64,000 nt of DNA from Lichenibacterium dinghuense. GTDB taxonomy: Bacteria > Pseudomonadota > Alphaproteobacteria > Rhizobiales > Beijerinckiaceae. The notes under the pieces were generated by a model. That model saw only the letters and a list, made by a program, of their open reading frames with translations, was not told the origin of the DNA and made no database searches. The stretch covers positions 1,612,501-1,676,500 of the forward strand of contig NZ_JAJLMN010000001.1 in assembly GCF_021730615.1 (NCBI RefSeq), given 5' to 3'. The first letter of the stretch is position 1, and each line of letters starts with the position of its first letter. This document shows positions 1 through 64,000 of the stretch, piece by piece. Both the position numbers and the translations under genes were made by a program.

Positions 1-31
1 CAGATCGACTGTCGCTCCGCGAAGGCACCCC

Positions 32-1204
32 TCACCGCAGCGCGGCGAACACCCCCGACGGCTCCGGATAATCCTCCTCCGGCTGCCCGCCCACCGCCCT
101 GATCCGCGCCTCGGCCGCCGCGATCGCCCCGGCGCCGTCGAGCACGCGCAGCGTCAGGTCGTAGCGCCGCTCCTCGCCGTGTTCGAGCATGGCGAGCTCG
201 CCCCGCTCGCGCGCGAAGGCGTGGCCCGGAACGTGGTTGGTCCCCGGCTCGATCCCGAGCGCGTAGGCGCCGGCCTGGAAGTGCTGCCACTCGGTGAAGC
301 AGGGCAGCTGCGCCTTGACGACCTCGACGGCGAGGCCGATCCCCAGCGCGTCGTTGACGACCGCGTAGGGCACGCGGCCGGCCGCGTCGGCGCGGAGGTC
401 GTGCTCCCACACCTGCTCCGAGACCCCGTCCCGCGGCGCCGGCATGGTCCGGTAGCCGACGCCCTGCCGGCGGTAGGCGTCCCCGGCGTGGGACGCCATC
501 ACGACGTCCGCCACGGGAGCAAGGAAGCGCGCGCCCTCGTCGAGCACCGGGTAGCCCACGTTGAGGTGGTAGAGCAGCATGTGCGGCGTGCGATAGAAGC
601 CGTGGTTGACCACGCGGTCGCGGATCCGGATCTCGTCCGAGCCGACCTCGGCCTCGATGCGGCGGTGGAGGTGCAGGTCCTCGCCGAACACCGCGGACTG
701 GCGCACGAGCCCTTCGCACCAGAGCGTGCAGCGGTCCCCGTCCCAGCGCTCGCCGTAGCCGCCGAGCCGCGCCGGCACGGTGCCGACGCGCCCGTGGATC
801 GTGTGCCTCACGGTGGAGCGCGGGCCGTAGTGGTACTGCGGCGCGGGCTCCTCGGCGTTGAAGCCGACGTGGTCGAGCCCGCAGGTGACGAGCAGGCCCG
901 AGAAGCTCCGGAGGAAGCCGAGCCCGCCCTCGCCCTCGGTCTCGTGGAGGCCGGGGTGGCGGAAGCCGGTCGGCGACTGCCAGCCGACCGCGCGGCCGCT
1001 GTGCTCGCAGGCGCCGATGTCGAGCCCGCGGTCCACCAGCACGTCGAAGGCGAGGCCGGTGCCGGTGCGGAACTCCAGCACCCTGACGCCGCGCTCGACG
1101 CCGTCGCCGAGCGTCACCAGACGCACGCCCGCGAAGGCCGCGAGGCTGCCGGTGCGGCGCGCGAGGTCGAGGCGCGACGACGGCCGCCCGTAGAGGTCCA
1201 CCAT
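32..1204 (-). CDS. DUF4432 family protein (aldose 1-epimerase-like)
   Basis: A 390-residue cytoplasmic protein with no signal peptide or membrane segment. The N-terminal part (VDRGLDIG near residue 57, then a QSPTGF motif) and the later HGRVGT, YHLNVGYP and EPGTNHVPG motifs match the DUF4432 group of the galactose-mutarotase beta-sandwich fold. The likely role is interconversion or binding of a sugar or sugar acid, but the substrate is unknown. The ATG at 1204 has a good Shine-Dalgarno (GAGGGG about 7 nt upstream). It is the last gene of a minus-strand run gloB-cupin-DUF4432 and starts 19 nt after the cupin stop. Family assignment comes from recognised motifs; the catalytic role is inferred only. 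Confidence 0.85.
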   Translation of the reverse strand: MVDLYGRPSSRLDLARRTGSLAAFAGVRLVTLGDGVERGVRVLEFRTGTGLAFDVLVDRGLDIGACEHSGRAVGWQSPTGFRHPGLHETEGEGGLGFLRSFSGLLVTCGLDHVGFNAEEPAPQYHYGPRSTVRHTIHGRVGTVPARLGGYGERWDGDRCTLWCEGLVRQSAVFGEDLHLHRRIEAEVGSDEIRIRDRVVNHGFYRTPHMLLYHLNVGYPVLDEGARFLAPVADVVMASHAGDAYRRQGVGYRTMPAPRDGVSEQVWEHDLRADAAGRVPYAVVNDALGIGLAVEVVKAQLPCFTEWQHFQAGAYALGIEPGTNHVPGHAFARERGELAMLEHGEERRYDLTLRVLDGAGAIAAAEARIRAVGGQPEEDYPEPSGVFAALR

Positions 1205-1223
1205 GATGTTTCCCCTCGCGACG

Positions 1224-1673
1224 CTATGGACGGGGCATCGGCCGCCAGTTCGGCGGCGCCAGCTCGAACCCCTCGAAGCGGAAGCCCGGCGCCACCGTGC
1301 AGCCCACCAGGGTCCAGGCCCCGAGGCTCGCCGCCGTCTGCCAGCAGTGCGCCGGCACGGCGAGCTGGAGGCTCTGCGCGGCGCGGAGGTCCGGCCCGAG
1401 CCGGTGCGCCGCGGCGTCGTGGCCGTTCGGCGACAGGGTGATGACCAGCGGCGCGCCGGCGTGCCAGTGCCACACCTCGGCGGCGTCCACGCGGTGCCAT
1501 TCCGACACCTCGTCCCCGGCCAGCAGGAACAGGATGGCGGTCGAGCGCGGCCGACCGTCGGCGCCCGAGGCCGGGTCGCGGAAGGTTTCGCGGTAGTGCC
1601 CCCCCTCCGGGTGCGGCGCGAGGTCGAGCAGGCGGACGACCTCGCGGGCCGACAGGGCGGCGAGGCCGCTCAC
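1224..1673 (-). CDS. Cupin domain protein (DUF985 type)
   Basis: A 149-residue small cupin. The motif PHPEGGHYRETF near the N-terminus, the WHRVDAAEVWHWHAG metal-site-like segment and a C-terminal VAPGFRFEGFEL strand are characteristic of the DUF985 cupin family, single-domain beta-barrels often called sugar-epimerase-like. I chose the GTG at 1673 rather than a far-upstream ATG because it overlaps the gloB stop as GTGA, a classic translational-coupling junction, and the N-terminal LSAREVVRLL helix then starts where family members do. The longer reading frame upstream is only a shadow of gloB. Substrate unknown; probably cotranscribed with gloB and the DUF4432 gene. Confidence 0.85.
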   Translation of the reverse strand: MSGLAALSAREVVRLLDLAPHPEGGHYRETFRDPASGADGRPRSTAILFLLAGDEVSEWHRVDAAEVWHWHAGAPLVITLSPNGHDAAAHRLGPDLRAAQSLQLAVPAHCWQTAASLGAWTLVGCTVAPGFRFEGFELAPPNWRPMPRP

Positions 1674-2440
1674 GCGCGGTTCTTCCGCTCGCGCAGAACG
1701 GCGAAGACCTCGGCCGGATCGCCGCCCGGCAGCCCCGCCGCGGCCTGCACGGCCGGCACGGCGCAGCGCAGGAAGAGGTTCGCGGCGAGCTCCAGCGACA
1801 GGGTGGTGGGCAGGGTCGGGTGACCGGCGGCGCGCAGCCGCTCGACCTCGCCGGCGCGCTCCTTCAGCACGGCGTTGTCGGGCTCCACCGACAGGGCGAA
1901 CTTCGCGTTCGACACCGTGTATTCGTGGCCCGCGTAGACCTGCGTTTCGCCGGGGAGCTGCGACAGCTTGAGCAGCGAGTCCCACATGGTCGCCATGGGG
2001 GTCTCCATCACCCGGCCGCAGCCGAGCGAGAACAGCGTGTCGCCGGCGAAGAGCGCGCCCGCCTCCTCGAACCAGTAGACGACGTGACCGGCCGTGTGGC
2101 CCGGCGTCGCCAGCACCGCGGCCTCGAGGTGCCCCACCAGCACCTCGTCGCCCTCCTTCACGCCGAGGTCGACGCCGCCGATCTTGGCCGCCTCGGCGGC
2201 GGGGCCGACCACCCGCAGCTTGGGGAACTTCGCCTTCAGGGCCGGGATGCCGTCGGTGTGGTCGGCGTGGTGATGCGTCACCAGGATGTCGGTCAGGGTC
2301 CAGCCCGTCTCGGCCAGCGCCTTGAGCACCGCGCCGGCCTCCGGCGCGTCGATGGCGGCCGTGGCGCCCGTCGCGGAATCGTGCACCAGCACGCCGTAAT
2401 TGTCGGATCGGCAGGGGAACTGGTGGAAGTGGGCCGTCAT
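1670..2440 (-). CDS. gloB: Hydroxyacylglutathione hydrolase (glyoxalase II)
   Basis: A 256-residue metallo-beta-lactamase-fold hydrolase that cleaves S-D-lactoylglutathione to D-lactate and glutathione, the second step of methylglyoxal detoxification in the cytosol. The binuclear metal signature THHHADHTDG is present (about residues 55-64), followed by the TPGHTAGHV histidine, the FAGDTLF aspartate and the YAGHEYT histidine. The C-terminal HAGH-like helical domain with LFLRC is complete, so length and motifs match GloB. The start is the ATG at 2440; a much longer frame upstream runs antisense to nothing recognisable and is rejected. The stop overlaps the downstream cupin start. Confidence 0.95.
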   Translation of the reverse strand: MTAHFHQFPCRSDNYGVLVHDSATGATAAIDAPEAGAVLKALAETGWTLTDILVTHHHADHTDGIPALKAKFPKLRVVGPAAEAAKIGGVDLGVKEGDEVLVGHLEAAVLATPGHTAGHVVYWFEEAGALFAGDTLFSLGCGRVMETPMATMWDSLLKLSQLPGETQVYAGHEYTVSNAKFALSVEPDNAVLKERAGEVERLRAAGHPTLPTTLSLELAANLFLRCAVPAVQAAAGLPGGDPAEVFAVLRERKNRA

Positions 2441-2586
2441 GCGCGCGTCCTCGGCTCGAAGCGTCGAGCCGACGCCACTACAGCGTCCCGCGGCCGACCG
2501 CACCGCACAACGCGCGGAAAGGTGTGCGGGATCGGCACGGGGTCCGGAAATTCGGGCGGGGGGCCCGCGCCGGCCCCGCGCCCCGC

Positions 2587-5277
2587 TCAATACCGGCGCA
2601 GCAGCCGCTCCAGGTAGTCCTGCTCGGCCTGCGGGCGCGACGGGTCGCCGAGGCGGCGGCGCAGCTCCTCCAGCACCTGCTGGGCGCGGGCGCCGGGGCT
2701 GGCGCCGACCGTCCGGCCGTCGGGGTCGTTGGAGTTTCCGCCCATGTCGGCCTGCCCGCGGCGGGGGCGGCCGAGCGGGTCCGTCCGCTGGCCGTTCGGG
2801 CCGCCGGTGCCGTCGTCGTCGCCCTCGCCGTCCTGCGCGTTCTGCTGGCCCTGGCCCTGCTGCGCCATCTGCTTCTGCAGGCCCTGCGCGCCCTGCTGCA
2901 GGCCGCGCAGCGCGCGGCCCTGCGCTTCCACCGCGCGGTCGGTGCCGCCCTGCCCCTCGCCGAGCGCGCTCTCGGCCTCCTTCATGGCCTTGCCGGCGGC
3001 GTCGAAGCCCTTCTCGCCTTCGAGCCCGAGGTCCCGCATCTGCTTCTGAAGCTGTCCGAGCCTCTGGCGCAGCGCGTTCTGGCGGCCTCCGAGGTCGCCG
3101 CCCTGCCCGCCCGAGCCGGCGCCGCCCTTCTGGCCCTGGCCGCCCGGCATCTGGCCACCCTGCTGCCCGGCCCCGTCCTGCGGCGCGCCGTCGGCGCCCC
3201 CCTGCCCGTCCGCCTGCTTGCCGTCGCCCTGCTGGCCCGCATCGGGCTGGTCGCCGTTGTCCTGCGCGTCCCCGTCGTCGCCGTCGCCCTGCGCCTTGCG
3301 GTCCTCGCGCCCCTTCTTGAAGGTGTCGTCGCGCAGGGCCTGCTGGTCGCGCGTCATCCGGTCGAGGTCGCGCATCGACTGGTCCATCTGGCGCTGCGCC
3401 TGCTGCTGGGCATTCGAGCGCCGCTTCGCGGTCTTCAGGTTGTCGAGCACGCCGCGGAGCTGGTCGAGCATGCGCTGCGCTTCCGCGACGTCGCCGTCCT
3501 TCATCGCCTGCTCCATGCGGTCGATCATGCGCTGGAGCTGGTCGGGCGTGACCGTGCGGGTGCGCGCGTTGGGATCCTGGCGGTCCGCGCGCTGCTGCGA
3601 CTCCGCCTTCCGGGCCATCTCGGCCAGGTATTTGTCGAGCTGCTTGCGGAGCGCGTCGGTCAGGCGCTTGATCTCCTCGGGCGGCGCGTTGCGGGCGAGC
3701 GCGTCCTTCAGCTCCGCCTGGAGCGCCTTCAGGTCCGCCTCGGTCTTCGACAGGTCGCCGTCCTCGATCTGCAGCGCCATGGCCCACAGGAGGTCGGCGA
3801 CGCCGATCAGGTCCTCGTCGGTCCGGGCCTCGTCGAGCCGCGTCTTGGCGGTGCGCAGGCCGAGGAACACCGGCGGGGGGATGTCGAACACGTCCGGCGC
3901 CAGCGTCAGCGCGTCGAGCGCGGTGTCGAGGCCGTCGCGGTGGTCGGGGTCGAGCACGAGGTTCCGCCGCTGCTCGACCAGGGCGCGCGCCAGCGGCTGG
4001 CTGAAGCCGCGCGCCGGCAGCACCACGCTGGTCGGCGCGCTGCGGCCGGTGTTGCCGCCCTCGTCGTGGGCGGCGAGCACCATGGTCACCGTCGCGCCCG
4101 CCCAGGGGCTGTCGGCGAGGTCGGCGGTGGTCTCGCCCTTGCCGAGCCCGCGGGCCGCCGCCGGCAGCGCCAACGGCAGCTTCGGCGGCGGCACCAGCGT
4201 GCGGCCGGTCACGGGCGTGCCGTTCACGATCGGGTCGGACAGCAGCGCCTCGGCGGACACGACGCCGTAGTCGTCGCCCACCGTGTAGCGCAGCGTCATC
4301 GAACCCCGGGCGTTGCGGACCGGCCGGCCGTCGAGCGCGATCGTGGGCGGCAGGTCCGGGATGGCGCGGAGGTCGTAGGAGGCCAGGGCCGCGCCGTCGC
4401 GTTTCACCGTGACCCGCCCGTCGCCGCCGAGCTTGAAGCGCCGCTCGGTCGCGGCGTCGGCGCCCGCCTGCGGGGCCGGCTTGTCGGGGGCGGCGTCGGG
4501 GCCGGGCGCGGCGGTGACGCCCCCCTCGGCCGCGACCTCGACCTTCCCCGCGCCCGCCGCCCGGACCACCACGGTGGATCCCACCGGGGCCGCGACAACG
4601 GCGGGGGCGCCGTCCGCCGACGCCGGGGGCGCGCCGGCCCCGGACAGGACCACCGGCGGCCGGCCCGTATAGGCGGGCGGATCGATCCAGCTGTCGAGCC
4701 GGAAGCCCGCCGCGGGCGCGCCGGCGCCGAACCAGTCGAAGGCGGCGGCGAGGCGCCCGTCCCGGTCGGGGCCGGCCGCGAAGGCGCCGGCCGCGGCGAG
4801 CAGCAGCGCGCCGGCCCGCAGGGCGTAGCGGTCGCGGTCCACGAGGCGCGGCGAGGGCGCGCGGACCCGCAGGGCCGTGAGCGCGGCCTCGAGCCGGCGC
4901 TGGTGCAGCGCCCAGAGCGCGCGCGTGGTGGCGTCGGCGTCCGGGTCCGCGAGGGCGTCCTCGGCGGAGGAGATCGGGCGATGCGGCAGGCCGGAGTCGC
5001 GGTCGAGGCGCGCCAGCGCGTCCCGCCGGCCGGGCAGACGGCCGCGGGCCGCCGTCCAGAGCACGGCCGCCAGGGCGGCCGCGAAGGCGAGCACGCCCAC
5101 GGCGCGCAGCGCGCGCGGCAGCGCCACCCACAGGCCGAACCACGACACGGCCAGGAACAGCCCGGCGAGCGCCAGCACCGCCACGGCGGCGGGCCACAGC
5201 CGTTCGAAGACGAGCACGGCCCGCGCCCGCGCGAGGGGCCGGTCCAGCGCCCGACGTTTCTCACCTGCGTCCGCCAC
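2587..5277 (-). CDS. TIGR02302/DUF4175 family membrane protein
   Basis: An 896-residue protein of the alphaproteobacterial DUF4175 (TIGR02302) family. Residues about 20-75 hold two closely spaced hydrophobic segments and a further one lies near residues 150-170. The central part contains a predicted periplasmic beta-rich region. The C-terminal third (from about residue 560) is low complexity, rich in Gln, Gly and Asp with runs such as QQAQRQMDQSM, as is typical of this family. It starts with GTG at 5277. No enzymatic function is established; its place in the envelope is inferred from the membrane segments. A 146-nt gap separates it from gloB. Family membership is confident, function unknown. 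Confidence 0.88.
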   Translation of the reverse strand: MADAGEKRRALDRPLARARAVLVFERLWPAAVAVLALAGLFLAVSWFGLWVALPRALRAVGVLAFAAALAAVLWTAARGRLPGRRDALARLDRDSGLPHRPISSAEDALADPDADATTRALWALHQRRLEAALTALRVRAPSPRLVDRDRYALRAGALLLAAAGAFAAGPDRDGRLAAAFDWFGAGAPAAGFRLDSWIDPPAYTGRPPVVLSGAGAPPASADGAPAVVAAPVGSTVVVRAAGAGKVEVAAEGGVTAAPGPDAAPDKPAPQAGADAATERRFKLGGDGRVTVKRDGAALASYDLRAIPDLPPTIALDGRPVRNARGSMTLRYTVGDDYGVVSAEALLSDPIVNGTPVTGRTLVPPPKLPLALPAAARGLGKGETTADLADSPWAGATVTMVLAAHDEGGNTGRSAPTSVVLPARGFSQPLARALVEQRRNLVLDPDHRDGLDTALDALTLAPDVFDIPPPVFLGLRTAKTRLDEARTDEDLIGVADLLWAMALQIEDGDLSKTEADLKALQAELKDALARNAPPEEIKRLTDALRKQLDKYLAEMARKAESQQRADRQDPNARTRTVTPDQLQRMIDRMEQAMKDGDVAEAQRMLDQLRGVLDNLKTAKRRSNAQQQAQRQMDQSMRDLDRMTRDQQALRDDTFKKGREDRKAQGDGDDGDAQDNGDQPDAGQQGDGKQADGQGGADGAPQDGAGQQGGQMPGGQGQKGGAGSGGQGGDLGGRQNALRQRLGQLQKQMRDLGLEGEKGFDAAGKAMKEAESALGEGQGGTDRAVEAQGRALRGLQQGAQGLQKQMAQQGQGQQNAQDGEGDDDGTGGPNGQRTDPLGRPRRGQADMGGNSNDPDGRTVGASPGARAQQVLEELRRRLGDPSRPQAEQDYLERLLRRY

Positions 5278-5651
5278 GGCCGCACTCCCGTTTCAGCGCA
5301 CCCGCCATCAGTCTAGGGAGAAACGGGGCGGAACGCGAATGTGTGCCGCCGGCGACCCGGCGACACTCGGGCGCGGGGCGCGCCCCGGCCGTGAAAGGCT
5401 CGGGCCGTCGCCCGCCCCGCGTCCGAAGCGTCTCCGCCGGTGCCCCTGGCCTCGCGGCGTTCGGAGGAGCCGCTGCAGCGCCGCGGTCGCGTCCGCTGAG
5501 GCGCCGGTCGCCGCCGAAGCCATACCGCGACGGCTGCCGCATCATCGCCTCGCTGTCCGACCAGTGGTGAGCGTGGGGCCGGGGCGGGCCGGCGCTGGCC
5601 CGCCCCGGTCCGAGCTGTTAAGCCGCGGCGTCCCCGCACAGGAAGCCGCCC
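5278..5651. other. Intergenic region between divergent genes
   Basis: This 374-bp spacer separates the divergent DUF4175 and GST genes. No reading frame in it resembles a known protein. It should hold the promoters of both genes, but I see no distinct operator. An AGGA-type ribosome binding site lies just before the GST start. Confidence 0.5.
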
Positions 5652-6248
5652 ATGATCCTCCGCTCCGCCCCCGCCTCGCCGTTCGGCCGCAAGGTCAAGA
5701 TCGCCGCGGCCCTGCTCGGCCTGTCCGTGTCGGTGGTGGAGGCCGACACGGCGTCCCCGACCGACTCGCTCCGCCGCGAGAACCCGCTCGGCAAGATCCC
5801 GACGCTGATCCTCGAGGACGGCACCACGCTCTTCGATTCTGCGGTGATCGTCGCCTACCTCGACGCCGTGGCGGGCGGCAACCGCCTGATCCCCGCCGAG
5901 CTCGGCCCACGCTTCGCGGCGCTGCGGCTCGAATCCCTGGCCGACGGGCTCGGCGACGCCGCGCTGCTGCAGGTCTACGAGGGGCGCTGGCGCGCGGCCG
6001 AGAAGCGCGAGGCCGCCTGGGTCGAGCATCAGGCCGGCAAGGTCGAGCGCGCGCTCGCCGCGCTGGAGGCGGAGCCGCCGGCGGGGGCGATCACGGTCGG
6101 GTCGATCGCGCTGGCCTGCGCGCTGGGCTACCTCGACCTGCGCTTCGACGGCCGCTGGCGCGGCGGGCACCCGCGGCTCGTGGCTTGGCTCGACGGCTTC
6201 GCCGCGGCGGTGCCGGCCTTCGAGGCCACTCGCGTCAAGCCCGCCTGA
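5652..6248 (+). CDS. Glutathione S-transferase family protein
   Basis: A 198-residue soluble GST. The N-terminal thioredoxin-like domain (residues 1-80) shows SPFGRKVKIAA at the usual catalytic/glutathione position, NPLGKIPTL with the conserved cis-proline, and the FDSAVIVAYLD segment that contacts the glutathione gamma-glutamyl group. Residues 85-195 are the all-helical C-terminal domain. The bacterial catalytic residue in such proteins is usually Ser; S7 or S10 is a candidate. The start ATG has AGGA 8-9 nt upstream. It is followed by a hairpin shared with the convergent porin gene. Substrate unknown. Confidence 0.9.
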   Translation: MILRSAPASPFGRKVKIAAALLGLSVSVVEADTASPTDSLRRENPLGKIPTLILEDGTTLFDSAVIVAYLDAVAGGNRLIPAELGPRFAALRLESLADGLGDAALLQVYEGRWRAAEKREAAWVEHQAGKVERALAALEAEPPAGAITVGSIALACALGYLDLRFDGRWRGGHPRLVAWLDGFAAAVPAFEATRVKPA

Positions 6249-6258
6249 ACGCGAGAAG

Positions 6259-6276
6259 GCCCGGCGCGCGCCGGGC
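6259..6276. terminator. Bidirectional hairpin terminator
   Basis: A perfect 8-bp inverted repeat (GCCCGGCG, 2-nt loop, CGCCGGGC) lies between the convergent GST and beta-barrel genes, 10 nt after the GST stop. There is only a short TT after it, so it is probably a weak or factor-assisted terminator. Confidence 0.6.
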
Positions 6277-6302
6277 TTCCCGTCGATCCGGCGCGCCGGA
6301 TC

Positions 6303-6986
6303 CTAGAAGTGGTAGTTCACGCCGACCTTGACCGCGGAGGTGCCGAGGCCGATGCGCGTCACGTCGGGCGTGTAGGCGTAGTTGTAGGCTTGGCCGAGGT
6401 CCGTGTAGAGGTACTCGGCCTTGGCCGACAGGTTCGGCATGAAGGCATATTCCACGCCGGCGCCGACCGCGTAGCCGTTGAGGAAGTTGGTGTTCGACAG
6501 GTACACGTTGCGCGGCGTGTCGTAGATCGTCGAGTGCAGGTTGCCGCCCGCGTAGCCGCCGGTCACATACACGAGGAAGCGGTTGACCGCGTAGCCGGCG
6601 CGGGCCCGCACCGTGGTGGCGAAGTTGAGGTTGCTCTTGGTCGTCAGCGGGCCTGCGCCGGTCTGGCTGTTGCCGATGCTGGCGAAGTCGGCGTCGGCCT
6701 CCAGGCCGACCACGAGCTGCTGGTACTGGTAGTTGTAGCCGACCGTGCCGCCCGCGAGCGCGCCGCCGAGGCTGCCGGCGAGGCCGTTGCCGGTGCCCTT
6801 CGAGTCGCCGCCGCCGTAGCCGGCGTTGAAGCCCGCATAGGCGCCCGTCCAGGTGAAGATGGGCGTGTAGGCCGGCGGCACGTAGGCCGGGGCGCGGCGC
6901 GGCAGATCGGCGGCGGACGCGCCGGACAGGGCCGAACCGCCCAGCACGGCCGACATCGCCACGACGGCCGACAACAGATGCTTCAT
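6303..6986 (-). CDS. Outer-membrane beta-barrel protein (Omp25/31-like)
   Basis: A 227-residue outer-membrane protein. A Sec signal peptide (basic MKH, hydrophobic LLSAVVAMSAVLGG, cleavage near ASA-AD) precedes the mature start ADLPRRAP, a hallmark of small rhizobial porin-like barrels. The mature part alternates glycine/aromatic strands (FTWTGAYAGFNAGYGGG) and ends in a strand with terminal phenylalanine (VKVGVNYHF), the usual Bam recognition signal. I place the start at the ATG at 6986, which has GGAG 9 nt upstream, rather than the GTG 18 nt earlier. The likely role is a structural or general envelope barrel; no ligand is evident. Confidence 0.88.
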   Translation of the reverse strand: MKHLLSAVVAMSAVLGGSALSGASAADLPRRAPAYVPPAYTPIFTWTGAYAGFNAGYGGGDSKGTGNGLAGSLGGALAGGTVGYNYQYQQLVVGLEADADFASIGNSQTGAGPLTTKSNLNFATTVRARAGYAVNRFLVYVTGGYAGGNLHSTIYDTPRNVYLSNTNFLNGYAVGAGVEYAFMPNLSAKAEYLYTDLGQAYNYAYTPDVTRIGLGTSAVKVGVNYHF

Positions 6987-7493
6987 CACTGAACTCCGAA
7001 CCACGCTGAACTCGCCGAGGACGTGGAGTCCTGATCCACTCCGCCTCGTCCCGATGTCCAGTGTTTACCCTAACGTGGGGCGTTCGAGCAAATATGTCCG
7101 CAATCTGGCAAAGTCGTCGTCAGTCGTATCGACTCAAATGCAGCCGTTTACACTTCGTTCATCAAGCCTATTCGCCATAGCGATACAGTGTTCTCACCGC
7201 ACAGATGCGGCCATGGCCGATCATTCAGGGTGAACGATCGCTTAAATCGGAAGGCTGATCTTGCGATCGCTGGCCAAGCTCGGCGGCGGAGGGGTCGCGG
7301 CGCGGCACCGGCCGGCGTGCGCCCACCGCCTCACGCCCGCGAGCGACGGACGCATGGCACACGCAGTTCGGAGACCGGTCGAGGTCCGGCGACGCGCCCG
7401 CCGCATTCCGGCGGCCCGGCCGCGCGCCGGGCTCCGGCGAGGTCCCGTCGGCCCTCACCCGCTCGTCGGCGGCCCCCGAACCTCGGCCCGGCT
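6987..7493. other. Intergenic region, lower GC, promoter of beta-barrel gene
   Basis: About 500 bp without a convincing gene. The stretch around 7050-7260 is clearly less GC-rich than the surroundings, as expected for the promoter and leader of an abundant outer-membrane protein. No CtrA box, riboswitch or tRNA-like fold was seen. The rest, toward 7493, is high-GC sequence after the reductase stop codon. Confidence 0.45.
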
Positions 7494-9533
<2,040 letters not shown>

Positions 9534-9615
9534 GCGCGACTCCTGGTTCGTCCTGGCCCCAATCCCGCCTGTCGGCAGGGCCCAGTCGGGGGCGCGGGGC
9601 ATGAGGTTTCGGAGG

Positions 9616-9630
9616 TGAACAAGCCGTTAA
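9616..9630 (-). promoter_or_regulatory. Near-consensus CtrA box upstream of HPt gene
   Basis: Read on the minus strand the site is TTAA-CGGCTTG-TTCA, one mismatch from the CtrA consensus TTAA-N7-TTAA. It is 83 nt before the HPt start, the same distance range (73-87 nt) as the three perfect boxes elsewhere in the window. Function is inferred. Confidence 0.4.
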
Positions 9631-9800
9631 CGACGTTGCCCGATGCCGTTTGGGGGTGGTTTCAATCCCCGGACGTCCCGAGTAGACTGGCATTTGGTTA
9701 ATGTTTCGCATTCGATGGATTGTCCCGCTTCCGCCGGCGCGGGTTGAATGTCGATGCGTTGTTCTTGACCGCGTGAGTTCCCAGGGTGGGCGAGGCGAGT

Positions 9801-12800
9801 ATGGCCGCACAGAACGAAGCCAAGGATCCGGCCGCCGCCGCGCTCCTGGCCATCGAGGAAGCCCTCAACCTCGTCAAGGCGGACCCCGCAGAGCCGGCCG
9901 CCGCGGAAGCGCCCCCGCCGGCCCCGCCGCTCGGGGGGATCGAGCGGACGCCCAACGGCCCCTCGCCGCGGGTGACGGCCGAGCGGGCCGCGCCGAGCGG
10001 CCCCGACGCCCCCGCGATCGGCCCCGCCCAGGGCGGCAGCCGCGCGGCGGCGCGCGCGCCGAACGGCCTGCCGGCGGCCGGGACCCTGCCGGCGAGCGGC
10101 GGCCTGTCGACCGCGAGCCTCCACGCCAACGACGACCGGCGCTCGGTGGGCCAGCTCCTCGCCGCCCTGCAGACGCGCCCGAGCGGCGCGCCCTTCGCGC
10201 TGGCGCTCGCGGGGTCGGTCGCCTGGGCGCTCGCCTGCGGCTACGTGCTCTACGCCGCGGGCACGTTCGGCGGCGGCCTGTCGGTGGCCGGCCTCGCCCG
10301 GCCGGACGCGGTCGCGGGCATCGGCGCGGTCGTCGGCCCGATCCTGTTCTTCTTCATCCTGGCCGGGCTCGCGCGCCGCACGGAGGAGATGCGCCTCACC
10401 ACGCGCTCCATGGCGGCCATCGCGGTGCGGCTGGCCGAGCCCGAAACCATCGCGACCGAGCAGGTGATGAGCCTGTCGCAGGCCATCCGCCGCGAGGTCG
10501 CCTCCATGGGCGACGGGCTGGAGCGCGCTCTCGCCCGCGCCGGCGAGCTCGAAACCATCGTGCGCAACGAGGTCGCCAACCTCGAGCGCTCCTACACCGA
10601 CAACGAGCGCCGCATCCGCTCGATGATCGACGAGCTGACGGTGGAGCGCGAAGCCATCGTGGCCAACGCCGACCGCGTGCGCGGCGCCATCGCGGGCGCG
10701 CACGAGGGGCTGGCGCGCGACCTCGATTCCGTGTCGGACCAGCTGTCCGCCAGCGTCGCCGAGGCCGGCGCCCGCGTCACGGACGCGCTCGAAGGCAAGG
10801 GCCGCGAGATCACCGAGTCCATGGCGCTCGTCGGCGACGCCACGGCGGCCGCCATCGGCCAGCACGGCGCCGACATCGCCGAACGGCTGCACGCCGCGGC
10901 CGACGACGTGTCGCAGCGGCTCGACGAGGCCACGGGCCGCGTGTCGCGCGACGTGGCCGACCAGGTGGCCGCCGTGGACGAGCGCCTGCGCCAGACCGGC
11001 GACGACCTCGCGGCCCACCTCGCCACCCGCGGCGACGCCGTGGCGGAGCGCGTGGACCTGCTCGCCACCCGCATCGGCGACGACGTGTCGGCCCGCGGCG
11101 ACGCGCTGGCCGAGCGCCTGACCCGCATCCAGGGCGAGCTGCGCGAGGTGGTCACCACCTACGGCACCGCGCTCGACGGCACGCTCGCCGCGACCGGCGA
11201 GCGCATCGCGGCCCGCATCGGCGAGCGCGCCGAGGGCGTGGCGGCGGAGTTCGAGACCGCCAGCGAGAACATCGCCTCGCTGTTCGACATCCGCCGCGCC
11301 GAGCTCGCCGCCTCGGCCGAGCAGCTCGCCGCCCTGTTCCACGACCGCACTGCCGCCGCGCAGGCCGCCTTCGACGCCGCGCAGGGCGACCTCGCCGCGA
11401 TCTTCGAAACGCGCCTCGAGGACCTGTCGGGCTTCGGCAAGGGCGTGATCCGCTCGATCGACGAGCGCGCCGCCGCGTCCCGCGCGGCCTTCCAGTCGGC
11501 CGCCGCCGACCTGCAGATCACCATCGAGGACCGCGAAGCGCAGATCGCCGCGACGGCCGAGCGCGCCGCCGCCGCCATCGCGGCCCGCACCGCCGAGGCG
11601 CGCGACGGCATCGAGGCCGCCGCGGCGGAGCTCGACGCCATCCTGACGCGCCACCATTCCGACCTCGACGCCGCCCGCGAGCACCTGGCCGGCCGCCTCG
11701 GCGACCACGCGGCCGAGCTGCGCGCCGCCCTCGACGCGTCGAACGACAACATGGACCGGGCCTTCGCGGAGCGCGAAGCCCAGATCGCCGCCGCGGGCGA
11801 CCGCCTCGCAGCCCTGGTCGGCGGCGCCGACTACCGCGACGACCTCGACCGCTCGACCGCGACCCTGGCCCAGGCCATCGACGCCCACCGGGCCGACCTC
11901 GCCGCCACCGGCGACCGCCTGTCGGGCCTGCTCGAAAGCCACCTCGTCGGCACCCGCGAGGTGTCGGAAGCCGCCAACGCCGACCTCGACCGGCTGTTCG
12001 CCGACGGCCAGACCCGCACGACCGCGCTGGCCGACGGCCTCGCCGCGACGCTGGGCGAGCGCCTCGCCGCTGTCCAAGACGCGCTGGGCCACCTCCACGC
12101 CGCCATCGACGCGCACCGCGACGACCTCGGCGCCGTGTCGGACAACGTCGCGGCCCTGCTCGACGGCCACGTCGCCGCCACCCGCGAGGTCGTCGACGGC
12201 TCCGGCGCGGCGCTGGACGCCGCGCTCGACGCGCGACGCGCCGAGCTGCAGCTCGCCACGGACCGCCTCGGCGAGCTCGTCGAGCACCACCTCGGCACCG
12301 CCCGCGGCCTCATCGAGGACGCCGGCACCTCCTTCGACGGGCTGCTGGCCGAGCGCGGGCGCGACGTCGCCGAGTCCGGCGACCGCTTCGCCGCCGCCGT
12401 GGCGGAGGCCGGCGACCGCCTGCTCGCCGCCGTCGACACCCGTGCCGTGGCGCTGCACGCCGAGCTCGACGCCACCGGCGACCGGCTGGCCTCCCTGCTC
12501 GACGCCCGCGGCGGCGACATCGGCGGCTCGACCGACCGGCTGGAAACGCTGCTCGACGGCCACGCGGCCCAGATCTGCGCCGCGGTGGACGGCGCCGCCG
12601 AGGCGCTCGACGCCGCCCTGCTGGCGCGTCAGGCGGCGCTCGCCGCCACGGTCGAGACCGCGACCGCGGCCATCGACGGCCTGGGCGCGTCCGGCGACGG
12701 CCTCGCGGCCGGGCTCGACGCGCGCCTCGCCGCCACGCGCGACGCGGTCGACGGCGCCCGCCGCGCCATGGACCAGGACCGCGCCGGCATCGTCGCCGCC

Positions 12801-15800
12801 GTCGAGCGGCACGCCGCCCTGGTGGCGGACCGGTCCGCCACCGCCGAGGCCGCCGCGGCCGAGGCCGCGGACGCGTTGGAGCGGGCGCTCGACGCGCACC
12901 GCGCCCGCTTCGTCGAGGCCGGCGAAGCGCTGGCCGCCGCCATCGCGGCCGGCGCCGCCGAGGCCCACGAGGCCCTGGCCGGCTCCGGCGACGCCGTGGC
13001 CCACACGTTCGACGCCCACCACGCGCGGCTGCGGGAGGCCGGCGACGCCCTGTCGGGCCTGTCCGCCTCCGTCGAGCGCGTCCTGACCGAGGGCGAGAGC
13101 CGCATCGCCGCCGTGGGCGACCGCCTCGTGGCCGACATCGAGAGCCGCACCGCGGCGGCCCGCGACGCGCTCGAAGCCTCGGCCGAGGCGATGCGCGACG
13201 CCGTGGGGATGCGCCACGACGAGATCGTCGGCGCCGGCGACCGCGTCGCCGCCCTGGTGGCCGAGCGCGCCGCCGCGGCCGGGGCCGCCACGGCCGAGGC
13301 CGCCGAGGCGCTGGAGCGCGCGCTCGACGCCCATCGCGCCCGCTTCGTCGAGGCCGGCGAAGCGCTGGCCGCCGCCATCGCGGCCGGCGCCGCCGAGGCC
13401 CACGAGGCCCTGGCTGGCTCCGGCGACGCCGTGGCTCACACGTTCGACGCCCACCACGCGCGGCTGCGGGAGGCCGGCGACGGCTTCGCGGCGCTCGTGG
13501 CCGAGCGCACCGCCGCGGCCCGCGACGGCCTGTCGGGCCTGTCCGCCTCCGTCGAGCGCGCCCTCGCCGAGGGCGAGAGCCGCATCGCCGCGGCGGGCGA
13601 CCGCATGCTGGCCGACATCGAGGCCCGCACCGCCTCCGCCCGCGACGCGCTCGAAGCCTCGGCCGACGCGCTGCGCGACACCGTGGGGGTCCGGCACGAC
13701 GAGATCGTCGGCCTCGGCGACCACTTCGCCGCCCTCGTGGACGACCGCACCGCCGCGGCCCGCGACGCCCTCGCGGCCTCGGGCGAGGCGCTCGACGCCG
13801 CGCTCGACGCGCACCGCCTCCGGCTCGTCGCCGCGGGCGACGAGCTGCTCCATGCCGTCGAGGCCCGCACCGGGCAGCTCCACGCGTCGCTGAACGACGC
13901 CGGCGAGGCCCTCGGCCGCAACCTCGACGAGGGCGAGGCGCGCCTGCTCGCCGCCGGCGACCACCTGCTCGCCACGCTCGACGAGCGGACCGAGGCGGCG
14001 CGCGCCGCCCTGGCCCAGTCCGGCGACGCGCTGGCCGAGATGGCGGCCGGCCGCGGCGCCGACCTCGGCGGCTTCAACGAGACCCTGTCGCGCCGCCTCG
14101 ACGACCACGTGGCGGCCACCCGCGGCGTCATCGGCGAGGCCGAGGGCGCCTTCGAGCGGCTGTTCGCCGACCGCCGCGCCGCGCTCGGCGCCGCCGCCGC
14201 CGAGGCCGCGATCCTGGTCGAGGAGCGCACCGCCGCGGCCCGCGACGCGCTCGCGGCCTCGGGCGACGGCCTGCGCCGCATCCTGGCGGAGCGCGAAGGG
14301 CGCCTGAACGAGGACGCCGAGCGCCTGGCCGCCCTGATCGCCGCGCGCACCGAGGAGGCCGGCCGGCTGATCGAGGCCTCCGGCGGCGCGCTCGACCGCA
14401 CGTTGAGCGGCCACCGCGACGCCCTGGCCGCCACGGGCGACGGCATCGCCGCCGCCATCGAGGTCCGCGTCGCCGCGGCCCGCGAGGCCCTCGACGGGAC
14501 CGTGGTCGACCTCCGCCGCGTCTTCGAGGGCCGCGAGGAGACGGTGCGCGGCGTGCTGGCCCAGCACGTCGACACCTTGCGCGACAGCTTCGTCGACGCC
14601 ACCGAGACGGCCCTGTCGGGCCTCGGCCGCACGGCCGGCACGCTGCACCGCCGCTTCGGCGAGACGGCCGGCGAGGCCATCGCGGCCTTCGGAACCCACG
14701 GCGACCGCCTCAACGCCAGCGTGGCGGACCGCATCGCGCAGTTCGAGCGCGCCGTGATCGAGCCCGGCGGCGCCCTGGCCGAGGCCATCGCGGCGCAGGC
14801 CGACCGCCTGGCCGCCGAGCTCGACGCGGGCGGCACCCGCATCGAGGCGGCCTTCGCCGACCACGCGACAGCCTACAACGACGGCGTGGCCCGCCACGTC
14901 GACGAGCTGACGCTGTCGATCGACCGCCACCTCGGCGCGCTCGACGCCGTGATCGGCGACAAGGGCGGCGCGCTGGCGGACCGCCTCGGCGACCACGTCC
15001 GCGGCGCGGGCGACACCTTCGACCGCCAGGTCGCGACCTTCGGCGAGCGGGTCGAGACCCGCGCGGACGGGCTGCGGCAGGCCGTGGAGCAGCTCTTCGG
15101 GCAGGTCGAGGCCGGGCTCGACGGCCGCCGCCGCGCGCTGGACGAGGCGCTGGCGCTGCGCGCCCTCGAACTCACGCAGGTGCTCGACGCGGGCAGCCGC
15201 GCCCTGACCGGCGCGCTCGAGGGCCGCACCGGCGAGATCGACGAGGCCTTCGCGGCCCGCACGCGCGGCCTCGCGGACCTCCTGGCCGAGCGCACCGCCG
15301 CCCTCCAGGCGGCGTTGGCCGAGCGGCAGGGCGAGGTCGCGGCCGCGGCCGAGCGCCTCGGCGCGCTGGCGGCGGAGCTCGACGCCGGCGCGAACCGCGT
15401 CGACGATCGCCTGGCCGCCCGCGTGGGCGAGATCCAGCGCGTCGCCGCCGAGGGCACGCAGGGCTTCGGCCATGCGCTCGACGGCTCGGCGGCTCGCGTG
15501 ACGGAGCTGCTCGACCACCGCGTGGAGAGCGTCCGCCGCGCCTTCGCCGATGCCACGGCCGCCACGGCCGCGGCGCTGGAAGACCGCACCGCCTGGATGC
15601 GCGACGCGCTGGGTGGCCGCCTCGACGAGGTCGAGACCGCGTTCGACTCCGCCAACGACCGCCTCGGCACGGCGCTGGGCGAGGGCGCCCGGCGCGCCGA
15701 AGGCGCCGTGGCGGAGCACGTCGAGGCCGTGCGCGCGGCGGCCGACGCCGGCGCCGCCGCGCTGCGCGAGGCCCAGGACGGGCTCGGCGCGGAGGTCGGC

Positions 15801-18734
15801 GCGGCCGGCGCCGCGCTGACGGGCCAGATCGGCGCGCTGCGCTCGACGCTCGACCGCTCCGTCGAGACCCTCGACGGCGCCTTGGCGGACCACGCCGCCA
15901 CGGTGGGCCGCCGCGTCGACGGCCTGACCGCGGCGCTCGACGCCCGCACGGCCGAGATCGGCGACCACCTCGCGCACGGCTCGGCGGCGCTCGACGCCGC
16001 GCTCGGCGCCCAGGTGGCGGCCCTGCGCGGGGCGCTCGACGCGGCACTCGGCGAGATCGGGGCCACGCTCGGCGGCCGCGCGACCGAGATCGGCGACGCC
16101 GTGACGGGCGGCGCGCGCGAGCTGTCGCGGCACTTCGCCGTGCACCTCGCCGCCCTGCGCCGCACGCTGGAGGAGGCCGTGGGCGGGCTCGACGCCGCGC
16201 TCGGCACCCACGCCACCGGCGTCAACGAGGCGCTGGCCGGCACCGGCCGGGACATCGACGCGGCGGTGCGGGGGCAGATGTCGGCCCTGCGCGACCTGCT
16301 CGACGGCGCCGTCCACGCGGTCGACGGGGCGCTGGCGGCCCGCGCCAACGAGATCCACGGCGTGCTGGCCGACCGCGTCGGCGACATGGACGCCGGCATC
16401 GCCTCGCAGGCGGCCGCGCTGCAGCGCATGCTCGACGCGGCGCAGCGCGACATCGACGGCGCGCTGGGCACCCGCGCCGACGCCGTCAAGGACGCCCTGG
16501 CGGCCGGCTCGGAGGACCTCAACGCCACGCTGAAGACCCACGCGGCCGGCCTGCAGATGCTGCTCGACGGCGCCGCGCGGCGCATCGACGGCAGCCTCGG
16601 CGCCCGCACGGGCGAGCTCGACCGGGCGCTCGCCGAGCGCGCCGCCGCGGTCGAGACGGCCGTGCAGGCCCACGCGGACGGCTTCGGCCGCGACGTCGAG
16701 GCGTCGCTGGAGCGGCTCGACGGCATGCTGGGCGCGCGGGCCGGGGAGATCGCCGAAGCGCTCGACGGCCGCCGCCACGGCATCGAGGCGGCGCTGACGT
16801 CGAACCTCGACGCGCTGAAGGGCGCGCTCGACACGGCCCTGCGCGACCTCGACGGCGCTGTCGCGGCGCGCGGCACCGAGGCCGGCACGGCGCTGCAGTC
16901 CCGCATCGAGGCCGTGCTGGCCTCGGTCGCGGCCCGCATGGACGACGCGGCGGCGGCGCTCGACGCGCGGGGCCGCGGCCTCACGGCGTCCCTGGCCGAG
17001 CGCTCGGGCGAGCTGCGCGAGCTGTTCGACCGGGAAGGCGCGCTGCTGGTCGACCTCCTGTCGGCGCGCGGCGGCGACGTCGCCCAGGCGATGGCCGGCG
17101 CCGGCGAAACGGTGGCGGCCACCATCGACGAGCGCGCGTCCCACCTCCTGGCGGGCCTCGACGCGCGCCTCGTCGACCTCGACGGGCGCGTGGCCGGCTT
17201 CGACGAGAAGGGCGCGGAGGTCGCGGCCGCGGTGGCGCGGGCCGGCGACGGGCTGCGCGGCGCGCTGGACGAGGCCGCCGACCGCTCGCTCGCGGCGGTG
17301 GCCGGCACGGGCGACGACCTGCGGCGCGGCCTCATGGGGCTGGTCACCCGGCTCGACGCCGCCAACAGCGCCCTGTCGGGGCTGGTCGAGCGGGCGAACT
17401 CCGGCCTCGGCGCGGTCGAGGGCGCGCTCGCGGAGCGGCTGGCGGCCTTCGGCGCCATGCTGGAGGGCGTCGGCCGGCAGGTCGAGGCGCTGCGCTCCAC
17501 CGCCGGCACGACGCTCGACGACGCGGGCTCGGTCGCGGGCGCGCTGGAGGAGCACCACCGCGCCCTGGCGGCCTCGGCCGACGAGCTGCGCGCCACCCAC
17601 GACGCGGTGGAGTCCGAGATCGAGCGCCGCCGCATCGCGCTCGACGCTCTGGCGTCGAGCATCGGCGACCGCACGGGCGACCTCGACGCCGCCATGGGCC
17701 ACTTCACCGCCGTGATCGACGAGACGCTGGGCGCCGCGGAAAGCCGCGCGCGCGACCTCGGCGCCTACCTGGCCGAGGCCGCCCAGGCGGCCGCGGGCGC
17801 GGTGGGCGACCACTTCGACGAGGTGCGCTCCGCCGCGGGCCGCGAGGGCGACAAGGCCGCCGCCGCCCTGGAGGAGGCCTATGCCGGCGCGGTGCGCGAC
17901 ATGGAGCGCCTGTTCTCGGAGGCGGTCGAGCGGTTCCGCGGCTCGGCCGGCGAGGTGCAGGCCATGGCGGCCGACATCGCCCGCCGCTTCGAGGAAGCCC
18001 GCGACGACCTCCAGCGCGCCACGATCGAGCTGCCGCGCGAGACGGCCGAGCAGGCCGCGGAGGTCCGCCGCGTCATCGGCCAGCAGGTCGAGGCGCTGGA
18101 AGCCCTCACGGCGCTGATCGCCCACGTGGGCGACGGCGAGGCGGTCGCCGAAGTGCCGCGCGAGCGGCCCGCGGCGCCGGCCCTGCCCGCGCCCGCCCCG
18201 GCGCTGCCGGCCCCCGCGGCGCCCGCCCCGGCGCCGAAGGGCGGCAAGCGCGGCGGCTGGCTGTCCGACCTCCTCGCCAAGGTCGACCGCGACGACGCGG
18301 CCGACGCGGCCACGCGGGCGGAGGCGGCGCTGCCCGGGACGGTCCCGGCGGCTCCCCCGGTGCTGGCCGGCGGGAGCGGCGGCACCGCGGGCGCGCTCGC
18401 GGCGCTCGACAGCGTGGCGAGCGACATCGGGCGGCTGATGTCCGACGGCGCCCTGATGGACGCCTGGGACCGCCACGCGCGGGGCGAGCGCGGCGCCTTC
18501 ACGGAGCGGCTCTACACGCCGGCCGGCCAGGCGAGCTTCGCCGAGATCCGCCGCCGCTACGACGCGGATGCGGCCTTCCGCGAGACCGTGGACCGCTACC
18601 TCGGCGAGTTCGAGCGGCTGCTGCGGGGTGCCGGCGAGGGCGACGCGGGCGCGGCGCGGGTGCGCGGCATCGTCGACTCGGCGACGGGCAAGGTCTACGT
18701 GCTCCTGGCCCACGCGGCGGGGCGGCTCGTCTGA
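9801..18734 (+). CDS. Giant membrane-anchored coiled-coil protein, growth-pole-ring (GPR/RgsE)-like
   Basis: A protein of about 2977 residues. Residues 1-128 are a Pro/Ala-rich cytoplasmic leader ending in DDRRSVGQLLAALQ. Residues 130-153 and 170-191 are two transmembrane helices. Residues about 195-2690 are almost entirely Ala/Glu/Arg/Asp helical repeats (R-x-x-A-x-x-A-L and GDRLAA units), apolipoprotein-like. Next comes a Pro-rich linker (about 2790-2815), and a conserved globular C-terminus (about 2850-2977) contains LMDAWDRHARGE, LYTPAGQASF and TGKVYVLLAHAAGRLV. This order matches the Agrobacterium GPR / Sinorhizobium RgsE proteins that organise the growing pole, though those are nearer 2100 residues. 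The ATG at 9801 is preferred over a GTG 15 nt earlier. Orthology is inferred from architecture and the C-terminus. Confidence 0.8.
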   Translation: MAAQNEAKDPAAAALLAIEEALNLVKADPAEPAAAEAPPPAPPLGGIERTPNGPSPRVTAERAAPSGPDAPAIGPAQGGSRAAARAPNGLPAAGTLPASGGLSTASLHANDDRRSVGQLLAALQTRPSGAPFALALAGSVAWALACGYVLYAAGTFGGGLSVAGLARPDAVAGIGAVVGPILFFFILAGLARRTEEMRLTTRSMAAIAVRLAEPETIATEQVMSLSQAIRREVASMGDGLERALARAGELETIVRNEVANLERSYTDNERRIRSMIDELTVEREAIVANADRVRGAIAGAHEGLARDLDSVSDQLSASVAEAGARVTDALEGKGREITESMALVGDATAAAIGQHGADIAERLHAAADDVSQRLDEATGRVSRDVADQVAAVDERLRQTGDDLAAHLATRGDAVAERVDLLATRIGDDVSARGDALAERLTRIQGELREVVTTYGTALDGTLAATGERIAARIGERAEGVAAEFETASENIASLFDIRRAELAASAEQLAALFHDRTAAAQAAFDAAQGDLAAIFETRLEDLSGFGKGVIRSIDERAAASRAAFQSAAADLQITIEDREAQIAATAERAAAAIAARTAEARDGIEAAAAELDAILTRHHSDLDAAREHLAGRLGDHAAELRAALDASNDNMDRAFAEREAQIAAAGDRLAALVGGADYRDDLDRSTATLAQAIDAHRADLAATGDRLSGLLESHLVGTREVSEAANADLDRLFADGQTRTTALADGLAATLGERLAAVQDALGHLHAAIDAHRDDLGAVSDNVAALLDGHVAATREVVDGSGAALDAALDARRAELQLATDRLGELVEHHLGTARGLIEDAGTSFDGLLAERGRDVAESGDRFAAAVAEAGDRLLAAVDTRAVALHAELDATGDRLASLLDARGGDIGGSTDRLETLLDGHAAQICAAVDGAAEALDAALLARQAALAATVETATAAIDGLGASGDGLAAGLDARLAATRDAVDGARRAMDQDRAGIVAAVERHAALVADRSATAEAAAAEAADALERALDAHRARFVEAGEALAAAIAAGAAEAHEALAGSGDAVAHTFDAHHARLREAGDALSGLSASVERVLTEGESRIAAVGDRLVADIESRTAAARDALEASAEAMRDAVGMRHDEIVGAGDRVAALVAERAAAAGAATAEAAEALERALDAHRARFVEAGEALAAAIAAGAAEAHEALAGSGDAVAHTFDAHHARLREAGDGFAALVAERTAAARDGLSGLSASVERALAEGESRIAAAGDRMLADIEARTASARDALEASADALRDTVGVRHDEIVGLGDHFAALVDDRTAAARDALAASGEALDAALDAHRLRLVAAGDELLHAVEARTGQLHASLNDAGEALGRNLDEGEARLLAAGDHLLATLDERTEAARAALAQSGDALAEMAAGRGADLGGFNETLSRRLDDHVAATRGVIGEAEGAFERLFADRRAALGAAAAEAAILVEERTAAARDALAASGDGLRRILAEREGRLNEDAERLAALIAARTEEAGRLIEASGGALDRTLSGHRDALAATGDGIAAAIEVRVAAAREALDGTVVDLRRVFEGREETVRGVLAQHVDTLRDSFVDATETALSGLGRTAGTLHRRFGETAGEAIAAFGTHGDRLNASVADRIAQFERAVIEPGGALAEAIAAQADRLAAELDAGGTRIEAAFADHATAYNDGVARHVDELTLSIDRHLGALDAVIGDKGGALADRLGDHVRGAGDTFDRQVATFGERVETRADGLRQAVEQLFGQVEAGLDGRRRALDEALALRALELTQVLDAGSRALTGALEGRTGEIDEAFAARTRGLADLLAERTAALQAALAERQGEVAAAAERLGALAAELDAGANRVDDRLAARVGEIQRVAAEGTQGFGHALDGSAARVTELLDHRVESVRRAFADATAATAAALEDRTAWMRDALGGRLDEVETAFDSANDRLGTALGEGARRAEGAVAEHVEAVRAAADAGAAALREAQDGLGAEVGAAGAALTGQIGALRSTLDRSVETLDGALADHAATVGRRVDGLTAALDARTAEIGDHLAHGSAALDAALGAQVAALRGALDAALGEIGATLGGRATEIGDAVTGGARELSRHFAVHLAALRRTLEEAVGGLDAALGTHATGVNEALAGTGRDIDAAVRGQMSALRDLLDGAVHAVDGALAARANEIHGVLADRVGDMDAGIASQAAALQRMLDAAQRDIDGALGTRADAVKDALAAGSEDLNATLKTHAAGLQMLLDGAARRIDGSLGARTGELDRALAERAAAVETAVQAHADGFGRDVEASLERLDGMLGARAGEIAEALDGRRHGIEAALTSNLDALKGALDTALRDLDGAVAARGTEAGTALQSRIEAVLASVAARMDDAAAALDARGRGLTASLAERSGELRELFDREGALLVDLLSARGGDVAQAMAGAGETVAATIDERASHLLAGLDARLVDLDGRVAGFDEKGAEVAAAVARAGDGLRGALDEAADRSLAAVAGTGDDLRRGLMGLVTRLDAANSALSGLVERANSGLGAVEGALAERLAAFGAMLEGVGRQVEALRSTAGTTLDDAGSVAGALEEHHRALAASADELRATHDAVESEIERRRIALDALASSIGDRTGDLDAAMGHFTAVIDETLGAAESRARDLGAYLAEAAQAAAGAVGDHFDEVRSAAGREGDKAAAALEEAYAGAVRDMERLFSEAVERFRGSAGEVQAMAADIARRFEEARDDLQRATIELPRETAEQAAEVRRVIGQQVEALEALTALIAHVGDGEAVAEVPRERPAAPALPAPAPALPAPAAPAPAPKGGKRGGWLSDLLAKVDRDDAADAATRAEAALPGTVPAAPPVLAGGSGGTAGALAALDSVASDIGRLMSDGALMDAWDRHARGERGAFTERLYTPAGQASFAEIRRRYDADAAFRETVDRYLGEFERLLRGAGEGDAGAARVRGIVDSATGKVYVLLAHAAGRLV
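12814..13728 (+). repeat. Recent in-frame tandem duplication inside the giant gene
   Basis: Two long, nearly identical DNA units lie head to tail: 12814-13248 (435 bp, 145 codons) and 13249-13728 (480 bp, 160 codons). The second carries an extra 45 bp (15 codons) within the unit. Stretches over 100 bp differ at only a few positions, while the other helical repeats of the gene are much more diverged. The duplication keeps the frame. Confidence 0.85.
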
Positions 18735-18953
18735 GCCGCACCGCCGGGGCGGTCACGCACTCTTCGAGCGGGGGGTTCGACCTGCACGGTCCCTCTTCCC
18801 CGCTTCGCCCGACCGTATCCACGCGTCTCGACGGCCGGCAGGTGTCCCCCCTTCTCCCCTCGCGGGAGAAGGGGGACGTGGTGGAGGGAGCAGACCGGGT
18901 GCGACCGTGCCTGTCCCGGAAGCCGTAGAGTCCCGGTCAGCGCGCGGAAAGGA
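18735..18953. repeat. Intergenic palindrome and dispersed repeat
   Basis: This spacer holds a perfect 12-bp hairpin at 18847-18875 (CCCCCTTCTCCC, 5-nt loop, and its complement) and, at 18893-18907, the 15-mer GACCGGGTGCGACCG. The same 15-mer recurs inverted at 23573-23587 and 44953-44967. The hairpin may also terminate the giant gene. The element type is a dispersed intergenic repeat common in rhizobial genomes. Confidence 0.7.
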
Positions 18954-19478
18954 TCATCGATCCTCCAGCGCTTCCTTGAGCTGCTCCTTGTTCATCTTGG
19001 AGCGGCCGGGGATGTCCCGCTCCTGAGCGCGCCTGTAGAGGTCGGCCTTGCTGTCCTCGCCGCCACCGCCGTGATGGCTGTCGTGGTGGCGCGCTTCGGC
19101 GGTCTTCTCGGCGACGTCCTTCGGCTGGGCCGAGTGCTGCCGGCCCTTCTTCGTGTCGCGGCGCTTCTTGTCGGAGGTGCGCTCGTATTCGGCGTCCGTG
19201 AGCTTGTCGCGCGCCTCCTGGGGCAGGTAGCGCTCGCCCGTGTCGCCGCTCTTCTTGCCGGACTTCGTGCCCCAGTCCTCCTCGCCCCACTGGACGAGGT
19301 GGTTGTCCTCCGACTTCTTCCCCTCGTAGCCGCCGCCCTCGTGCTTGTATTCCTGCACGGCCATCTGGGCCTTGCGGGCGGACCATTGGCCGGGCTTGCC
19401 GCCCTTGTCGCCCTCGGTGACCTCCTCCTTCACCTTCTCCCAGAGCTTCGGGTCGGTCTTCTTGGCGGTCTCGGACAT
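18954..19478 (-). CDS. DUF5872-type protein with C-terminal Rho-N/SAP-like motif
   Basis: A 174-residue, very hydrophilic and charged protein. Residues 8-75 contain DPKLWEKVKEEV, DKGGKPGQWSARKAQMAVQEY and EEDWGTKSGKKSG, the conserved pattern of the DUF5872 family. Residues about 140-174 (SKADLYRRAQERDIPGRSKM followed by NKEQLKEAL) look like the short helix-extended-helix of Rho N-terminal or SAP domains, which bind nucleic acid. No signal peptide. It stands alone between the giant gene and lptE. Function unknown; the nucleic-acid link is inference from the C-terminal motif. Confidence 0.8.
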   Translation of the reverse strand: MSETAKKTDPKLWEKVKEEVTEGDKGGKPGQWSARKAQMAVQEYKHEGGGYEGKKSEDNHLVQWGEEDWGTKSGKKSGDTGERYLPQEARDKLTDAEYERTSDKKRRDTKKGRQHSAQPKDVAEKTAEARHHDSHHGGGGEDSKADLYRRAQERDIPGRSKMNKEQLKEALEDR

Positions 19479-19542
19479 GGCTCGGCTCCCGGCGGCGTCG
19501 GGAGCACAACGCGCGCCGGCGGAGGCCGCCGGGGCTGCGACG

Positions 19543-20073
19543 TCAGGGCGCGGCCCGCAGGCCCCCGATCTTCGCGGCGATCTGCGTCGTGAGCTGGTCG
19601 GCCAGGACCTTGGCGTCGCGGATCTCGGCGTCGCGCGCCGCGCGGATGTTGGCGAAGCGCTGGGACGAGCGGTCGTAGGTGGCGAAGCTCGTGGTCGTGC
19701 CCTTGGCGACCGGCGGGCCGCCCTCGATCGGCAGCAGCGTCCAGGTCACGTCCGTCACCACGGTCGCGTCCTGGGCGCGCTGCGTCGTGATGTCGACCAG
19801 CGCCGTCTGCACGCGCTCGGCGGTGCTGAGCTGCAGGCGGTAGCGCGGCGCAGGCCTGGAGCCCGTGCCGTTGAGGTCGGTGATCAGCTCGTCGCGCAGG
19901 TAGTGGCCGAGCCTGTCCGGCACGGGGTCGACCGCGATGGCGCGCAGGTCCTCGCCCATCGTGCCCCCGCGGGCCGCGTAAAGCGGCGCGAAGCAGCCCC
20001 CGAGCCCCCCCGCCGTGCCGGCGAGCAGGACGGCGGCGAGCAGGCGGGACGGCAGGCTCTCAGACCACGACAT
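19543..20073 (-). CDS. lptE: LPS-assembly lipoprotein LptE
   Basis: A 176-residue lipoprotein. The signal peptide ends in the lipobox LGGC with the lipidated cysteine at residue 27. The mature part has the LptE fold pattern: an early conserved FAPLYA, beta-alpha-beta elements with [12 protein letters not shown], and a final helix [18 protein letters not shown]. It plugs the LptD barrel in the outer membrane for lipopolysaccharide insertion. The start overlaps the leuS stop by 14 nt, and leuS-lptE is the standard alphaproteobacterial arrangement. The usual next gene, holA, is not here; a DUF5872 gene follows instead. Confidence 0.92.
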
Positions 20074-22690
20074 TGACGATCCTTCCGGGGACCACGATGA
20101 CCTTCTTGGGCACCCGCCCGTCGAGCGCCTGCACGACCGCGTCGAAGCCGAGCGCCGCGGCCTCGACCGCCTTGGCGTCCGCGTCGCGCGGCACCGTCAC
20201 CTCGGCGCGGCGCTTGCCGTTGATCTGCACCGGCAGCACGATCGTGTTCTCGACCGTGATGGCCCGGTCCGCCGCGGGCCAGGGCGTCTCGGCGACGGGC
20301 GTGTCGTGGCCGAGCGCGGCCCAGCAGCTTTCCGCGAGGTGCGGCATGAAGGGAGCGATGATCTGGGCCAGGATGCCCGCCGCCTCGCCGTAGGCGCGGG
20401 CCAGCGCCGAGCCCGCCGCCACCGGCGCCTCGGTCGAGGCGATGGCGGCCGACAGCGCGTTCGACAGCTCGTAGACGTGGGCCACGCAGCGGTTGAAGCG
20501 CAGCCGCTCGATGTCCTCCTCGACGCGGATCAGCGCGCGGTGGGCGGCCTTGCGCACCTCGAGCGCGCGGGCCGCGTCGTCGACGCCGTCCGGCTCGCCC
20601 TCCGACGCGCGCTTGAGCTCGCCGACGAGGCGCCACAGGCGCTGCACGAACTTGCCCGAGCCCTGCACGCCCTCCTCGGTCCAGATGACGTCGCGGTCGG
20701 GCGGGCTGTCCGACAGCATGAACCAGCGCGCCGTGTCGGCCCCATAGGAGCCGATGATGTCGTCGGGGTCGACGACGTTGCGCTTGGATTTCGACATCTT
20801 CTCGATGGAGCCGATGGCGACGCTCGCGCCGTCGGCGAGCCGCGTCGCGCGCCGCTCGGCGCCCGCCCCCTCGATGCGGATCTCCTCTGGGCTGACCCAG
20901 GCGCCCTCGGGCCCGCGGTAGGTCTCGTGCACCACCATGCCCTGGGTGAACAGCCCGCGGAACGGCTCGGCGAGGCTCAGCATCCCCACCTCGCTCATCG
21001 CGCGGGTGAAGAAGCGCGAATACAGGAGGTGCAGGATCGCGTGCTCGATGCCGCCGATATACTGGTCGACGGGCAGCAGGCGGTCGGCGACGGCCGGGGT
21101 CGTCGGCGCGGCCGCGTTCCAGGGGTCGGTGAAGCGCGCGAAGTACCAGGACGAATCGACGAACGTGTCCATCGTGTCGGTCTCGCGCCGGGCGGAGGCG
21201 CCGCAGCTCGGGCAGGCGACGTGATTCCAGGTCGGGTGGCGATCCAGCATGTTGCCGGGCGCGTCGAAGTCGACGTCCTCGGGCAGGTGAACGGGCAGGT
21301 CCGCCTCCGGCACCGGCACGGTGCCGCAGCTGTCGCAGTGGATCACCGGGATCGGGCAGCCCCAGTAGCGCTGGCGCGAGATGCCCCAGTCGCGCAGGCG
21401 GAAGTTCACCTGCCGGCTCGCCTGCGGGGCATCGCCGACCGCGACGGCTTCAAGGCGGCGCGCCACCTCCTCCTTGGCCTCGGGCACGGTCATGCCGTCG
21501 AGGAAGCGCGAGTTGACGAGGCGGCCGTCCTCCGTGAAGGCGACGTCGCCGATCGTGAGCGCAGCGGGGTCGGTGCCGGGCGGGCACACGACCGGCGTCA
21601 CCGGCAGGCCCTTCAGGCGCGCGAAGTCGAGGTCGCGCTGGTCGTGGGCCGGGCAGCCGAAGATGGCGCCCGTGCCGTAGTCCATCAGCACGAAGTTCGC
21701 GACGTAGACGGGCAGCTCCCAGGACGCGTCGAACGGGTGGCGCGCGCGGATGCCGGTGTCGTAGCCCTTCTTCTCGGCCGTCTCCAGCGCCGCCACCGAG
21801 GTGCCGAGCCGCCGGCAGTCGTCGATGAAGGCTTTGAGCGCCGCGTCCTTGGCCGCCGCCGCCCTGGCCAGCGGGTGGTCGGCCGAGACCGCGAGGAAGC
21901 TCGCGCCGAACAGCGTGTCGGGCCGCGTCGTGTAGGCGCGCAGCTCCGTCTCGCCGGCGGGCACTGTCGCGGGGTCGAGCTGCCAGCGGATCGTCAGCCC
22001 CTCCGAGCGGCCGATCCAGTTGCGCTGCATCAGACGCACCTTCTCGGGCCACTCGGTCAGCGTGTCGAGCCCGTCGTGGAGCTCCTGGGCGTAGTCGGTG
22101 ATCTTGAGGAACCACTGGGTCAGCTCGCGCTGCTCGACGAGCGCGCCCGAGCGCCAGCCGCGCCCGTCCACCACCTGCTCATTGGCCAGCACGGTGTTGT
22201 CGACCGGGTCCCAGTTGACCTTGGACGTCTTGCGCTGCGCGAGGCCGCCCTTCAGGAAGGCCAGGAAGATGCGCTGCTGCTGTTCGTAATAGGAGGGGTC
22301 GCAGGTCGCGACCTCGCGCGCCCAGTCGATCGACAGGCCCATGCTCTTCAGCTGGGCCCGCATGGTGGCGATGTTCCTGTAGGTCCATTCCGCCGGATGC
22401 GTCTTGTTCTGCATCGCGGCGTTCTCGGCCGGCAGTCCGAAGGCGTCCCACCCCATCGGGTGGATGACGTTGAAACCCTTGGCGCGGCGGTAGCGCGCCA
22501 CGGCGTCGCCCATGGCGTAGTTGCGCACGTGGCCCATGTGGATGCGCCCCGACGGATAGGGGAACATCTCCAGCACGTAGTATTTCGGCCTGGGATCGGC
22601 GTTCGAGGCCTCGAAGCAGCGGCGCTCCGCCCACACGGCCTGCCAATGGGCCTCGGATGTGCCTGCGTGGTAGCGGTCGTTGAACATCAT
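20060..22690 (-). CDS. leuS: Leucyl-tRNA synthetase
   Basis: A class I aminoacyl-tRNA synthetase of 876 residues (the translation begins with two Met codons; either may be used). The HIGH-equivalent HMGH is at residues 51-54 inside [20 protein letters not shown]. The editing domain insert occupies about residues 225-420, a zinc-like CPSCGA/CDSC region follows, and the KMSKS loop ([15 protein letters not shown]) is near residue 630. The anticodon-binding helical domain is complete. It charges tRNA-Leu in the cytosol and is translationally coupled to lptE by overlap. Confidence 0.98.
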
Positions 22691-22821
22691 CAGCCGTCGA
22701 ATAGGACCTTGGGACAGCGCGCGCGGCGCGGCATCCCGCGGTTTACATCAGCTCGGCCGACTTGTCCCGGCGCGTGGGCCCGCGCTCAAGGAACACGACG
22801 ATGGTTAACGGAAGGCTTCGC

Positions 22822-23055
22822 TCAGCCTCCCGCGATCAGCCCGTGCTCGACGGCGTAGCCGCGCGCGGCCGCGAAGGCGGACCAGACGAACAGCTCCGCG
22901 TCCTTCTCCGGCAGGGCGGGCGTGCCCTCGACGCTGCCGGCGCTGAGCAGCGCCGAATGCGAGCGCAGCTCGTCCAGCGTGAAGATGACCCAATGCCCGG
23001 TCGCGTTCTCGACCTGCAGGCTCGTGCCGCCGACGCGCTTGATGTCGAGTGCCAT
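22822..23055 (-). CDS. Small conserved-looking hypothetical protein
   Basis: A 77-residue protein beginning MALDIKRVGGTSLQVE, with no signal peptide or membrane segment. It alternates beta-strand-like and helical stretches and ends in YAVEHGLIAGG. The ATG at 23055 has a strong GGAGG 9 nt upstream, which supports real translation; longer frames upstream lack this. I do not recognise the family. It lies between leuS and another small unknown gene in the opposite direction. Confidence 0.6.
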   Translation of the reverse strand: MALDIKRVGGTSLQVENATGHWVIFTLDELRSHSALLSAGSVEGTPALPEKDAELFVWSAFAAARGYAVEHGLIAGG

Positions 23056-23195
23056 GGCGATCGTTCCTCCGGGCCGCCCCGCGCGGCGTCGGGCCTCCAA
23101 CGCCAGGAAGCGGTTTCCGGTGCCGCCGTTCCACTGCAACCTTCCACGCGGGCGCGGCGTCACGCCATCGGCGAACCCCGCCCCGTGGAGGCCCC

Positions 23196-23537
23196 ATGTC
23201 GATCTTCCTGCGCACCGGAGACCCGCAAGCGCTCGCGGCGCGGTTCAACGGCCTCATCGCCGCCCGCGAGATCTCGGCCTGGACGGTCGACCGCTTCGGC
23301 AACTACTTCCACGACGTGCCGCACTGGCACTACGCGGCCTTCTTCAACCCCGTGATCCTCGGCGACGGGCTGCGCCTCAACCTGCACTTCATCGACAAGA
23401 GCTGCGACCGCCGCTTCTGCTTCGCGGAGCTGCACGGCGCCATGCTGCAGGCGCTGCTGCAGCACTGCCGCGACCGCTTCCACGACGCCCACGTGTCGCG
23501 CGGGCCGGACTACGGCGACGAGCCCTTCGAGGGGTGA
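23196..23537 (+). CDS. Small hypothetical protein
   Basis: A 113-residue soluble protein starting MSIFLRTGDPQALAARFNGL. It is rich in aromatic and His residues in the middle (NYFHDVPHWHYAAFFNPV) and contains two Cys near residues 70-75 (KSCDRRFCFAE). The ATG at 23196 has GGAGG 6 nt upstream. No family recognised. The gene diverges from the 77-residue hypothetical and is followed by an intergenic repeat block. Confidence 0.6.
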   Translation: MSIFLRTGDPQALAARFNGLIAAREISAWTVDRFGNYFHDVPHWHYAAFFNPVILGDGLRLNLHFIDKSCDRRFCFAELHGAMLQALLQHCRDRFHDAHVSRGPDYGDEPFEG

Positions 23538-23765
23538 TGATTTTCGAGCGATGAGCTCGGGTTCCGACCGCTCGGTCGCACCCGGTCCGCCTCCTCCACC
23601 GGCCTTCGGCCGGTCCGCCTCCTCCGTCGCACGGAGGGGGATCGAGGCGGGCGTTGAGCGCTGATCCTCCTCTGCGGAGCCAAAGGAGGGGGACCATGCG
23701 AAGCATGGTGGAGGAGGCCGACGGGGCGCGACCGCGCCAGTCATCCGGAAGCCGCAGGACCCCCG
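23538..23765. repeat. Intergenic repeat block
   Basis: Contains the 15-mer CGGTCGCACCCGGTC (23573-23587), which is also found inverted at 18893 and direct at 44953. It also has several CCTCCTCC/GGAGGAGG-type inverted segments and a GCGCGACCGCG unit near 23719. No gene is visible. It probably belongs to the same dispersed family as the other intergenic palindromes. Confidence 0.55.
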
Positions 23766-24386
23766 TCAGCCGGCCGTGGTGTCCACCGAGGTCCAGCGCG
23801 TCGGCGGGTTGCGGTCGAGGACGTCGAGCGTCTGGCGCAGGTGCCAGTCGAGCGCGGCCGCGAAGGTCAGGCGCACGAAGTCGCGCGGGCGGTGCGGCCA
23901 TTCGCCGAAGCCGTGGAAGACGTGGATGCCGTCCGCCATCATGACGGCGTCGCCGTCGCGCAGCGTGCGGTCCTGGTAGATCGACACCAGGGCGGGCCGC
24001 GGCGGCTTCGGCAGCACGATCACCGCGGGGAACACCACCTGCGGCTCGGCGGCGGGCCGCGCGCGGGCGACGGCGACGCGCGGGCGGGCCCGCCGCACGG
24101 CGAGGACGGCATGGACGCGGTGCGGCCGCGGCGCCAGCCTGATCCGGAGCGGCCGCGCGTGCGACGCGGCCCAGATGCGGCGCGCGTGGCGGTGGCGATG
24201 GACCGGAGCGGCCGCCGGCACGTCCAAGCTTTGCAGGGCGGGCTGGGGCTCGGGCCAGAACGTGTCGCGCCGCAGGCCGAGGTCGCCCCCCGCCTCCGCG
24301 GCGCGGGCGAGGCCCAGGACGGCGCCGAGCGCGAGCAGCACGAAGAGGGCACGGGCGGAGCGGGACCGTTCGAGGAGGGCGCGCAT
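23766..24386 (-). CDS. Secreted hypothetical protein, CtrA-box preceded
   Basis: A 206-residue protein with a clear signal peptide: ERSRSAR, then the hydrophobic stretch ALFVLLALGAVLGLARA and cleavage near AEA-GG. The mature part is Pro/His/Arg-rich to about residue 125 and ends in a more conserved-looking segment (VSIYQDRTLRDGDAVMMADG, then HVFHGFGEWPHRPRDFVRLT). The function is not recognised. The location is periplasmic or extracytoplasmic by the signal peptide. A perfect TTAA-N7-TTAA CtrA box lies 87 nt upstream, so cell-cycle-linked expression is plausible. Confidence 0.65.
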   Translation of the reverse strand: MRALLERSRSARALFVLLALGAVLGLARAAEAGGDLGLRRDTFWPEPQPALQSLDVPAAAPVHRHRHARRIWAASHARPLRIRLAPRPHRVHAVLAVRRARPRVAVARARPAAEPQVVFPAVIVLPKPPRPALVSIYQDRTLRDGDAVMMADGIHVFHGFGEWPHRPRDFVRLTFAAALDWHLRQTLDVLDRNPPTRWTSVDTTAG

Positions 24387-24472
24387 GCGGGCGATCCGGG
24401 GTGGAGGGGCGGCTCCCGCGTGCGGGACCTCCGACGCCTATCATCCGACCGTCCCCGCGCCCTCCTGCGCGG

Positions 24473-24487
24473 TTAAAGTTGAGTTAA
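24473..24487. promoter_or_regulatory. Perfect CtrA box
   Basis: TTAA-AGTTGAG-TTAA, the full CtrA recognition consensus, 87 nt upstream of the secreted hypothetical gene (start 24386). It overlaps the stop codon of the SHOCT-like gene at 24484-24486. In such a GC-rich window a chance full match is very unlikely. Confidence 0.7.
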
Positions 24488-25044
24488 CGGTCGACCACCG
24501 CGAGGCCGTCGAGGTCCACCGTGCCGTCGTCGGCCGTGAAGGCGAGGTGCCCGCCGCGGCTCGAGGACTGCGACACGCCGAAGATGCGGTGGCGGCCCGT
24601 GTCGTAGAGCGTGACGCGGCCGTCCCGCTCGAGCACCAGGCGCCGCGCTTCCGCGAAATAGGCGTAGCGCGTCCCGTTCTGCGACCCCGAGGCCGAGGGC
24701 GAGCCCAGAGCGGCGGGCCATCGCTCGCCGCCCTCCTCGCGTGCCGGCCCCGGCCCCTGGCCCTGCCGCTGACCCGCGGACACGGCGGCCGGCACCGCGG
24801 GCTCCGGCGCCGCCCGCTCCGCGAGGTCGGCGCAGGCGGCGGCCACGCGGGCCTTCAGCGCGTGGTCGAACATCGCGCCGATCTGCAGCATGCCGCCCGA
24901 CCACTGCCCCATGCCGCCGAGCTCCGGGTGGGAGAACTGCGCCATGCGCCCGCCACCGCGCCGCATCGCGTCCCACAGCGCCGCGACCGCGCCCGCGCTG
25001 AAGCCGTGGCGGGCCGCGACGGCCTCGATCTCCGCCCCGGTCAC
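24484..25044 (-). CDS. SHOCT-like conserved hypothetical protein
   Basis: A 186-residue soluble protein. Residues 1-75 contain EIEAVAARHGFSAGAV and MAQFSHPELGGMGQWSGGM, a conserved N-terminal block seen in uncharacterised proteobacterial proteins annotated with a SHOCT domain. A low-complexity Gln/Gly/Pro linker follows. Residues about 108-186 form a second conserved block (SQNGTRYAYFAEARRL, YDTGRHRIFGVSQSS). It starts with GTG at 25044 and overlaps the transglutaminase stop as GTGA, so the two are coupled. Biochemical role unknown. Confidence 0.75.
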   Translation of the reverse strand: MTGAEIEAVAARHGFSAGAVAALWDAMRRGGGRMAQFSHPELGGMGQWSGGMLQIGAMFDHALKARVAAACADLAERAAPEPAVPAAVSAGQRQGQGPGPAREEGGERWPAALGSPSASGSQNGTRYAYFAEARRLVLERDGRVTLYDTGRHRIFGVSQSSSRGGHLAFTADDGTVDLDGLAVVDR

Positions 25045-25883
25045 GGCTCGGCCCGCACGGCCTGGGTGGTGACGCCGGAATCAGTGCCGCCGTCGGCCTC
25101 GATCCACACCTTCGGCGGGTCGTATTCGACGTCGCCGAAGGGGCTGGCGAAGGCGACCTCGGCGGCGTCGCGGCCGATGCCGATCCGCACGATGCCGTCC
25201 GGCGCCGACTTGCGCGTGGGGTCGAACAGGTACCAGCCCGGCCCCTGCGGGCCCTGCAGGAAGGCCTCGATCACGGCGTGGAAGTCGGGCGGCGACAGGC
25301 GATGCGCGTAGGCGCTGACGTAGCGCGTCGGGATGCCGAGCGAGCGGCACAGCGCGATGGCGAGATGCGCGAAATCGCGGCACACGCCTGCCCGCTGCGT
25401 GGCCGTGTCGAAGGCCGACGTCATGGCGTCCGAGATGCCGCCCATGTAGTCGACGTTGGTGTTGATCCAGTTGCACACGGCGTTGACGCGGGCGTAGCCG
25501 GGAAACTCGCCCCCGAAGGTGCGCTGCGCCAGGCGGTTCAGCTGGTCGGACTGGCAGTAGCGGCTCGGCCACAGGTGCGGCAGCACCGACAGCGGAAGCT
25601 CGCCGCCCAGGATCTCGGTGACGGATTCGGGCGCCTCCAGCACGGGCGCGATGGCGACCTCGGCCGTGTAGTCGAGCTTGAAGTCTCCCGGCTGCACCAT
25701 GACGCGCAGGTAGCGGTTGCCGGATTCCGGCATGGTCCAGCGCTCGACCTCGACGTCCGGCGACAGCTTCAACGTTTCGGACTTCACCGTCTGCCCGCCG
25801 GTGGTGGCCGCCTCGACGTTGAACACGAAGGGCGTCGGCGTCTTCACGCGGTAGGAAAGGCTGCAGCCGACCTTGAAGTCCAT
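25041..25883 (-). CDS. Transglutaminase-like cysteine peptidase family protein
   Basis: A 280-residue protein with an N-terminal beta domain (residues 1-100) typical of bacterial transglutaminase-like proteins and a papain-like core. The catalytic triad is visible: C168 in RAGVCRDFAH, H202 in DFHAVIEAF and D221 in YLFDPTR. There is no signal peptide, so it is likely cytoplasmic. Family members act as peptidases or amide-modifying enzymes; the substrate is unknown. The ATG at 25883 has AAGGAG 9 nt upstream. Coupled to the downstream SHOCT-like gene by a 4-nt overlap. Confidence 0.88.
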   Translation of the reverse strand: MDFKVGCSLSYRVKTPTPFVFNVEAATTGGQTVKSETLKLSPDVEVERWTMPESGNRYLRVMVQPGDFKLDYTAEVAIAPVLEAPESVTEILGGELPLSVLPHLWPSRYCQSDQLNRLAQRTFGGEFPGYARVNAVCNWINTNVDYMGGISDAMTSAFDTATQRAGVCRDFAHLAIALCRSLGIPTRYVSAYAHRLSPPDFHAVIEAFLQGPQGPGWYLFDPTRKSAPDGIVRIGIGRDAAEVAFASPFGDVEYDPPKVWIEADGGTDSGVTTQAVRAEP

Positions 25884-26055
25884 TCGACAGTTCTCCTTGC
25901 AGCATCGCCATCAGCGGGAAATCGGTGAAGCACGAAGCGGACCACCGTCAGACCGGCATATCGGTTGTCAATGTGCGGTGGTGTGCTGACCCGCGTCGAT
26001 GGTCTGCTCGGGATCATTACGCCAGCGGGCGCACCGCATGTATCCCATTCTGCTA

Positions 26056-26075
26056 GAGCTGTTGCCGCTCAGGTT
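26056..26075 (+). repeat. Left terminal inverted repeat of IS630 element
   Basis: Twenty-base terminal repeat pairing with 27091-27110 with a single mismatch; preceded by the TA target base pair duplicate at 26054-26055. Confidence 0.9.
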
Positions 26076-27023
26076 GGGTCATAGGCATCGTAGCCTGCTG
26101 CAGCGAGATAGTTTCGGCACTCATCGGGTCTGAAGCGCGTGAAGGCGTCGCGGATGGCAGCCCACAGGTCGGGGACAGTGCGGGCCGCCGCGGTGCGCAG
26201 CAGGGCCTTCAGCTTTGCGAAGGCTTGCTCGATCGGGTTGAAGTCCGGGCTGTAGGCCGGAAGGTAGAGCAGCTTCGCCCCCGCCGCTTTGATGGCCTGC
26301 CGGACGCCGGTCACCTTGTGGGCCGCGAGGTTGTCCATGACGACCGTGTCACCTGGTTTGAGCGCGGGCACGAGCGTGCCGGTGACGTAGCATAGGAACC
26401 GCGTCCCGTTTGTGGCCCCGTCCATGAGGTCGATCGCGAAGGGACCGCTCGCCCGCAGGGCGGCCGTGACGGTGGTGGTCTTGTAGTGGCCGTGGGGCAC
26501 CGCGATGCGGCAGCGCTCGCCCCGCGGAGCCCGCCCGTAACGCCGCTCCATGTTGGTGGCGGTGGCGGTCTCGTCCAGGAACACGACGCGATCAGGGTCG
26601 ATGTCGAGTTGCCCTCGAACCAGGCCTCGCGTGCCTCCATCACGTCGGGCCTGTCCTGTTCGGCGGCGTGCAGATCCCCTTTTTACGGGTGATGCCGTGA
26701 CGCCGGAAGAAGCGGGACAGCCCGCTCAGGCTTGCCGTCGCGCCGCTTTCCCCCAGCACGTCCCTCACCTCGCGCAGATAGATCTGCGGGCGCGCCTCGT
26801 AGGCCTTCAGGATGGCGGCCGAATGGGCCTCAGTTCGGTGGGAGTGCCGGTCCCCACCCATCGGCTTGGCCGCGATCTCGCCCTCGGCCCGGAAGCGTGC
26901 GCGCCACCGGATGGCCGTCGCCACCCCGACGCTGAAGCGCTCCGCCGCCTCGCGGCAGGACGCGCCCTCCTCGATGGCGGCAATCACCCGCTCGCGCAGG
27001 TCCAGCGACAAAGCTCGGGGCAT
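26069..27023 (-). pseudogene. IS630-family transposase, two frame changes
   Basis: The N-terminal part (ATG 27023, GGAG 7-8 nt upstream) carries a helix-turn-helix/homeodomain-like region (SLDLRERVIAAIEEG, SCREAAERFSVG) and reads to 26640. At 26679-26685 the minus strand has T-AAA-AAG-GGG. A -1 shift there would continue into AAEQDRPDVMEAREAWFEG, a plausible programmed frameshift. A second change, consistent with loss of one base near 26609-26612, is then needed to enter the frame VVFLDET to DPT. That last part has an intact DDE core: D in FLDET, D in VVMDNLAAHK, E in SPDFNPIEQAFAKLK. The second break makes it a probable pseudogene; a sequencing error is the alternative. Confidence 0.85.
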
Positions 27024-27090
27024 CGGTCTTCTCCGTGATCCGGCCACCACCGAATCACAGCACCGCCCCCTGCGCTACCTCGCCCGAGCC

Positions 27091-27110
27091 AACCTGAGCG
27101 GCAGCAGCTC
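27091..27110 (-). repeat. Right terminal inverted repeat of IS630 element
   Basis: Partner of the repeat at 26056-26075; followed by TA at 27111-27112. Confidence 0.9.
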
Positions 27111-27303
27111 TAGGCAGCTTCTCCTGCGTAATGCCTGAAATGCCGCCGGCCGGCGCAGGCTACAAAACTTTTGGAAGATTTTCCTCTGTGTAGATGGATA
27201 AAATCGATATATGGTTGCATTCATCACTCTCCGTGGTAGCGTGCCGGCGCTCGACGACGGCGTCGGCGAGCTCGTGAACCACCTCAGTCGCAGGAGAGCA
27301 ACG

Positions 27304-27696
27304 ATGGCGAAAGAAGGCGCGTATCTCGTCAAAATTCTCGTCGGCAACAAAGGGACGCCAGGCGCCCCTTTGCTTCATTTCACCGGTGTCGTGAACGCGC
27401 CCACGGGGAAGATCAATGGATTTGCAGAGATCACCCAAGCGTTGCCGCCGCCACACGGGGTGACTGACATCCCAAACGTGACCGGTCAGATCCGTCACAC
27501 CGGCTTTGGCCCTGACAAACTGCTGGTTACCTTATCGGGCAGTTACGTCGTGTCCGTGCCGCCGCCGGCCATCGGAAGCTATCTCGCTCATTTTGAGGCC
27601 TTTCTCGTACTCGATAGCTCATGGAAGGGAACAGGGTCGTTCAGCTACAACGGCCACGAAATCAAGGACGTCCCGGTCGAAAACGAAGACGGCTGA
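27304..27696 (+). CDS. DUF1842 domain protein
   Basis: A 130-residue protein beginning MAKEGAYLVKILVGNKG, with the block TPGAPLLHFTGVVNAPTGKI, TQALPPPHG, GQIRHTGFG and a closing GSFSYNGHEIKDVPV, which fits the DUF1842 family (small, beta-rich, unknown function). No signal peptide. The ATG at 27304 has GGAG about 8 nt upstream and is preferred over an ATG 93 nt earlier. Base composition from about 27140 to 27700 is distinctly lower in GC than the neighbours, and the IS630 element lies 190 bp upstream. Both suggest acquisition by transfer. Family assignment moderate. Confidence 0.7.
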   Translation: MAKEGAYLVKILVGNKGTPGAPLLHFTGVVNAPTGKINGFAEITQALPPPHGVTDIPNVTGQIRHTGFGPDKLLVTLSGSYVVSVPPPAIGSYLAHFEAFLVLDSSWKGTGSFSYNGHEIKDVPVENEDG

Positions 27697-27738
27697 AGGT
27701 CCCTCTTCGCTCCGAGCAGCTTCGAGGCAAAATCAATG

Positions 27739-27767
27739 AAAAACCCCGGAAGCGGCGGCTTCCGGGG
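27739..27767 (-). terminator. Rho-independent terminator of hpnH
   Basis: A perfect 10-bp stem (arms at 27744-27753 and 27758-27767, 4-nt loop) that on the minus strand is followed by TTTTT. It lies about 40 nt after the hpnH stop. A second small hairpin (27786-27802) lies between. Confidence 0.85.
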
Positions 27768-27804
27768 GCTCGAACCTTCGACGATGTCGGGCGGCGGGGC
27801 CGCC

Positions 27805-28989
27805 CTACTCCGCCGCCTCCATCGGCTTCACGCGGTCGTTGGCGACCTTGGAGAAGGACTTGCCGGTCTTCTTCTCGAAGGCGTCGATCTCCTCCATCTT
27901 GGTCTGCACGTGGCGCGAGAAGACGAAGTCGGCCGGGCGCTGGTTGGCCAGCGAGATCTCGGGCGCCATCTTGCCGTCGGTGCGGATGCCCTTGAGGCCG
28001 AGCGTCAGCATCTTCCAGGGCGCCTTGACGGCGTCCTTCACGGCGGTGGCCTCGAAGCCGCAGTGGACCATGCAGTCGGCGCATTTCTCGTAGTTGCCGA
28101 CGCCGTACTTTTGCCACTCGGTGCCGTCCATCAGCTCCTTGAAGCTCTGGGCGTAGCCTTCGCCGAGCAGGTAGCAGGGCTTCTGCCAGCCGAACACCGT
28201 GTAGGTCGGGTTGCCCCAGGGGGTGCACTCGTAGGTCTGGTTGCCGGCGAGGAAGTCCAGGAACAGCGGCGACTGGAACCAGGGCCAGGCCTTGCCGCCC
28301 TTGCCGCGGGCGAAGATGCCCCGGAACAGCTCCTTGGTCTTGGCGCGGTTGAGGAAGTGCTGCTGGTCGGGCGCGCGCTCGTAGGCGTAGCCGGGCGACA
28401 CCGTGATGCCGTCGATGCCCATCTCGGTGACGGTGTCGAAGAAGCGGGCCGCCTTCTCGGGGTCGGCGTCGTTGAACAGCGTGGTGTTGATGTTGACGCG
28501 GAAGCCCTTGGCCTTGGCGGCCTTGATGGCCGCGACGGCCTTGTCGTAGACGCCCTTCTGGCACACCGACTTGTCGTGCATCGACTCGTCGCCGTCGAGG
28601 TGGACGGACCAGTTGAAATAGGGGCTCGGCTTGTACTGGTCGAGCTTCTTCTCCATCAGCAGCGCGTTGGTGCACAGCGTGACGAACTTCTTCTTGGCGA
28701 TGGCGCCGCGCACGATCTCGGGCATCTCCTTGTGCAGCAGCGGCTCGCCGCCCGCGATGGAGATGACGGGCGCGCCGCACTCGTCGATGGCCTTCATGGC
28801 GTCCGCGTAGGACACGCGCTGGTTCAGGATCTTGTCCGGATAGTCGATCTTGCCGCAGCCCGCGCAGGCGAGGTTGCAGCGGAACAGGGGCTCCAGCATG
28901 AGCACCAGCGGGTAGCGCTTGCGGCCGGTGAGGTGCTGCTTGAGCACGTAGGCGCCGATGCGCGCCGTCTGGTGGAAGGGGATGCCCAA
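27805..28989 (-). CDS. hpnH: Hopanoid adenosyl-transferase radical SAM protein HpnH
   Basis: A 394-residue radical SAM enzyme that adds adenosine to diploptene/hopene to give adenosylhopane, the first step of extended (C35) hopanoid synthesis at the inner membrane. The [4Fe-4S] motif CNLACAGC gives ligands C38, C42 and C45. GGEPLLH and a C-terminal Cys-rich tail (CADCMVHCG) match HpnH. No ATG fits. Of two TTG codons at 28995 and 28989, the second is 8 nt after AAGGAG and gives the family-typical N-terminus GIPFHQTARIGAY, so 28989 is chosen. It is directly followed in the opposite sense of reading by ispH upstream, in the same direction. Confidence 0.95.
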   Translation of the reverse strand: MGIPFHQTARIGAYVLKQHLTGRKRYPLVLMLEPLFRCNLACAGCGKIDYPDKILNQRVSYADAMKAIDECGAPVISIAGGEPLLHKEMPEIVRGAIAKKKFVTLCTNALLMEKKLDQYKPSPYFNWSVHLDGDESMHDKSVCQKGVYDKAVAAIKAAKAKGFRVNINTTLFNDADPEKAARFFDTVTEMGIDGITVSPGYAYERAPDQQHFLNRAKTKELFRGIFARGKGGKAWPWFQSPLFLDFLAGNQTYECTPWGNPTYTVFGWQKPCYLLGEGYAQSFKELMDGTEWQKYGVGNYEKCADCMVHCGFEATAVKDAVKAPWKMLTLGLKGIRTDGKMAPEISLANQRPADFVFSRHVQTKMEEIDAFEKKTGKSFSKVANDRVKPMEAAE

Positions 28990-29041
28990 GTTCAAAACTC
29001 CTTCAGGCCGGACCGGCGTGGCGGCCGGCCGTGGGGTGGGT

Positions 29042-29995
29042 TCAAAGGTCGGCGAGTTCCGCCGGGAGGCGGAACGAGATGGTCTCTTGGACGCCCGGCA
29101 TGATCGAAAGTTCGACCGGCCGAACGCGCCGGAGCGCGTCGATGACGTCCTCGACGAGGACCTCCGGCGCCGAAGCGCCGGCCGTCACGCCGACCACGTC
29201 CGCGTCCCGCACCCAGGCGGCGTCCAGCATGGAGCCGTCGGCCACGAGGTAGCTCGGGACGTCGCATTCGCCGCCGATCTCGCGAAGGCGGTTGGAGTTC
29301 GACGAGTTGGCGGCGCCCACGACGAGGATGACGTCCGCGATCCGACCGAGGTCGCGCACCGACGTCTGCCGGTTCTGCGTCGCGTAGCAGATGTCCCGCG
29401 TTTCGGGACCCACGATATCGGCATAGCGCGCCTGCAAGGCCGCGATGATGCCGCGCGTGTCGTCGACCGACAGCGTGGTCTGGGTGATGTAGGCGACGGG
29501 CGCGTCGGCGGGCACCGGCAGGGCCTCGACGTCGGCCACGCTGCCGACGAGATGCACGGGCGCCGGGACGCGGCCGAGCGTGCCCACCACCTCGGGGTGG
29601 CCGGCGTGGCCGATCAGCACCACCGTGCGGCCCTGACCGACATAGCGCGCGCCCTGCCCGTGCACCTTGGCGACCATCGGGCAGGTGGCGTCGAGCAGGC
29701 GCAGCCCGCGCTCGGCCGCCTCGTCCTCGACCGAGCGGGCGACGCCGTGGGCGGAGAACACCGTGACGGCGCCGGGCGGCACCTCCGACACGTGTTCGAC
29801 GAAGACCGCGCCCTTGGACTTCAGCGTGTCGACGACGTGGCGGTTGTGGACGATCTCGTGGCGCACGTAGACCGGGGCCCCGTGCTTCTCCAGCGCGCGC
29901 TCGACGATCTCGATCGCCCGCACCACGCCGGCGCAGAAGCCCCGCGGCTGCGCCAGGAGGACCTTCATCGACCGCTGTGTCGGCTCACCGTTCAT
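29042..29995 (-). CDS. ispH: 4-hydroxy-3-methylbut-2-enyl diphosphate reductase
   Basis: A 317-residue Fe-S enzyme for the last step of the MEP pathway, reducing HMBPP to IPP and DMAPP, the precursors of hopanoids. The cluster cysteines C21 (PRGFCAGV), C105 (DATCPMV) and C203 ([11 protein letters not shown]) are present, as is SSNSNRL for diphosphate binding and the catalytic T-Q-T segment. I chose the ATG at 29995; an ATG at 29968 ([11 protein letters not shown]) is also possible. Located 52 nt upstream of hpnH in the same direction, an association common in hopanoid-making alphaproteobacteria. ispH and hpnH are likely cotranscribed, linking isoprenoid supply to hopanoid elaboration. Confidence 0.96.
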
Positions 29996-30209
29996 CCCAT
30001 CCCCGTCCCGTGCGAACGCCAAGGCTAAGGGCTCGCGGCATGTCCGAATCCGACACACGATCTCACGTCGTTATGGAAATCGCGCCGGTGCCGCAATGAC
30101 CTGAATCAGGATCGGCTCAGTTCCGCGCCACCTGTGGCGCGGGCGAGACAGCGCTCCCGACCCATCGCGCGGACGTGTTCCCGATGTCCTCATCGATCGA
30201 TTGTTAGGG

Positions 30210-30224
30210 TTAAGCTCCCTTTAA
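30210..30224. promoter_or_regulatory. Perfect CtrA box upstream of beta-barrel gene
   Basis: TTAA-GCTCCCT-TTAA, the full CtrA consensus, 79 nt before the start at 30303. A second outer-membrane gene downstream has the same arrangement (31276-31290). Confidence 0.75.
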
Positions 30225-30302
30225 ACAGTGGATGACATGGTCGACCCATCCGCCGGCCGTCGGGGACCTTCGCCCCGACGCCACAGCATGGGGACTCCAT
30301 TC

Positions 30303-31184
30303 ATGGGCAAGCTGAACGCCCTTCTTCTCGCGGGAGCGGTGGCCTTCGGCGCCATCGGGTCCGCCCACGCGGCCGATCTGCCGTATCCGCCCCCGATCGA
30401 GCCGATCGCGCCCGAGCCCGTCGACTTCGGCGGCTGGTACCTGCGCGGCGACGTCGGCGTCGGCTCCTCGCTGCGCCCGGACATCCGGTCCTCCTTCGAC
30501 GCCAACGTCACGGTGCCGAACCCGCGCTTCGACGAGCGCCAGCTCGGCGACTCCGCCTTCGTGGGCGGCGGCGTCGGCTACCAGCTCAACAACTTCCTGC
30601 GCTTCGACGCCACCGGCGAATACCGCACCGCCCAGTCCTACAACGCGTCCGAAAGCTACAACTCCGGATACTTCAACACCCCGCGGGACAACACCCGCTC
30701 CTATGACCTGTACACGGGCCAGGTGCAGAGCACCGTCGCCCTGGCCAACGTCTACGTCGACGCCTTCCACTTCCACCGCGCGACGCTGTTCTTCGGCGGC
30801 GGCATCGGCGCGTCGTTCAACCGGGTGGCGGGCCTGACCGACGTCGGCGTCGGCGGCACGAACCAGGGCTTCGGCTACGCCCGCGAGCGCAGCAACGCCA
30901 GCCTCGCCTACCAGGGCACCGTGGGTCTCGCCTACGACATCACGCCCAACGCCAAGCTCGAAATCGCCTACCGCTACCTCGACATGGGCGACGTGCGCTC
31001 GGGCGCGATCAACTGCCAGAACACCTCGACCTGCCCGCACGAGGTCCAGAAGATCGGCCTCGCCTCGCAGGACGTGAAGATCGGCATGCGCTGGCTCTTC
31101 GCCGACGTGCCGGAGGTCGCCCCTGCCCCGGCGCCCTACTACCCGCCGCCGCCGCCCGCCGCCCCGCTGGTGCGCAAGTACTGA
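30303..31184 (+). CDS. Outer-membrane beta-barrel protein with Pro-rich tail
   Basis: A 293-residue outer-membrane protein. The signal peptide MGKLNALLLAGAVAFGAIGS is cleaved near AHA-ADLPYPPP, the ADLP start being usual for rhizobial Omp25/31-like barrels. The mature protein contains repeated WYLRGDVGVG / KLEIAYRYLDMGD barrel strands, and after the last strand (VKIGMRWLF) a Pro/Tyr-rich tail ending VRKY. Two Cys lie in an extracellular-loop-like segment (INCQNTSTCPHE). The start ATG at 30303 is preferred to one 15 nt upstream because it gives a normal signal peptide. Regulated probably by CtrA (box 79 nt upstream); closed by a strong terminator. Confidence 0.85.
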   Translation: MGKLNALLLAGAVAFGAIGSAHAADLPYPPPIEPIAPEPVDFGGWYLRGDVGVGSSLRPDIRSSFDANVTVPNPRFDERQLGDSAFVGGGVGYQLNNFLRFDATGEYRTAQSYNASESYNSGYFNTPRDNTRSYDLYTGQVQSTVALANVYVDAFHFHRATLFFGGGIGASFNRVAGLTDVGVGGTNQGFGYARERSNASLAYQGTVGLAYDITPNAKLEIAYRYLDMGDVRSGAINCQNTSTCPHEVQKIGLASQDVKIGMRWLFADVPEVAPAPAPYYPPPPPAAPLVRKY

Positions 31185-31217
31185 CCGCGGGACACCTTCA
31201 TCTCCACAAGCGACCGG

Positions 31218-31245
31218 GCGGGCCTCGCGGCCCGCTCTTTCTTTT
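31218..31245 (+). terminator. Rho-independent terminator
   Basis: A perfect 7-bp stem (31218-31224 with 31229-31235, 4-nt loop) followed by TCTTTCTTTT. It separates the two beta-barrel genes, which therefore have separate transcripts. Confidence 0.85.
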
Positions 31246-31275
31246 CGCCGCCGGCCTCGCGCCGCTCCAGCATGG

Positions 31276-31290
31276 TTAAGCCCGCTTTAA
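31276..31290. promoter_or_regulatory. Perfect CtrA box upstream of second beta-barrel gene
   Basis: TTAA-GCCCGCT-TTAA, full CtrA consensus, 73 nt before the start at 31364 and just after the terminator of the preceding gene. Confidence 0.75.
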
Positions 31291-31363
31291 GGGCTCGCGC
31301 CTATGGTTTCTGCCAGGTTGACGCGCGCGGTCGCGGGCGTTTCAGGAACGGGATCGGCGGATC

Positions 31364-32149
31364 ATGCGGCTCGGAACGGCAACGGCGGTCGCGGCCCTGG
31401 CCGCGGCGTCACATCTGGCGACGGGACCGGCGCGGGCGGCCGACATGCCGGCCTACTACATGCCGCCCGCCTCCGAGGCCCCCGTGGCCGGACCGGTGGA
31501 GTTCGGCTCCGGCTGGTACCTGCGCGGCGACGCCGCCTTCGGGCCGGAGGACAAGCCGAAGCTGGTCCTGGGCAACGTCGGCGGCGCGCCGAGCTTCGAC
31601 CGCCGGGGCAGCGCCATCGGCTACGCCTTCGGGGCCGGCGCGGGCTACAAGATCGACGACTGGTTCCGCGTCGACGTCACCGGCGACTACCTCGACCCGT
31701 TGCGCTACGCGGCGAACATCCCCTGCGGCGCGAACTGCGCCATCAACCAGCGCACCGAGGTGCAGCGCTTCGACGGCCTGGTGAACGGCTACGTCGACCT
31801 CGGCACCTACGCGGGCTTCACGCCCTACGTCGGCGCGGGCGCGGGCGTCGCCGGCTCGGTGGCGGACGGCTCCCTGCGCGTCGACGGCGCCCCGCTCCAG
31901 GGCGGCGTGATCGACCCGCGCACCGGCACGACGGTGACCTCGGGCCTGCCGTCCCGCACCGACTACCGCTTCGCCTGGGCCGCCATGGCGGGCGTGTCCT
32001 ACGCCCTGGCGCCCCACACCCTGCTCGACATCGGCTACCGCTACCTCGACCTCGGGCGCACGACCGTGTCGCTGTTCCCCTCCGCGGCCGTGACCCGCGA
32101 CCTGTCCACCCAGGAAGTGCGGTTCGGCGTGCGCTACATGATCGATTGA
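31364..32149 (+). CDS. Outer-membrane beta-barrel protein
   Basis: A 261-residue barrel related to the preceding gene. The signal peptide RLGTATAVAALAAASHLATG ends near ARA-ADMPAYYMPP. Strands share the WYLRGDAAFG and LLDIGYRYLDLGR motifs with the neighbour, and an extracellular-loop-like segment again carries two Cys (IPCGANCAINQ). The C-terminal strand ends RFGVRYMID rather than in Phe, which is unusual for Bam recognition. The pair looks like an old tandem duplication with separate CtrA-preceded promoters. Confidence 0.85.
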   Translation: MRLGTATAVAALAAASHLATGPARAADMPAYYMPPASEAPVAGPVEFGSGWYLRGDAAFGPEDKPKLVLGNVGGAPSFDRRGSAIGYAFGAGAGYKIDDWFRVDVTGDYLDPLRYAANIPCGANCAINQRTEVQRFDGLVNGYVDLGTYAGFTPYVGAGAGVAGSVADGSLRVDGAPLQGGVIDPRTGTTVTSGLPSRTDYRFAWAAMAGVSYALAPHTLLDIGYRYLDLGRTTVSLFPSAAVTRDLSTQEVRFGVRYMID

Positions 32150-32237
32150 AGGACGCACTCCGGCTTGTCCATATCCTGCCATTAACCATTGAAGACCTAC
32201 CGTTCCGGTCGAAGCTTGCGGCACGGAACAGTTCGAG

Positions 32238-33506
32238 ATGATCGACCCATCCCTTCTCTCCACCCCCTCGTCCGGGGCGACTTCCTCTCCGTTTTCAAGG
32301 TCGAGCACCAGCTTCGATGGCACGGCCGTCTTCGAGCCGACCGTCGGCCCCAATGCGGTGCTCATCAGCGGCTCGGCCACCAACGCGACCAGCATCGCCG
32401 GCCTGACGATCAACGACAATGGGAACCCGCTCGTCACCCTTCCCGGGTTCCAGAACTCGAACGCGAGGTGGGTGTTCGATGCCACGCTCGCGCCTGGCCG
32501 GCATGTCATCACCGCGACGGTAGCGGATCTGTCGGGGATGCTGCCCTATTCCGTGATCGCCCCCTACATTCTCGTGACAGGCATCCAGAACCAGCCCTAC
32601 GTCTACCAGGAACTCGACGAGAACTCTGCCGGAGTAGTGAGCCGCATCAGCAATTATGACGGCTCGGGCAACCTCGTGAGCCAGACCGCGGTCGCGGTGA
32701 ACGGGAGCGCCGCGGCGCCCCTGTCGGTGTCCTTCGACCCGACGGCGGCCTTCGAGAGCTCGACGGCGGCCCAGCTCACCGGGACGACCTCGGCCTACGG
32801 CAGCGCGTCCTCGATCGAGATCTTCGACGGCGCGGCGGCCGCGACCGTCGACCCGCAGTCCGGCGCCGTCCTGTCGGGAGCGCGAGCGCTCGGCTACGCC
32901 ACGATCAACCCGGACGGCACCTGGAGCTTCGACGCCCACGTCGGCCCGGGGCCCCACGTGTTCACGGCGGTGGCGACGGGCATGAGCGGAGCGGTCGCCT
33001 CGGCGCAGAGCTCGTTCTCGATCCAGGCCGGCGTCGTCGGCAGCCCCTACGTCTACCAGGAGATCGACCACGGCGCGTCGGGCGCGGTCGCGGCCACGAC
33101 GTCCTACGCGGCGGACGGCAGCGTCGTGGCGCGCAGCAACAACGGCGGCCCGACCGTGAACGGCGGCTCGTCGACCGCCGAGGTGATCCGCAGCGCCTCG
33201 GACGACGTGATGACGGGCGACGGCAGCGGCAACACGACGTTCTTCTTCCGCCGCGGCTTCGGCCAGGACGAGATCACCAACTTCAACTACCTCAGCGCGA
33301 CCCAGAGCCCGGCCGGGATCGAGCACGACGTGATCAGCCTGCCGCAGTCAGCCTTCACGAAGATGGCCCAGGTGATGCGCCACACCACGACGTCCCTCGA
33401 CGGCGATGCCGTGATCCACCTCAGCCCGACCGACTCGATCAAGCTCGACGGCGTCACCAAGGCGGACCTGATCACCCACCCCAACGTGTTCCGCTTCCAC
33501 ACCTGA
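32238..33506 (+). CDS. Putative type I-secreted protein with two Ig-like repeats and hemolysin-type C-terminus
   Basis: A 422-residue acidic, Ser/Thr/Gly-rich protein without an N-terminal signal peptide. Two related segments of about 135 residues (roughly 30-165 and 166-300) each contain a TWSFDAHVGPGPHVFTA-like beta motif and end in PYVYQE(L/I)D..SAGVV/GASGAV, suggesting Ig-like modules. The last 110 residues (DDVMTGDGSGNTTFFFRRGF, QDEITNF, HDVISL, SDIKLDGV-like, PNVFRFHT) resemble the C-terminal secretion domain of hemolysin-type proteins handled by type I systems. No TolC/ABC exporter is in the window. The secretion route is inferred; surface or matrix function unknown. ATG at 32238 with only a weak ribosome site. 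Confidence 0.7.
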   Translation: MIDPSLLSTPSSGATSSPFSRSSTSFDGTAVFEPTVGPNAVLISGSATNATSIAGLTINDNGNPLVTLPGFQNSNARWVFDATLAPGRHVITATVADLSGMLPYSVIAPYILVTGIQNQPYVYQELDENSAGVVSRISNYDGSGNLVSQTAVAVNGSAAAPLSVSFDPTAAFESSTAAQLTGTTSAYGSASSIEIFDGAAAATVDPQSGAVLSGARALGYATINPDGTWSFDAHVGPGPHVFTAVATGMSGAVASAQSSFSIQAGVVGSPYVYQEIDHGASGAVAATTSYAADGSVVARSNNGGPTVNGGSSTAEVIRSASDDVMTGDGSGNTTFFFRRGFGQDEITNFNYLSATQSPAGIEHDVISLPQSAFTKMAQVMRHTTTSLDGDAVIHLSPTDSIKLDGVTKADLITHPNVFRFHT

Positions 33507-33530
33507 GACGCGCCGGCCCGCCGGCGCGTC
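33507..33530. terminator. Hairpin between convergent genes
   Basis: A perfect 10-bp stem with 4-nt loop starts at the base after the stop codon of the secreted-protein gene and lies 19 nt from the convergent symporter stop. No T-run, so termination strength is uncertain. Confidence 0.55.
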
Positions 33531-33548
33531 GCGCCGCGGGCCCGTGCC

Positions 33549-34865
33549 TCAGCGGCGCGCCGGCACGGGCGCGCCGACGGCGGCGCGCGCCGCTGTGGTC
33601 CGCGCGACGCCGCGCGACGCCAGCACGGCGACGAGGCTGATCGCGGCCGCGATGCACAGCCAGACGGCCGGCAGCGCGCGGTTGTTGTTGAGGCTGATGA
33701 GGTAGGTGGACATCAGGGGCGTCACGCCCCCGAACAGCGCCGTCGCCAGGCTGTAGGCCAGCGAGAAGCCCGCCGTGCGCACCTGCTGCGGCACGATCTC
33801 CGACAAGTAGGGGATCATGGAGCCGTTGTAGAGGCCGAAATAGGCCGAGAACAGCAGCTCGACGGCGAGCAGCTTGCCGAAGCTCGGCCCGGCGGCGAGC
33901 CAGGCCATGACCGGATAGGCGGTGAGGATGGCGGCGATCGGCACGATCGTCAGCAGCGGCAGGCGGCCGACGCGGTCCGAGATCGTGCCGCCGATCGGCA
34001 GCCAGATCAGGTTCGACAGGCCCACGCAGACGGTGACGATCAGCACGTCGCCGCTCGCGAGCTTCAGGGCCTGCACGCCGAAGGTCGGCGTGTAGATGGT
34101 GACGAAGTAGAATAGCGTCGTGGTGGTGGCGACGAGGCCGAGCCCGACCAGCACCACGGCCCAGTTGGCCGTGAGCAGCAGCAGCACCTCGCTGGTGCGG
34201 CGCGCCTTGTGCATACGCTTGAACTCGTCGGTCTCCTCCAGCGAGCCGCGCAGCCAGAAGATCAGGGGGATGATGGCGCAGCCGATCAGCACCGGCACGC
34301 GCCAGCCCCAGGCCGTCATGTCGGCGGGCAGGAGAAAGGCGGTGAGCAGGGCGCCGAGCAGCGCGGCGAAGACCACCGCCACCTGCTGGCTGCCGCTCTG
34401 CCACGACGTGTAGAAGCCGCGGCGCCCCGGCGTCGCGATCTCGGCGAGGTAGACCGACACGCCGCCGAGCTCGGCCCCGGCCGAGAAGCCCTGCAGGAGG
34501 CGGCCGATCAGGATGATGACCGGCGCCGCGACGCCGATCGTCGCGTAGCCGGGCGTCAGCCCCAGCGTCAGCGTGCCGAGCGCCATCAGCCCCAGCGTGA
34601 CCAGCAGGCCCTGCCGGCGCCCGACGCGGTCGATGTAGGAGCCGAGCACGATGGCGCCGAGCGGACGCATCAGGAACGAGATGGAGAAGGTGGCGAGCGA
34701 GGCCATCAGCGAGGCGAACTCGCTGTCCGACGGGAAGAAGGTGCGGCCGATGGCGGCCGCGTAGATGCCGTAGACGAAGAAGTCGTATTGTTCGAGGAAG
34801 TTGCCGGTGGCGACGCGGAACACGTTGCCGATGCGGCGGTTCCTGTCTTCGCGCGTCAGGCTCAT
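33549..34865 (-). CDS. Citrate/H+ symporter-type MFS transporter (MHS family)
   Basis: A 438-residue inner-membrane permease with 12 predicted helices. The N-terminal GNFLEQYDFFVYGIYA, the loop GSYIDRVGRRQGL, LLQGFSAGAELGGVSVYLAE, and TSWQSGSQQVAV closely match the metabolite:H+ symporter subfamily, particularly the enteric citrate-proton symporter CitA and tricarballylate TcuC. Import of citrate or a related tricarboxylate with protons is therefore likely. The start ATG at 34865 is 8 nt after GGGGGAGG. It stands alone and is divergent from the acyltransferase fusion gene. Substrate is by family analogy. Confidence 0.88.
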   Translation of the reverse strand: MSLTREDRNRRIGNVFRVATGNFLEQYDFFVYGIYAAAIGRTFFPSDSEFASLMASLATFSISFLMRPLGAIVLGSYIDRVGRRQGLLVTLGLMALGTLTLGLTPGYATIGVAAPVIILIGRLLQGFSAGAELGGVSVYLAEIATPGRRGFYTSWQSGSQQVAVVFAALLGALLTAFLLPADMTAWGWRVPVLIGCAIIPLIFWLRGSLEETDEFKRMHKARRTSEVLLLLTANWAVVLVGLGLVATTTTLFYFVTIYTPTFGVQALKLASGDVLIVTVCVGLSNLIWLPIGGTISDRVGRLPLLTIVPIAAILTAYPVMAWLAAGPSFGKLLAVELLFSAYFGLYNGSMIPYLSEIVPQQVRTAGFSLAYSLATALFGGVTPLMSTYLISLNNNRALPAVWLCIAAAISLVAVLASRGVARTTAARAAVGAPVPARR

Positions 34866-35159
34866 CCTGTTGACCTCCCCCGAGAGCCGATCGCCGGGCT
34901 CTGTTTCGAGACGGTCGCGACGGGCCGGCTTTTTCGCAAGCCTCCGGTCATTGGAACGCCGAATCGCCGCGCGTCAAGGGTGCGGCCCCGCCCGCACGCG
35001 ACGGACGCGCGAGCGGGCCGCCGCGGCTCGCTCCATCTGCACAGTCGTCACGGAGCGCTTTCGACGCTAAGACGGCGGACAGCCGTCGACCCACGCGTGC
35101 AGGCGCGCGGGGGCCGACCCCGCGCGGGATCGCGGGATCGCCCACAGGAATGAGCAGTC

Positions 35160-38100
35160 ATGTTCCGATCGCTGATGACGTCGAGACGCTTCGCGCCGCT
35201 GTTCTGGTGCCAGTTCTTCTCGGCCTTCAACGACAACGTCCTCAAGACCGCCCTCGTCTTCGTCATCCTGTTCAAGGTCGGCGGCACCTCGCCGACCACG
35301 GCCGCCATGCTGGTGACGGTGGCGGGCGCGCTGTTCGTCGCCCCCCCGCTGATCCTGTCGGGCCTCGGCGGCCAGTGGGCCGACCGCTACGACAAGGCCT
35401 GGGTGGCGCAGAAGCTCAAGCTCGTCGAGATCGCCGCGGCGCTGTTCTCGGTGCTGGGCTTCGTGCTGGTGTCGGTGCCGCTGCTGTTCACCGCGCTCGT
35501 GATGTTCTCGGCCATCGCGGCGCTGTTCTCGCCCGTCAAATACGGCATCCTGCCCGACCACCTCCGCCCCGAAGAGCTGCCCACCGGCAACGCGCTGGTG
35601 GAGGGCGCCACCTTCATCGCCATCCTGCTCGGCACCATCGCGGGCGGCTGGGCGGCCGCCGACGACCACGCGCTCGCCTACGGGGCCGCGGTGTCGGCCT
35701 TCGCGGCGCTGTGCTGGGGCGCGAGCCTGATGATCCCCGCCACGGAGGAGGGCGACCACGACCTCGCGGTCGACGCCAACCTGTTCCGCTCGACGGGCCA
35801 GCTCGTCCGCCACCTCCACGCGGACCGGCGCCTGTGGTGCTGCGGGCTCTTCGTGAGCTGGTTCTGGGGGACCGGCGCGGTCGCGCTCAACCTGCTGCCG
35901 ATCCTGGTCAAGACGGACCTGCACGGCAGCGAGGGCACCACCACGGCCGCGCTGGCCGTCTTCTCGGTCGGCATCGCGGTGGGGTCGGGCGTCGCCTCCT
36001 GGTTGTCCGCGGGCCGCGTCATCCTGCTGCCCACCGCGCTGGCGGCCGTGCTGCTCGGGCTGTTCTCGCTCGACCTCGGCTGGGGCGCCGCGCACTTCTT
36101 CGCCGACCGCACGCTCGGCGCGGCGGACCTCCTGGCGCGCCCCGACGGGATCCACGCCGCGGTCGACCTGTTCATGATCGCCGTCTCGGGCGGGCTCTTC
36201 ATCGTGCCCGTCTTCACCGCCGTGCAGGTGTGGAGCACCGCCGAGGACCGCGCCCGCAACATCGGGGCCGTCAACATCCTGTCGGCCGCCTTCATGGTGG
36301 CGGGCGGCCTCGCCACCTTCGCCCTGCAGTTCGCCGGGCTCACCTCGCCGCAGATCTTCGCCGTGCTGGGCGTCGCCAACCTCCTCGCCGCCTGGTGGAT
36401 CTTCCGCAGCCTGCCGACCAGCGCCTTCCGGGACCTCCTGTCGGTGATCCTGCGCTGCTTCTACCGGATGGACGTGCGCGGCCTCGACAACTTCGCCAAG
36501 GCGGGGCCGAACCCCATCATCGCGCTGAACCACGTGAGCCTGCTCGACGCCGGCCTCGCCCTGTCGCTGCTGGACGAGGAGCCGGTCTTCGCCATCGACG
36601 CCACGATCGCCACGCGCTGGTGGGTGAAGCCCTTCCTGAAGCTCACCCAGGCCATGCCGATCGACCCCGCGAAGCCGCTGGCGACGCGCGCGCTGATCAA
36701 CGCCGTGCGGGCCGGGCGGACGCTGGTGATCTTCCCCGAGGGCCGCATCACCCGCACCGGCAGTCTGATGAAGGTCTACGACGGCGCGGGCCTCATCGCC
36801 GACAAGACCGGCGCGCCGGTGGTGCCCGTGCGCATCGACGGGCTGGAGCGCACGCCCTTCTCCTACCTGACCGTGTTCCAGACCCGGCCGCGCCTCTTGC
36901 CCAAGGTCCACGCCACCGTGCTGGAGCCCAAGCCCGTGCACGTGCCCGAGGACCTGTTCGGCAAGCGCCGGCGGCAGGCCGCGGGCGCGGCGCTCTACGA
37001 CGTCATGTCGGAGGCCGCGTTCCGCACCTCGCGCATCGACCGCACGATCGTGGAGGCCACGCTGGCGGCCGGCGCCGAGCACGGCTGGAAGCGCGTGGCC
37101 CTGGAGGACCCGGTCGCGGGCGCCCTCACCTACAAGCGCACCGCGATCGGGCTGCGGGTGCTCGGCGCCAAGCTGATGGGGCTCGCGCCCCAGGGGAAGG
37201 CCGTGGGCGTGATGCTGCCCACCGCGGCCGGCACCGCCGTCACGGTCCTGGCGCTGCAGTCGGCGGGCCGCGTGCCCGCCATGATCAACTTCACGGCCGG
37301 CCCCGCCAACGTGCGGGCCGCCTGCGCGGCGGCGGGCGTCAGCACGGTGCTGACCTCGCGCGCCTTCGTCGAGAAGGCCAAGCTCGACAAGCTCGTCGCG
37401 GCCATGTCGGAATTTGCGCGCATCGTCTGGCTGGAGGACGTGCGGGCCACGATCACCGCGGCCGACAAGCTCCGCGGCCTGCTGAACTACAAGGAGCCGC
37501 TGGTGGCGCGCCGGCCGGACGACCCGGCCGCGATCCTGTTCACCTCGGGCAGCGAGGGAGCGCCGAAGGGCGTGGTGGTGAGCCACCGCAACCTGCTCGC
37601 CAACGTGGCCCAGGTGGCGGCGCGCATCGACTTCGGCCGCGCCGACAAGATCTTCCAGGTGCTGCCGATGTTCCACGCCTTCGGGCTGATGGCGGGGCTC
37701 GTGCTGCCGCTGGTGTCGGGCGTGCCGGTGTTCCTGTACCCATCGCCGCTGCACTACCGGATCGTGCCGGAGCTGGTCTACGGCAACAACTGCACGGCCA
37801 TCTTCGGCACCGACACGTTCCTGGCCGGCTACGCGCGCTCCTCCAACGCCTACGACTTCCGCTCGCTGCGCCTCGTCGTGGCCGGCGCCGAGGCCGTGAA
37901 GGAATCGACCCGCAAGACCTACCTCGAGAAGTTCGGGCTGCGCATCCTCGAAGGCTACGGCATCACCGAGACCGGCCCCGTGCTAGCCGTGAACACGCCG
38001 ATGTTCAACCGCTTCGGCACGGTCGGGCGCCTGCTGCCGGACGTCGAGGCGCGGCTCGCCCCCGTCGAGGGCGTCGAGGGCGCGGGGCGGCTCTCCGTGC

Positions 38101-38576
38101 GCGGGCCCAACGTGATGCTGGGCTACGTGCGCGGCGGCGACCTCGGCCAGCTCGAGCCGCCGCCGGACGGCTGGCACGACACGGGCGACATCGTGGCGAT
38201 CGACGCGGACGGCTTCGTGTCGATCAAGGGCCGCGCCAAGCGCTTCGCCAAGATCGCGGGCGAGATGGTGTCGCTCGCCGCGCTGGAAGCGGTGGCGGCC
38301 GACCTGTGGCCCGACAGCGGCACGGCCATGACCACCCTGCCCGACCCGCGCAAGGGCGAGCGCATCGTGCTGGTGACGGAGCGCAAGGACGCGACGCGCC
38401 AGGGCTTCGCGGCCTACGCGCGCGAGCACGGCGTCGCCGACGTCGCCATGCCGTCCGAGGTGGTGGTGGTCGACGCCCTGCCGCTGCTCGGCTCCGGCAA
38501 GCTCGACCATCCGGCCGTGGCGCGGATGGTGCGCGAGCGGGCCGAGGAGCAGCCGCCGCGGGCCGCGGTGGGGTGA
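35160..38576 (+). CDS. LplT-PlsC-acyl-ACP synthetase fusion (Aas-type)
   Basis: A 1138-residue three-part protein. Residues 1-420 are an MFS lysophospholipid-transporter (LplT-like) domain with about 12 helices (FFSAFNDNVLKTALVF, GGQWADRYDKAWVAQ). Residues about 435-620 are a PlsC acyltransferase with NHVSLLD (about 457) and FPEGRITRTGS (about 526). Residues about 640-1138 are an AMP-forming acyl-ACP/CoA synthetase with FTSGSEGAPKG (about 795), EGYGITETGP, DTGDI and GRAKRFAKIAGEMVS. Together it would flip lyso-phospholipid inward, activate a fatty acid and reacylate it, i.e. membrane-lipid repair in the inner membrane. Enteric bacteria use separate lplT and aas genes; the fusion is known in other proteobacteria. 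Start has AGGA upstream. Confidence 0.92.
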   Translation: MFRSLMTSRRFAPLFWCQFFSAFNDNVLKTALVFVILFKVGGTSPTTAAMLVTVAGALFVAPPLILSGLGGQWADRYDKAWVAQKLKLVEIAAALFSVLGFVLVSVPLLFTALVMFSAIAALFSPVKYGILPDHLRPEELPTGNALVEGATFIAILLGTIAGGWAAADDHALAYGAAVSAFAALCWGASLMIPATEEGDHDLAVDANLFRSTGQLVRHLHADRRLWCCGLFVSWFWGTGAVALNLLPILVKTDLHGSEGTTTAALAVFSVGIAVGSGVASWLSAGRVILLPTALAAVLLGLFSLDLGWGAAHFFADRTLGAADLLARPDGIHAAVDLFMIAVSGGLFIVPVFTAVQVWSTAEDRARNIGAVNILSAAFMVAGGLATFALQFAGLTSPQIFAVLGVANLLAAWWIFRSLPTSAFRDLLSVILRCFYRMDVRGLDNFAKAGPNPIIALNHVSLLDAGLALSLLDEEPVFAIDATIATRWWVKPFLKLTQAMPIDPAKPLATRALINAVRAGRTLVIFPEGRITRTGSLMKVYDGAGLIADKTGAPVVPVRIDGLERTPFSYLTVFQTRPRLLPKVHATVLEPKPVHVPEDLFGKRRRQAAGAALYDVMSEAAFRTSRIDRTIVEATLAAGAEHGWKRVALEDPVAGALTYKRTAIGLRVLGAKLMGLAPQGKAVGVMLPTAAGTAVTVLALQSAGRVPAMINFTAGPANVRAACAAAGVSTVLTSRAFVEKAKLDKLVAAMSEFARIVWLEDVRATITAADKLRGLLNYKEPLVARRPDDPAAILFTSGSEGAPKGVVVSHRNLLANVAQVAARIDFGRADKIFQVLPMFHAFGLMAGLVLPLVSGVPVFLYPSPLHYRIVPELVYGNNCTAIFGTDTFLAGYARSSNAYDFRSLRLVVAGAEAVKESTRKTYLEKFGLRILEGYGITETGPVLAVNTPMFNRFGTVGRLLPDVEARLAPVEGVEGAGRLSVRGPNVMLGYVRGGDLGQLEPPPDGWHDTGDIVAIDADGFVSIKGRAKRFAKIAGEMVSLAALEAVAADLWPDSGTAMTTLPDPRKGERIVLVTERKDATRQGFAAYAREHGVADVAMPSEVVVVDALPLLGSGKLDHPAVARMVRERAEEQPPRAAVG

Positions 38577-38957
38577 GGCGGGCGGCGCCTCCTCCACGAC
38601 GGCCGCGGTAGCCTCACCTGTCTTCGGCCAGGAGGTGGGCCCTTCTCCCCGCGAAGGGAGAAAGGCGCTGATCCCGATGCTCCGAGATGTCTTGAATCGC
38701 GGTCGTCGAGGGAGAGGGGGAGCGGACGGCGTCGCATCTTTGCGCCCCTATCGTTCAAAGCATCGTCGTCCGGGCGCCGATGAACCCGCTCGGCCGCCAT
38801 ATGAAATCCGTCCGATCCCTTCGGGATGCGGATTTCGGCTTCGCTCATGCGCCGCGCGGGGTGGTGATACGGCATCCCGGCCTGTTCGGCCGGATACCGT
38901 ATCACCACCCCGCTCGACACCGGGTCGGCGAAACCGAAGGGCCCCGCCGGGGAGCGG
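38577..38957. repeat. Intergenic palindromic elements including a long hairpin
   Basis: No gene in this 381-bp spacer. It contains a degenerate CCTTCTCCC/GGGAGAA palindrome (38641-38665) and a long hairpin at 38858-38911. The hairpin's outer arms (GGGGTGGTGATACGG and its exact complement, 15 bp) enclose an inner 6-bp CCGGCC/GGCCGG stem with a 5-nt loop. Flanking TTCGGCTTCGC (left) and GCGAAACCGAA (right) extend the inverted symmetry imperfectly to about 38834-38938. It could be a small dispersed mobile palindrome or an RNA processing/termination structure. Confidence 0.7.
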
Positions 38958-39593
38958 TCAGCCGAACTCGGGCGCCCGCTCCCCGGCCCGCACGGGCACG
39001 GCCAAGCGGTTCGCGGGCGGCGACAGGGGGCAGGTCCAGGCCGGCGAATAGGAGCAGGACGGGTTGTAGCTGAAGTTGAAGTCGAGCACCGTCCGGCCCG
39101 CGGCGTCGGTGCCGAGGTCGGCGCTCTTGATCGTGTCGACGAGGTAGCGGCCGCCGCCGTAGGTGCCATGGCCGGCCGTCGCGTCGGCGAAGGGCAGGAA
39201 GGCGCCGCCGCCGTAGCCCGCCACCCAGTAGAGCGTCAGCTCGGCCCCCAAGGCCCCGGCGAGCCCCCGCGTGCGCGCGAAGGGCCGAAGCGACAGCGCG
39301 CCGTCGTGCCCCGCGTCGGCCGCCACGGGCGCGGCCGCGAGCGGGTCGAGGTCGACGGCGAAGCGCAGCGCCGGGTCGTAGTCGAAGAAGGGCAGGCCGG
39401 CGAAGCGCTCCCGCGCCCCCGGCTCCAGGGGCGACTGCGGGTGGTCGCGGAACAGCCGGTCGCGCGCCTCGCGCCACAGCGTCCAGGCCCGGCGCGGGTC
39501 GGGCTCGGCCCGCACGGCGCCGTAAAGGTCGGACACGCGCCGCCGCCAGTCCCACAGCGCCGGGTAGCCGCCCGCCGCATCCGCGTCCGCCAT
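38958..39593 (-). CDS. DUF1684 family protein
   Basis: A 211-residue soluble protein with the DUF1684 signature: WRRRVSDLYGAVR near the N-terminus, FFDYDPALRF, the GYGGGAFLPFADATAG segment, and DFNFSYNPSCSYSPAWTCPL followed by PPANRL. The last block, with two cysteines, is the most conserved part of the family. Function unknown. It begins 10 nt after the Rrf2 regulator stop, so the two are almost certainly cotranscribed, and its expression may be under that regulator. Confidence 0.88.
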   Translation of the reverse strand: MADADAAGGYPALWDWRRRVSDLYGAVRAEPDPRRAWTLWREARDRLFRDHPQSPLEPGARERFAGLPFFDYDPALRFAVDLDPLAAAPVAADAGHDGALSLRPFARTRGLAGALGAELTLYWVAGYGGGAFLPFADATAGHGTYGGGRYLVDTIKSADLGTDAAGRTVLDFNFSYNPSCSYSPAWTCPLSPPANRLAVPVRAGERAPEFG

Positions 39594-39603
39594 CCCGCCG
39601 CCC

Positions 39604-40053
39604 TCAGATGTGGTAGGTGTAGTGCTCGACCACCGCCGCGGTGCGGCCGCGCATCTCGGCGATGGAGGTGCCGTCGAGCAGCTTGGCCGACAGGTCGCGC
39701 ACCTCCGTCATCAAGAGGCGCACCGAGCAGCTTTCGACGTCGCCGCAGTCGTCGCAGGGGCGGTAGCGCGTGCGGCTGGCGCAGCCGATGGGGGCCAGCG
39801 GCCCGTCGAGCGCCCGGATGGCGTCGCCCGCCATGATCTCGGACGGCGGGCGCGACAGGCGGTAGCCGCCGTTCTTGCCCTTGCGCGCCACCACGAGGCC
39901 GGCGTTGCGCAGGTCGCCCAGGATGGCGTCGAGGAACTTCTTCGGGATGGATTCCGCTGTGGCGATCTCCAGCGACTGCGCGGTCGCGTCGGGCTGGAGG
40001 CCGGCGAGGTGCACCAGGGCCTTGAGGCCGTATTTGCCCTTGTTGGTCAGCAT
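39604..40053 (-). CDS. Rrf2 family transcriptional regulator with four-Cys cluster
   Basis: A 149-residue winged-helix regulator. Residues 1-65 carry the Rrf2 DNA-binding domain (GLKALVHLAGL, IPKKFLDAILGDLRNAGLV, RKGKNGGYRLSRP). Cysteines C91, C100, C103 and C109 (GCAS, PCDDCGDVESC) sit in the position where IscR/NsrR/RirA-type proteins hold an Fe-S cluster, although spacing differs from IscR. It probably senses iron, redox or NO through a cluster and represses its own operon; the signal is not determinable here. A palindrome ATCAT-N4-ATGAT lies 66-79 nt upstream. Cotranscribed with the DUF1684 gene. Confidence 0.9.
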   Translation of the reverse strand: MLTNKGKYGLKALVHLAGLQPDATAQSLEIATAESIPKKFLDAILGDLRNAGLVVARKGKNGGYRLSRPPSEIMAGDAIRALDGPLAPIGCASRTRYRPCDDCGDVESCSVRLLMTEVRDLSAKLLDGTSIAEMRGRTAAVVEHYTYHI

Positions 40054-40118
40054 CGGGATCCGCGGCGCGCGGCGCGGTCCGCGCCGACGACGGGCCGGGC
40101 ACCATCGCCGCGCCGACG

Positions 40119-40132
40119 ATCATACCCATGAT
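40119..40132. promoter_or_regulatory. Candidate operator/promoter of Rrf2 gene
   Basis: The inverted repeat ATCAT-ACCC-ATGAT sits in a short AT-rich patch 66-79 nt upstream of the Rrf2 start. It is the only such patch in the spacer. Autoregulation is a family habit; binding here is inferred. Confidence 0.4.
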
Positions 40133-40174
40133 ATAGAGATTCGATGCCGCGCGCGGAAGCGCCCGGCGGCCCCC

Positions 40175-40378
40175 TCACGGCGGGGCGGGCGCGTCCGGCG
40201 GGCGCCGCAGGTTCCGGACCACCGCGGCCCAGAAGCCCTCGGCCCGTGCCGCGGCGTCGGCCGCCTCCGGGCGCTCGGGATCGGCGGGGGCCGGTTCCGT
40301 CTCGTGCGGGTGCGGAAGGCGGGCCCCGAACAGGGCGCCCTCGGGCCAGAATGTGGCAGCCAACAGGTCGACCGTCAT
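40175..40378 (-). CDS. Small hypothetical protein
   Basis: A 67-residue Pro/Ala-rich peptide beginning MTVDLLAATFWPEGALFGAR. The ATG at 40378 is 6 nt after GGAGG, which is the main support. No family recognised; C-terminal half is Glu/Pro/Ala rich with an amphipathic helix (FWAAVVRNLRR). It lies alone, 122 nt upstream of the Rrf2 gene and in the same direction. Confidence 0.45.
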   Translation of the reverse strand: MTVDLLAATFWPEGALFGARLPHPHETEPAPADPERPEAADAAARAEGFWAAVVRNLRRPPDAPAPP

Positions 40379-40585
40379 GGCATCCTCCGGTGCGGCGCCG
40401 GGTTCCGGCCGGCGCCCAGATGCAGCATGGATCGTGCCACCGGGGGCTGTCGAGCCCTCGCGCGAAGAAGTCTATGTGATCTGTAGACGGTGAGGCCGCA
40501 CGCATCAGGACTGCGGCGCCTCGAACCCATCGTCGTCGGGGGCACTCCCGCGCGATCGGGTGATCCCGCGCGAGCGCGGACCGCC

Positions 40586-41098
40586 CTACCCCGTCTCGGC
40601 GAACTGCTCGCGGTTGAAGCGCATCTGCTCCCGCCGGCTGCCCAGGACGACGACGCGGCCCTGGAACGCCGCGACGACCGCGCGGGTCTTGGCCCGCTGC
40701 AGGCGGTTCCAGTTCCAGGCGTAGCGCAGGAACGCGAGGTCGACGCGCTCGGGGCATCCAGGCGCCGAATCCGCGCGGACGCGGCCGTAGCTTTCGATGA
40801 TGCGACGGATCACGCGCGGCATCGTCACCCGGCGCGGGAGGTCGAGATAGATGAGCGTGTCGGCCCGCGCCAGACGGGAGGCGATCACGCCCTTGTAGTT
40901 GCCGTCGATCACCCAGGCCGGCAGCGCCGCGATGCGCTCCACCTCGGCGTGGAACTCCGCTTCCGGCGCGGGCCGCCAGCCAGGGCGGTGGAAGGCCTGA
41001 TCGAGGTGGAACACCGGCAGGCCGTGGCGCGCGCCGAGGCGCCGCGCCAGCGTGGACTTGCCGCTGCCGCAGGGGCCCAGGATGATGATGCGCTGCAT
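40586..41098 (-). CDS. P-loop AAA/adenylate-kinase-like protein (FlaR/topology-modulation type)
   Basis: A 170-residue nucleotide-binding protein. The Walker A motif GPCGSGKST is at residues 8-16, followed by LPVFHLDQAFHRPGW, the VIDGNYK motif and IYLDLPR, an order typical of the small kinase-like family often annotated as DNA topology modulation protein FlaR. No transmembrane segments. The real reaction is unknown; a phosphotransferase on a small molecule is the usual guess. It lies downstream of the efflux genes in the same direction but 82 nt away. Confidence 0.85.
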   Translation of the reverse strand: MQRIIILGPCGSGKSTLARRLGARHGLPVFHLDQAFHRPGWRPAPEAEFHAEVERIAALPAWVIDGNYKGVIASRLARADTLIYLDLPRRVTMPRVIRRIIESYGRVRADSAPGCPERVDLAFLRYAWNWNRLQRAKTRAVVAAFQGRVVVLGSRREQMRFNREQFAETG

Positions 41099-41180
41099 GT
41101 GCGGGGTCTGCTCCGCCGTCCGGGCGGCCCTGATAGAGCCCGCGCGCGCGCGGATCCACCCCTGGACGCAGACCGGGCCG

Positions 41181-42758
41181 TCAGTGCGCCCCGCCGCCGC
41201 CCGCGGCCCGGCCGGGCCGGCTCATCAGCGGCGTCACGGCCGCCAGGGCGACGAACAGCACCGTCAGGGCGAGGAACACGTCGGCGAGCGACATCACCAG
41301 CGCCTGCCCGCGCACGATCAGCGCCAGCCTCTTCGTGGCCGCGACGGCGGCGTCCGATCCCATGCCGGCATAGGCCCCGGTGAGGGCCGACAGGGTGCGC
41401 TCGGCCGCCTCGTGGCCCCAGGCCACGCTCTCGTGCAGGCGCTGCAGGTGGAGGTCCCAGCGGTCGTTGATCAGCGTGTTGATGATGGCCAGGCCCACCG
41501 CGCCGCCGAGGTTGCGGGTGAGGTTGTAGAGGCCCGAGGCGTTCTTCAGCCGCGCCGGCGGCAGCGTGCCGAGCGCCACGTTGTTGATCGGCACCATCGC
41601 GGTCATCAGCGAGAAGCCGCGCAGCATCTGCGGCACGAGCAACTCCCAGAAGTCCCAGTCCTTCGTGATGGCGGAGGCCATCCAGGTGCCCACCGCGAAG
41701 CCGGTGAAGCCCACCGCGATGAGCAGGCGCGGGTCGACCTTGCCCATCAGCCGCCCGACGACCGGGGCCGCCACGAACATGCACAGGCCCGACACGAACA
41801 TGGTTTCGCCGATCTGCAGCGAATCGTAGCCGCGCACCCGGGCGAGGAAGATCGGATACACGTAGGTGAGGCCGTAGAGCCCGATCCCCATCACGAAGGA
41901 GAAGATCGAGCCGAACATGAAGTTGCGGTTCTGGAAGGCCGACAGGTCGACGATGGGCTGCTTCGCCGTGAAGGCGCGCCAGAAGAACAGCGCGGCGCCG
42001 AGCACGGAGGCGACGGCGCAGACCGCCACGGCCTGCTCGGCGAACCAGTCGTGCTGCGGCCCCTCCTCCAGCACGTATTCGCCGCCGCCGAGGAAGGCGG
42101 CCATGCCGGCGAGCCCCCACCAGTCGAAGCGGTCGAGCAGGGACAGGTCGGGCTCGTCGAAGTCGATCAGAAACCAGGCCAGCAGCGACACGACGATGCC
42201 GGGGCCGACGTTGACCAGGAACAGCCAGTGCCAGGAGAACAGGTCGGTGAGGTAGCCGCCGACCGTCGGCCCGATGGTGGGGGCCAGCGTCGCCACGAGG
42301 CCGATCATGGGGCCCACGACGGGCTGCTTCTCGCGCGGGAAGATCGTGTAGGCGGCGGCGAAGACCGTGGGGATCATGGCGCCGCCGACGAAGCCCTGCA
42401 GCGCCCGGTAGACGATCATCTGGCCGATGTCGGTCGCGGTCGAGCACATGAAGCTCATGGCCGTGAAGCCGGCGCAGCTCGCGAAGAACAGGTAGCGGGT
42501 CGAGAAGGCGCGCGACAGGATCCCGCTCAGCGGGATCATGATCACCTCGGCGATGAGGTAGCTGGTCTGCACCCAGGCGACCTCGTCCGAGGAGGCGGAC
42601 AGGCCGGCCTGGATCTCGGCCAGCGAGGCCGACACGATCTGGATGTCAAGGATCGCCATGAACATGCCGAACACCATCGCGATGAAGGTGATCAGCTTGC
42701 GCGTGTCGGTGGCGGGGGCGGCGGCCGGCGCCGCGGCGGTGAGGGCGGCGGCGGCCAC
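41181..42758 (-). CDS. emrB: DHA2-family MFS multidrug exporter (EmrB type)
   Basis: A 525-residue inner-membrane transporter with 14 predicted helices. Characteristic segments are MFMAILDIQIVSASLAEI with the DHA2 proton-relay Asp, WVQTSYLIAEVIMIPLSG, the motif C-like GPTVGGYLTDLFSWHWLFLV, and FNLTRNLGG-like LYNLTRNLGGAVG. It would pair with the membrane-fusion gene just upstream (14 nt gap) to expel hydrophobic drugs across both membranes via TolC. It starts with GTG at 42758 preceded by GGGAGGGAG. The operon is presumably controlled by the divergent TetR. Confidence 0.93.
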   Translation of the reverse strand: MAAAALTAAAPAAAPATDTRKLITFIAMVFGMFMAILDIQIVSASLAEIQAGLSASSDEVAWVQTSYLIAEVIMIPLSGILSRAFSTRYLFFASCAGFTAMSFMCSTATDIGQMIVYRALQGFVGGAMIPTVFAAAYTIFPREKQPVVGPMIGLVATLAPTIGPTVGGYLTDLFSWHWLFLVNVGPGIVVSLLAWFLIDFDEPDLSLLDRFDWWGLAGMAAFLGGGEYVLEEGPQHDWFAEQAVAVCAVASVLGAALFFWRAFTAKQPIVDLSAFQNRNFMFGSIFSFVMGIGLYGLTYVYPIFLARVRGYDSLQIGETMFVSGLCMFVAAPVVGRLMGKVDPRLLIAVGFTGFAVGTWMASAITKDWDFWELLVPQMLRGFSLMTAMVPINNVALGTLPPARLKNASGLYNLTRNLGGAVGLAIINTLINDRWDLHLQRLHESVAWGHEAAERTLSALTGAYAGMGSDAAVAATKRLALIVRGQALVMSLADVFLALTVLFVALAAVTPLMSRPGRAAGGGGAH

Positions 42759-42772
42759 GGCGGCTCCCTCCC

Positions 42773-44086
42773 TCAGCGCTCGGCGGTGTGGCGCTGGGCG
42801 GCCTCGGCGCGGCCGAGGCCGAGCGAGGCGGCCGCGTCCTTCATGCGGCGCGTCACGCCGTCGACGATCGGCCCGATCGCGCCCGCGACCGTCGGGGCCG
42901 GCTCGGACGCGTCGCGGGTGTGCACCTCGACCTCGACCGACAGGCCCGGCCGCAGGATGCCCTCGCGCGCCACCTCGGCCGGCACCGCGATGCGCACGGG
43001 CAGCCGCTGCACCACCTTGGTGAAGTTGCCGGTGGCGTTCTCGGGCGGCAGCATGGAGAACTCGGCGCCGGAGGCCGGCGCGATGCTCTCGACGCGCCCC
43101 TCGACGGCGCGCTCGCCGTAGGCGTCCGGCTGGATGACGACGCGCTGGCCGGGCTTCAGCCGCGCCACCTGCGTTTCCTTGAAGTTGGCCTCGACGTAGG
43201 CGCTGTCCAGCGGCACCAGCGACAGGAGGCGGCCGCCCGTCTGCACGTACTGGCCGGGCTGCACCGACTTGTTGCCGACGACGCCGTCGAAGGGCGCCTT
43301 CACGGTCGTGAAGGCGAGGTCGCGCTCGGCGCGCGCCAGGGCGGTCACGAGCTCGGCGCGGACCTTCTCGGCCTCGACCTTCTGCGCCTTGAGCACGTCG
43401 ATCGCCGCCTCGGCCGAGGTGACTGAGGCCTGCGCGCTGGCCACGGAGGCGGCCGAACGGTCGCGGTCGGCGCGGGCCGCGTCGAGCCTCTGCTGCGTGC
43501 CGTAGCTCGAGCGCATCAGGCTGTCGGCGCGGTCGAACTCGGCCGCCTCGCGCGTCGCGTCGGCCTTGGCGGAGGCGAGCGCGGCGCGGGCCTGGTCCAC
43601 GGTCGCGGCGCCGGCCGCGACCTGGCGGCCGATGCGCGCCACCGTGGCGTCCTGCGTGTCGATGCGGGCGCGGGCGGCCTCGACCGCGTTGACGTAGTCG
43701 CCGTCGTCGATGCGGGCCAGCACCTGCCCCTTCTTCACGACGGCGTTGTCCACCACCGGCACGACGCTGACGTAGCCCGCCACCTTGGCGGCGATCGTCG
43801 ACATGTCGGCCTTCACGTAGGCGTCGTCGGTCGTGACCAGGAAGCGGCCCTCGACGAAGTAGCGGTATCCCTCGAAGCCGCCGCCGCCCAGCGCCGCAGC
43901 CAGGAGCAGCGGCAGGACGACGCGCTTCTTCCTGCGCTTCGGCGCCGCGATGACGCCCGCGGGCGGCAGGATCTCGCCGTCGCGCGCGGCGGCGGCCGGG
44001 GGCGAGCCGGATCGGAGCGCCACCGCGCCCTCGGGCGCCGCGCCGGGGGCGGCGGGATCGGTCCGCGTCGTCTCGGTCTCGGCCAT
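42773..44086 (-). CDS. emrA: HlyD-family membrane fusion protein (EmrA type)
   Basis: A 437-residue periplasmic adaptor. Residues about 55-75 form one transmembrane anchor after an RRKKR stop-transfer-like basic cluster. The N-terminal biotinyl/lipoyl half motif (VTTDDAYVKADMSTIAAKV, YVSVVPV) precedes a long coiled-coil hairpin (about residues 130-245), then the returning lipoyl half (TTVKAPFDGVVGNKSVQPGQ) and a beta-barrel domain (YVEANFKETQVARLKPGQ). It links EmrB to an outer-membrane channel. The ATG at 44086 is favoured over one 12 nt upstream. First gene of the emrAB operon; faces tetR with two operators in between. Confidence 0.93.
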   Translation of the reverse strand: MAETETTRTDPAAPGAAPEGAVALRSGSPPAAAARDGEILPPAGVIAAPKRRKKRVVLPLLLAAALGGGGFEGYRYFVEGRFLVTTDDAYVKADMSTIAAKVAGYVSVVPVVDNAVVKKGQVLARIDDGDYVNAVEAARARIDTQDATVARIGRQVAAGAATVDQARAALASAKADATREAAEFDRADSLMRSSYGTQQRLDAARADRDRSAASVASAQASVTSAEAAIDVLKAQKVEAEKVRAELVTALARAERDLAFTTVKAPFDGVVGNKSVQPGQYVQTGGRLLSLVPLDSAYVEANFKETQVARLKPGQRVVIQPDAYGERAVEGRVESIAPASGAEFSMLPPENATGNFTKVVQRLPVRIAVPAEVAREGILRPGLSVEVEVHTRDASEPAPTVAGAIGPIVDGVTRRMKDAAASLGLGRAEAAQRHTAER

Positions 44087-44133
44087 CCTCGCCCCCATCG
44101 CTGCCCGGCGGAGCCGGATATAACCGAGAAAGG

Positions 44134-44152
44134 TGACTGAACCGTTCGGTCA
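44134..44152. promoter_or_regulatory. TetR-family operator site 1
   Basis: A 19-bp palindrome TGACTGAAC-C-GTTCGGTCA (one mismatch between arms) located 48 nt upstream of emrA. It repeats at 44192-44210, with centres 58 bp apart. Such sites between a TetR gene and the divergent pump operon are typical repressor operators. Confidence 0.8.
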
Positions 44153-44191
44153 GGCCTCGATCTATCGCGGGTTTGCGGCTAGATCAAGGGG

Positions 44192-44210
44192 CGACCGAAC
44201 CGTTCGGTCA
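44192..44210. promoter_or_regulatory. TetR-family operator site 2
   Basis: Second copy of the 19-bp palindrome (CGACCGAAC-C-GTTCGGTCA, one arm mismatch), 72 nt upstream of the chosen tetR start. One site per divergent promoter is the likely arrangement. Confidence 0.8.
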
Positions 44211-44281
44211 TCACGGTCGAGGACGAGATGGACGGCGGGATTGACAGGACGGCCGGGACGTTGCGCTGTCGCGCGGACAAC

Positions 44282-44932
44282 ATGGAGCATCCCTTGGCCG
44301 CCCCCTTCGAGACGCGTCTCGACGCCGCGCCGAGCCGCGAGGACGGCGCCAAGCGGCGCCAGATCCTCGACGGCGCGCGGCGCGTGTTCCTGTCGACCGG
44401 CTTCGACGGCGCCAGCATGAACGAGGTGGCGCGGGCGGCGGGCGTGTCGAAGGGCACGCTCTACGTGTATTTCGCCAGCAAGGAGGAGCTGTTCGCGGCC
44501 CTGCTGCGCGACGAGAAGAGCGAGCAGGCCGAGCAGCTCTGCCGCTTCGACGACGACGGGCCCGACGTGGCCGCCAACCTGCACGGCTTCGGCACGGCCT
44601 TCATAACGCTCGTCCTGCGCGCCGATTCGATGGCCCACATGCGGACCGTGATGGCGGTGGCCTCGAAATTCCCCGAGATCGGACGCGCCTATTACGAGGC
44701 CGGGCCGGAGACGGGCCGGCGGCGCCTCGCACGCTACCTCGGCCGGCAGGCGGAGGCGGGCCGGCTCAAGCTCGACGACGCCGAAGAGGCGGCCCAGCAC
44801 TTCTTCGACCTGTGCAAGGGCCACATGTTCATCGAGGCGATGCTGGGGCTGCGCGCCGAGCCCGGGCGGGCCGAGGTGGAAGCCCAGGCCGGGAAGGCCA
44901 CGGCGCTGTTCATGCGCCTGTACGGGGCGTGA
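44282..44932 (+). CDS. TetR/AcrR family repressor of the emrAB operon
   Basis: A 216-residue repressor. The N-terminal helix-turn-helix is clear (RRQILDGARRVFLSTGFDGA, then EVARAAGVSKGTLYVYFASK, residues about 21-67). The ligand-binding helical domain (residues 75-215) includes the DLCKGHMFIEAMLG helix usual in AefR/AcrR-like regulators of RND and MFS pumps. The ATG at 44282 gives the normal N-terminal length; one at 44228 would add 18 non-conserved residues. Divergent from emrA with two matching palindromes between, so it probably represses both promoters until an exported compound binds. Confidence 0.92.
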   Translation: MEHPLAAPFETRLDAAPSREDGAKRRQILDGARRVFLSTGFDGASMNEVARAAGVSKGTLYVYFASKEELFAALLRDEKSEQAEQLCRFDDDGPDVAANLHGFGTAFITLVLRADSMAHMRTVMAVASKFPEIGRAYYEAGPETGRRRLARYLGRQAEAGRLKLDDAEEAAQHFFDLCKGHMFIEAMLGLRAEPGRAEVEAQAGKATALFMRLYGA

Positions 44933-44984
44933 CGCGGGGCGGGCGACGGGGTCGGTCGCACCCGGTCCGCCCGCGAAACGCCGG

Positions 44985-46004
44985 CTACTCGGCCGCGACC
45001 CGCGCGCTCGCCCCCGCCGCCATCGCGTCGCGCACCTCGGCCACGATCTCGAAGGAGCGCAGCCGCGCCGCGTGGTCGTGCACCATGGCGGTGACCAGGA
45101 TCTCGTCGGGCCGGTGCTCGGCCACGAAGGCTTCGAGCCCGCGCCGCACCGTGTCGCGCGAGCCCACGATCGCCTGCGACAGGGCGCTCTGGAGCACCAT
45201 CCGCTCGCGCGGGCCCCACTCGTGGGCGCGGTCCGCCAGCGGGCGCGGCAGCTTGCCGGGCGTGCCGAGCCTCAGCGCGATGAACTGCTGCTCGACCGAG
45301 GTGAACAGGTGGCGTGCCTCCTCGTCGGTGTCGGCCGCCGTCACGTTGAGGCAGACCATCATGTGCGGCCGCACGAGCTGCGCCGAGGGGCGGAAATGAG
45401 CCCGGTACAGCGCGATCGACTCGCGCATCTGCGCCGGCGCGAAATGCGCCGCGAAGGCGTGCGGCAGGCCGAGCGCCGCGGCGAGTTGGCCCCCGTAGGT
45501 GCTGGAGCCGAGGATGGTGATCGGCACGCCGAGCCCCTCCCCCGGCACCGCCCGCACCTGCTGGCCCGGCTGGGCGTCGGCGAAATAGTGCTGCAGCTCC
45601 ATCACGTCGCGCGGGAAGTCGTCGGGGTCGGTCAGGGTGCGGCGCATGGCGCGCGCCGTGACGCCGTCCGAGCCCGGCGCGCGGCCGAGCCCGAGGTCGA
45701 CGCGCCCCGGATGGAGGGCCGCCAGCGTGCCGAACTGCTCCGCGATGGCCAGCGGCGCGTGGTTGGGCAGCATCACGCCGCCCGCGCCGACGCGGATCGT
45801 GCTGGTGCCGTCGAGCACGTGCATGGCCGCGACCGCCGTCGCCGCCGAGGCGATGCCCACCATGTTGTGGTGCTCGGCCAGCCAGTAGCGGTGGAAGCCG
45901 AGCGCCTCGGCGCGCTGCGCGAGGGAGCGGGCGTTGCGCAGCGCGTCGCCGGCGTCGGAGCCCTCCGGCACGGGGGCGAGGTCGAGCACGGAGAAGGGGA
46001 TCAT
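44985..46004 (-). CDS. LLM-class flavin-dependent oxidoreductase
   Basis: A 339-residue luciferase-like TIM-barrel monooxygenase. The sequence starts with [12 protein letters not shown], followed by [35 protein letters not shown] and [14 protein letters not shown], the conserved order of the LLM subclass related to alkanal monooxygenases and YhbW-type proteins. It would use FMNH2 or F420-like cofactor and O2; the substrate is unknown. The ATG at 46004 has GGGAG 7 nt upstream. Convergent with tetR; an unrelated GGDEF-EAL gene lies 91 nt upstream in the same direction. Confidence 0.92.
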
Positions 46005-46095
46005 GGCGGCTCCCGCGTGGGAGGCGGGCCGGGACCCGCCGATGCATGCGAGATGGGGATGCGCCCCCGCCCCCTTCAACCGGGCGCGCGCGCCG

Positions 46096-48477
46096 TCACG
46101 CTGCGGCGGTGACGGCCTCCATCTCGTCGCCGCGCGTGACGGCCTCGAACTGCGCGATGGGGGCCGGGCGGCCGAGCAGGTAGCCCTGCACCTCGTGGCA
46201 CAGTTCGGCGCCCAGGAAGCCCAGCTCGGCCGCGGTCTCGACGCCCTCGGCCAGGATCGACAGGTCGAGCCCGCGCCCGAGCTCCAGGATGGCGCGCACG
46301 ATGGCGGCCGCCTGCGGGTTGGTGTCCACCGACTGCACGAAGGAGCCGTCGATCTTGATGCGGTCGAACGGGAAGGCCCGCAGGTTCGACAGCGACGAGT
46401 AGCCCGTGCCGAAGTCGTCCATGGCGACCTTGACGCCGAGGGCCTTCAGGCGCCGCAGGGCCGCGAGCGCGCGGCCGATGTCGCGGATCAGCGCCGTTTC
46501 GGTGATCTCCAGCTCCAGGCGGGTCGGGTCGATGCCGGTGTCGCGCAGCACGGCCTCGACGAGCTCGGCGAAGCCGGGCGCGTGGAGCTGCACGGCCGAC
46601 ACGTTGACGGCGACGCGCAGGGGGGCGGCCCAGCTGGCGGCCTCGGCGCAGGCGGTGCGGAGCACCCATTCGCCGATGGGCAGGATGGCGCCGCTGTCCT
46701 CGGCGATGGGCACGAACAGGGCGGGGGACACGAAGCCGCGCTCGGGGTGGCGCCAGCGCAGCAGGGCCTCGAAGCCGACCGTCATGCCGGTGCCGGTGGC
46801 CATCTGGGGCTGGTAGACGAGGCCGAGCTCGCCGCGGGCGACGGCGGAGCGCAGGTCGTGCTCGATGCGGCGGCGGTCTCGGACGGCGTCGCCCATGCCC
46901 GGCTCGTAGAAGCGGGCGGTGCCGCGCCCCTCCGCCTTGGCGCGGTAGAGGGCCGTGTCGGCGGCGCTGAGCAGGGCGTGGGCGTCGGCGCCGTCGGCGG
47001 GGAACAGGGCCACGCCGACGCTGATGCCGATCGCCGGGCCCGAAACGGTGCGGGCCGCGCGCCGGGCCACCGCGTCGAGCAGGGCCTTGACCTTGGCCTC
47101 GGCCGCCGCCGCGCCGGCGTCCGGCAGAAGCATCGCGAACTCGTCGCCGCCGAGGCGCGCCGCGATCTCACCGCCGTCGAGCACGCCCGAGATCTTGCGG
47201 GCCACCGCCTTCAGCATCTCGTCGCCGGCCCCGTGGCCGAAGATGTCGTTGACCTCCTTGAAGCGGTCGAGGTCGAGGCACAGCACCGCCAGCGTGCCGC
47301 CGCGCCGCTGGGCGGCGGCGAGCGCGTCGTCGAGCGCCGCGCCGAACCAAGCGCGGTTGGGCAGGCCCGTCAGGGCGTCGTGGTGGGCGAGGAAGCGGAT
47401 GCGCTCCTCAGCGAGCTTGCGGGCGCGCAGGTCGCGCACCGCGATCGCCGTGTGGGGGCGCCCCGCGAAGACGATGGGGTGGGCGATGACCTCGACCGGC
47501 ACGTGGGCACCGCCAGCGGTGACGAGCTCCGTCTCCTCCGCGCAGTCCGGCTCCGCCAGGACGTGGGCGAGCGCGGCGGACTCGGGGAACAGGCGAGACA
47601 GCGGCACCAGCGCGAGATCGTCCGGCGCGAAGCCCGACAGCTCCGCGAAGCTGGCGTTGACGATGGCCACGGCGCCCCCCTCGCAGATCAGCAGGCCCTC
47701 GACGGCGGCGTCGGCGAGCGAGCGCATGCGGTCGCCCTCCAGGGCGCTGCGGTTGCGGGCGCGGATGTCGGCGGCGAGGCCGAGCAGCGCGAAGAGCACC
47801 ACGAGCACGCCGGCCAGCGCCACGGCGACGGCCAGCGTGCGCCCGTCGAGGACGCTCGCCGGCACCGCCACGCCCGGGTCGGGGTGGATGCCGACGGCGC
47901 CCATGCCGATGAAGTGGTGGGCGCAGATGGCCGCCGAGAGCAGCAGGGCGGCGAGGCCCTGGCGGCAGCGCCAGCCGGTCTCCGCCACGGCGAGTGCCGC
48001 CGCCGCGAGGGCGACGCCGAGCGCCACCGACACCGCCACGAGGCCGACGTCCCAGTCGATGCGGCCCGCGACGCGATAGGCCGCCATGCCGCCGTAGTGC
48101 ATGGCGCCGATGCCGAGACCCAGCACGGCACCGCCGAGCACGACGCCGCGCGGGCCGCGGCCGTCGAGCGCCAGGGCGAAGCCCGCCCCCGTGAACAGCA
48201 CGGCGGCCACGAGCGAGCAGGCCGTGAGCCCGATCGCGTAGCCGCTCGGCAGGCCCGGCTCGAAGGCCAGCATGGCGATGAAGTGGGTGGCCCAGATGCC
48301 GACGCCGCCCGCCATGGCGGCGACGCCCAGCCACAGCGCGCGGATGCGGCCCTCGCTGCGGCGCGCGTGGTCGACCAGCGTCACCGACCCCACGGTGGCG
48401 AGCGAGCAGACCACCACGGCCAGCGCGACCAGAAGCATGTCGTGCCGATCGACGAAGCATCCATAGACGCGCAACAT
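46096..48477 (-). CDS. MHYT-PAS-GGDEF-EAL cyclic-di-GMP protein
   Basis: A 793-residue inner-membrane signalling protein. Residues 1-250 form an MHYT sensor with about seven helices and three of the family metal/gas-site motifs ([27 protein letters not shown]). A PAS domain spans about 255-365. A diguanylate cyclase domain has an intact RLGGDEFA site (about 442), and an EAL phosphodiesterase domain has an intact EALLRW (about 571), with LEITET and DDFGTGYSS. Both catalytic signatures are intact, so it could make and break c-di-GMP, the balance set by a diatomic gas or metal sensed at the MHYT part. The ATG at 48477 ([13 protein letters not shown]) matches family N-termini. Confidence 0.94.
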
Positions 48478-48852
48478 AGAACCCAAGTCTCCCACCGGAC
48501 GTGCAGATCCCGTAGGCGACGGCACTTAACGGATGATGTTCCGCGCGCCGCGCCCACAGCAACATTCGCGATGGAACCTTTCATCGATCGGCCTGCGGGG
48601 CGGGGGCTTGTTGAGGAGCGGCCACGCAACCGAGAACATTCGCACTCGTTTCGATCCCTGATCTTGGCGTTCGCCGCCGATAAGGACCGAAAGGGATCTT
48701 TCCTCGGTGCGCCGCCGGCCGGGTCCGAAGGCGGTCCGGAGCCTCGCGCCCGGCGTTTCGCCTCGACGGAGCGGTTGCGCGGGACTAGAACGACACCAAT
48801 TTCCAGTGATCGCGCACCGATCCCGCAGCCTCGCCCCCGCAGGAGCCCGTCC
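48478..48852. other. Divergent promoter region of GGDEF-EAL gene and ilvD
   Basis: A 375-bp spacer with somewhat lower GC near 48540-48720. No gene, leader peptide or attenuator hairpin stands out. AGGAG lies 7-8 nt before the ilvD ATG. Confidence 0.45.
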
Positions 48853-50691
48853 ATGCCTCCCTATCGCTCACGCACCACGACCCACGGCCGCAACATGGCC
48901 GGCGCCCGGGGCCTCTGGCGTGCGACGGGCATGAAGGACAACGACTTCGGCAAGCCCATCATCGCGGTGGCGAACAGCTTCACGCAGTTCGTGCCCGGCC
49001 ACGTCCACCTGAAGGACCTCGGCCAGCTGGTCGCGCGCGAGATCGAGCGCGCGGGCGGCGTCGCCAAGGAGTTCAACACCATCGCGGTCGACGACGGCAT
49101 CGCCATGGGCCACGACGGCATGCTGTACAGCCTGCCGAGCCGCGAGGTCATCGCGGACAGCGTCGAATACATGGTCAACGCCCACTGCGCCGACGCCGTG
49201 GTGTGCATCTCCAACTGCGACAAGATCACCCCCGGCATGCTGATGGCGGCGCTGCGCCTCAACATCCCGGCCATCTTCGTGTCGGGCGGCCCGATGGAGG
49301 CCGGCAAGGTCGACCACCGCGGCAAGATCAAGCCGCTCGACCTCGTCGACGCCATGATCGCGGCGGCCGACGACGACTACACCGACGAGGAAGTGAAGGT
49401 CATCGAGCGCTCGGCCTGCCCGACCTGCGGCTCCTGCTCGGGCATGTTCACCGCCAACTCGATGAACTGCCTCGTGGAAGCGCTGGGCCTCGGCCTGCCG
49501 GGCAACGGCTCGACGCTCGCCACCCACGCGGACCGCGAGCGGCTGTTCCTGGAGGCCGGCCGCCGCATCGTCGACCTCGCCAAGCGCTACTACGAGAAGG
49601 ACGAGGCCGGCGTGCTGCCGCGCTCGATCGCGACCTTCGAGGCCTTCGAGAACGCCATGACGCTCGACATCGCCATGGGCGGGTCGACCAACACGGTGCT
49701 GCACCTGCTCGCCGCCGCCCACGAGGGCGAGGTGAACTTCTCCATGGCGGACATCGACCGCTTGAGCCGCCGCGTGCCCTGCCTGTCCAAGGTCGCGCCC
49801 GCGAAGTCGGACGTCCACATGGAGGACGTGCACCGCGCCGGCGGCATCATGGCGCTGCTCGGCGAGCTCGACCGCGCCGGGCTGATCAACGCCCACTGCC
49901 GCACGGTCCATTCCGATTCGATGGGCGAGGCGCTCGCGAAGTGGGACGTGATGCGGACCGAGGACGAGGCGGTGCGCGAGTTCTACCGCGCGGCGCCGGG
50001 CGGCGTGCCGACCCAGGTGGCCTTCAGCCAGAGCCGCCGCTACGAGGAGCTCGACACCGACCGCGCGGGCGGCGTCATCCGCGACAAGGCCCACGCCTTC
50101 AGCCAGGACGGCGGCCTCGCCGTGCTTTACGGAAACCTCGCCGAGGAGGGCTCCATCGTGAAGACGGCGGGCGTCGACCCGTCGAACCTCACCTTCGAGG
50201 GGCCGGCGCGCGTCTTCGAGAGCCAGGACGCGGCCGTGGATGCGATCCTGACCAACCGCGTCATCGCCGGCGAGGTGGTGGTGATCCGCTACGAGGGCCC
50301 GCGCGGCGGCCCCGGCATGCAGGAGATGCTGTATCCGACGAGCTACCTGAAGTCGAAGGGCCTCGGCAAGCTCTGCGCCCTCGTCACCGACGGCCGCTTC
50401 TCGGGCGCGACCTCGGGCCTGTCGATCGGCCACGCGTCGCCCGAGGCCGCCGAGGGCGGCACGATCGCGCTGGTCGAGAACGGTGACCGGATCTCGATCG
50501 ACATCCCGAACCGCTCGATCCACCTCGACGTGCCGGACGCCGAACTCGCCCGCCGCCGCGCCGCGCTGGCGGACGGCCGCGGCTTCAAGCCGGCGGAGCC
50601 CCGCAAGCGCAAGGTGACGACGGCCCTCAAGGCCTACGCGGCGCTCACCACCAGCGCGTCGAAGGGCGCGGTGCGGGTGCTGCCGGAGTGA
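48853..50691 (+). CDS. ilvD: Dihydroxy-acid dehydratase
   Basis: A 612-residue enzyme of branched-chain amino acid synthesis that dehydrates 2,3-dihydroxy-isovalerate and -methylvalerate in the cytosol. Fe-S ligands are visible at C122 ([11 protein letters not shown]) and C195 within the conserved [11 protein letters not shown]. Mg-binding Asp residues in [15 protein letters not shown] and the C-terminal [21 protein letters not shown] blocks are intact. Length is normal for the [4Fe-4S] IlvD type. The start at 48853 has AGGAG 7-8 nt upstream; a much longer frame upstream is a shadow. A strong hairpin follows the stop. Confidence 0.97.
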
Positions 50692-50698
50692 TGCGGCC

Positions 50699-50720
50699 GG
50701 GCCGCGGGAGTCCGCGGCCC
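50699..50720 (+). terminator. Hairpin after ilvD
   Basis: A perfect 9-bp stem (GGGCCGCGG, 4-nt loop, CCGCGGCCC) beginning 8 nt after the ilvD stop. No T-run follows. Confidence 0.6.
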
Positions 50721-51356
50721 ATCCCGGGCCTCCGGCACCGGGACGTGCGGCCCGCTCGTTCGACCGGCGTGGCTGGGTCTCCCCCGCCGGCACGCTGCGG
50801 AATTCTTCTCGCAGCCGAGCATCAGCGGTGCTGCCTCCGGGTCTGCAACCTCACCGCACGACGGATGGGCTTCGCCCAGCGGGCGGTTCACTTACGGATC
50901 GGGCAGGCTGAAGCCTGAGCCATGATGGGGCGGCCGCGCCGAGAAGGCATCTCGGTTCACGGAGGCGGGCGATTCGACCCGTCGGGCGTGAGGGCCGGAA
51001 CAGGGCCGCCGTCGAGAGATCGCCGACGGTGTGTCCAATGCTCGTGCCCCTGTCGCGGTCAATCCTGGGGGCCGCAGCCCTTCTGAGGATGGCCTGCCCG
51101 GCAGAGGCGCAGGCGGCGGAGGCCGCACCGGTGCCGGGCGTCGCCGCGGGGCCGGGCGCGACGCCGCCACGCGAGACCGACCGGCCCTGACACCCATCCG
51201 AACCCGAAGCGGCAGGCGCTGCCATCCGTGTGCCAGTGGGCGGAATCCTGCCTGGACGTGGTCTTGGGCGATGGATGTCCGCGGTCATCGCACAGGCTTC
51301 GGTGTCCGAGTTCGCCGCCTCCGCGGCGGCGGCGCAGTGCACCTCGGCGGCCGCGG
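50721..51356. other. Long intergenic region without a recognised gene
   Basis: About 640 bp between ilvD and the HpxZ gene. Frames here are Arg/Pro/Gly-rich and look like noncoding shadows. The only candidate is a 50-codon frame at 51038-51190 with a signal-peptide look (listed separately). A short palindrome CAGGCT-GA-AGCCTG lies near 50913-50927. Confidence 0.45.
51038..51190 (+). CDS. Possible small secreted peptide (tentative)
   Basis: A 50-residue frame beginning MLVPLSRSILGAAALLRMAC, i.e. a basic/hydrophobic start ending in Cys or PAEAQA-AE. It could be a lipoprotein-like or Sec-exported peptide with a Pro/Ala tail. There is no good ribosome binding site and no recognised family, so this may be chance. 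Confidence 0.2.
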   Translation: MLVPLSRSILGAAALLRMACPAEAQAAEAAPVPGVAAGPGATPPRETDRP

Positions 51357-51749
51357 TCAGCCTGCCCCGTCCGCCGGGATGAGGCTGACGTGGGCCGCGA
51401 CGATGCGCCAGCCTTCGGGGAACCGCGCCCAGCTCTGCATCTGGCGCCCGACGCGGTCGGGCGCGGAATCGCGCGTGAACAAGGTCGAGGCGGTGGCGAA
51501 GTCGGTGCCGAACGTCGTCACGACGGTGCGCTCCAGCGTCCGCGCCAGTCCGGCGGCCGGGCGGGCCGCCCGGAACGCCGCGATGGCGGCGTGGCCGTAG
51601 AGGTTCTCACCCGCGCCGTAGCGGATCGCCCGCGCGTCGCGCCAGAAGAAGGCGTCGAGCGCCGCGACGTCGTTGCCCACCAGCGCGGCCTCGTAGGCCG
51701 CGAAGGCCGCCTCGACCTCGGCGAGTGTGGCGGGGTGGTCGATCACCAT
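51357..51749 (-). CDS. hpxZ: HpxZ-like protein (DUF3225, SnoaL-like fold)
   Basis: A 130-residue NTF2/SnoaL-fold protein. The sequence contains AAFAAYEAALVGNDVAALDA, FFWRDARAIRYGAGENLYGH, LERTVVTTFGTDFATASTLF and WARFPEGWRIVAAHVS, the DUF3225 signature of HpxZ from the Klebsiella hpxWXYZ oxalurate operon. There, HpxX and HpxY are AtzG- and AtzE-like, and both counterparts occur at the far end of this cluster. The reaction of HpxZ is not established. ATG at 51749, with GGAG about 9 nt upstream. It is divergent from atzF with a 74-bp shared promoter region. Confidence 0.85.
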   Translation of the reverse strand: MVIDHPATLAEVEAAFAAYEAALVGNDVAALDAFFWRDARAIRYGAGENLYGHAAIAAFRAARPAAGLARTLERTVVTTFGTDFATASTLFTRDSAPDRVGRQMQSWARFPEGWRIVAAHVSLIPADGAG

Positions 51750-51771
51750 GGCGATGCTCCGGGAAGGCGGA

Positions 51772-51788
51772 CTGGCTCGCATGTTGCA
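51772..51788 (+). promoter_or_regulatory. Sigma-54 promoter upstream of atzF
   Basis: CTGGCTCG-CATG-TTGCA matches the sigma-54 consensus (YTGGCACG-N4-TTGCW) with a single mismatch. The GG (51774-51775) and GC (51786-51787) are exactly 10 nt apart, as required. Expected transcription start is near 51799, leaving a roughly 25-nt leader that contains the AGGAG of atzF. Fits NtrC-type nitrogen control. Confidence 0.7.
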
Positions 51789-51823
51789 GGCCAGCCGGCC
51801 CTGATGTCAGCAGGAGTCGTGCC

Positions 51824-53617
51824 GTGTCCCCGCCCTTGAACCGCAGCGCGCTCCACGCCGCCTACCGCGACGGCCTCGATCCCGCCCGCGTCGCGGAGGG
51901 GTGCCTCGCCGGGGCGGAGGCGCCGGAAGCGCGCGGCACATTCATCGCGCTCGCGCCGGAGGCGGCGCGCGCGGCCGTGGCGGCGCTCGGCCCCTTCGAC
52001 CCGGTCGCCAAGCCGCTCTGGGGCCTGCCCTTCGCGGTCAAGGACAACATCGACCTCGCCGGCCTGCCCACAACGGCGGCCTGCCCGGCCTTCGCCTCCA
52101 CGCCCGAGCGCTCCGCCACGGCGGTGGCGCGGCTCCTCGCGGCGGGTGCGGTCCCGGTCGGCAAGACCAACCTCGACCAGTTCGCCACCGGCCTCGTCGG
52201 CGTGCGGTCGCCCTATCCCCCGCCGCTGAACAGCTTCGACCCGGCGATCGTGCCGGGCGGCTCGTCGTCGGGCTCGGCCGTGGCGGTGGCGCGGGGCCTC
52301 GCCACCTTCGCGCTCGGCACCGACACGGCCGGCTCGGGCCGGGTGCCGGCGGGGCTGAACAACCTCGTCGGCCTGAAGCCGACGCTCGGCGCCGTGCCGG
52401 TGCGAGGGGTCGTCCCGGCCTGCCAGACGCTCGACTGCGTGTCGGTCTTCGCCCTCACGGTCGAGGACGCCTGGGCGGCGGCCTCTGCGATGGCCGGGTA
52501 CGACGCCGAGGATCCCTGGTCGAAGCGCGTGGCCCTTCGCGCGCCCGGCCCGGTGCCGCCGCGCCTGCGCGCCGGCGTGCCCGACGCCCGCAGCCGCCGC
52601 TTCTTCGGCGACGGGAACGCCGAGCGCGCCTTCGACCGGGCGCTGAAGCTCTACACCGGCCTCGGCATCGACCTCGTCGAGGTCGACTTCGCGCCGCTCT
52701 TCGCCGTCGCGGCCCTGCTCTACGAGGGCGCCTGGGTGGCGGAGCGCTACGCCGCGATCCGCCCCTTCATCGCGGCCCACCGCGACGCGCTGCACCCCAC
52801 CACGGCGCGGATCATCCTCGGCGCGGAATCGCTGTCGGCCGCCGACGCCTTCGCCGGGATCTACCGCCTCGCGGAGCTGCGCCGCGAGGCCGAGCCGCTG
52901 TGGGACGGGCTCGACCTGCTGGCCGTCCCCACCGTGCCGCGCGCCTACCGGGTGGCGGAGCTCGACGCGGACCCGATCGGCCCCAACGCGGCGCTCGGCA
53001 CCTACACCAACTTCGTCAACCTGCTCGACCTCTGCGCCCTCGCCGTGCCGGGGCCGTTCCGCGACGACGGCTTCCCGTCCGGCACCACGCTGGTCGCCCC
53101 CGCGGGCCGCGACGGCCTTCTCGCCGCGGTGGGCGCCGCGCTGCACCGCGCGGCCGGCGTGCCGATGGGCGCCACCGGGCACCCGCTGCCGCCCGGGCCC
53201 GCGGCGGCCGGCGCGGGCGGCGCGCCGGCCGGGGAGGTCGAGCTCGTGGTCATCGGTGCCCACCTGTCGGGCATGCCGCTCAACCGCGACCTCGTGGCGC
53301 TCGGCGGCACCTTCCGCCGCGCCGTCGACACGCGGCCGGAATACCGCCTCCACGCCCTGCCGGGCGGGCCGCCGGCCCGGCCCGGCCTGCTGCGCGTCGG
53401 CGATGGCGGGGGCGCGGTCGCGGCCGAGGTGTGGAGCCTGCCGCCGGACGGCTTCGGCCGGTTCGTCGACACGGTGCCGCCGCCGCTCTGCATCGGCCGC
53501 GTGCGGCTCGCCGACGGCACGGCGCCGGCGGGTTTCCTGTGCGAGCCGGCCGGCCTCGCGGGCGCGCGCGACATCACGCATCTCGGCGGCTGGCGGGCCT
53601 TCGTGGCCGGCGGGTGA
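51824..53617 (+). CDS. atzF: Allophanate hydrolase
   Basis: A 597-residue amidase that hydrolyses allophanate (urea-1-carboxylate) or the related dicarboxyurea to ammonia and CO2, the final step of cyanurate and biuret breakdown. The amidase-signature triad K73 (FAVKDN), S147 (VPGGSSSGS) and S171 (DTAGSGRVPAG) keeps the spacing of Pseudomonas AtzF. Residues about 475-597 form the C-terminal allophanate hydrolase domain (VVIGAHLSGMPLNRDL, GWRAFV) that acts on the decarboxylated intermediate. The start is the GTG at 51824, 7 nt after AGGAG; no ATG fits. First plus-strand gene of the cluster, behind a sigma-54 promoter. Confidence 0.93.
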   Translation: MSPPLNRSALHAAYRDGLDPARVAEGCLAGAEAPEARGTFIALAPEAARAAVAALGPFDPVAKPLWGLPFAVKDNIDLAGLPTTAACPAFASTPERSATAVARLLAAGAVPVGKTNLDQFATGLVGVRSPYPPPLNSFDPAIVPGGSSSGSAVAVARGLATFALGTDTAGSGRVPAGLNNLVGLKPTLGAVPVRGVVPACQTLDCVSVFALTVEDAWAAASAMAGYDAEDPWSKRVALRAPGPVPPRLRAGVPDARSRRFFGDGNAERAFDRALKLYTGLGIDLVEVDFAPLFAVAALLYEGAWVAERYAAIRPFIAAHRDALHPTTARIILGAESLSAADAFAGIYRLAELRREAEPLWDGLDLLAVPTVPRAYRVAELDADPIGPNAALGTYTNFVNLLDLCALAVPGPFRDDGFPSGTTLVAPAGRDGLLAAVGAALHRAAGVPMGATGHPLPPGPAAAGAGGAPAGEVELVVIGAHLSGMPLNRDLVALGGTFRRAVDTRPEYRLHALPGGPPARPGLLRVGDGGGAVAAEVWSLPPDGFGRFVDTVPPPLCIGRVRLADGTAPAGFLCEPAGLAGARDITHLGGWRAFVAGG

Positions 53618-53641
53618 GCGCCGGAGGGTTCTCCCCGCTCC

Positions 53642-53657
53642 TGGCATGATGAATGCA
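53642..53657 (+). promoter_or_regulatory. Possible second sigma-54 promoter
   Basis: CTGGCATG-ATGA-ATGCA has GG and GC exactly 10 nt apart and two mismatches to the sigma-54 consensus. It lies 35 nt before the importer gene start at 53692. Weaker than the site before atzF. Confidence 0.45.
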
Positions 53658-53691
53658 ATGCAGGCCGGAGACGACCCTTCCGGAGCCCTCG

Positions 53692-54795
53692 ATGACGATC
53701 GCCCTCGACCGCCGACGCTTTCTGCAGAGTTCGGGCGCCGCCGCGCTCGCGGCCGGCCTGTTCCCGCGCGCGGCCGTCGCGGCGGACCCGCTCACGATCG
53801 GCGTGATCTACGTCGGCGCCCGCGACGACTTCGGCTGGAACCAGGCCCATGCCGTGGGGGTGAAGGCGCTGAAGGCGCTGCCCGACGTCAAGGTGGTCGA
53901 GGAGGAGAACGTCCCCGAGACGGACGCCGTGTCGAAGACCATGGAATCCATGATCAACCTCGACGGCGCGAAGCTGATCCTGCCGACCTCGTTCGGCTAC
54001 TGGTCGCCCTTCGTGCTCGACGAGGCCAAGGCCAACGCCGACGTGCAGTTCCGCCACGCGGCGCCGCTGTGGAAGCCGTCGGACCCGACGAACGCGGGCT
54101 CCTACTGGCCCTTCCTGGATCAGGCCCACTACATCGACGGCGTCGCGGCGGGCCTCGCCTCGAAGAGCGGCAAGCTCGGCTTCGTGGCGGCCAAGCCCGT
54201 CGGCATCGTGCTGCGCAACATCAACTCCTTCCTGACGGGCGCCCGCACCACCAATCCTAACGCCACCGTCCAGGTGATCTTCACCGGCGACTGGTCGCTG
54301 CCGGTGCGCGAGGCCGAGGCCACCAACGCCCTCGTGGACGCCGGCTGCGACCTCATCACCTGCCACGTCGACGGGCCCAAGGTGGTGATCCAGACCGCGG
54401 AATCGCGCGGCGTGAAGTGCTGCGGCCACAACGCCGACCAGTCGTCGCTGGCCCCGAAGGGCTTCGTGACCGGCGCTGAATATAAATGGGGCACGATCTA
54501 CACCGGATATGCCGGTTTGATCGGCAAGGGCCAGCCGTTGCCGAATTTCACGTTCGGCGGCTACGACAAGGACATGGTCCAGAACTCGCCCTACGGCGCC
54601 GGCGCCACGGAGCCGGCCCGCAAGGCCGCCGACGCCGCGATCGCCAAGCTGAAGGCGGGTGCCCCGATCTTCGCCACCGCCATCAAGGACAACAACGGCC
54701 GCATCGTCGTGGCGAGCGTGCCGCCCGACAACTACGCCGACGTGTTCAACAAGATGGACTACCTCGTCGACGGCGTGATCGGCTCGACGCATTGA
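53692..54795 (+). CDS. BMP-family ABC transporter substrate-binding protein, Tat-type signal
   Basis: A 367-residue periplasmic binding protein (PF02608, PnrA/BMP type). The N-terminus DRRRFLQSSGAAALAAGLF has the twin-arginine RRxFL pattern with cleavage near AVA-ADP, so export may be through Tat. The mature part shows IGVIYVGARDDFGWNQAHA, EEENVPETDAVSKTMESMI, the YWPFLDQAHYIDGVAAGLAS block, and GHNADQSSLAPKG near the ligand site, all family features. BMP proteins bind nucleosides or similar planar N-compounds; here cyanurate, biuret or a related heterocycle is inferred from the neighbouring hydrolases. ATG at 53692, with GGAG 7 nt upstream. Confidence 0.92.
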   Translation: MTIALDRRRFLQSSGAAALAAGLFPRAAVAADPLTIGVIYVGARDDFGWNQAHAVGVKALKALPDVKVVEEENVPETDAVSKTMESMINLDGAKLILPTSFGYWSPFVLDEAKANADVQFRHAAPLWKPSDPTNAGSYWPFLDQAHYIDGVAAGLASKSGKLGFVAAKPVGIVLRNINSFLTGARTTNPNATVQVIFTGDWSLPVREAEATNALVDAGCDLITCHVDGPKVVIQTAESRGVKCCGHNADQSSLAPKGFVTGAEYKWGTIYTGYAGLIGKGQPLPNFTFGGYDKDMVQNSPYGAGATEPARKAADAAIAKLKAGAPIFATAIKDNNGRIVVASVPPDNYADVFNKMDYLVDGVIGSTH

Positions 54796-54804
54796 CGCAG
54801 CTTT

Positions 54805-54827
54805 CCTTCTCCCCTCGCGGGAGAAGG
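54805..54827. repeat. CTTCTCCC/GGGAGAAG palindrome
   Basis: Nine-bp perfect arms (CCTTCTCCC and complement) around CTCGC, 10 nt after the binding-protein stop. Same family as the palindromes at 18847, 61298 and 61403; may attenuate or stabilise the mRNA between binding protein and permease. Confidence 0.7.
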
Positions 54828-54869
54828 GTGCGTGCGACGGAGGAAGACTTCCATGAGCAGGGTCGAACG

Positions 54870-56000
54870 ATGACGGACGCGGTCGGCACGGCGGCGCATC
54901 TCACGGCGGCCCCCGCGCGGCGGGGCTCGGCGGCGGCGCTGCGGCTGCGCGCCGCCTCGGAATACGTCATCATCCCCGTCCTCGCGGTCGTGGCCGCCTC
55001 GCTGATCTTCGCGCTCTTCCTCCTGGCGCTCGGCAAGTCCCCCGCGGCCTTCCTCGACCTCCTGTGGATCGGCGGCTTCGGCTCGGCCTTCTCCTGGGGC
55101 AACACGCTGAGCCGCGCGGCGCCGCTGATCCTGACCGCGCTGACGGTCGCGATCCCGGCCCAGCTCGGCCTCACGATCATCGGGGGCGAGGGCGCGCTGG
55201 TGCTCGGCGGCTTCGCGGCCGCCGCCCTCGCGGTGCCCTTCGTGGGCTCCGGCGCGCCCGCCGCCGCGGTGCTGCCCCTGATGGCGCTGGCCGCCATGGC
55301 GGCCGGGGCCTCCTGGATCGGCCTCGCCGGCCTCCTCCGCTTGAAGCGCGGCGTCAACGAGACGATCTCGTCGCTCCTCCTGTCCTACGTCGCCATCGCG
55401 GTCACGCTGTTCTTCGTGGAGGGGCCGCTGCGCGACCCGGCCTCGACCGCCAAGGCCTCGACGCTGCCGATCGGCGCCGCCTACGCGGTGGGCAAGATGC
55501 CCTTCCTCAACGTGCACTGGGGCTTCGCGGCCGGCGTGGTCGTGGCGGCGCTCCTCGGCGTGCTGATGTCGCGCACGACCTTCGGCTTCGCGGCCCGCAT
55601 CACCGGCGGCAACATCCGCGCCGCCCAGGCGCAGGGGCTGCCGGTCGGCAAGCTCATGCTCGCCTGCTGCGCCCTCGCCGGCGCCGCGGCGGGCCTCGCC
55701 GGCTTCTTCGAGGTCGCGGCCGTGCAGGGCCGGGCGAACGCGTCGCTGGCGGCCGGCTACGGCTTCACCGGCATCCTCGTGTCGTTCCTGGCGCGCCACA
55801 ACCCGTTCGCGATCCCCCCCGTGGCGGTGCTGTTCGGCGGGCTCGCGGCGGCGGGCGGCCTCGTGCAGCGCCGCATGGGCCTGCCCGACGCCACCGTGCT
55901 GGTGCTGCAGGGCTTCATCTTCGTGGTGCTGCTCGCCTCCGAGACGCTCTACGGCCGCTTCTCGGTGTTCCGGATCTCGGGCCGGCAGGGGCGGGCATGA
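54870..56000 (+). CDS. ABC transporter permease 1 (BMP/nucleoside type)
   Basis: A 376-residue inner-membrane permease of the BPD_transp_2 family, with about 9-10 helices beginning at residue 30. Motifs include LGLTIIGGEGALVLGGFAAA and NETISSLLLSYVAIAV in the middle loop region, typical of the YufP-like subunit. The ATG at 54870 is chosen because upstream residues in the same frame are shadow sequence. Its stop overlaps the start of the second permease as ATGA, so the two are coupled and probably form a heterodimer served by the ATPase at 59721. Confidence 0.92.
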   Translation: MTDAVGTAAHLTAAPARRGSAAALRLRAASEYVIIPVLAVVAASLIFALFLLALGKSPAAFLDLLWIGGFGSAFSWGNTLSRAAPLILTALTVAIPAQLGLTIIGGEGALVLGGFAAAALAVPFVGSGAPAAAVLPLMALAAMAAGASWIGLAGLLRLKRGVNETISSLLLSYVAIAVTLFFVEGPLRDPASTAKASTLPIGAAYAVGKMPFLNVHWGFAAGVVVAALLGVLMSRTTFGFAARITGGNIRAAQAQGLPVGKLMLACCALAGAAAGLAGFFEVAAVQGRANASLAAGYGFTGILVSFLARHNPFAIPPVAVLFGGLAAAGGLVQRRMGLPDATVLVLQGFIFVVLLASETLYGRFSVFRISGRQGRA

Positions 56001-56914
56001 GCGCGCCGCTCGCCATCGTGCTCACCGCCATGCTGGGCGGGGCCATCCGGGTGTCGACGCCCTTCATCTTCGTGGCGCTCGGCGAAACGCTCACGGAGAA
56101 GTCGGGCCGCATCAACCTCGGCCTCGAAGGCACGCTCGTGCTCGGCGCCATGCTGGGCTACGCGACCGCCTACGAGACGGGCTCGCCCTGGCTGGGCGTG
56201 CTGGCCGGCGGCATGGCCGGCGTGCTGCTCGGCGCGCTTCACGGCGTGCTGTGCTCGCTGCCGCGCGTCAACGACATCGCGGTCGGCATCGCCCTGATGA
56301 CGCTCGGCACCGGCCTCGCCTTCTTCTTCGGCAAGCCCTTCATCCAGCCCGAGGCGCCGCATCTCCCCTCCGTGCCGCTCGCCGACTGGACGGGCGACCA
56401 CGCCCTCGCCGAGGCGCTGCGCGTCAACCCGCTGTTCTTCGTCGGCATCGCGGCGGCGCTCGTCATAGCCTGGGGGTTCCGCAACACGCGGGTCGGCCTC
56501 GTGGTCCGCACCACCGGCGACAGCGCCGCGGCGGCGCTCGCCATGGGCATCCCGGTCGACCGCGTCCGCGTGCTCGCGACCGCGGCGGGGGGATTCCTCG
56601 CCGGCGTCGGCGGCTCGTTTCTGTCGCTGTCCTACCCGGGCTCCTGGAACGAGGGGCTCTCGTCGGGCCAGGGCCTGATGGCGGTGGCGCTCGTCATCTT
56701 CGCGCGCTGGAGCCCCGTCCGCTGCGTCGGCGCGGCGCTGCTGTTCGGCGCCGCGGGCGCGCTCGGGCCGGCGCTGCAGTCGGTCGGCGTCACGCAGGGC
56801 TACTACCTGTTCAACGCCGCCCCCTACGTCCTGACGCTGCTCATCATGGTGGGCTCGTCGGGCTCCGTCGACGCGCACCGGGCCGCGCCCGGCGAGCTGT
56901 CGATCACGCGATGA
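55997..56914 (+). CDS. ABC transporter permease 2 (BMP/nucleoside type)
   Basis: A 305-residue permease, the YufQ-like partner. It has about 8-9 helices, with the diagnostic ALGETLTEKSGRINLGLEGTLV near residue 28 and VNDIAVGIALMTLGTGLAFF. Starts four bases inside the end of permease 1. The next gene, formamidase, begins 19 nt after its stop, so importer and enzymes share a transcript. Confidence 0.93.
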   Translation: MSAPLAIVLTAMLGGAIRVSTPFIFVALGETLTEKSGRINLGLEGTLVLGAMLGYATAYETGSPWLGVLAGGMAGVLLGALHGVLCSLPRVNDIAVGIALMTLGTGLAFFFGKPFIQPEAPHLPSVPLADWTGDHALAEALRVNPLFFVGIAAALVIAWGFRNTRVGLVVRTTGDSAAAALAMGIPVDRVRVLATAAGGFLAGVGGSFLSLSYPGSWNEGLSSGQGLMAVALVIFARWSPVRCVGAALLFGAAGALGPALQSVGVTQGYYLFNAAPYVLTLLIMVGSSGSVDAHRAAPGELSITR

Positions 56915-56933
56915 AACCCGGACAGGATCCAAG

Positions 56934-57953
56934 ATGAACGGACTCGGCGGCCTCAACCGCAGCACCAACGGCGTCGTGATCGGCCTCGTGCAGCTCCAGC
57001 TGCCCACCGTGGCGACGCCGGCGGAGCTCGCCGCGCAGACGGACCGCATCGTCGGCATGGTCGCCAAGGCGCGGGCCAACATGCCCACGATGGACCTCGT
57101 GGTCTTCCCCGAATACGCCCTGCACGGCCTGTCGATGAACACCGACCCGGCCATCATGTGCCGGATGGACGGCCCGGAGGTCGCGGCCTTCAGCGCGGCC
57201 TGCGCGGAGCACCGCATCTGGGGCTGCTTCTCCATCATGGAGTTCAACCCGCACGGCAACCCCTACAACGTCGGCCTCGTCATCGACGACGCCGGCGCGG
57301 TGCAGCTGTACTATCGCAAGATGCACCCCTGGGTGCCGGTCGAGCCCTGGGAGCCGGGGGACGGCGGCATTCCCGTGATCGACGGGCCGAACGGCTGCAG
57401 GCTCGGCCTCATCATCTGCCACGACGGCATGTTCCCCGAGATGGCGCGCGAATGCGCCTACAAGGGCGCCGAGGTGATGCTGCGCACGGCCGGCTACACG
57501 GCGCCGATGCGCGACGCCTGGCGCTTCACCAACCAGTCGAACAGCTTCTGCAACCTCATGGTCACGGCCAGCGTGTGCATGTCGGGCTCGGACGGCACCT
57601 TCGACTCGATGGGCGAGGGCATGGTCTGCAACTTCGACGGCTCGGTCATCGCCCACGGCACGAGCGGCCGGCCGGACGAGATCATCACCGCGGAGGTCAG
57701 GCCCGACCTCGTGCGCGAGGCCCGCGCGGTGTGGGGGCCGGAGAACAACATCTACCAGCTCGGCCACCGCGGCTTCTCGGCCGTGCGCGGCGGCGCGGGC
57801 GACTGCCCCTACACCTACATGACCGACCTCGCGGCCGGCCTCTACCGCCTGCCCTGGGAAAGCAGCGTGCAGGTCACGGACGGCACCTCCTGCGGCCTCC
57901 CCGCCCCGACGCGCCGCTACGGCGAATCCGACATCAGGGAGGCCGCCGAATGA
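56934..57953 (+). CDS. amiF: Formamidase (nitrilase superfamily, AmiF-like)
   Basis: A 339-residue nitrilase-fold amidase. The catalytic triad is E60 ([10 protein letters not shown]), K129 (YYRKMHPW) and C162 ([10 protein letters not shown]). The spacing and surrounding blocks ([31 protein letters not shown]) match Helicobacter AmiF, which hydrolyses formamide to formate and ammonia. In this cluster the substrate could be formamide or another small amide released alongside ring-opened compounds; that is inference. The last codons overlap the biuret hydrolase start as ATGA. Confidence 0.9.
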
Positions 57954-58627
57954 GCGCGGTCGCGGCCGAACCCTACCCCTGGCCCTACGACGGGGACCTG
58001 CGCCCCGCCAACACGGCGCTGGTGATCATCGACATGCAGGTCGATTTCTGCGGCGTCGGCGGCTACGTCGACCGCATGGGCTACGACCTGTCGCTCACCC
58101 GCGCGCCGGTCGAGCCGATCCGCCGCGTGCTCGCCGCCATGCGGGCCGGCGGCTACGCGGTGATCCACACGCGCGAGGGGCACCGGCCGGACCTCTCCGA
58201 CCTGCCGGACAACAAGCGCTGGCGCTCGCGCCGCATCGGCGCCGGCATCGGCGACGACGGCCCCTGCGGGCGCGTGCTGGTGCGGGGCGAGCCCGGCTGG
58301 GAGATCATCCCGGAGCTCGCGCCGCTGCCCGGCGAGGTGGTGATCGACAAGCCCGGCAAGGGCTCGTTCTGCGCGACCGACCTCGAGCTGATCCTGCGCA
58401 CGCGGGGCATCCGCAACCTCGTGCTCACCGGCATCACCACGGACGTCTGCGTGTCGACCACCATGCGCGAGGCCAACGATCGCGGCTTCGAATGCGTGGT
58501 GCTCGGCGACTGCTGCGGCGCGACGGACCGCTCGAACCACGACGCGGCGCTGCGCATGGTGACGATGCAGGGCGGGGTGTTCGGCGCCGTGTCGAGCGCG
58601 GACGCGCTGCTGGCGGGGCTGCGCTGA
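57950..58627 (+). CDS. biuH: Biuret amidohydrolase
   Basis: A 225-residue isochorismatase-fold cysteine hydrolase that converts biuret to allophanate and ammonia. The catalytic residues D28 (VIIDMQVDF), K134 (IDKPGKGSF) and C167 ([17 protein letters not shown]) have the same spacing as in the characterised Rhizobium leguminosarum enzyme. The wider sequence (DPYPWPY-like start [50 protein letters not shown]) is also very close to it. Starts by overlap with amiF and ends overlapping the ring-opening hydrolase (TGATG). Its product feeds AtzF. Confidence 0.95.
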
Positions 58628-59724
58628 TGCCGCGCCGCCGCGCCTTCGTGCACCGGATCTCGACCGGGGCGCCCGACGACGCCTCGGGCCTGGAGCGCGC
58701 CTTCGCCGACGGCCGCATCGACGCCGGCTCGGTCGTGGCGATCCTCGGCAAGACGGAGGGCAACGGCCTCGTCAACGATTGGACGCGGGCGCTCGCGGCG
58801 CGCGCGCTGCGCGACGCCCTCGCGCGGCACGCTGGCCCCGAGGTCGCCGACGAGGCCTGCCTCGTCATGTCGGGCGGCACCGAGGGCGGCCTCGCGCCCC
58901 ACGTCACCGTGTTCGAGGTGCGGCCCGACGACGGGCCGGAGCGGGCCGGCGCCCTCGCCATCGGCCGCGCGCGCACGGCCGACCTTCCCCCGGAGCACCT
59001 CGGCCGGCAGGCCCAGGTCAGGGCCGTCGCCGGGGCGGTCGAAGCCGCGATGCGCGACGCCGGCATCCCCGACCCCGACGACGTCCACTTCGTCCAGGTG
59101 AAATGCCCGCTGCTGACGGGCGAGCGGATCGCGGAAGCGCGCGGGCGCGGCCAGCACTGCGCCACCTCCGACACGCTGAAGTCCATGGGCCTGTCGCGCG
59201 CCGCGGCGTCGCTCGGCGTCGCGGCCGCGCTCGGCGAGGTGGAGCACGTGCCCGAGGCGGCGATCGGGCGCGACTTCGCGGCCTTCTCGACCCGCGCCTC
59301 CGCCTCGGCCGGCGTCGAGCTCGCCGGGCACGAGGTGGTGGTGATGGGCCGCGGCCGGGGCTGGTCGGGCCCCCTGCGGATCGACCACGCCGTCATGGCC
59401 GACGGGCTCGACGTCGAGCCCGTGCGCGCCGCCCTGGCGCGGCTCGGCCTGCCCGCGGCGGGCCGGCCCGCCCCGGCGCGCCTCGTCGCGCTGCTCGCCA
59501 AGGCCGAGGCGCCGTCGGGCGGCCGGCTCCGCGGCTTCCGCCACACGATGCTGACCGACTCCGACCTGTCGGCCACGCGCCATGCCCGCGCCTTCGCGGC
59601 CGGCGCGCTGGGGAGCCTCGTCGGCCACGCGGAGATCTACGTCTCGGGCGGCGCCGAGCATCAGGGGCCCGACGGGGGCGGCCCCGTGGCGGTCATCGCC
59701 GAAGAAGCCGGAGAACGCGCATGA
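58627..59724 (+). CDS. atzD: Cyanuric acid hydrolase / barbiturase family ring-opening amidohydrolase
   Basis: A 365-residue toblerone-fold enzyme with three internal repeats, each giving one Lys-Ser dyad: K42 (LGKTEGNG)-S82 (MSGGTEGG), K159 (VQVKCPLLT)-S227 (SASAGVEL) and K292 (LAKAEAPSG)-S340 (YVSGGAEHQGPDGGGP). These positions coincide almost exactly with Pseudomonas AtzD. It opens the s-triazine ring of cyanuric acid to 1-carboxybiuret. Barbiturase is in the same family and cannot be excluded from sequence alone, but the flanking biuret, AtzEG and AtzF genes favour cyanuric acid. Start overlaps biuH; stop overlaps the ATPase start (ATGA). Confidence 0.9.
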   Translation: MPRRRAFVHRISTGAPDDASGLERAFADGRIDAGSVVAILGKTEGNGLVNDWTRALAARALRDALARHAGPEVADEACLVMSGGTEGGLAPHVTVFEVRPDDGPERAGALAIGRARTADLPPEHLGRQAQVRAVAGAVEAAMRDAGIPDPDDVHFVQVKCPLLTGERIAEARGRGQHCATSDTLKSMGLSRAAASLGVAAALGEVEHVPEAAIGRDFAAFSTRASASAGVELAGHEVVVMGRGRGWSGPLRIDHAVMADGLDVEPVRAALARLGLPAAGRPAPARLVALLAKAEAPSGGRLRGFRHTMLTDSDLSATRHARAFAAGALGSLVGHAEIYVSGGAEHQGPDGGGPVAVIAEEAGERA

Positions 59725-61262
59725 GGGGTCCCGCCGTCGCCGCGACGCCCCGCCCCGGTGCCGTCTCGGTCTCCACCGTCGGCATGACGAAGCGCTTCGG
59801 CGGCTTCACGGCCCTCGACGGCGTGTCGATCGACGTGCCGGCCGGCGCCTTCCACGTGCTGCTCGGCGAGAACGGCGCCGGCAAGTCCACCCTCGTCAAA
59901 TGCATCATGGGCTTCTACCAGCCCGACGCCGGCTCGCTGCTCGTCGACGGGAAGCCCGCCGCCGTGCGCAACCCGCGCGACGCGCGGGCGCTCGGTATCG
60001 GCATGGTGTACCAGCACTTCACGCTGGTGCCGTCGCTGACCGGCGCCGAGAACCTCGTCATCTCCCGCGCCGACGCGCCGGCCGTGATCGACTGGCGGCG
60101 CGAGCGCGAGCGCCTCGCGGCCTTCACCGAACGCATGCCCTTCCGCGTGCCGCTCGACCGCCCGGTGGCGAGCCTCGCCGCGGGCGAGAAGCAGAAGCTG
60201 GAGATCCTCAAGCTCCTCTACCTCGACGGCCGCTTCCTGATCCTCGATGAGCCCACCTCCGTGCTCACGCCCGGCGAAGCCGACGAGATCCTCGGCCTGC
60301 TGCGCGGCATGACGGAGCGGGGCGAGCTGTCCGTGCTGATGATCAGCCACAAGTTCCGCGAGGTGACGGCCTTCGCCGACGCCGTGTCGGTGCTGCGGCG
60401 CGGCGCGTTGGCGGGCGGCGGCCGCGTCGCCGAGTTGACCACGGACGGCATGGCGCGGCTGATGATCGGCGACACGGCCGTGCGCGAGCGCGGGGCCCGC
60501 GCCGCCGTGAAGGACGCCGGCGTGGTGCTCGACCTCGCCGGCCTCGTGGCAGACGACGACGCGGGCCGCACCGCGGTCGACGGCGTGAGCCTCAAGGTCA
60601 GGGCCGGCGAGATCGTCGGCATCGCGGGCGTGTCGGGCAACGGGCAGGCCGCGCTGGTCGAGGTGCTGAACGGCCAGCGCAGCTTGCGCGACGGCCGCAT
60701 CTTCATCCGCGAGGAGCCCTTCGAGCCGGTGCGGCGCGACTTCGACCGGTTCCGCGTCTTCGGCCTGCCCGAGGAGCCGCTGAAGAACGCCGCCGTGCCG
60801 CGCATGAGCGTGGCCGAGAACATCGCCTTCCGGGCCTTCGACAAGCCGCCCGCGGCCAAGTTCGGCTGGTGGCTGTCGCCGAGCCCGATCCGGGCGCGGG
60901 CGGCCGACCTCGTCGCGCGCTACGGCGTCAAGACCGCCTCGCTCGACGCGCCCATCTCCACCCTGTCGGGCGGCAACGTGCAGCGCGCCGTGCTGGCGCG
61001 CGAGCTGTCCGGCGAGGTCGACGTGCTGGTCGTCGCCAACCCCTGCTTCGGGCTCGACTTCGCGTCCGTGGCCGAGATCCGCGGCCAGATCATGGACCAG
61101 CGCAACCGCGGCGCGGCGGTGCTGCTCGTGTCCGAGGACCTCGACGAGATCCTGGAGCTCGCCGACCGCGTCGCCGTCATGTCGGAAGGGCACATCGCCT
61201 ATTCGGCGCCCGTCGACGAGACCGACCGGACGACGATCGGCCGGCACATGGCGGGGCATTGA
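59721..61262 (+). CDS. ABC transporter ATP-binding protein (tandem NBD, BMP/nucleoside type)
   Basis: A 513-residue cytoplasmic ATPase with two fused nucleotide-binding domains, as in YufO-type nucleoside importers. NBD1 is canonical: GENGAGKST (about residue 50), signature SLAAGEKQK and Walker [13 protein letters not shown]2 is degenerate: GVSGNGQAA in place of a classic Walker A, signature LSGGNVQR, and Walker B-like [13 protein letters not shown] without the catalytic Glu. Asymmetry is usual in this family. It would drive the two permeases encoded at 54870-56914, and is separated from them by the three enzyme genes. Confidence 0.93.
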
Positions 61263-61297
61263 TGGAAGACCTGCATCGTCACGGAGCGGCATGCGCG

Positions 61298-61426
61298 CCC
61301 CTTCTCCCGTTCACGGGAGAAGGGGCCCCCACGCAGTGGGGGCGGATGAGGGGATGGGGGGCGGTGCCGTCTCCCCTCATCCGACCGGGCTTTGCCCGGC
61401 CACCTTCTCCCGCACGCGGGAGAAGG
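61298..61426. repeat. Composite intergenic palindromic repeat (four hairpins)
   Basis: Within the 172-bp spacer between the ATPase and second hydrolase there are four perfect hairpins: 61298-61325 (12-bp stem, CTTCTCCC type), 61326-61342 (CCCCCAC/GTGGGGG), 61385-61399 (CCGGGC-TTT-GCCCGG) and 61403-61426 (11-bp stem, CTTCTCCC type). The right arm of the last supplies AGAAGGA 8-9 nt before the next ATG. This element type is widespread between genes in rhizobia. Confidence 0.85.
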
Positions 61427-61434
61427 ACAGCCCC

Positions 61435-62097
61435 ATGATCTCCGTCCCCGCCGACCCCTACCCCTACCCGCTCGACCCCGACCACGTGGCGCTCGTCGTC
61501 ATCGACATGCAGCGCGACTTCGTCGAGCCCGGCGGCTTCGGCGCGGCGCTCGGCAACGACGTGACGCGCCTCCAGTCGGCGATCCCCGCCGTGGCGGAGC
61601 TGATCGCGCTGTTCCGCGCGAAGCGCTGGCCGGTGGTCCACACCCGCGAATGCCACGCGCCCGACCTCGGCGACCTCCCGCCGTCGAAGCGCGGGCGCGG
61701 GCGCGGCGCCGCGCGCATCGGCGACCCCGGCCCGATGGGCCGCATCCTGGTGCGGGGCGAGCCGGGCGCCGAGATCGTGGCCGACTGCGCGCCCCTGCCC
61801 GGCGAGCCCGTGGTCGACAAGCCCGGCAAGGGCATGTTCCACGCGACGGGCGTCGAGGCGATGCTGCGGGGCCTCGGCGTCACGCACCTCGTCTTCGCCG
61901 GCGTCACCACCGAGGTCTGCGTCCAGACCTCGATGCGCGAGGCCAACGACCGCGGCTTCGAGTGCCTGGTCGTCTCCGACGCGACCGAGAGCTACTTCCC
62001 CGACTTCAAGGCCGCGACGCTGCGCATGATCGCGGCGCAGGACGGCATCGTCGGCTGGGTGGCCCCGCTCGCGGCCTTGCGGGAGGCTCTGGCGTGA
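61435..62097 (+). CDS. Isochorismatase-fold cysteine hydrolase, biuret-hydrolase paralogue
   Basis: A 220-residue hydrolase related to the biuret hydrolase upstream, with catalytic D24 (VVIDMQRDF), K129 (VDKPGKGMF) and C162 ([17 protein letters not shown]). Shared blocks are [28 protein letters not shown] and [11 protein letters not shown], but it lacks the [12 protein letters not shown] segment of BiuH. A ureido or amide substrate in the same pathway is likely; ureidoacrylate-type or carboxybiuret-type activity cannot be told apart here. The ATG at 61435 uses a ribosome site contributed by the palindromic repeat. Stop overlaps the AtzG-like GTG start (GTGA). Confidence 0.88.
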
Positions 62098-62297
62098 CGG
62101 CCCCGGCCTTCGACCCCGAGGCCGTGATCGACGCGATGGCGCCGCTGCTCGGCCTCGCGGTCGCGCCCGAGCACCGCGCCGGGATCGCCGCGAACCTGCG
62201 CGCCCTCGCCGCCATGGCGGCCCTGGTGCTCGACCCGCCGGTCGGCGACCACGCCGAGCCGGCGCCCGTCTTCACGCCGGTGATCCCCCATGGCTGA
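62094..62297 (+). CDS. atzG: AtzG-like small subunit (DUF4089)
   Basis: A 67-residue helical protein ([37 protein letters not shown], then AEPAPVF) of the DUF4089 family. AtzG of Pseudomonas is 68 residues and forms a heterotetramer with AtzE like GatC with GatA, stabilising the 1-carboxybiuret hydrolase. The GTG start overlaps the preceding stop by 4 nt, and the 3' end overlaps the atzE start by 8 nt, so the stoichiometric pair is translationally coupled. Confidence 0.9.
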
Positions 62298-63684
62298 TCT
62301 CGGCGCCCTGTCGGCGGCCGCGATCGCCCGCGGGGTGGCGGCGGGGTCCCTGCCCGCCGAGGCCGTCGCGCGGGCGGCGCTGGGTCGCATCGCGGCCCAC
62401 GACGGGCGCGTCGGCGCCTTCACGCATGTCGCGACGGAGCGCGCCCTGGCGACGGCGCGGGCGCTCGACGCGGCGCGGGCCGCGGGCCACCTGCTCGGCC
62501 CCCTGGCGGGCGTGCCCTTCGCGGTGAAGAACCTGTTCGACCTCGCGGGCGTGCCCACCCTCGCGGGCTCCAGGATCGAGCGCGACGCGGCGCCGGCGGG
62601 GCGCGACGCCGCCCTGGTCGAGCGGATGGAGGCGGCGGGCGCCGTGTGCCTCGGGGCGCTCAACATGGGCGAATACGCCTACGACTTCACGGGCGAGAAC
62701 GCCCACGACGGCCCGTCCCGCAACCCGCACGACCTCGGCCGCATGTCGGGCGGCTCGTCCGGCGGCTCGGCGGCCGCGGTGGCGGCGGGCTTCGTGCCGC
62801 TGGCCCTGGGCTCGGACACCAACGGCTCGATCCGGGTGCCGTCGTCGCTCTGCGGGACCTTCGGGCTGAAGCCCACCTACGGGCGGCTCGGCCGCGCCCG
62901 CACCTTCCCGTTCGTGGCGAGCCTCGACCACCTCGGCCCCTTCGCCCGCTCGGCCGAGGACCTCGCGCTCTGCTACGACGCCCTGCAGGGGCCCGACCCC
63001 GACGACGCGGGTTGCGCGAACCGCGCCGCCGAGCCGACCCTGGGTCTCCTGGAGCGGGGGGCCGCCGGCCTGCGCGTCGCCGTGGCGGGCGGCTATTTCG
63101 CGGCCGACGACGTGCCGGACGCCCGCGACGCGGTGGCGCGCTGCGCCGCCGCCCTCGGCGCGACCCGACGCGTGGAGCTGCCCGGCGCCGCGCGCGCCCG
63201 CGCGGCGGCCTTCCTCGTCACCGCCACCGAGGGCGCCGCCCTGCACCTCGACCGCCTGCGGGCGCGCGCGCAGGACTTCGACCCCGCGGTGCGCGACCGC
63301 CTGCTGGCCGGCGCCATGGTGCCGGCCGCCTGGGTGGCGCAGGCCCAGAAGGCCCGCCGCCGCTTCGCCGAGGAGGCGGCCCGCGCCTTCGACGGCGTGG
63401 ACATCATCCTCGCGCCCGCGACGCCCTCGCGCGCGCCGCGCCTCGGGCAGGCGACCATGAGGGTCGGCGCGCTGGACCTGCCGGTGCGGGCCAACCTCGG
63501 CCTCTACACCCAGCCGATCTCCTGCATCGGGCTGCCCGTGGCGGCCGTGCCGGTCTGGCTCGACGGCGGCCTGCCGATCGGCGTCCAGGTCATCGCGCCG
63601 CCCTGGCGCGAGGACCTCGCCCTCCGGGTCGCGGCGGCGCTGGAGGCGGCGGGCGTGGCGCGGGCGCCGGTGGCGCCGCTCTGA
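62290..63684 (+). CDS. atzE: 1-carboxybiuret hydrolase catalytic subunit (AtzE family amidohydrolase)
   Basis: A 464-residue amidase-signature enzyme. The triad is K80 (FAVKNLFD), S156 (MSGGSSGGS) and S180 (SDTNGSIRVPS). AHDGRVGAFTHV, LGALNMGEYAYDFTGENAH and LGLYTQPISCIGLP are typical of the AtzE/HpxY subgroup. It removes an amide from 1-carboxybiuret to give 1,3-dicarboxyurea, which AtzF then degrades. The close relative HpxY is the alternative identity, but the neighbours atzD, biuH and atzF favour AtzE. Last gene of the run; only weak dyads follow its stop. Confidence 0.92.
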   Translation: MADLGALSAAAIARGVAAGSLPAEAVARAALGRIAAHDGRVGAFTHVATERALATARALDAARAAGHLLGPLAGVPFAVKNLFDLAGVPTLAGSRIERDAAPAGRDAALVERMEAAGAVCLGALNMGEYAYDFTGENAHDGPSRNPHDLGRMSGGSSGGSAAAVAAGFVPLALGSDTNGSIRVPSSLCGTFGLKPTYGRLGRARTFPFVASLDHLGPFARSAEDLALCYDALQGPDPDDAGCANRAAEPTLGLLERGAAGLRVAVAGGYFAADDVPDARDAVARCAAALGATRRVELPGAARARAAAFLVTATEGAALHLDRLRARAQDFDPAVRDRLLAGAMVPAAWVAQAQKARRRFAEEAARAFDGVDIILAPATPSRAPRLGQATMRVGALDLPVRANLGLYTQPISCIGLPVAAVPVWLDGGLPIGVQVIAPPWREDLALRVAAALEAAGVARAPVAPL

Positions 63685-63848
63685 CGGGCTGCGGCCCGGC
63701 CTCATCCGCGCTGTCCACGGCATCAGGCCGGTCCGAGGGCCTCACGGATCGCCCACGCGCGGGTATAGAGCGGGGAGCGCGCTGGCGGGAGCGGACCCGT
63801 CGAGCGGCGACGGGCCGGCTCGACGGGCCCGAGCGGAGGACGAGAGTC

Positions 63849-64000
63849 ATGAGGCGATCCGAGATCAACGGCGTGCTTCGCCGCGGCGAAGAGTTCATCC
63901 GCTCCTTCGGATACGCCCTACCCCCCTTCGCCGGCCTGTCCCCGGACGACATGGGCGCCCGCCGCGACGCGCTGGGCACGGTCATCGACCGCGGGCTCGG
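63849..64000 (+). CDS. D-lyxose/D-mannose isomerase-type protein, 3' end outside window
   Basis: Partial: 50 codons are visible from the ATG at 63849 (GAGGACGAGAG upstream). The N-terminus RRSEINGVLRRGEEFIRSFG, LPPFAGLSPDDM is characteristic of the cupin-fold D-lyxose ketol-isomerase family (once annotated as ABC sugar-transport auxiliary component). It would interconvert D-lyxose and D-xylulose or D-mannose and D-fructose. Probably starts a new sugar operon unrelated to the nitrogen cluster, since a 164-bp spacer separates it from atzE. Confidence 0.8.
   Translation, partial: MRRSEINGVLRRGEEFIRSFGYALPPFAGLSPDDMGARRDALGTVIDRGL

Follow-up and report, generated by a model that had tools for sequence, protein, structure and literature searches.

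A probable triuret/biuret operon with a BMP-type importer and an optional cyanuric acid hydrolase in Lichenibacterium dinghuense

Triuret and biuret occur as impurities in fertilizer and arise when uric acid is oxidized. The triuret operon described in Herbaspirillum sp. BH-1 and R. leguminosarum leads from triuret through carboxybiuret and allophanate to ammonia (PMC7948467). It brings TrtA, BiuH and AtzF together, as does the window analyzed here, a stretch of 64,000 nucleotides from Lichenibacterium dinghuense, which adds AtzGE, AtzH, AtzD, a formamidase and an importer; the available text of that work describes no importer. On plasmid pADP-1, atzDGEHF and the neighboring atzRSTUVW (PMC6219798, PMC6834077) share AtzD, AtzG, AtzE, AtzH and AtzF with the window; a BMP-type binding protein is likewise encoded nearby, and sigma-54 control has been reported. 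However, the window differs in gene order and strand, contains BiuH and TrtA, and has no LysR regulator in its operon. AtzT, the BMP-type binding protein whose gene adjoins the cyanuric acid operon of pADP-1, was reported to bind cyanuric acid with a Kd of 340 uM, as against 0.11 uM for guanine. The role of AtzG-AtzE-AtzH clusters before the cyanuric acid operon is a question left open in print (PMC6219798).

Our preferred interpretation is a triuret/biuret operon made up of an importer, BiuH, TrtA, AtzGE, AtzH, AtzF and formamidase, with AtzD in addition. On the plus strand, the two-domain allophanate hydrolase AtzF (51836–53617; TTG start, or GTG at 51824) is followed by the BMP-type substrate-binding protein of the importer (53692–54795; Pfam Bmp, 100 bits), permease 1 (54870–56000; NCBIfam ABC_B6_perm_2, 156 bits, below the equivalog cut-off of 400), permease 2 (55997–56914; ABC_B6_perm_1, 142 bits, below 465), a formamidase of the AmiF type (56934–57953), BiuH (57950–58627), AtzD (58627–59724), the importer ATPase with two ATP-binding domains (59721–61262; NCBIfam ABC_ATP_B6, 418 bits, below 670), TrtA (61435–62097), an AtzG-like small subunit (62094–62297; GTG start) and AtzE (62290–63684). 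An AtzH-like gene (51357–51782, start probably at 51749) lies divergently on the minus strand. The initial annotation described these genes as mostly joined by 4–8 bp overlaps; overlaps of 1–8 bp do occur at six of the ten adjacent plus-strand pairs, but the other four are separated by gaps of 19, 74, 74 and 172 bp. Every gene gave a long match above curated family cut-offs, other than the four importer components (binding protein, both permeases and ATPase); these matched known transporter models below the equivalog cut-offs. The open frames of AtzF, formamidase, BiuH, AtzD, AtzG and AtzE are intact, and so are those of the binding protein, both permeases and the ATPase, in agreement with the complete BMP-type importer first noted. 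From the gene identities, diagnostic residues, co-occurrence and promoter conservation read in the sequences, we infer all functions of the locus, with its in vivo substrates, importer ligand, regulation and flux between branches.

Our results support most of the enzyme assignments. BiuH scored 425 bits against the NCBIfam equivalog cut-off of 370 and 403 bits against structure 6azo, and 17 of 17 looked-up positions were as expected, with the Asp-Lys-Cys triad, Gln215, Tyr47, Tyr53, Asp173 and Val218 all present. The formamidase call also held (NCBIfam formamidase, 545 vs 406 bits; structures 5g3o and 2dyu; intact frame). Both AtzF domains are matched in Pfam, Amidase at 269 bits and AH_C at 155 bits, and the protein passes the NCBIfam allophanate_hyd model (758 vs 511 bits). 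A urea carboxylase partner for AtzF was sought and rejected, no match in the genome exceeding the cut-off; two urease-alpha matches lie elsewhere in the genome. AtzE passes its NCBIfam model (701 vs 461 bits) and adjoins its partner AtzG with an 8-bp overlap. The AtzG-like protein matches Pfam AtzG-like (56.5 vs 24 bits) and is far below the cut-off of NCBIfam HpxX (20.3 vs 70). The TrtA, BiuH and AtzF context favors carboxybiuret as the likely substrate of AtzEG rather than an oxamate-type compound of the Hpx cluster. The catalytic residues, previously described as intact throughout, were confirmed by residue look-up for AtzD and BiuH; in the AtzE and AtzF translations what can be seen are motifs which we take to be the Ser-cisSer-Lys type.

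The ring-opening enzyme belongs to Pfam PF09663, a family common to cyanuric acid hydrolases and barbiturases, and as a barbiturase it would place the locus in pyrimidine breakdown. We consider this reading very improbable and reject barbiturase identity of the 58627 product, since the protein scored 513 bits with the NCBIfam CyanAcHdlAtzD model (cut-off 360) and 418 bits with 4nq3, compared to 258 bits with the barbiturase 5hwe. Moreover, cyanuric acid hydrolases have Arg and barbiturases Gln at position 188 of the Azorhizobium enzyme (PMC4051656), and the window protein has Arg there (Arg191). Arg54 and Arg321 are present as well, together with the three Ser-Lys pairs (Lys42/Ser82, Lys159/Ser227 and Lys292/Ser340). 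Altogether 21 of 22 looked-up positions were as expected, the exception being Ala228 in place of Ser227 of 4nq3. That residue acts through its backbone. By these matches, AtzD would be a genuine cyanuric acid hydrolase.

The gene at 61435–62097 had been recorded as a second isochorismatase-fold hydrolase. Fold and gene are correct, but the identity was missed, and with it triuret as a main input. Its best solved relative is Herbaspirillum TrtA (6xix, 287 bits, vs 207–218 bits for BiuH structures), and its score with the NCBIfam BiuH model, 246, is short of the cut-off of 370. The TrtA triad and Phe35, Asn41, Glu160, Tyr187, Gln202 and Ile205 are all present. Only the consensus Ala134 is replaced, by Met, which is not decisive because A134S was neutral and kept activity in the published account of TrtA residues (PMC7948467). 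Judged by these scores and residues, the protein would be the triuret hydrolase TrtA.

The divergent gene encodes a protein of the NTF2 fold that matches Pfam AtzH-like (190 bits) and the AtzH structure 6bjt (132 bits). It would be a 1,3-dicarboxyurea decarboxylase by homology, and all nine published AtzH pocket residues are conserved (Tyr22, Arg46, Arg63, Arg66, Arg73, Phe94, Arg96, Gln106 and Gln108). The protein also passes the NCBI HpxZ model (192 vs 135), so that HpxZ, the name it was first given, covers AtzH-like proteins. An oxalurate (HpxXYZ) reading of the locus was rejected, as AtzG fails HpxX and the neighbors are TrtA, BiuH and AtzF; the HpxZ match is a naming issue. Arg66 is retained in 32 of 33 AtzH proteins from AtzE-bearing operons, and 16 of 17 from operons without AtzE have Gln, Ala or Ser instead, a pattern that reflects two to four independent changes and for which significance is out of reach. 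We tentatively predict that AtzH-like proteins specialize by this one pocket residue, as if those without Arg66 acted on the monocarboxylate carboxybiuret and not on dicarboxyurea.

Taken together, the locus is probably a nitrogen-limitation operon for open-chain ureides, in which a BMP importer serves TrtA, BiuH, AtzGE, AtzH and AtzF, with AtzD as an optional entry. The ABC importer would take up triuret and/or biuret, possibly with related planar ureides. TrtA would convert triuret to carboxybiuret, the same node that AtzD is expected to reach from cyanuric acid. AtzEG would deaminate carboxybiuret to 1,3-dicarboxyurea, and AtzH would decarboxylate the latter to allophanate. On the alternative branch, carboxybiuret may decay spontaneously to biuret, which BiuH would turn into allophanate. 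Both branches would end with AtzF, yielding ammonia and CO2. In an operon that is usually without AtzD, this entry lies at the junction of BiuH and the ATPase. This agrees with the initial annotation in that the BiuH-AtzF and AtzEG-AtzF routes are encoded together, the latter as AtzEG-AtzH-AtzF, and the view of a nitrogen-scavenging locus is supported, with an AtzD that has cyanuric acid hydrolase residues.

The importer had been regarded as dedicated to cyanurate. In a class-wide sample of 385 alphaproteobacterial genomes, excluding the window's own genes, its binding protein and permeases adjoin 26 of 30 BiuH genes (TrtA being absent nearby in 6 of the 26), whereas binding protein or permeases were found in none of the 26 regions around AtzD genes. 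Of the four BiuH genes that lack the importer nearby, three are not accounted for by contig ends. In one other genome (G093), AtzD lies about 8 kb from the importer operon. A set of importer loci was picked by likeness to the window's binding protein, and in the 53 that are flanked by 9 kb or more on either side, BiuH is found in 52, TrtA in 51, the importer ATPase in 51, AtzH in 39, AtzE in 36 and AtzD in 16; 37 therefore lack AtzD. Since the importer accompanies BiuH and TrtA with or without AtzD, and no residue at the nine pocket positions compared is specific to AtzD-bearing loci, dedicated cyanurate uptake is not supported. BiuH/importer co-occurrence cannot separate biuret from triuret as ligand. 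An importer primarily for cyanuric acid, with triuret and biuret entering otherwise, would fit the position of AtzD between BiuH and the ATPase inside the importer operon (the window and 16 relatives), as well as the weak binding of cyanuric acid by AtzT, the nearest solved structure, but the distribution makes it unlikely. AtzD presence changed at least eight times on the operon tree. The operon AtzD proteins fall almost entirely into a single clade (18 of 19 rows; support 96/89), and monophyly of the 18 was not rejected (AU p 0.306).

The binding-protein pocket bears on the same question. By sequence and by fold the nearest solved proteins are 3s99 and AtzT; an AlphaFold2 model (pLDDT 86), with 6pii, 6pi5 and 3s99 as best Foldseek hits, predicts a BMP fold nearest AtzT. 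Membership in Pfam Bmp, the guanine or adenine in these nearest structures, and His225 and Asp227, residues shared with the Brucella protein 3s99, would all suit an ordinary purine/nucleoside importer that is in the cluster by chance. We find this quite improbable, given how regularly the importer genes lie beside BiuH, and that Glu at the purine-binding position 165 of AtzT occurs in 0 of 106 operon proteins, where Ser, Thr, Gln, Leu, Ile or Met is found (Ile172 in the window). Moreover, the genome encodes another BMP protein that shares 50% identity with AtzT and retains Glu165, so the operon protein is not the sole candidate purine binder. A third possibility is a broader importer for small planar compounds, both ureides and imides, with triuret, biuret, cyanurate and maybe others as ligands, a breadth that would explain how AtzD could join the operon. 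The variability at position 165 is consistent with it, and so is the absence, from nine pocket positions, of any residue confined to AtzD-bearing loci; five of the nine are invariant in the 106 sequences (a sixth and seventh nearly so, within clades only), which may mean a narrow ligand, and we hold the broad range to be possible but rather doubtful. A far clade of about 20 loci has Tyr/Gln/Gln at three pocket positions and none of these loci has AtzD, which suggests that cyanurate uptake could depend on having the Trp/His/Ser-Thr-Ile pocket and speaks to some extent for a cyanurate importer. Overall, triuret/biuret is the better guess for the ligand, rather than cyanurate alone.

The operon is probably transcribed in a sigma-54-dependent manner. 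The scan used the -24/-12 consensus and covered, in 104 loci, the 200 bp that precede the operon's first gene; 83 of these loci have a site with at least 10 of 12 bases; 1.2 loci were expected in simulated sequence, and 2 were obtained on the reverse strand. In the window, plus-strand sites lie upstream of atzF (51773–51788, 11/12 bases) and, weaker, upstream of the binding protein (53642–53657, 10/12), where the relative L. ramalinae has an 11/12 site. Matches within the window alone are not above chance (7 vs 7.55 expected), and a search for sigma-70 promoters found none. The conservation of the sigma-54-type sites lends support to nitrogen scavenging.

What makes the locus of interest is the combination of known enzyme kinds and what this hints at for the importer. 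In the open-licence PMC literature searched, no BMP-type importer is assigned to cyanurate as main substrate and no importer is established for triuret or biuret. The earlier claim of novelty holds to that extent, but AtzT has been measured with cyanuric acid, and bmpA-nupABC beside biuH and trtA has been published. Open-chain ureides, unassigned as a BMP substrate class in the same literature, would be a new one if our reading is true, and the locus offers a concrete candidate triuret/biuret importer with a purifiable binding protein. More tentatively, and with rather more doubt than confidence, we propose a distinct BMP-importer branch for open-chain ureides in which AtzGE-AtzH served triuret before cyanuric acid, with AtzD plugged in late at the shared carboxybiuret node. 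AtzE is present in 21 of the 37 AtzD-less importer loci, where carboxybiuret would come from triuret; this is a possible answer to the question of the earlier role of AtzG-AtzE-AtzH clusters.

A search of complete E. coli genomes for an enterobacterial operon gave no close match. The window's binding protein is 32% identical to pADP-1 AtzT, which keeps its purine-binding Glu165. In ammonia oxidizers, as far as their clusters are described, the same importer class (bmpA-nupABC, named a nucleoside transporter) lies beside BiuH, TrtA and AtzF, but no AtzD is described, and trtB or oxalurate genes take the place of AtzGE/AtzH (PMC12625717). A plasmid of R. leguminosarum WSM1689 (RLEG3_RS31645 to RS31605) has binding protein, permeases, formamidase, BiuH, AtzD, ATPase and TrtA in the window order, but TrtA is followed there by a cupin in place of the window's AtzG and AtzE, and no AtzF or AtzH is listed within 18.6 kb. 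Such a cupin comes next after TrtA in 12 of the 82 loci compared, none of them among the 39 with AtzE (Fisher p 0.002 in a 71-locus set, uncorrected for kinship), a count from two queries that would miss cupins unlike both. Finally, in Lichenibacterium ramalinae RmlP001, where we found no gene-level difference from the window, 12 of 12 genes have the same order and orientation, with 76–92% identity.

According to our in silico analysis, the stretch at 51357–63684 encodes twelve genes. The first, on the − strand, encodes an AtzH-like protein; on the + strand follow AtzF, the BMP-type binding protein (53692–54795), two permeases, formamidase, BiuH, AtzD, the ATPase (59721–61262), TrtA, AtzG and AtzE, in this order. 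Six of the ten + strand junctions are overlaps of 1–8 bp and the other four are gaps of 19–172 bp. Among named organisms, Lichenibacterium ramalinae has the closest locus, with all twelve genes in identical order and at 76–92% identity. This is a real and well-formed nitrogen-scavenging operon, and we infer the functions of all its proteins. The pathway enzymes proposed by the initial annotation were borne out, with TrtA and AtzH in addition. The source genome (6.1 Mb, five contigs) contains a single AtzD-family gene.

The fold of the second isochorismatase-fold hydrolase of that annotation stands, and its identity can be refined to TrtA: it scores 287 bits to the triuret hydrolase TrtA (6xix) versus 207–218 bits to biuret hydrolases, and Phe35, Asn41, Glu160, Tyr187, Gln202 and Ile205 of TrtA are all present (TrtA and BiuH reference residues from PMC7948467). 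It scores below the cut-off of the biuret hydrolase model. The TrtA consensus Ala134 is Met in the window protein; A134S is described as neutral (PMC7948467). The neighbouring BiuH has the BiuH set at the six diagnostic positions, where five residues are those published and position 187 is Ser, versus the published Thr. The protein formerly named HpxZ was relabelled AtzH-like, as it has 9 of 9 AtzH pocket residues (listed in PMC6219798). AtzD is 62% identical to the Azorhizobium enzyme (220/356 aligned columns), with all three Ser-Lys pairs and an Arg at the position that is Gln in barbiturases; judged by sequence, it is a cyanuric acid hydrolase. In AtzD-family regions L129–L137, nine proteins carry Asn in place of Arg188, and in most of them Arg314 is replaced by Lys; this Asn188 subgroup would fit neither the typical cyanuric acid hydrolases nor, under the published Gln criterion, the barbiturases.

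Candidate promoters were scored against the 12-base sigma-54 consensus. Sites lie at 51773 upstream of atzF (TGGCTCG-CATG-TTGCA, 11/12 bases) and at 53642 upstream of the binding-protein gene (10/12); within the window alone, such matches are not above chance. When the 200 bp upstream of the first operon gene were scanned in 104 loci, 83 carried a match of 10/12 bases or better; simulated sequence gave 1.2 and the reverse strand 2. For the cyanuric acid operons of pADP-1, sigma-54 dependence and induction upon nitrogen starvation have been reported (PMC6834077). A palindromic element (CCTTCTCCCG ... CGGGAGAAGG) occupies 61300–61426, between the ATPase and trtA genes, with 18-base matches at 54809–54826 and 18854–18871; its 24-base core pattern, allowing up to 2 mismatches, has 14 genomic matches versus 0 for a backward control.

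To follow the importer, we annotated with the window proteins 79 loci from named genomes whose binding protein is closely related to that of the window (59–88% identity, best segment). In this set, which is biased by its seed, 53 loci have at least 9 kb on each side of the binding-protein gene, and these encode BiuH (52), TrtA (51), ATPase (51), AtzH (39), AtzE (36), formamidase (29), AtzF (26) and AtzD (16). A formamidase gene between permease and biuH, as at 56934–57953, occurs in 35 of the 79.

A class-wide sample of 385 genomes was searched for the AtzD family, matched in 22 genomes, and for BiuH. The binding protein and permeases of our importer are absent from all 26 regions holding the 28 AtzD genes other than the window's own, 7 of these regions being shorter than 19 kb, truncated by a contig end or by the length retrieved. 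In one (G093), AtzD lies about 8 kb from the TrtA and ATPase genes of such an operon. In contrast, the binding-protein and permease genes accompany BiuH at 26 of 30 places outside the window (at least 73% identity); of the other four, L170 ends at a contig edge and L150, L165 and L166 are real misses. TrtA is near 20 of the 26 importer-bearing places and missing from 6. These counts show that the importer goes with BiuH, usually plus TrtA, and not with AtzD. They argue against the dedicated cyanurate importer initially annotated, and triuret/biuret would be the better substrate assignment. Two AtzD-family loci (L127, L119) have a different BMP-type importer, 31–32% identical to AtzT and 23–24% to the window protein, with a 2OG-Fe(II) dioxygenase; L127 also encodes a nucleoside hydrolase, AtzE and AtzH, and L119 a LysR regulator and two AtzD copies. 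These are possibly a separate pathway.

The main rival to the triuret/biuret assignment is a broad ureide importer. We mapped the guanine pocket of AtzT, as given in PMC6834077, onto 106 operon binding proteins. Ser97, Phe98, Asn169 and Trp194 are conserved, and Asn218/Asn220 are His/Asp in all 106, like Brucella 3s99. The Glu165 position holds Ser in 44 proteins, Thr in 31, Gln in 20, Leu in 6, Ile in 4 and Met in 1, and Glu in none. At three positions, residues of AtzD-bearing loci are a subset of those in other loci, and none is peculiar to AtzD-bearing loci. About 20 loci have Gln at two of these three positions, with AtzD in none, which counts against the triuret/biuret reading. In an AlphaFold2 model (mean pLDDT 86), the predicted closest folds are AtzT and 3s99; for AtzT, the nearest solved protein, the reported Kd values are 0.11 µM for guanine and 340 µM for cyanuric acid. 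The source genome encodes another BMP protein (L190) that is 50% identical to AtzT and keeps the Glu, and a third (L189) that is less similar.

In a FastTree phylogeny of 92 operons, 17 carry AtzD between BiuH and ATPase, 74 lack it there and 1 is unscored. No fewer than 8 changes are needed on the tree, yet the label is clustered (0/500 shuffles as low). The 18 importer-operon AtzD proteins, window included, form with one outsider a single group of 19 (support 96/89); the AU test does not reject monophyly of the 18 (p 0.306). A single acquisition with repeated loss would fit, as would transfer of the inserted state; change counts do not separate gain from loss.

Where at least 2 kb of sequence follows TrtA (82 loci), AtzE is found in 39, a cupin after TrtA in 12 and both in none; AtzE is in 15 of 16 AtzD-bearing loci versus 24 of 66 others. 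This cupin, whose gene overlaps the trtA end in Rhizobium and Agrobacterium plasmids (L186, L187), could be TrtB, a carboxybiuret decarboxylase. AtzH Arg66 is kept in 32 of 33 proteins with AtzE versus 1 of 17 without, a lead since independent changes (2–4) are too few for a test. The pattern is relevant because AtzG-AtzE-AtzH clusters are considered, in PMC6219798, probably older than the cyanuric acid operon, with a context giving few clues to function. Here, the context of AtzG-AtzE-AtzH without AtzD is triuret breakdown.

TrtA-BiuH-AtzF operons have been published (PMC7948467), and in nitrifiers an importer adjoining biuH, trtA and atzF is named a nucleoside transporter (PMC12625717). Our searches of open-licence papers found no importer assigned to biuret, triuret or cyanurate. 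Several Enterobacterales plasmids have near-identical TrtA matches, 63.9% to the window TrtA. The Enterobacter hormaechei plasmid pENT-576 (L185) encodes AtzF, importer, formamidase, BiuH, ATPase and TrtA, without AtzD and with a GntR regulator, flanked by IS1 transposases; complete E. coli genomes gave no close match to this cluster. A Rhizobium leguminosarum plasmid carries the same core as the window operon, AtzD included.
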